From an uncultured bacterium (GTDB taxonomy: Bacteria; Bdellovibrionota_C; UBA2361; CAKMMH01), in contig CAKMMH010000024.1 in the NCBI GenBank assembly GCA_927798255.1, positions 1 through 14,745 on the forward strand: 14,745 nucleotides of DNA, written 5' to 3'. Positions 1 to 14,745 of this stretch are shown here, one piece after another (within the stretch, counting starts at the first letter, position 1; each line of letters starts with the position of its first letter). The translations under genes and the position numbers were made by a program. The notes under the pieces were generated by a model. That model made no database searches. It saw nothing but the letters and a program-made list of their open reading frames with translations, and had not been told where the DNA came from.

Positions 1-82
1 CTCATAATTATAAAAATCTAACTCAAAAAAACTTTAATTAATTCCGATATTTTTGGTAGTGAGTATATATTTAAAATTTTTT

Positions 83-95
83 GGAGCTAAAAGTG
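83..95 (+). promoter_or_regulatory. Ribosome binding site and GTG start that decide the pilB start
   Basis: GGAG at 83-86 is followed by a six-base spacer and GTG at 93-95. The upstream in-frame TTG at 81 overlaps this site and has no purine-rich element at a useful distance, so GTG 93 is the better start. Confidence 0.65.
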
Positions 96-1787
96 TCATC
101 ACGAATTGGTGATTTATTATTACAAAATGGATTAATTACGCAGAAAGACTTAGATGATTGGTTAAGTACAAACTCTAGTTCTCCTAGCTTTATTGGTGCA
201 CACTTTGTTGAATCTGGACTAGTTTCTGAAAAAAGATATTTAGATATTTTAAGTTCTCAATTTGAAACAGAAATTATTAATTTAGATAATGTAACTTTTG
301 ACGATGAAATATTAAATCTCATTCCTTATTCTGTATATAAAAAATATGGCGTGCTTCCTGTTGAAAAAACTGCAGGTAAAATAACTGTCGCAATGATTGA
401 TCCAACAAACATCGCAGCACTTAATGATATAAAATTCATAACAGGACTTGAAGTAGATGTTAAGCTTGCATCTCCTATAAAAATGCAAGCTATGCAAGAA
501 AAATTATTTGAAAAGAAAGTTTCTTATGAAAGTATTATTGATGATTTAGAAGAACAAAATATCGAATACATTAAAGATGATGAAAATATAAACATCTCTG
601 AACTCGAAAGACAAACAGAAGATGCACCTGTAGTAAAATTAGTAAACGCTGTTTTAACTGATGCAATCAAAAAAGGAGCATCAGATATTCATATTGAACC
701 TTACGAAAAAGCATTTAGAGTTCGTTTTAGAATTGATGGGGTGTTATATGAAATAATGAAACTTCCATTAAATTTAAAGAATGCTATCACTTCGAGAATA
801 AAAATTATGGCAAATCTTGATATCGCTGAACGAAGACTTCCGCAAGATGGCAGAATAAAATTAAAGCTTCATGATAGTAAAGAAATGGATTTCCGTGTAA
901 ACGTTATTCCTACGCTTTTTGGTGAGAAAGTTTGTTTAAGACTTCTAGACTCAAATAATTTACAGCTTGACATGACAAAACTTGGGTTCACCGAAACTCA
1001 GCTTAGTGATTTTAAAGAAGCAATAATGAAACCATTTGGAATGATTTTAGTTACAGGTCCTACTGGGTCTGGAAAAACAACGACGCTTTATTCGGCATTA
1101 TCTGAATTAAATCAAATAGGTTCTAATATAAGCACAGCAGAAGATCCAGTTGAGTTTAATCTTATGGGAATAAATCAATGCCAAATGAATGATGACATAG
1201 GGTTTAATTTTGCAAGTGCTTTAAGAGCATTTTTAAGACAAGACCCAGATATAATAATGGTTGGTGAGATAAGAGATTTTGAAACTGCACAAATTGCAAT
1301 TAAAGCTTCCCTTACAGGTCACCTTGTGCTTTCTACACTTCATACAAATGATGCCCCATCGACAATTAATAGATTAATTGATATGGGAATTGAACCTTTT
1401 TTAGTTGCTTCTTCGACAAATTTAGTGTTAGCTCAGCGTCTTGCAAGAAGAATTTGTCCTTATTGTAAAGTTGATGACACAGAAGTTACAAAAGATTTAC
1501 TTATTCACGCAGGAGTAAGTGAAGATGAGGTAGCAAATTTTTCATGCAAACGAGGAATAGGTTGTGAAGAGTGCTCAGGAACTGGTTATAAAGGACGTAT
1601 TGCTCTTTATGAAGTTATGCCAATAAGAGAACAAGTTTCTGAATTAATTTTAAAAGGAGCAAATAGCTCAGAAATAAAAAAGATGGCAAAATCTCTAGGT
1701 ATGATGACTTTAAGAGATAGCGCACTTTTAAGATTAAAAGAAGGGCTAACATCATATGAAGAAGTTGTAAGAGTAACTACATTATAG
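93..1787 (+). CDS. pilB: Type IVa pilus assembly ATPase PilB (GspE/PilB family)
   Basis: Hexameric cytoplasmic ATPase that drives pilus extension through the PilC platform. In numbering from the upstream TTG at 81, an MshEN/T2SSE_N domain covers about 6-145, followed by an N2 domain (about 180-290, containing ASDIHIEP) and the ATPase core. Walker A is GPTGSGKT at 326-333, the Walker B region IIMVGEIRD has Glu396, and a His-box region GHLVLSTLHT follows. A zinc tetracysteine is formed by C459, C462, C495 and C498. Length is normal for PilB. The ORF opens at TTG 81, but GGAG at 83-86 lies inside that extension, six bases before a GTG at 93. I therefore place the start at 93, giving 564 aa beginning (V)SSRIGDLL. 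It is followed by pilC after 55 bases. The family call is very secure; PilB is preferred over GspE or MshE mainly because of general similarity and the adjacent pilC. Confidence 0.95.
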   Translation: MSSRIGDLLLQNGLITQKDLDDWLSTNSSSPSFIGAHFVESGLVSEKRYLDILSSQFETEIINLDNVTFDDEILNLIPYSVYKKYGVLPVEKTAGKITVAMIDPTNIAALNDIKFITGLEVDVKLASPIKMQAMQEKLFEKKVSYESIIDDLEEQNIEYIKDDENINISELERQTEDAPVVKLVNAVLTDAIKKGASDIHIEPYEKAFRVRFRIDGVLYEIMKLPLNLKNAITSRIKIMANLDIAERRLPQDGRIKLKLHDSKEMDFRVNVIPTLFGEKVCLRLLDSNNLQLDMTKLGFTETQLSDFKEAIMKPFGMILVTGPTGSGKTTTLYSALSELNQIGSNISTAEDPVEFNLMGINQCQMNDDIGFNFASALRAFLRQDPDIIMVGEIRDFETAQIAIKASLTGHLVLSTLHTNDAPSTINRLIDMGIEPFLVASSTNLVLAQRLARRICPYCKVDDTEVTKDLLIHAGVSEDEVANFSCKRGIGCEECSGTGYKGRIALYEVMPIREQVSELILKGANSSEIKKMAKSLGMMTLRDSALLRLKEGLTSYEEVVRVTTL

Positions 1788-1842
1788 GAAGTATTAAAAC
1801 TGTAATGTATGGTTTTATAGAAATTTTTAAGGATTAAAATTT

Positions 1843-3063
1843 ATGCCTATTTTTTTGTGGGAAGGAAAAGATTCAAGAGGACAGACTATTTCAGGTGAAC
1901 TTGAAGCAACAGATAAAATTGCCGTATTTAATTTATTAAAAGCAAGGAAAATTACCGCAAACACTAATAAAATAAGAGAAAAGGGCGCCGGAATGAATAA
2001 AGAAATTAAAATCCCTTTTCTTGGAGCTAAAATTAAGCAAAAAGATATTTCAATTTTTACTCGTCAATTTTCAACAATGATTGATGCGGGGCTTCCTCTT
2101 GTTCAAGGCTTAAGTATTCTTTCAAAGCAGAATCCCAATCCTAAAATGAAAGCGATGCTTGAATCTATTAAAGAAGAAGTAGAGTCTGGAAAAACTCTTA
2201 CTGAAAGTTTAAAAAATTTTCCAAAACATTTTGACACATTATATGTAAACATGGTAGATGCTGGTGAAAATGGTGGTATCTTAGACATCATTTTAGATAG
2301 ACTTTCTGTCTATATGGAAAAATCTATAAAATTAAAAAGAGAAATCAAAACTGCACTAATTTATCCATCTGTTGTAATAAGTGCTGCAATTCTTGTCACA
2401 ACGATTTTACTTGTATTTGTAATTCCGACATTTGCAGAATTATTTGAAGATTTCGGAGCAGAACTTCCACTTCCTACACAAATTGTAATTAATATTTCAA
2501 ATTTTTTTGTTAAATATTTTTTTGTAATATCTGGAAGTTTTTTTACATCGCTTATAATATTTTTCAAATTTTCAAAGACCGATAAAGGAAAGTCTGTCTT
2601 ACATCCTATATACTTAAAACTTCCTATTTTTGGTGATTTAATTAGAAAAGTTGCTGTTGCAAGATTCACAAGAACTCTTGGTACGATGCTTTCTTCTGGT
2701 GTACCAATCTTAACGGCATTAAATATTTGTTCAAAAACTGCAGGAAATAAAGTAGTTGAAGTTACTGTTCAAAAAACACGTGTTGCAATTTCAGAAGGAA
2801 AACAAATGGCAGATACCTTAAGTGAATCCAATGTTTTTCCTCCAATGGTAACACAAATGATAGGCGTCGGAGAAACAAGTGGTGCGCTTGATAAAATGCT
2901 CGAGAAAGTTGCTATATTTTATGAAGAAGAAGTTGATAATGCAGTTGGCGCGTTAAAGCAATTAATTGAGCCACTTATGATTTTATTTTTAGGTGTCATT
3001 ATTGGTGGGCTTGTTATTGCGATGTATTTACCGATATTTAAGCTTGGTGCCGTTACCGGCTAA
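1843..3063 (+). CDS. pilC: Type IVa pilus inner-membrane platform protein PilC
   Basis: Polytopic inner-membrane protein on which the PilB ATPase acts to insert pilin subunits. The 406 residues match the usual PilC length. There are two T2SSF domains (about 70-193 and 273-395), each opening with a similar motif (FTRQFSTMIDAGLPL and FTRTLGTMLSSGVPI). Membrane segments lie at about 171-196, 221-241 and 376-396. The N-terminal FLWEGKDSRGQTISGELEA and the C-terminal YLPIFKLGAVTG are typical of PilC. The ATG is preceded by AAGGA at 1829-1833 with a nine-base spacer. It lies 55 bases after pilB with no terminator between, so the two are probably co-transcribed. No pilT gene is visible here. The gene ends inside the left arm of the palindrome at 3061-3190. 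Confidence 0.95.
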   Translation: MPIFLWEGKDSRGQTISGELEATDKIAVFNLLKARKITANTNKIREKGAGMNKEIKIPFLGAKIKQKDISIFTRQFSTMIDAGLPLVQGLSILSKQNPNPKMKAMLESIKEEVESGKTLTESLKNFPKHFDTLYVNMVDAGENGGILDIILDRLSVYMEKSIKLKREIKTALIYPSVVISAAILVTTILLVFVIPTFAELFEDFGAELPLPTQIVINISNFFVKYFFVISGSFFTSLIIFFKFSKTDKGKSVLHPIYLKLPIFGDLIRKVAVARFTRTLGTMLSSGVPILTALNICSKTAGNKVVEVTVQKTRVAISEGKQMADTLSESNVFPPMVTQMIGVGETSGALDKMLEKVAIFYEEEVDNAVGALKQLIEPLMILFLGVIIGGLVIAMYLPIFKLGAVTG

Positions 3064-3190
3064 AAAAAAGAGGCACGGCATCGAAAAATACTTCGTTATT
3101 TTGAATGACGCTCATTCACTGTATGCTAGTACACTTTCACTCGCGTCATTCAAAAATGCCTCGTCTTTTTCGCGCCGCGCTTCTTTTTTA
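3061..3190. repeat. Large imperfect palindrome, likely bidirectional terminator between convergent genes
   Basis: Left arm 3061-3111 and right arm 3143-3190 are inverted copies with some mismatches and small gaps. The inner 13 bp (TTTTGAATGACGC at 3099-3111, GCGTCATTCAAAA at 3143-3155) are perfect. The 31-nt loop contains TGTATGCTAGTACA, itself with TGTA/TACA ends. Each strand ends the stem in a T-rich run (ttctttttta on plus, a run of eight T on minus), so it can terminate both pilC and the opposing kinase gene. Local GC is clearly above the surroundings. Its size and loop sequence also suggest a REP- or MITE-like dispersed element, but only one copy occurs in this window. Confidence 0.75.
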
Positions 3191-3206
3191 GAATGTAGCT
3201 TTCATT

Positions 3207-5096
3207 TTATTTTAATATTTCATTAACATTTAACGGCTTTTGTAAAACTTCTTTAATGCCTAATTTTTTATATTCGTTAATATCAATATCTGATTTTCCA
3301 GTACAAAGAATTACTTCTGTTTTTATTTTTTTATCATTTAAAAATTTTAATAAATCATCGACTCTTTTTGTGCCTATATAATAATCAGAAATTATCAAAT
3401 CTGTTTTATTTGATAATAAGAAATCCGACGCATTTTGAATATTATCAAATCCCTGTACCAAAAATCCTTGAAGCTCTAATAATCTTTTTGTGCTATTTAA
3501 CAAATCGACATCATCTTCTATTAAAACAATCTTATTTGTCTTTTTCTTTGCCTTAGAAGATTTTTGATTCTCATCTTTAAAAATAGGAATTGTTAATGTA
3601 AAGATAGAGCCTTTATTAACCTCTGACTCAACATCAACCATTATATCATTAAGCTCAGAAAATATTTTTACCATAAAGAGTCCTAAGCCATACCCCTCTA
3701 AGTGCTCCGCGTTATCTCCTCTTTTAAACGAAGAAAATATTTCATTTAAATTTTCTTTACTAATTCCAATCCCTGTATCTGAAACTTTTATAACAGCTTT
3801 ATTTCTAACGATATTACAAGATAACTCTACTCGTCCTTTTTGAGTATACTTTATTGCATTTGAAATTAAATTATTTATTATTTTTCTAAATTGCCTTTTA
3901 TCTACAAGGATTGAAGAATTCTTAGAGTTATCTATTAAATTTAATCCTAAATTTTTTTGCGCTGCTCTTAAACTATAATTGTTTATAAGTGTTGTTAATT
4001 CATTTTCTAAATATACTTTCTCTTTATAAACTTTTAATTCACTATTTTTATACTTAGAAAAATCAAGTAAATCATCAAGTAAAAGAGAAATAGAATCACA
4101 ATTATTTAAAGCAATTTCTATAAATTCTTTTTTATTATTCGCGTCTTGATTTATTTCAAGAAGTTTTAATACTGAAACAAGATTAGAAAGGGGAGATTTT
4201 AAATCATGAGAAACAAACTCTAAATACTCACTCTTTTTGATTGCTTCATTTGTCTTTTTTTCAATTTCCTTTTTAGCACTCTGCAATTTTAAAAAAGTAT
4301 CGTATTTTGCACCTATTTCATAAGATAAGCCATCTAAAAAATTTTCTTCTTTACCATTTGCAAAATCTAAATTCGAATCCCCAAACCATAAATAAATTAA
4401 ATCGTTACAATTATCATTTTCAACCAAATTAATTTTTTTAATTATTGCTTTCTTATAACCAAATAAAGATAAATCCTCTAATACATTTTCAACATTATAA
4501 TAATAAACTACTCCTTCTTTTATCTCTTTTTTATTAGTAATTTTATTTAAAAATAATTGCTTTATAAACATTGATACATGTTTATTTGAAGAAAGAGAAC
4601 TTACGGCAAATGAATCAAAAGTATTAGGATTATAGTAAAAAAGAACAATAGCATTTTTTTGATAAAATCCAGAAAGGATATTTAAAATACTTCTAAAAAA
4701 CTCTTCCTTACTCCTATCTGGGTCAACATCTAGCTTTTTTAAAAAATTTATTGGATTTTTAAATTCATCTTTATTATATTTATCATTATCTTTTTTTAAT
4801 GATAAAATTTTTCTTTCCAAAAAAGTAAAATATTCATTTAAAGCGTTTCCAAGTGGAGTACAAAAACTAATATTATCCTTTTTTCTAGTATAATTATTAA
4901 ACGTTGTCACAAAGTTTTTAAAATTATTGCAAAAATTACTAACATCATATAGGCATAGCATACTGATTGCTAAAATTGGATACACAAGACAAACAGTCCA
5001 AAGCAATTCATCGTTATCAGATTTAAAAAATGCTATTATTGTTATTATTATCACAATTACAATAAGTAAAATTTTTACATTTCTTAAAAACTTCAT
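3207..5096 (-). CDS. Hybrid sensor histidine kinase with C-terminal receiver domain
   Basis: Membrane-bound two-component kinase of 629 aa. Two membrane segments lie near the N-terminus (about 7-23 and 32-50) with almost no periplasmic part. An unrecognised sensor region follows (about 110-275, perhaps GAF-like), then a coiled-coil linker (270-290). The HisKA domain has His297 in FVSHDLKSPL. The HATPase domain has N-box Asn413 (NLISNAIKYT), G1 DTGIGI at 440-445 and G2 GYGLGLF at 468-474. The receiver (about 522-629) has the acidic pair Asp528/Asp529, phospho-acceptor Asp571 (IISDYYIG), Thr599 and Lys620-Pro621. All catalytic residues are present, so it should autophosphorylate and relay to its own receiver. 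No HPt or DNA-binding partner is in the window. It is last in the Tad operon, 26 bases after the 366-aa gene, so it is probably co-transcribed. The signal sensed is unknown. Confidence 0.93.
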   Translation of the reverse strand: MKFLRNVKILLIVIVIIITIIAFFKSDNDELLWTVCLVYPILAISMLCLYDVSNFCNNFKNFVTTFNNYTRKKDNISFCTPLGNALNEYFTFLERKILSLKKDNDKYNKDEFKNPINFLKKLDVDPDRSKEEFFRSILNILSGFYQKNAIVLFYYNPNTFDSFAVSSLSSNKHVSMFIKQLFLNKITNKKEIKEGVVYYYNVENVLEDLSLFGYKKAIIKKINLVENDNCNDLIYLWFGDSNLDFANGKEENFLDGLSYEIGAKYDTFLKLQSAKKEIEKKTNEAIKKSEYLEFVSHDLKSPLSNLVSVLKLLEINQDANNKKEFIEIALNNCDSISLLLDDLLDFSKYKNSELKVYKEKVYLENELTTLINNYSLRAAQKNLGLNLIDNSKNSSILVDKRQFRKIINNLISNAIKYTQKGRVELSCNIVRNKAVIKVSDTGIGISKENLNEIFSSFKRGDNAEHLEGYGLGLFMVKIFSELNDIMVDVESEVNKGSIFTLTIPIFKDENQKSSKAKKKTNKIVLIEDDVDLLNSTKRLLELQGFLVQGFDNIQNASDFLLSNKTDLIISDYYIGTKRVDDLLKFLNDKKIKTEVILCTGKSDIDINEYKKLGIKEVLQKPLNVNEILK

Positions 5097-5122
5097 CTTA
5101 GTTTTACATCCTTTAAATGTTT

Positions 5123-6223
5123 TTATTTATATAAATTTTTAACAACATCACATAAGTATTCACACGTAAAATTATTATCAATATAATAATCAACGCCCAT
5201 TAAATATGCTTCAACTTCTTTTATACCATCAAAATCAATTAAGATATTTTTTGATTTTGATTTATGCGACCTAAATAATTTATGTTCCTTCTTAAGAGCA
5301 TCTGTCGATAAACAAATTACTACTAATTTAAATTTATAATTTTTGTAATCATTATATAAATCGAATAAATTTGAATAATTTTTTGTATTAAATTGTATAC
5401 TTTTTAAATAATTATTAATTTTTTCAGACATTTGCTCGTCGCTTGTAACAACTGCAATATTATTTTGCATTGCTAGGATTTTTTTAGGTATAGACCATTT
5501 TAAAATTATTGTACCTTTTTCATTTATTACATTTAACTTTCTACTTTTAAAAAATTTATCTTTATTAAATCCTACAATAAAATTAGAAGATAACTTATTC
5601 CAAAACTCATTAATATCTTGATTTATAATTTGACCTCGTTTCCAATTATCATCGATATCTTTTATGTTATAAAAAACCTTATTTTCAAATTTTTCAAAAA
5701 TTATATTAGATATTCCTTTTTCTTCTATTTCAATTATTAAAGCTTTTATTGTTTCAAAAAAAGCATCTTCGTTATCATTTGTTACATCATTTTCAACCAA
5801 TGAATCCAAAAAAGTACTTAAATCACCACCAGTTGTTAAAAATATTTTAACATTTGAGGGAATATTAAATTTAGTGTTTATTAAAAAAGGGTTTGATGTA
5901 ATTAAAATTTTTAACTTCTGTTCTTTTATTATTGGGCAAAAACCATATTTTTTTAATACATCTAAATTTTTAATGCTTTTAATGATGCTCCCCTTATCAA
6001 GATTATCAAAATTTTCTATATACTCTATGCCACAATAAGTTTTAATTTTTTCAAAAACATCTTTTTTGGGAATATTTAAATAATTTATAAAGAAATCTAA
6101 ATAATATCTTTTGTCAATTTTATCATTAAATAAATTATCATTAACTAAATTAGGATATAAAGTATCTATTAATTCCTTTAATGAGTGAATATTATGTTTT
6201 GTTAAAGTTAAAAAATCTTTCAT
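5123..6223 (-). CDS. Unrecognised protein: degenerate PilB/GspE N-terminal region plus pseudo-receiver
   Basis: 366 aa, no signal peptide or membrane segment, very rich in Asn, Lys and Ile. Residues about 41-140 resemble the MshEN/T2SSE_N domain of PilB: KKYGFCPIIKEQKLKILITS (91-110) parallels KKYGVLPVEK...KITVAMID in the PilB of this window. Residues 152-190 (ISNIIFEKFENKVFYNI) resemble the PilB N2 segment ASDIHIEPYEKAFRVRF. There is no Walker A, Walker B or His box, so it cannot be an ATPase. Residues about 254-366 look like a CheY fold (IAVVTSDEQ, KLVVICLS, NILIDFDG) in which Thr260/Ser261 replace the acidic pair and no Asp sits at the phospho-acceptor site. The ATG shares its A with the tadE stop (TAATG) and has no Shine-Dalgarno, so translation should be coupled to tadE. 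The domain reading is inferred by eye; a regulator or scaffold of the pilus machine is plausible, but no function is proven. Confidence 0.85.
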   Translation of the reverse strand: MKDFLTLTKHNIHSLKELIDTLYPNLVNDNLFNDKIDKRYYLDFFINYLNIPKKDVFEKIKTYCGIEYIENFDNLDKGSIIKSIKNLDVLKKYGFCPIIKEQKLKILITSNPFLINTKFNIPSNVKIFLTTGGDLSTFLDSLVENDVTNDNEDAFFETIKALIIEIEEKGISNIIFEKFENKVFYNIKDIDDNWKRGQIINQDINEFWNKLSSNFIVGFNKDKFFKSRKLNVINEKGTIILKWSIPKKILAMQNNIAVVTSDEQMSEKINNYLKSIQFNTKNYSNLFDLYNDYKNYKFKLVVICLSTDALKKEHKLFRSHKSKSKNILIDFDGIKEVEAYLMGVDYYIDNNFTCEYLCDVVKNLYK

Positions 6224-6753
6224 TATGATAAATTTTCAAATTCGTAAGTTACTAATAATTTTTTTGTAATATTTATTTTTCTTGGCATAACCTTTAAAAA
6301 GTCATAACCATAGCGTCTATTTTTTAAAAAATCTATTTTTCCATTAATGACAACAAAATACTTTTTATCTAAGTCATAATTAACATGAATATTTTCTTGA
6401 TTTCTGTTGTTTTCTATTTGCAGAGTCCCTTTATATGTTGCCTCTAATCCATTATAATTATTTTTTAAGTTATTAATTTTTTGACGAATTACATCATTAA
6501 TATCATCTAAATTTTTCACTTTAAAATTATTATCTAACTTTATTGCAAATTCTTTTCTATTTCCAAATTCATTATTAATTCTTTCTTCAAGCGTATAACT
6601 AATCCTATAGTAATCCATGATTCCCATAATTTCAAAAATAAATGGAAATAAGAAAACTAAAGCTACCATTGATTCTAAAAATGCAAGCCCTAATTCATTA
6701 TGTTTAATATTTTGAAATTTATTTTGTTTTTGTTTCATTCTTATTATCTCCAT
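6223..6753 (-). CDS. tadE: TadE-like minor pseudopilin
   Basis: Small pilin-like protein of the Tad secretion system. Residues 18-45 carry the TadE signature: HNELG, then LAFLESMVALVFLFPF, then EIMGIMDY. This includes a clean class IV prepilin site, G22^LAFLE with Glu27 at mature position +5, so a Tad-type peptidase should cleave it. The mature hydrophobic helix is followed by a poorly conserved Asn/Lys-rich domain, and 176 aa is a usual TadE length. The ATG at 6753 overlaps the tadG end by 10 bases and has GAGGGG about five bases upstream. An alternative ATG at 6738, just after the tadG stop and nine bases after GGAG, would drop five residues. TadF is a possible alternative name; the family call is secure. 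Confidence 0.82.
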   Translation of the reverse strand: MEIIRMKQKQNKFQNIKHNELGLAFLESMVALVFLFPFIFEIMGIMDYYRISYTLEERINNEFGNRKEFAIKLDNNFKVKNLDDINDVIRQKINNLKNNYNGLEATYKGTLQIENNRNQENIHVNYDLDKKYFVVINGKIDFLKNRRYGYDFLKVMPRKINITKKLLVTYEFENLS

Positions 6754-8099
6754 ATAGACCCCTCTTTTTTATTTAACCAGAGTAATCTAAAAAGATAATC
6801 TTTAAGTTCTTCTTCTGATTCTTTACTTATAACTAATATTTTTATATGTGATGTATTTAAATTATTATGAAAAATATCTTTTTTTGTCGAATGAGTATTT
6901 TTTAATAGAACAAAAATTACATTTATATTTAAATTAACATTTTTAGCTATACTTTCAAATTTATTAACTTCGGCTTGCAAATCACCTTCTTTGTCATAAA
7001 GATTAGAAGTAAAAATAATTAAATTCTTTCTTAAACTAGTAGTATCGGAAAACCTATCTTTTCTATTTTGAGCTGCCATTAAAGTTTTCATTGAGTAATC
7101 AAAAACATTTAAAAAATCTGCATTATTAACGTGAACAGGTATAGACCAAACGGAAGTTTTTATACTTGAATATAAATCATCAGATATAACATCACTGCTA
7201 ATATCGTGTATGTCATAATTATTTAAATTTTTAGGAATAGAATACTTATCAATTTCATTACCTATAATTGATGCGTTATAGCAAGAAGTGCTTGAAAAAC
7301 CATCATCATCTGTGTAGGAAAAAAATTTTGCTTCTTTGTTATCAAAATTTGCCTTTGCAATATCTTTTAAAGTTTCAAAATCTCTTGAATAATTTCCTCC
7401 AGGATATGTTGCAACACCAATAGAATTTAATTTAACACTTCCCAAAAAATAATACGTTTCTAAAAGAAGGTTCTTGAGCGGTAAAAAAACTTCATTAAAA
7501 CATTGCTGAGTATAATACCTAGGATTACCAAATTCTTCTTCATTTTGATTAAAATAAATAGCTGCCGGCCACTGTCCTTCACTTCCCCATAAATTATTTA
7601 CATCTCTTGGGGCATTATAGGAATTTCTATCAAGTAATAATAAGTAATCACTAACACTAGGAGATGCAAAAGAATATGCTGAAACAGGATAATATATAGC
7701 AGGAATATTAAGCTTATTATTTTTTTGTGAAATATAATTAAATACATTTGAGAATACCATTGCATGATCTCTATGATATTTAACTTCAATCCCAGTATCA
7801 TTAACATTTACAGTATAATAATTACTATCAACACCATGCTTATTTAAGTAATCAATAGTAGCGACCTTTGCTTGATCTTTATATGGGAATACTTTTACTC
7901 CTTGCAAAGTTGCTTCATCTAATATATGTTGAATTCCTCTTCTTTTAGTATAAATTGATGCGACATCAAAAGTTATAGCTAATAGAAACGATAATATAGG
8001 AAATACAAAAAGCGCGTAAAATATTATATTATAACCTTTTTGGTTATTTAAATGTTTTTTTATTATGTTCAAAAAATTTTTACCTAAGCTTATACTCAT
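6744..8099 (-). CDS. tadG: TadG-like Tad pilus envelope protein with degenerate vWA-like domain
   Basis: TadG is an envelope protein of Tad systems with an N-terminal TadE-like helix and usually a vWA domain. Here NNQKGYNIIFYALFVFPILS begins the hydrophobic helix, then FDVASIYTKRRGIQHILDEA matches the TadG pattern of small residues after the helix. A vWA-like domain begins at DYLLLLDRNSYN, where the MIDAS motif DxSxS is reduced to D-R-N-S-Y, so metal binding is doubtful. A central Tyr/Asn/Ser-rich region follows. The longest frame begins at a GTG (8129) inside tadC. I prefer the ATG at 8099, four bases after the tadC stop, which gives 451 aa and a normal leader; neither start has a good Shine-Dalgarno. 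It overlaps tadE by 10 bases. The assignment rests on the N-terminus, order and size. Confidence 0.75.
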   Translation of the reverse strand: MSISLGKNFLNIIKKHLNNQKGYNIIFYALFVFPILSFLLAITFDVASIYTKRRGIQHILDEATLQGVKVFPYKDQAKVATIDYLNKHGVDSNYYTVNVNDTGIEVKYHRDHAMVFSNVFNYISQKNNKLNIPAIYYPVSAYSFASPSVSDYLLLLDRNSYNAPRDVNNLWGSEGQWPAAIYFNQNEEEFGNPRYYTQQCFNEVFLPLKNLLLETYYFLGSVKLNSIGVATYPGGNYSRDFETLKDIAKANFDNKEAKFFSYTDDDGFSSTSCYNASIIGNEIDKYSIPKNLNNYDIHDISSDVISDDLYSSIKTSVWSIPVHVNNADFLNVFDYSMKTLMAAQNRKDRFSDTTSLRKNLIIFTSNLYDKEGDLQAEVNKFESIAKNVNLNINVIFVLLKNTHSTKKDIFHNNLNTSHIKILVISKESEEELKDYLFRLLWLNKKEGSIWR

Positions 8100-8103
8100 C
8101 AAA

Positions 8104-8937
8104 TTAAGGTTCCATAGTTGTTTGTACACTAGTATTTCTATGCGTATTAATATTCATAATTTGAACTAATGGCACTGACATAAAAAATATTATAAGCCCT
8201 ACAAATGCACATAAAAGTGGAAGTGTCGCCTTAACTGGCATAACCGCTATTTCTTTTTCAACAATTTGTTGATAATACTCTTGCGTAGAGTCACTTAGCT
8301 CTTCCATTGGTGAAATAATTTCTCCTCCTTCTCTTTGAGCTATCCCTAAATGTAAAAATGCATGTCTTATAGATGTTAAATTAATACTACTTGCTACAAG
8401 ACTTAAACTATCCTCAAAACTTATCCCCGACTTATTTTTCTTTAACACAACATCAAGTAATTTGGTAACAGGATCGATTTTATCTACATTTTTTTTACCT
8501 AAATTTACAACTACACTAACGGCTGCATAAACATCATTCCCTCCTTGAACAGCCATAACTAATCGTTCCATTACAATTGGTAAATAAAAATCATATTTTT
8601 TAAAAGCTTGTTTTTTTTCTCTGTTTGCCAAAATTCTAACAAAAATATAAGCACCAGCAATTGAGAAAACTGAACAAAAAATAATATTGGTGCTAGATAA
8701 ATCTAAAAACAGCAATGATAATAATAAAAGTAACGCTGTTATAAATGGAAACATAAATTTTTGTTCTAGACTCAATGTAATTTTTTTATCATCATCTTGC
8801 TCTTTTTTTTCCTCATCTCTTAAATCGTTTTCACTAATTAAATGATATGCATCTAGCGCATCTTGAGAGGTAAGACTAAATTTAATATATAATAACGCTA
8901 GTATTATAAATAATGTTAATAATATGTAAGTAATCAT
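8104..8937 (-). CDS. tadC: Tad pilus inner-membrane platform protein TadC
   Basis: T2SSF-family membrane protein that pairs with TadB to form the Tad assembly platform. From the ATG at 8937 it has 277 aa: a first membrane segment at about 3-20, an acidic linker (DEEKKEQDDD), segments at about 62-79 and 83-102, a cytoplasmic T2SSF-like domain (about 115-235, with HLGIAQREGGEI...ALRxA-like helices) and a final segment at about 238-260. A longer frame reaches 8967, but ATG 8937 makes an ATGA overlap with the tadB stop and has GAGGG (8945-8949) seven bases upstream, so it is the better start. Its position between tadB and tadG is the canonical order. Confidence in the family is high. Confidence 0.9.
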   Translation of the reverse strand: MITYILLTLFIILALLYIKFSLTSQDALDAYHLISENDLRDEEKKEQDDDKKITLSLEQKFMFPFITALLLLLSLLFLDLSSTNIIFCSVFSIAGAYIFVRILANREKKQAFKKYDFYLPIVMERLVMAVQGGNDVYAAVSVVVNLGKKNVDKIDPVTKLLDVVLKKNKSGISFEDSLSLVASSINLTSIRHAFLHLGIAQREGGEIISPMEELSDSTQEYYQQIVEKEIAVMPVKATLPLLCAFVGLIIFFMSVPLVQIMNINTHRNTSVQTTMEP

Positions 8938-9767
8938 ATTTTTTCCCTCGTCATATATAACATCCATATAATACCAACAGCAACAAAAACGACTCCTAAA
9001 AGCATAAGTCTAACACCAATTGGTGAAGCTATAGCTTGAAAAAGTTGCTCTCTATTCATAGCCATTTGCACAAGTGCAATAAAAATCACACTTCCTAAAA
9101 TTCCAAATGCTGAAACTTTTTGCATTGCTACTGCTGCTTTTGCTTTTCTCCTAAAACCTTGCCTTTGACGAGTAACTTTTGTTAAACGTCTTAATGGTTT
9201 ATATAAACCACTCCCTTCCTTTCTTGATAAGATAAATGCTACTCTAAACAAATCAATATCTGGGTGTTTTATATCTCTTGCAAAATTATTTATAGCCTCT
9301 TCTTCCGACATACCTTCTTGAATATTAGAAAGGACTTCTAATAACTTTTGTTTTAATATACTAGAATCTAAAAATAAATCCTTAACTAATTCAAGTGCTT
9401 GAAGTGGATCTTTTCCACTTTTTATACATGAGGCTAATGAAATTAAAAAAGCTGGGTAATCTTCCTCAAAATTTTGACATCTTTTTATAATTTTTTTATT
9501 TACTAATGAATATTCTATAAAAACATACACAAGTACAGCTACAAATGGGACATAAAATTTAAAAAATAAAATTGTTATCGTTAAAATTAATGTTAAAAGA
9601 ATATAAAATCTAACAAAAAGTTTATGTTTATCTTCTGATTTATAACCGGCATAAAAGAAAATATCATCAATAACATTACCAATTTCTTTTGATGTCTGCT
9701 TATTGATACCAAAAATTCCCGTACTTAACAGTCGTAATCTTTTGAGTTCACTATTAAATCTTTTCAT
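8934..9767 (-). CDS. tadB: Tad pilus inner-membrane platform protein TadB
   Basis: T2SSF-family platform protein, partner of TadC. The 277 residues show membrane segments at about 51-70 and 72-89, then a T2SSF domain (about 100-215) with the family pattern YPAFLISLASCIKSGKDPLQ, EGMSEEEAINNFA and LSRKEGSGLYKPL. A basic stretch, TKVTRQRQGFRRKAKA, precedes the last two segments (about 218-236 and 252-272). Basic residues after the T2SSF core are usual in TadB. It starts 24 bases after tadA; the Shine-Dalgarno is weak (AAAAGAA at long spacing). The TGA stop overlaps the tadC ATG, so the pair is translationally coupled, as expected for proteins that assemble together. Confidence 0.92.
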   Translation of the reverse strand: MKRFNSELKRLRLLSTGIFGINKQTSKEIGNVIDDIFFYAGYKSEDKHKLFVRFYILLTLILTITILFFKFYVPFVAVLVYVFIEYSLVNKKIIKRCQNFEEDYPAFLISLASCIKSGKDPLQALELVKDLFLDSSILKQKLLEVLSNIQEGMSEEEAINNFARDIKHPDIDLFRVAFILSRKEGSGLYKPLRRLTKVTRQRQGFRRKAKAAVAMQKVSAFGILGSVIFIALVQMAMNREQLFQAIASPIGVRLMLLGVVFVAVGIIWMLYMTREKI

Positions 9768-9791
9768 ATTATAAAAATAATTCTTTTAATA

Positions 9792-11114
9792 TTAATCTAC
9801 TGTTAATTCATTTTTTAAAGTTCTAAGAGAAAGATTTAGTTTTTTCTTTTTGAAATCTTCTTCAAAACTACTCACATTACTTAACACTTGCCATGTAGGT
9901 TTATTTTTATAAACATACTTAAAAATTTCTCTCTGTTGAATCACATCATCAGACATAGAGGTAATTTCTCTTACATCCATAATTCTTCTTGCACCAGAAT
10001 TATGACAAATATCAATATGAACTATTATTTGCACAGCACTTGCTATTTGTTCTTTTAATATATTATTCGCAACCATTTTTTGCGCACGACCTAAAAAAAG
10101 CTCAAGTCTTGATATAGCGTCAGAAGCAGATTTTGCATGAATCGTACTCATACCAGGGTGACCAGAAGCACAAACATCTATAAATGCTTCAGCAGCTCTT
10201 GCATCACGAATCTCACCAAAAATAATTCTATTCATAGCCATACGCATACCAGCACGGATACATTCAGCAGGAGAAATAAGCCCTGCGTTATCAGCATTTG
10301 CTTCTCTTACACGAAGATATCTAACATGCGGGTGTTCAAGATCAATTTCCGGAGTGTCTTCTATAACAAGAATTGATTCTTCTTTAAAAATACAAGCGGC
10401 AAGTGCCCTAATAAGTGTAGTTTTTCCTGTACCAACTTCACCTGCTACAAAAATGGTAAGTCCTGATTTTACAGCCACACTTAAATAATCAAAAATTTCT
10501 TTTGGGGCTAATTCATATCTAATAAGATTATCTATTTTTACTTTTGAGAATCTATTTATTCTTAAAGTTAAATATGGACCTTTTTCACATATTGTTTGAT
10601 GCACTGCATGTACTCTCACAAGTCCACCAATCATTCCATCGGTAATTGGATGAGCTGTTGAATAAGTTGTCCCCGCTTTTTGAAGTAATCTTTCAACGTA
10701 ATTTATGTAACTTTCTTTGTTGGGAAATGTAATATCAGTTTTATAATTTTTTCTTTTTTGTTGAACGCAAACATCATCGAAATCTGTAACGATGATATCA
10801 CTAATTTCAGGAGAATCTATTAATGTTTGTAAAATTCCAAAAGGTTTTTGTTCTTTTTCTAGTTGTTCTAAAATTTCATCTCTTTCAAATGAAGAAAGCT
10901 CAAAACCATGACGAATAGAAATTGTATCAATTAAGTCACAAGAGTCATTTTGTTTATATTCTTCTTGATCTTTTGAATAATCTTTACCTATTTCTATTCT
11001 AATTTCTTTAATAATATATGATAATGCAGAAGATAAACCACTTTTTACTACAACTGGCTCTTTTACAATTTCATCATCAAATTCTTGTTTTATACTTCTC
11101 CAATCACGTTCCAA
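9792..11114 (-). CDS. tadA: Tad pilus assembly ATPase TadA/CpaF
   Basis: Cytoplasmic secretion ATPase that drives Flp pilus assembly (and in some species retraction). The 440 aa show a variable acidic N-terminus, an N-terminal domain (about 85-195) and a RecA-like core. Walker A is AGEVGTGKTT with Lys231, the Asp box is IEDTPEI (251-257), the Walker B region is NRIIFGEIRD with Glu301, and the His box is ASGHPGMSTIHA with His319 and His326. SGHPGMSTIHA and the length distinguish CpaF/TadA from PilB (568 aa in the longest frame here). The start is TTG at 11114: GGGAG lies six bases upstream and there is no in-frame ATG before residue 161, so TTG is well supported. It lies 22 bases after cpaB and 24 before tadB. 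Confidence 0.95.
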   Translation of the reverse strand: MERDWRSIKQEFDDEIVKEPVVVKSGLSSALSYIIKEIRIEIGKDYSKDQEEYKQNDSCDLIDTISIRHGFELSSFERDEILEQLEKEQKPFGILQTLIDSPEISDIIVTDFDDVCVQQKRKNYKTDITFPNKESYINYVERLLQKAGTTYSTAHPITDGMIGGLVRVHAVHQTICEKGPYLTLRINRFSKVKIDNLIRYELAPKEIFDYLSVAVKSGLTIFVAGEVGTGKTTLIRALAACIFKEESILVIEDTPEIDLEHPHVRYLRVREANADNAGLISPAECIRAGMRMAMNRIIFGEIRDARAAEAFIDVCASGHPGMSTIHAKSASDAISRLELFLGRAQKMVANNILKEQIASAVQIIVHIDICHNSGARRIMDVREITSMSDDVIQQREIFKYVYKNKPTWQVLSNVSSFEEDFKKKKLNLSLRTLKNELTVD

Positions 11115-11125
11115 TTATATCTCCC
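11112..11125 (-). promoter_or_regulatory. Ribosome binding site supporting the TTG start of tadA
   Basis: On the minus strand GGGAG (complement of 11121-11125) is six bases before TTG (complement of 11112-11114). An ATG a few bases further upstream is followed at once by TAG and cannot be the start. Confidence 0.75.
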
Positions 11126-11136
11126 TACATTTTAAA

Positions 11137-12018
11137 TTATTGAACTTTAAATCCTTGAGGTACCGAATTAGACTTTATCCACTTATCGCCAGATAGTGCA
11201 AAAATTTTATCCTTCTTTCCTTTTTCACCTTTTATAGAAACAATTGCTTTTATACTTTCTTTTTTATCACCTATTGGACGTCCTTTTAAATTTTCAGGAC
11301 TAAACATATTTTCTTCCCAGTTTGCTTCATCATTTGCACTTCTTAACGCAAAGGCAATTCTTCCAAGAGGAATAGCAGTGTTAATTGCAAGACATTGTTT
11401 TTGAGTAACTAGTAATGTTACAGTGCTTGGAATATTTGGTGATTTTTCAGAAGCAACAGGAGCAGTAGAACGTTCTTGAGATAAAATTTTAACTTTTTCT
11501 GCTATTACTGATGTTTTATGCTTTTGAACTAAAAGTACATCTACTAAACTTCCAGAACCTGCCCAGCCTTCAACGGCAGATGTCGCGTCAACTCTTATTG
11601 TCATTGCACGCATACCTTGAGGAATTTTATCAACAACTGGGTTTTGGGGATAAGCTGTGAAACTAAAGTTTACATCAAATACTGGAATATTTGCTGGAAG
11701 TTTAGTAAGAGCTATTGCTTCTTGCATACCACTTAAATCTGTTAATGCACCTTGTGGAATCTGATGTTTAGGAAATGAAACATATTTAAATTTAATATCT
11801 TTTACTTTTGTTCCCATTGGAACAAGTTTAGCAGGAACTGGAATCTTTACCGTATCAAACTCAGCAACAACAGAAACCTTCTCTTCTTTTTGTGGAGTAT
11901 TTGAACTTGAAATTATAATAGAGGAAATTATTATTGATAGACAAATCATTATAAGTGCTATCATTTGATTTTTCTTTTTATTTCTTTGATTTATATAGGA
12001 ATTCCTTCTTTGTACCAT
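11137..12018 (-). CDS. cpaB: Flp pilus assembly protein CpaB/RcpC
   Basis: Periplasmic SAF-domain protein associated with the Tad secretin channel. The 293 aa begin with a basic N-terminus and a membrane anchor (about 19-38), then a low-complexity linker. An SAF domain follows (about 50-115: VKIPVPAKLVPMGTKVKD, then FPKHQIPQGALTDL), and then the RcpC/CpaB region (about 132-165), where IPQGMRAMTIRVDATSAVEG and GSLVDVLLV are very typical. The ATG has AGAGG upstream at about 11 bases. It follows flp after a 137-bp gap that holds a terminator, so expression probably depends on read-through. In many Tad loci the secretin gene cpaC comes next; here tadA follows directly. Confidence 0.93.
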   Translation of the reverse strand: MVQRRNSYINQRNKKKNQMIALIMICLSIIISSIIISSSNTPQKEEKVSVVAEFDTVKIPVPAKLVPMGTKVKDIKFKYVSFPKHQIPQGALTDLSGMQEAIALTKLPANIPVFDVNFSFTAYPQNPVVDKIPQGMRAMTIRVDATSAVEGWAGSGSLVDVLLVQKHKTSVIAEKVKILSQERSTAPVASEKSPNIPSTVTLLVTQKQCLAINTAIPLGRIAFALRSANDEANWEENMFSPENLKGRPIGDKKESIKAIVSIKGEKGKKDKIFALSGDKWIKSNSVPQGFKVQ

Positions 12019-12155
12019 AACTACTACTACCTCTATTTAAAAATTTTGTGGTAAAAGAATTTTAATTTTTGAAATTATTATTAAGAGTTTAAAATAAAAC
12101 AAATTCCCTTTATTAAAATTAATAAAAGGAATTTGATACATTATACCTAAATGTA
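12019..12155 (-). other. Spacer between flp and cpaB
   Basis: 137 bp. It contains the terminator below and the cpaB ribosome binding site. I see no convincing -35/-10 pair for a separate cpaB promoter (only TAATAAT without a matching -35), so cpaB is probably expressed by read-through. Confidence 0.5.
12091..12135 (-). terminator. Rho-independent terminator after flp
   Basis: On the minus strand a 16-bp stem (arms complementary to 12120-12135 and 12100-12115) with a 4-nt loop is followed by TTTTATTTT. The only mismatch between the arms is a G-U wobble in minus-strand RNA but would be an A-C mismatch in plus-strand RNA, so the stem fits minus-strand transcription. It lies 20 bases past the flp stop and probably acts as a partial terminator, raising flp transcript over downstream genes. 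Confidence 0.8.
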
Positions 12156-12347
12156 TTATTCATCCATACTAGGTAAGCTTGGCATTTCAGCTGCTCTATC
12201 TTGAGCCCAAGTACCAATCTCAGCACCAGCTGACTTAATGTTATTTCCTAACATTTTAAAGAAAGCAAATGTCATAACAGCTACTACTGCAGCACCTGCA
12301 CAATACTCAAGTAAAGTTAATCCCTTTTGGTTTCGTCTTTTTAACAT
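12156..12347 (-). CDS. flp: Flp-type major pilin of the Tad pilus
   Basis: Precursor of the major Tad pilus subunit. The 63 aa have a short basic leader (MLKRRNQKG), cleavage after Gly9, and the mature start LTLLEYCAGAAVVAV, matching the Flp motif G^xxxxEY with Glu14 and Tyr15. The hydrophobic helix runs to about residue 33 and is followed by a short polar tail ending in PSLPSMDE. Length and motif are typical of Flp pilins. The ATG has a strong AAGGAG five bases upstream, the best ribosome binding site in the window, fitting a highly made protein. It is second in the operon, 27 bases after cpaE, and is followed by a terminator. The Cys at mature position 7 is less usual in this helix. Confidence 0.95.
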   Translation of the reverse strand: MLKRRNQKGLTLLEYCAGAAVVAVMTFAFFKMLGNNIKSAGAEIGTWAQDRAAEMPSLPSMDE

Positions 12348-12374
12348 GGTTACTCCTTATTATAATAAAAAGTT

Positions 12375-13793
12375 CTAAACTACTTTAGTAAAATATTTTT
12401 TACTATCCTCATTTTTCTTTAAATTTGTTTCATCGTTTTTAGCACTTGCATTATAATCAATAACTTTACTTGGTTGTTCAATTTTATCAGGTTGTTTATT
12501 TTCAATTTCTTTTTTAGTTTTATTTTTTATTATACTACTATAAGTAGTAAATAATTTTTTGATATATGAAGCGATGCTAGCAACAAAATCTTTAAATATT
12601 TTAGCAAACTTATTACCTGAAATCACTATTTTGTTACCATCTAATTTTTCACTTAAAAAATACATTATTTCCTTTAAGTTATCATCAGATTGTGAATAAA
12701 AAGTTGCTCCAGAACCTGGCCATCTTCCCGCCATACTTGAATTTTTTAATGAGTAAGAAAAATAGGAGTCCTCTAGTAATAGTGAAGAAGTTAGGACCTC
12801 ATTTTTTAAAATATCAGATGATATTAGCGAAGAATCATGCTTATTTTCCAAAACAACTATCTTTGAGTTTGCTGAGATGAAATTTTTAGCATTCTTTATA
12901 AGCTCTAAATTTGCAAAAATTGATGCTGGGTCATTATTTATAACAACAAGTAAGATATCACATACTCTATAAAGGCTTGTTTTTAAAACACCTTTAAAGC
13001 AAGCTATATCAATTATTATATAATCAAAACAAGAATCTAAATTTTCGAGAACAGATAAAAAGTTTTTATAATAAGATGATTTTATAGAATAAATATTTTC
13101 TGCATCAATTGTTGGGGTCATACAGTAAAGCCCATCTTCATCTTCCCAAACATTATAATAACATTCTCTTAAAGTATCTTGTGTTATTGGCTTTAACCCT
13201 TCTAAAATTAATCCCAAATTTTCATTTATAAATGGACGAACTTGTAAAAACCTACTTAAATCCTGACTTTCTACATCACAATCAACAAGGAGGACCTTTT
13301 TATCCTTATCAAGATATATCTCCCCGAGAGCTGACACTATAGAGGTTACCCCAGAACCACCTTTTCCACTATCAACGATTATAATTTTAGAATTTGATTT
13401 TTTGTTAGTTTTTCTAACTAATATTATAAGTTTTCTAAAAAATTCATTAGCTGAAATATTATCTAAAAATATATCAGCAACCCCAAGTCTTGCCAAATCT
13501 TCTATTATAAAAAGCTTATTTAAACTTTCATTAATCCAAGCTACTATCACAATATCAGGGAATAAAGTCTTAACATCACTAACTATTCCCCTATCTTTTG
13601 AAAGAATCTCACTACCTAATAATATTAATTTAGGGGATTTTTGAAAACTTAACTCTTCAACAGAAATCGTTTTGACGCTAATACGAGGGAGTATATCGAC
13701 GCTTTGAGAACCTGTGTAAATAAAATCACACAGCCTATTACGAATCTTATTTCTAGATTCAGCAGTTTTATCTAAAATTAAAAGTTCTAACAT
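12375..13793 (-). CDS. cpaE: Tad pilus localisation ATPase-like protein CpaE/TadZ
   Basis: MinD/ParA-like protein that positions the Tad machine. The 472 aa comprise an N-terminal receiver-like domain (about 1-128) without a clear phospho-acceptor Asp (LILLGSEI), as is usual in CpaE. Then comes a MinD-like domain: the deviant Walker A GKGGSGVTS (143-151) keeps Lys144 but has Val149 where the P-loop Lys would be. Walker A' LLVDCDVESQDLS has Asp171 and Asp173, and the Walker B region FDYIIIDIACF has Asp262. Loss of the second Lys is common in CpaE/TadZ, so ATP hydrolysis may be weak or absent. The C-terminal tail (about 390-472) is an extension: a possible amphipathic segment (IFKDFVASIASYIKKLFTTY), then a charged Lys/Glu/Asn-rich end. 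The ATG is preceded by AAGGGA at about five bases. It is the first gene of the operon. Confidence 0.92.
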   Translation of the reverse strand: MLELLILDKTAESRNKIRNRLCDFIYTGSQSVDILPRISVKTISVEELSFQKSPKLILLGSEILSKDRGIVSDVKTLFPDIVIVAWINESLNKLFIIEDLARLGVADIFLDNISANEFFRKLIILVRKTNKKSNSKIIIVDSGKGGSGVTSIVSALGEIYLDKDKKVLLVDCDVESQDLSRFLQVRPFINENLGLILEGLKPITQDTLRECYYNVWEDEDGLYCMTPTIDAENIYSIKSSYYKNFLSVLENLDSCFDYIIIDIACFKGVLKTSLYRVCDILLVVINNDPASIFANLELIKNAKNFISANSKIVVLENKHDSSLISSDILKNEVLTSSLLLEDSYFSYSLKNSSMAGRWPGSGATFYSQSDDNLKEIMYFLSEKLDGNKIVISGNKFAKIFKDFVASIASYIKKLFTTYSSIIKNKTKKEIENKQPDKIEQPSKVIDYNASAKNDETNLKKNEDSKKYFTKVV

Positions 13794-13996
13794 ACTTTCC
13801 CTTTATTTAACACTAAAGCATATGTTCTTAATTATTCCTACATTAACAAAACAAACACTTTGTGTATCCACACCAATCCCTATCCTATGACAGAGGTTTG
13901 TACGCTTTATTTAACCTTTTGTGAGGTAATAAAAAATTTTTAAAAGAATCTTATATTAAGAATTAAAATTCATACCTAAAAAAACAACTTATCATT
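13794..13996 (-). other. Long, potentially structured leader of the Tad operon mRNA
   Basis: If transcription starts about 7 bases after the predicted -10, the leader is about 200 nt. In minus-strand RNA a GGTT/AACC hairpin, a 7-bp hairpin (CTCTGTC, loop ATAG, GATAGGG; two G-U pairs) and a small GTGT/ACAC hairpin follow each other between about 13860 and 13918. I could not match it to a known riboswitch; the conserved core of the c-di-GMP-I riboswitch is not visible. Confidence 0.35.
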
Positions 13997-14002
13997 CGCG
14001 AG

Positions 14003-14031
14003 ATTATCGCATAAATACTAATTGATATCAA
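14003..14031 (-). promoter_or_regulatory. Predicted sigma70-type promoter of the Tad operon
   Basis: On the minus strand TTGATA (complement of 14026-14031) and GATAAT (complement of 14003-14008) are each 5/6 matches to consensus, separated by exactly 17 bp, with TGC just before the -10 (extended -10). It is the best promoter match I found upstream of cpaE. Confidence 0.6.
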
Positions 14032-14128
14032 AAAACAAACATTATTATTAAAATTAATTAAACAAAAAGAACGTAAGACATTTTATAGATTTTACAAACC
14101 TTACGCAAAAAATTTAACAAAATTCACC

Positions 14129-14143
14129 AAAACAACTTGTTTT
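14129..14143. promoter_or_regulatory. Operator-like perfect palindrome
   Basis: AAAACAA-C-TTGTTTT is a perfect 7-bp inverted repeat around one base, lying between the two divergent promoters. A half-like copy AAAACAACTT at 13981-13990 sits next to the predicted Tad start site. It may bind a regulator, but composition alone could produce it. Confidence 0.25.
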
Positions 14144-14219
14144 TTAGGAATAATATCTGCTAAGTTGCGCTTATTAATACATTTTTAACAAAAAGCTGCA
14201 TTTTACTATCCATTTAATA

Positions 14220-14247
14220 TTGTTATAAACTTATAAAATACTATACT
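14220..14247 (+). promoter_or_regulatory. Predicted sigma70-type promoter of the GT39-like gene
   Basis: TTGTTA at 14220-14225 and TATACT at 14242-14247 with a 16-bp spacer. The start site would be about 14254, roughly 30 bases before the ATG at 14283. A CTATAT/ATATAG inverted repeat (14252-14257 and 14269-14274) sits at the predicted start of the transcript. Confidence 0.45.
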
Positions 14248-14282
14248 TGCGCTATATGACGTATCCAAATATAGTAGTTTTT

Positions 14283-14745
14283 ATGAGAAATAGAAAATTT
14301 TTATTTATTTTTATAATCCTTCTTGCTTTTATCTTAAGATTTCCTTTTGTAAAAGCTGGACTTCCTTACTTTCAAAATGAAGATGAGATGCATCACTTTA
14401 ATAGAACAATAAAAATGATGCAAGAAGGCACTTTTAATCCCGAATATTTTTTAAAACCAAGCTTTCATTTTTATTTACGTATCCCTGTAACCGCTACAGC
14501 TTTTATTTGGAATGTTAAAAAAGGAAATATTCAAAAATTATCTGATATTAAGATTTCAAACAATTACGGGTTATCTAATTACTCTAGTATAGCCTCACAT
14601 CCAGGAATTGTAAAATGGAATAGGATGTTTAGTTTAATTTTAAGTGTTTTAACTTTGATTTTAATATTTTTTATTATTAATGAGTTAACTCATAATCATT
14701 ACACTGTTATTATTGGTACAAGTTTATTTACGCTAGCTCCTCCTC
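14283..14745 (+). CDS. GT39/PMT-like membrane glycosyltransferase, 5' part only
   Basis: An open frame of 154 codons runs to the window edge without a stop. The product begins MRNRKFLFIFIILLAFILRF, a first membrane helix, followed by AGLPYFQNEDEMHHFNRTIK. The acidic NEDEMHH just after the first helix is the hallmark of the GT-C fold (GT39/ArnT/PMT type), where the acidic residue serves catalysis with a lipid-linked sugar donor. FNPEYFLKPSFHFYL continues the family pattern, and another membrane helix follows (FSLILSVLTLILIFFII). It would transfer a sugar from a polyprenyl phosphate on the outer face of the inner membrane. The Shine-Dalgarno is poor. An in-frame ATG at 14256 would add nine residues, but 14283 gives the usual short N-terminus. 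Whether it modifies the pilus or an unrelated glycan cannot be told. Confidence 0.8.
   Translation, partial: MRNRKFLFIFIILLAFILRFPFVKAGLPYFQNEDEMHHFNRTIKMMQEGTFNPEYFLKPSFHFYLRIPVTATAFIWNVKKGNIQKLSDIKISNNYGLSNYSSIASHPGIVKWNRMFSLILSVLTLILIFFIINELTHNHYTVIIGTSLFTLAPP

Follow-up and report, generated by a model that had tools for sequence, protein, structure and literature searches.

The window, a stretch of 14,745 nucleotides from an uncultured bacterium, carries a Tad pilus operon (Table 1) in which cpaE, flp, cpaB, tadA, tadB, tadC, a TadG-like gene and a TadE-like gene lie, in that order, upstream of the gene studied here (the target). The ATG of the target shares one base with the stop of the TadE-like gene, and a histidine kinase gene begins 26 bases past the target's end. 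The pilB and pilC genes (window positions 81-3063) adjoin the Tad operon and are convergent with it. The GC content of the target is 20% and that of the window 28%; the fetched Tad loci of relatives range from 32% to 66%.

Table 1. Genes of the Tad operon in the window and domains of the target protein
Feature	Position	Strand	Basis
Hybrid histidine kinase (HisKA, HATPase_c, receiver with active-site residues intact)	3207..5096	-	Pfam; partner by synteny
Target gene, N1-N2-pseudo-receiver protein, 366 aa	5123..6223	-	ORF exact; orthology by profile
Pseudo-receiver, residues 253-366	5126..5467	-	
Alpha4-beta5 stretch, residues 334-350, with Tyr347 at the K-3 switch position	5174..5224	-	Lies in one of the two patches that are most strongly conserved among the three homologs of the target lineage
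N2 (GspE/PilB N2-like), residues about 150-246	5486..5776	-	
N1 (MshEN/GSPII-like), residues about 11-145, without c-di-GMP motif	5789..6193	-	Orthologs against PilB N-terminus, hhalign E 5e-7; marginal PDB matches; motif scan 0/34
TadE-like gene, adjoining the target upstream (one-base overlap)	6223..6753	-	Position; weak matches from ORFs of L039, L040 and L042 (E 0.001); no Pfam match
TadG-like gene	6744..8129	-	Pfam Tad domain below cut-off; relatives' loci
tadC	8104..8967	-	T2SSF below cut-off; relatives' loci
tadB	8934..9767	-	T2SSF; relatives' loci
tadA/cpaF motor ATPase	9792..11114	-	T2SSE 3.5e-32; matches in 45/57 genomes at E <= 1e-30
cpaB/rcpC	11137..12018	-	RcpC 2.1e-14
flp pilin	12156..12347	-	Sequence; similar ORFs in some relatives' loci
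cpaE/tadZ-like ParA-type ATPase	12375..13793	-	AAA_31 1.6e-11; N-terminal receiver-like part by eye only

Direct searches with the target

Three homologs of the target were found at E <= 0.01 in a search of 5.8 billion proteins. The first is a 99%-identical cluster of 49 member sequences on 19 contigs; the other two share 64% and 53% identity with the target, the 53% one coming from a genome named Bdellovibrionota bacterium. Given the 19 contigs of the cluster and the two more distant homologs, the target is unlikely to be an assembly artefact, and we consider the gene confirmed. No Pfam family reached its cut-off, MshEN (PF05157) and Response_reg (PF00072) included, the sole match being an insignificant one to DUF3791 (0.035), and NCBIfam gave none; with the curated families below cut-off, similarity had to be established by other means. 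A profile of the three target-lineage sequences reached a response regulator among PDB sequences at E 0.087. No relative was confirmed in a profile scan of genome contigs with the target alignment, and a single-protein search of 57 genomes matched the target's own genome alone (1/57).

Orthology to a Tad-locus family

The key evidence for the identity of the target is synteny, and it comes from outside the window. The window TadA was searched in the 57 genomes, its own included, and matched in 45. One Tad locus was taken from each of 20 genomes, and the neighborhood of tadA was examined gene by gene. At 19 of these loci (L035-L043 and L045-L054) a gene of 389-475 aa lies directly before the kinase gene, and all 19 proteins have a receiver recognised by Pfam (Response_reg, best E 9.3e-28); the twentieth, L044, holds at that position a 328-aa gene of the same family, recognised later.

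Sixteen of the 19 orthologs could be aligned lengthwise with the three proteins of the target lineage; their identity to the target is 11-18%. When the three sequences were compared with the 19 orthologs as profiles (hhalign), the match extended over 359 columns with a probability of 97.3% and E 2.1e-11; split in two, the front half alone gave E 9.8e-11 and the receiver alone E 0.0019. Forty column shuffles scored at best 21.1 against 87.1 for the full length, 16.5 against 73.8 for the front half and 15.3 against 23.5 for the receiver, the last being a weak test in which an unrelated PilB front half scores 20.0. Other operon families scored at most 17.7 against the full target, apart from the kinase family (23.7), which has a receiver of its own that matches the target's. 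Built with the target left out, the front-half profile of the orthologs still recovered it from its own genome (E 1.2e-9); this profile also matched a PilB/GspE-type ATPase in G042 (E 1.1e-4). The AlphaFold pLDDT rose from a poor 52.9 with the three sequences to 81.6 with the orthologs added. A protein search with the ortholog front-half alignment, in which 8000 candidates were scored, returned three proteins, two of them identical to loci of the set, and among the best 80 loci of a second profile scan of genome contigs eight match across the front half and the rest in the receiver only.

We regard the domain identity of the target, and its orthology to this Tad-locus N1-N2-receiver family, as nearly certain. 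It is homologous to the family over its full length and sits where the family genes sit, behind tadC or tadG-tadE and immediately ahead of the kinase gene, and it lacks a phosphorylatable receiver. The target provides a case of an apparent orphan gene, with three homologs by direct search (E <= 0.01), that is placed through synteny.

Distribution of the family and its partner kinase

When searched with the ortholog profile, the family was present in 30 of the 45 genomes of the class (in the genome set used, the phylum comprises the same 45): 25 of the 28 that belong to the order and 5 of the 17 others, yet all 17 of the latter have a TadA match. At 29 of the 31 family places, the window among them, tadA lies on the same contig 1.6-4.4 kb away; at L202, whose contig has no tadA, the end of tadC is found just before the TadG-/TadE-like genes that precede the family gene, and at L203 the contig has no Tad gene.

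The next gene encodes a histidine kinase in 26 of the 28 fetched loci in which a next gene is visible, a count that omits the window, L198 and L200 (which end at the family gene) and L205 (which ends before it). At the two exceptions, L196 and L199, the contig holds no more than 234 and 192 aa of the next ORF, and these parts have no similarity to kinases. Among ten adjacent kinases scanned, HATPase_c was recognised in all ten, HisKA in eight and a receiver in nine. The family is a Tad-operon response regulator, located beside a usually hybrid kinase, whose output module, N1-N2 or N2 alone, corresponds to the non-catalytic front half of a GspE/PilB-type motor and is fused to a receiver. A preliminary description of the target, made from the window alone, had suggested a scaffold for the adjacent kinase; synteny upholds the partnership, and a kinase-regulator pair describes it better than a scaffold.

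A second Tad locus of one genome (L195:10434-11354) encodes a 306-aa member with N2, an apparently intact receiver and no N1. At L054, L044 and L197-L200 the family gene directly follows tadC, with neither tadG nor tadE between, an order which suggests that the tie of the regulator to the tadABC core is closer than its tie to the minor pilin genes. Sixteen of the 19 orthologs (L035-L054) end in Ala-Ala, which the target does not. Such an end resembles a protease tag of the CtrA kind; since the underlying DNA often looks like the ribosome-binding site of the kinase gene that overlaps it, we make no claim for it as a tag. Trees of the family serve as illustration only and carry no support values.

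The front half of the target

The N1 and N2 domains are non-catalytic in real GspE/PilB-type motors. A direct comparison of the target profile with residues 1-300 of PilB is weak (score 26.0, probability 5.7%), and none of the 40 column shuffles (best 19.6) or of the seven other operon families (at most 17.9) scores as high. By way of the orthologs the link is strong: their front half matched the PilB N-terminus at an hhalign E of 5e-7. The ortholog profile matched the PilF and MshE chains of the PDB at marginal E-values, and MshEN was found by Pfam in 3 of 19 orthologs at E <= 1 (best 0.00015; L036 below cut-off). An origin from the N-terminal part of TadA is not supported, as hhalign to the TadA family gave a probability of 0.1. 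The catalytic core (T2SSE, Walker motifs) is absent from the target, which has no T2SSE match and ends with its receiver, so that of the GspE/PilB class it has the N2 fold without the core.

The earlier view of a PilB/GspE-like front half without ATPase core, followed by a CheY-like receiver without phosphorylation residues, is supported: residues 41-250 were assigned to no unrelated fold, and the C-terminal part does resemble CheY. The proposed N1/N2/receiver layout stands, with its boundaries better drawn at about 11-145, 150-246 and 253-366. The word "dead" fits the receiver, and only in this lineage among the sequences compared; it does not fit the front half, where the core is simply absent, in the family relatives as well as in the target. 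Overall, the interpretation offered in the preliminary description is partly supported.

The c-di-GMP motif of MshEN, said to be lost, is indeed absent from the target, as it is from the whole family: a relaxed 24-residue form (RLGxx...) was found by scan in 0 of 34 family proteins, the scan being insensitive, since it detects the motif in the window PilB yet in no more than 6 of the 32 PilB/GspE controls. A c-di-GMP switch had been the leading idea and was dropped on the absence of this motif, by a scan that also misses 26 of 32 controls. It is very improbable that the module is controlled by a small ligand other than phosphate sensed by the pseudo-receiver or by a nucleotide bound to N1, given a relaxed motif absent from 34/34 proteins (in a scan positive for 6/32 controls), even if perfect conservation of the motif may not be needed for c-di-GMP binding, as one report has it (PMC5013675).

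Loss of the phosphorylation residues

At the sites of the acidic pair, the phospho-acceptor, the Thr and the Lys, the target has T260, S261, C304, D330 and N350. If the alignment is shifted by one residue, the invariant D262 falls in the acidic pair, and the phospho-acceptor is still absent. All 30 relatives compared keep the phosphorylation residues and none of the three target-lineage proteins keeps any (0/3), on which ground we file the target as a divergent variant of the family. Judged from these residues, its receiver is very probably unable to accept phosphate. All 50 matches listed for the target are receivers, which is no argument against the front half because one domain fills a list of 50. 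In a separate search, hit 19 is 4dad, a Burkholderia putative pilus assembly-related protein that we take to be of the CpaE/TadZ type. With a CheY-like fold that stays below the Pfam cut-off and without acidic pair, phospho-Asp, Thr/Ser or Lys, the C-terminal domain is a pseudo-receiver in the sense of a receiver-like domain without the key catalytic residues. The definition in a 2025 review is of domains identified computationally as receivers that lack key residues (PMC12632262), and Pfam does not identify that of the target.

Of the eight Tad-operon genes compared, the target has diverged furthest. Expressed as the mean identity of the window gene over the median of the others (8-11 orthologs per gene), the ratio is 0.53 for the target and 0.42 for its receiver, versus 0.76-0.98 for the other seven genes, which argues that the change is mostly specific to the target gene; the TadE-like gene is not part of this comparison, the kinase receiver part has no median, and the genomes of family f12 were left out to avoid clade bias. 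This divergence, together with a GC content of 20% in a window of 28%, is what one would expect of a regulator that has become functionless and is being lost from a small, AT-rich genome. Such decay is quite improbable, however, as the frame is open over 366, 370 and 367 aa in three species at 53-64% identity to the window protein, and the three domains are similarly conserved within the lineage, with 44% (N1), 41% (N2) and 43% (receiver) of residues invariant among the three proteins. Moreover, two 17-residue patches, within residues 28-51 and 332-352, are conserved far above the rest, the first having a DKR/DRR motif common to the orthologs. We read this as a function that probably shifted and then stabilised, leaving a maintained pseudo-receiver. 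Set beside the 30 relatives with intact receivers, the three target-lineage proteins give a before-and-after series for pseudo-receivers, the activation mechanisms of which are called a mystery in the 2025 review (PMC12632262).

Discussion

To our knowledge, little has been established on what switches Tad pili once they are assembled. If the Tad operon has a fixed kinase-regulator pair whose regulator derives from the N1-N2 of a motor, that pair would be a direct line of post-translational control. The explanation that we favour, with a probability of roughly 55%, is that the family regulator controls the Tad machine post-translationally, independently of phosphorylation in the window lineage. 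The docking mechanism in itself is more tentative, at somewhat less than even odds. In the relatives, the adjacent kinase would phosphorylate the receiver of the regulator, and phosphorylation would decide whether N1-N2 docks on the Tad machine from the cytoplasmic side, most likely on the TadA motor or the TadB/TadC platform; pilus activity could thereby be tuned without new transcription. In the window lineage, where the receiver would not accept phosphate, the protein may work without phosphorylation, its control lying in its amount and in the protein contacts that the retained alpha4-beta5 face makes, as has been shown for the FrzS pseudo-receiver. In motors of the GspE/PilB class, N2 packs against the C-terminal domain of a different subunit, and contacts of N1 with the stator have been inferred from type II secretion homologs (PMC11656802). 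An N1-N2 module carried by a regulator might fill a site of this sort on the Tad motor or platform, with phosphorylation as the gate in the relatives and no gate in the window lineage.

The pseudo-receiver might instead act on the kinase side, binding the adjacent hybrid kinase without phosphate and tethering or tuning it, while the kinase's own receiver does the signaling. Kinase adjacency is preserved in the window, E, D, D, T and K are all present in the receiver of the window kinase, and pseudo-receivers acting on a partner kinase are discussed as a possibility in PMC12632262. Such a brake or scaffold would leave unexplained why N1-N2 is kept as conserved as the receiver. In addition, the relatives combine receiver-bearing kinases (9/10 scanned) with intact regulators (30/30), so that a brake is probably not the ancestral role. 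We consider it unlikely for the target as well.

It had also been proposed that the protein is a decoy or adaptor linking the type IVa pilus to the Tad system. It would reach PilB, PilC or PilM through its PilB-like front half, which is homologous to PilB/GspE and not to TadA; pilB and pilC do adjoin the operon in the window. Among the 20 Tad loci listed, however, no pilB or pilC ORF lies nearby beyond weak matches. In family f12, a close PilB ortholog was found in 0 of 12 genomes and the gene is retained in 10 of 12 (these being incomplete drafts): the best PilB matches there have 43-51% identity or are missing, against 56-65% in 14 of 15 other genomes of the order, the fifteenth (G009) having a 53% fragment. 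Another PilB/GspE-type ATPase, which may be a different partner, is present in 11 of the 12 (E <= 1e-60). From the f12 genomes, it is unlikely that the type IVa motor is a conserved link, and we hold this proposal to be distinctly improbable; an adaptor role is not supported as a conserved one, and may exist restricted to the window lineage.

Returning to docking on the Tad machine, a bolder form of this explanation can be imagined, although the odds are against it. The Tad pili of the order may be under a two-component system of their own, with the stolen front half of a motor as its output domain, a phosphorylation-gated clutch that would dock via N2 and that one lineage would have made phosphorylation-independent. 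If true, this would be a natural experiment in the passage from receiver to pseudo-receiver inside one operon.

In a literature search of partial coverage, by title and abstract opening, we found no published Tad-operon regulator of N1-N2-receiver build and no description of the family. Motors of the GspE/PilB/MshE type (N1-N2-CTD; 4pht, 4ksr, PilF) are like the target in N1, N2 and their order, but the target has a receiver instead of the catalytic C-terminal domain and no c-di-GMP motif. The ordinary regulators of its own family (L035-L043, L045-L054) share its syntenic position, its N1-N2-receiver build and its kinase neighbor, and differ in the active site, intact in 30/30 relatives compared and lost in the target. 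FrzS of Myxococcus xanthus reportedly has no N1-N2 and is not a Tad gene, which sets it apart from the target by description. Its pseudo-receiver resembles that of the target in having no phospho-Asp and a Tyr at the switch position, and is tied to pilus-driven motility (PMC1974792). The combination of MshEN and receiver has been reported before: a c-di-GMP-binding MshEN response regulator of Bdellovibrio is known (PMC5013675), and Bd2402 of Bdellovibrio bacteriovorus, like the target, unites an MshEN-type domain and a two-component function in one protein. Compared by description only, Bd2402 differs from the target, which has lost the N1 motif, has N2 and lies in a Tad operon.

The Tad systems themselves offer a further parallel. 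Proteins of the CpaE/TadZ type have an atypical N-terminal receiver, so that a receiver-like domain occurs in a pilus-assembly protein, as in the target; theirs is joined to a ParA-type ATPase, and a separate cpaE is present in the window, at the end of the operon opposite to the target. By eye, that cpaE-like protein (window positions 12375-13793) appears to have a degenerate receiver at its N-terminus, and the operon may hold two pseudo-receivers.
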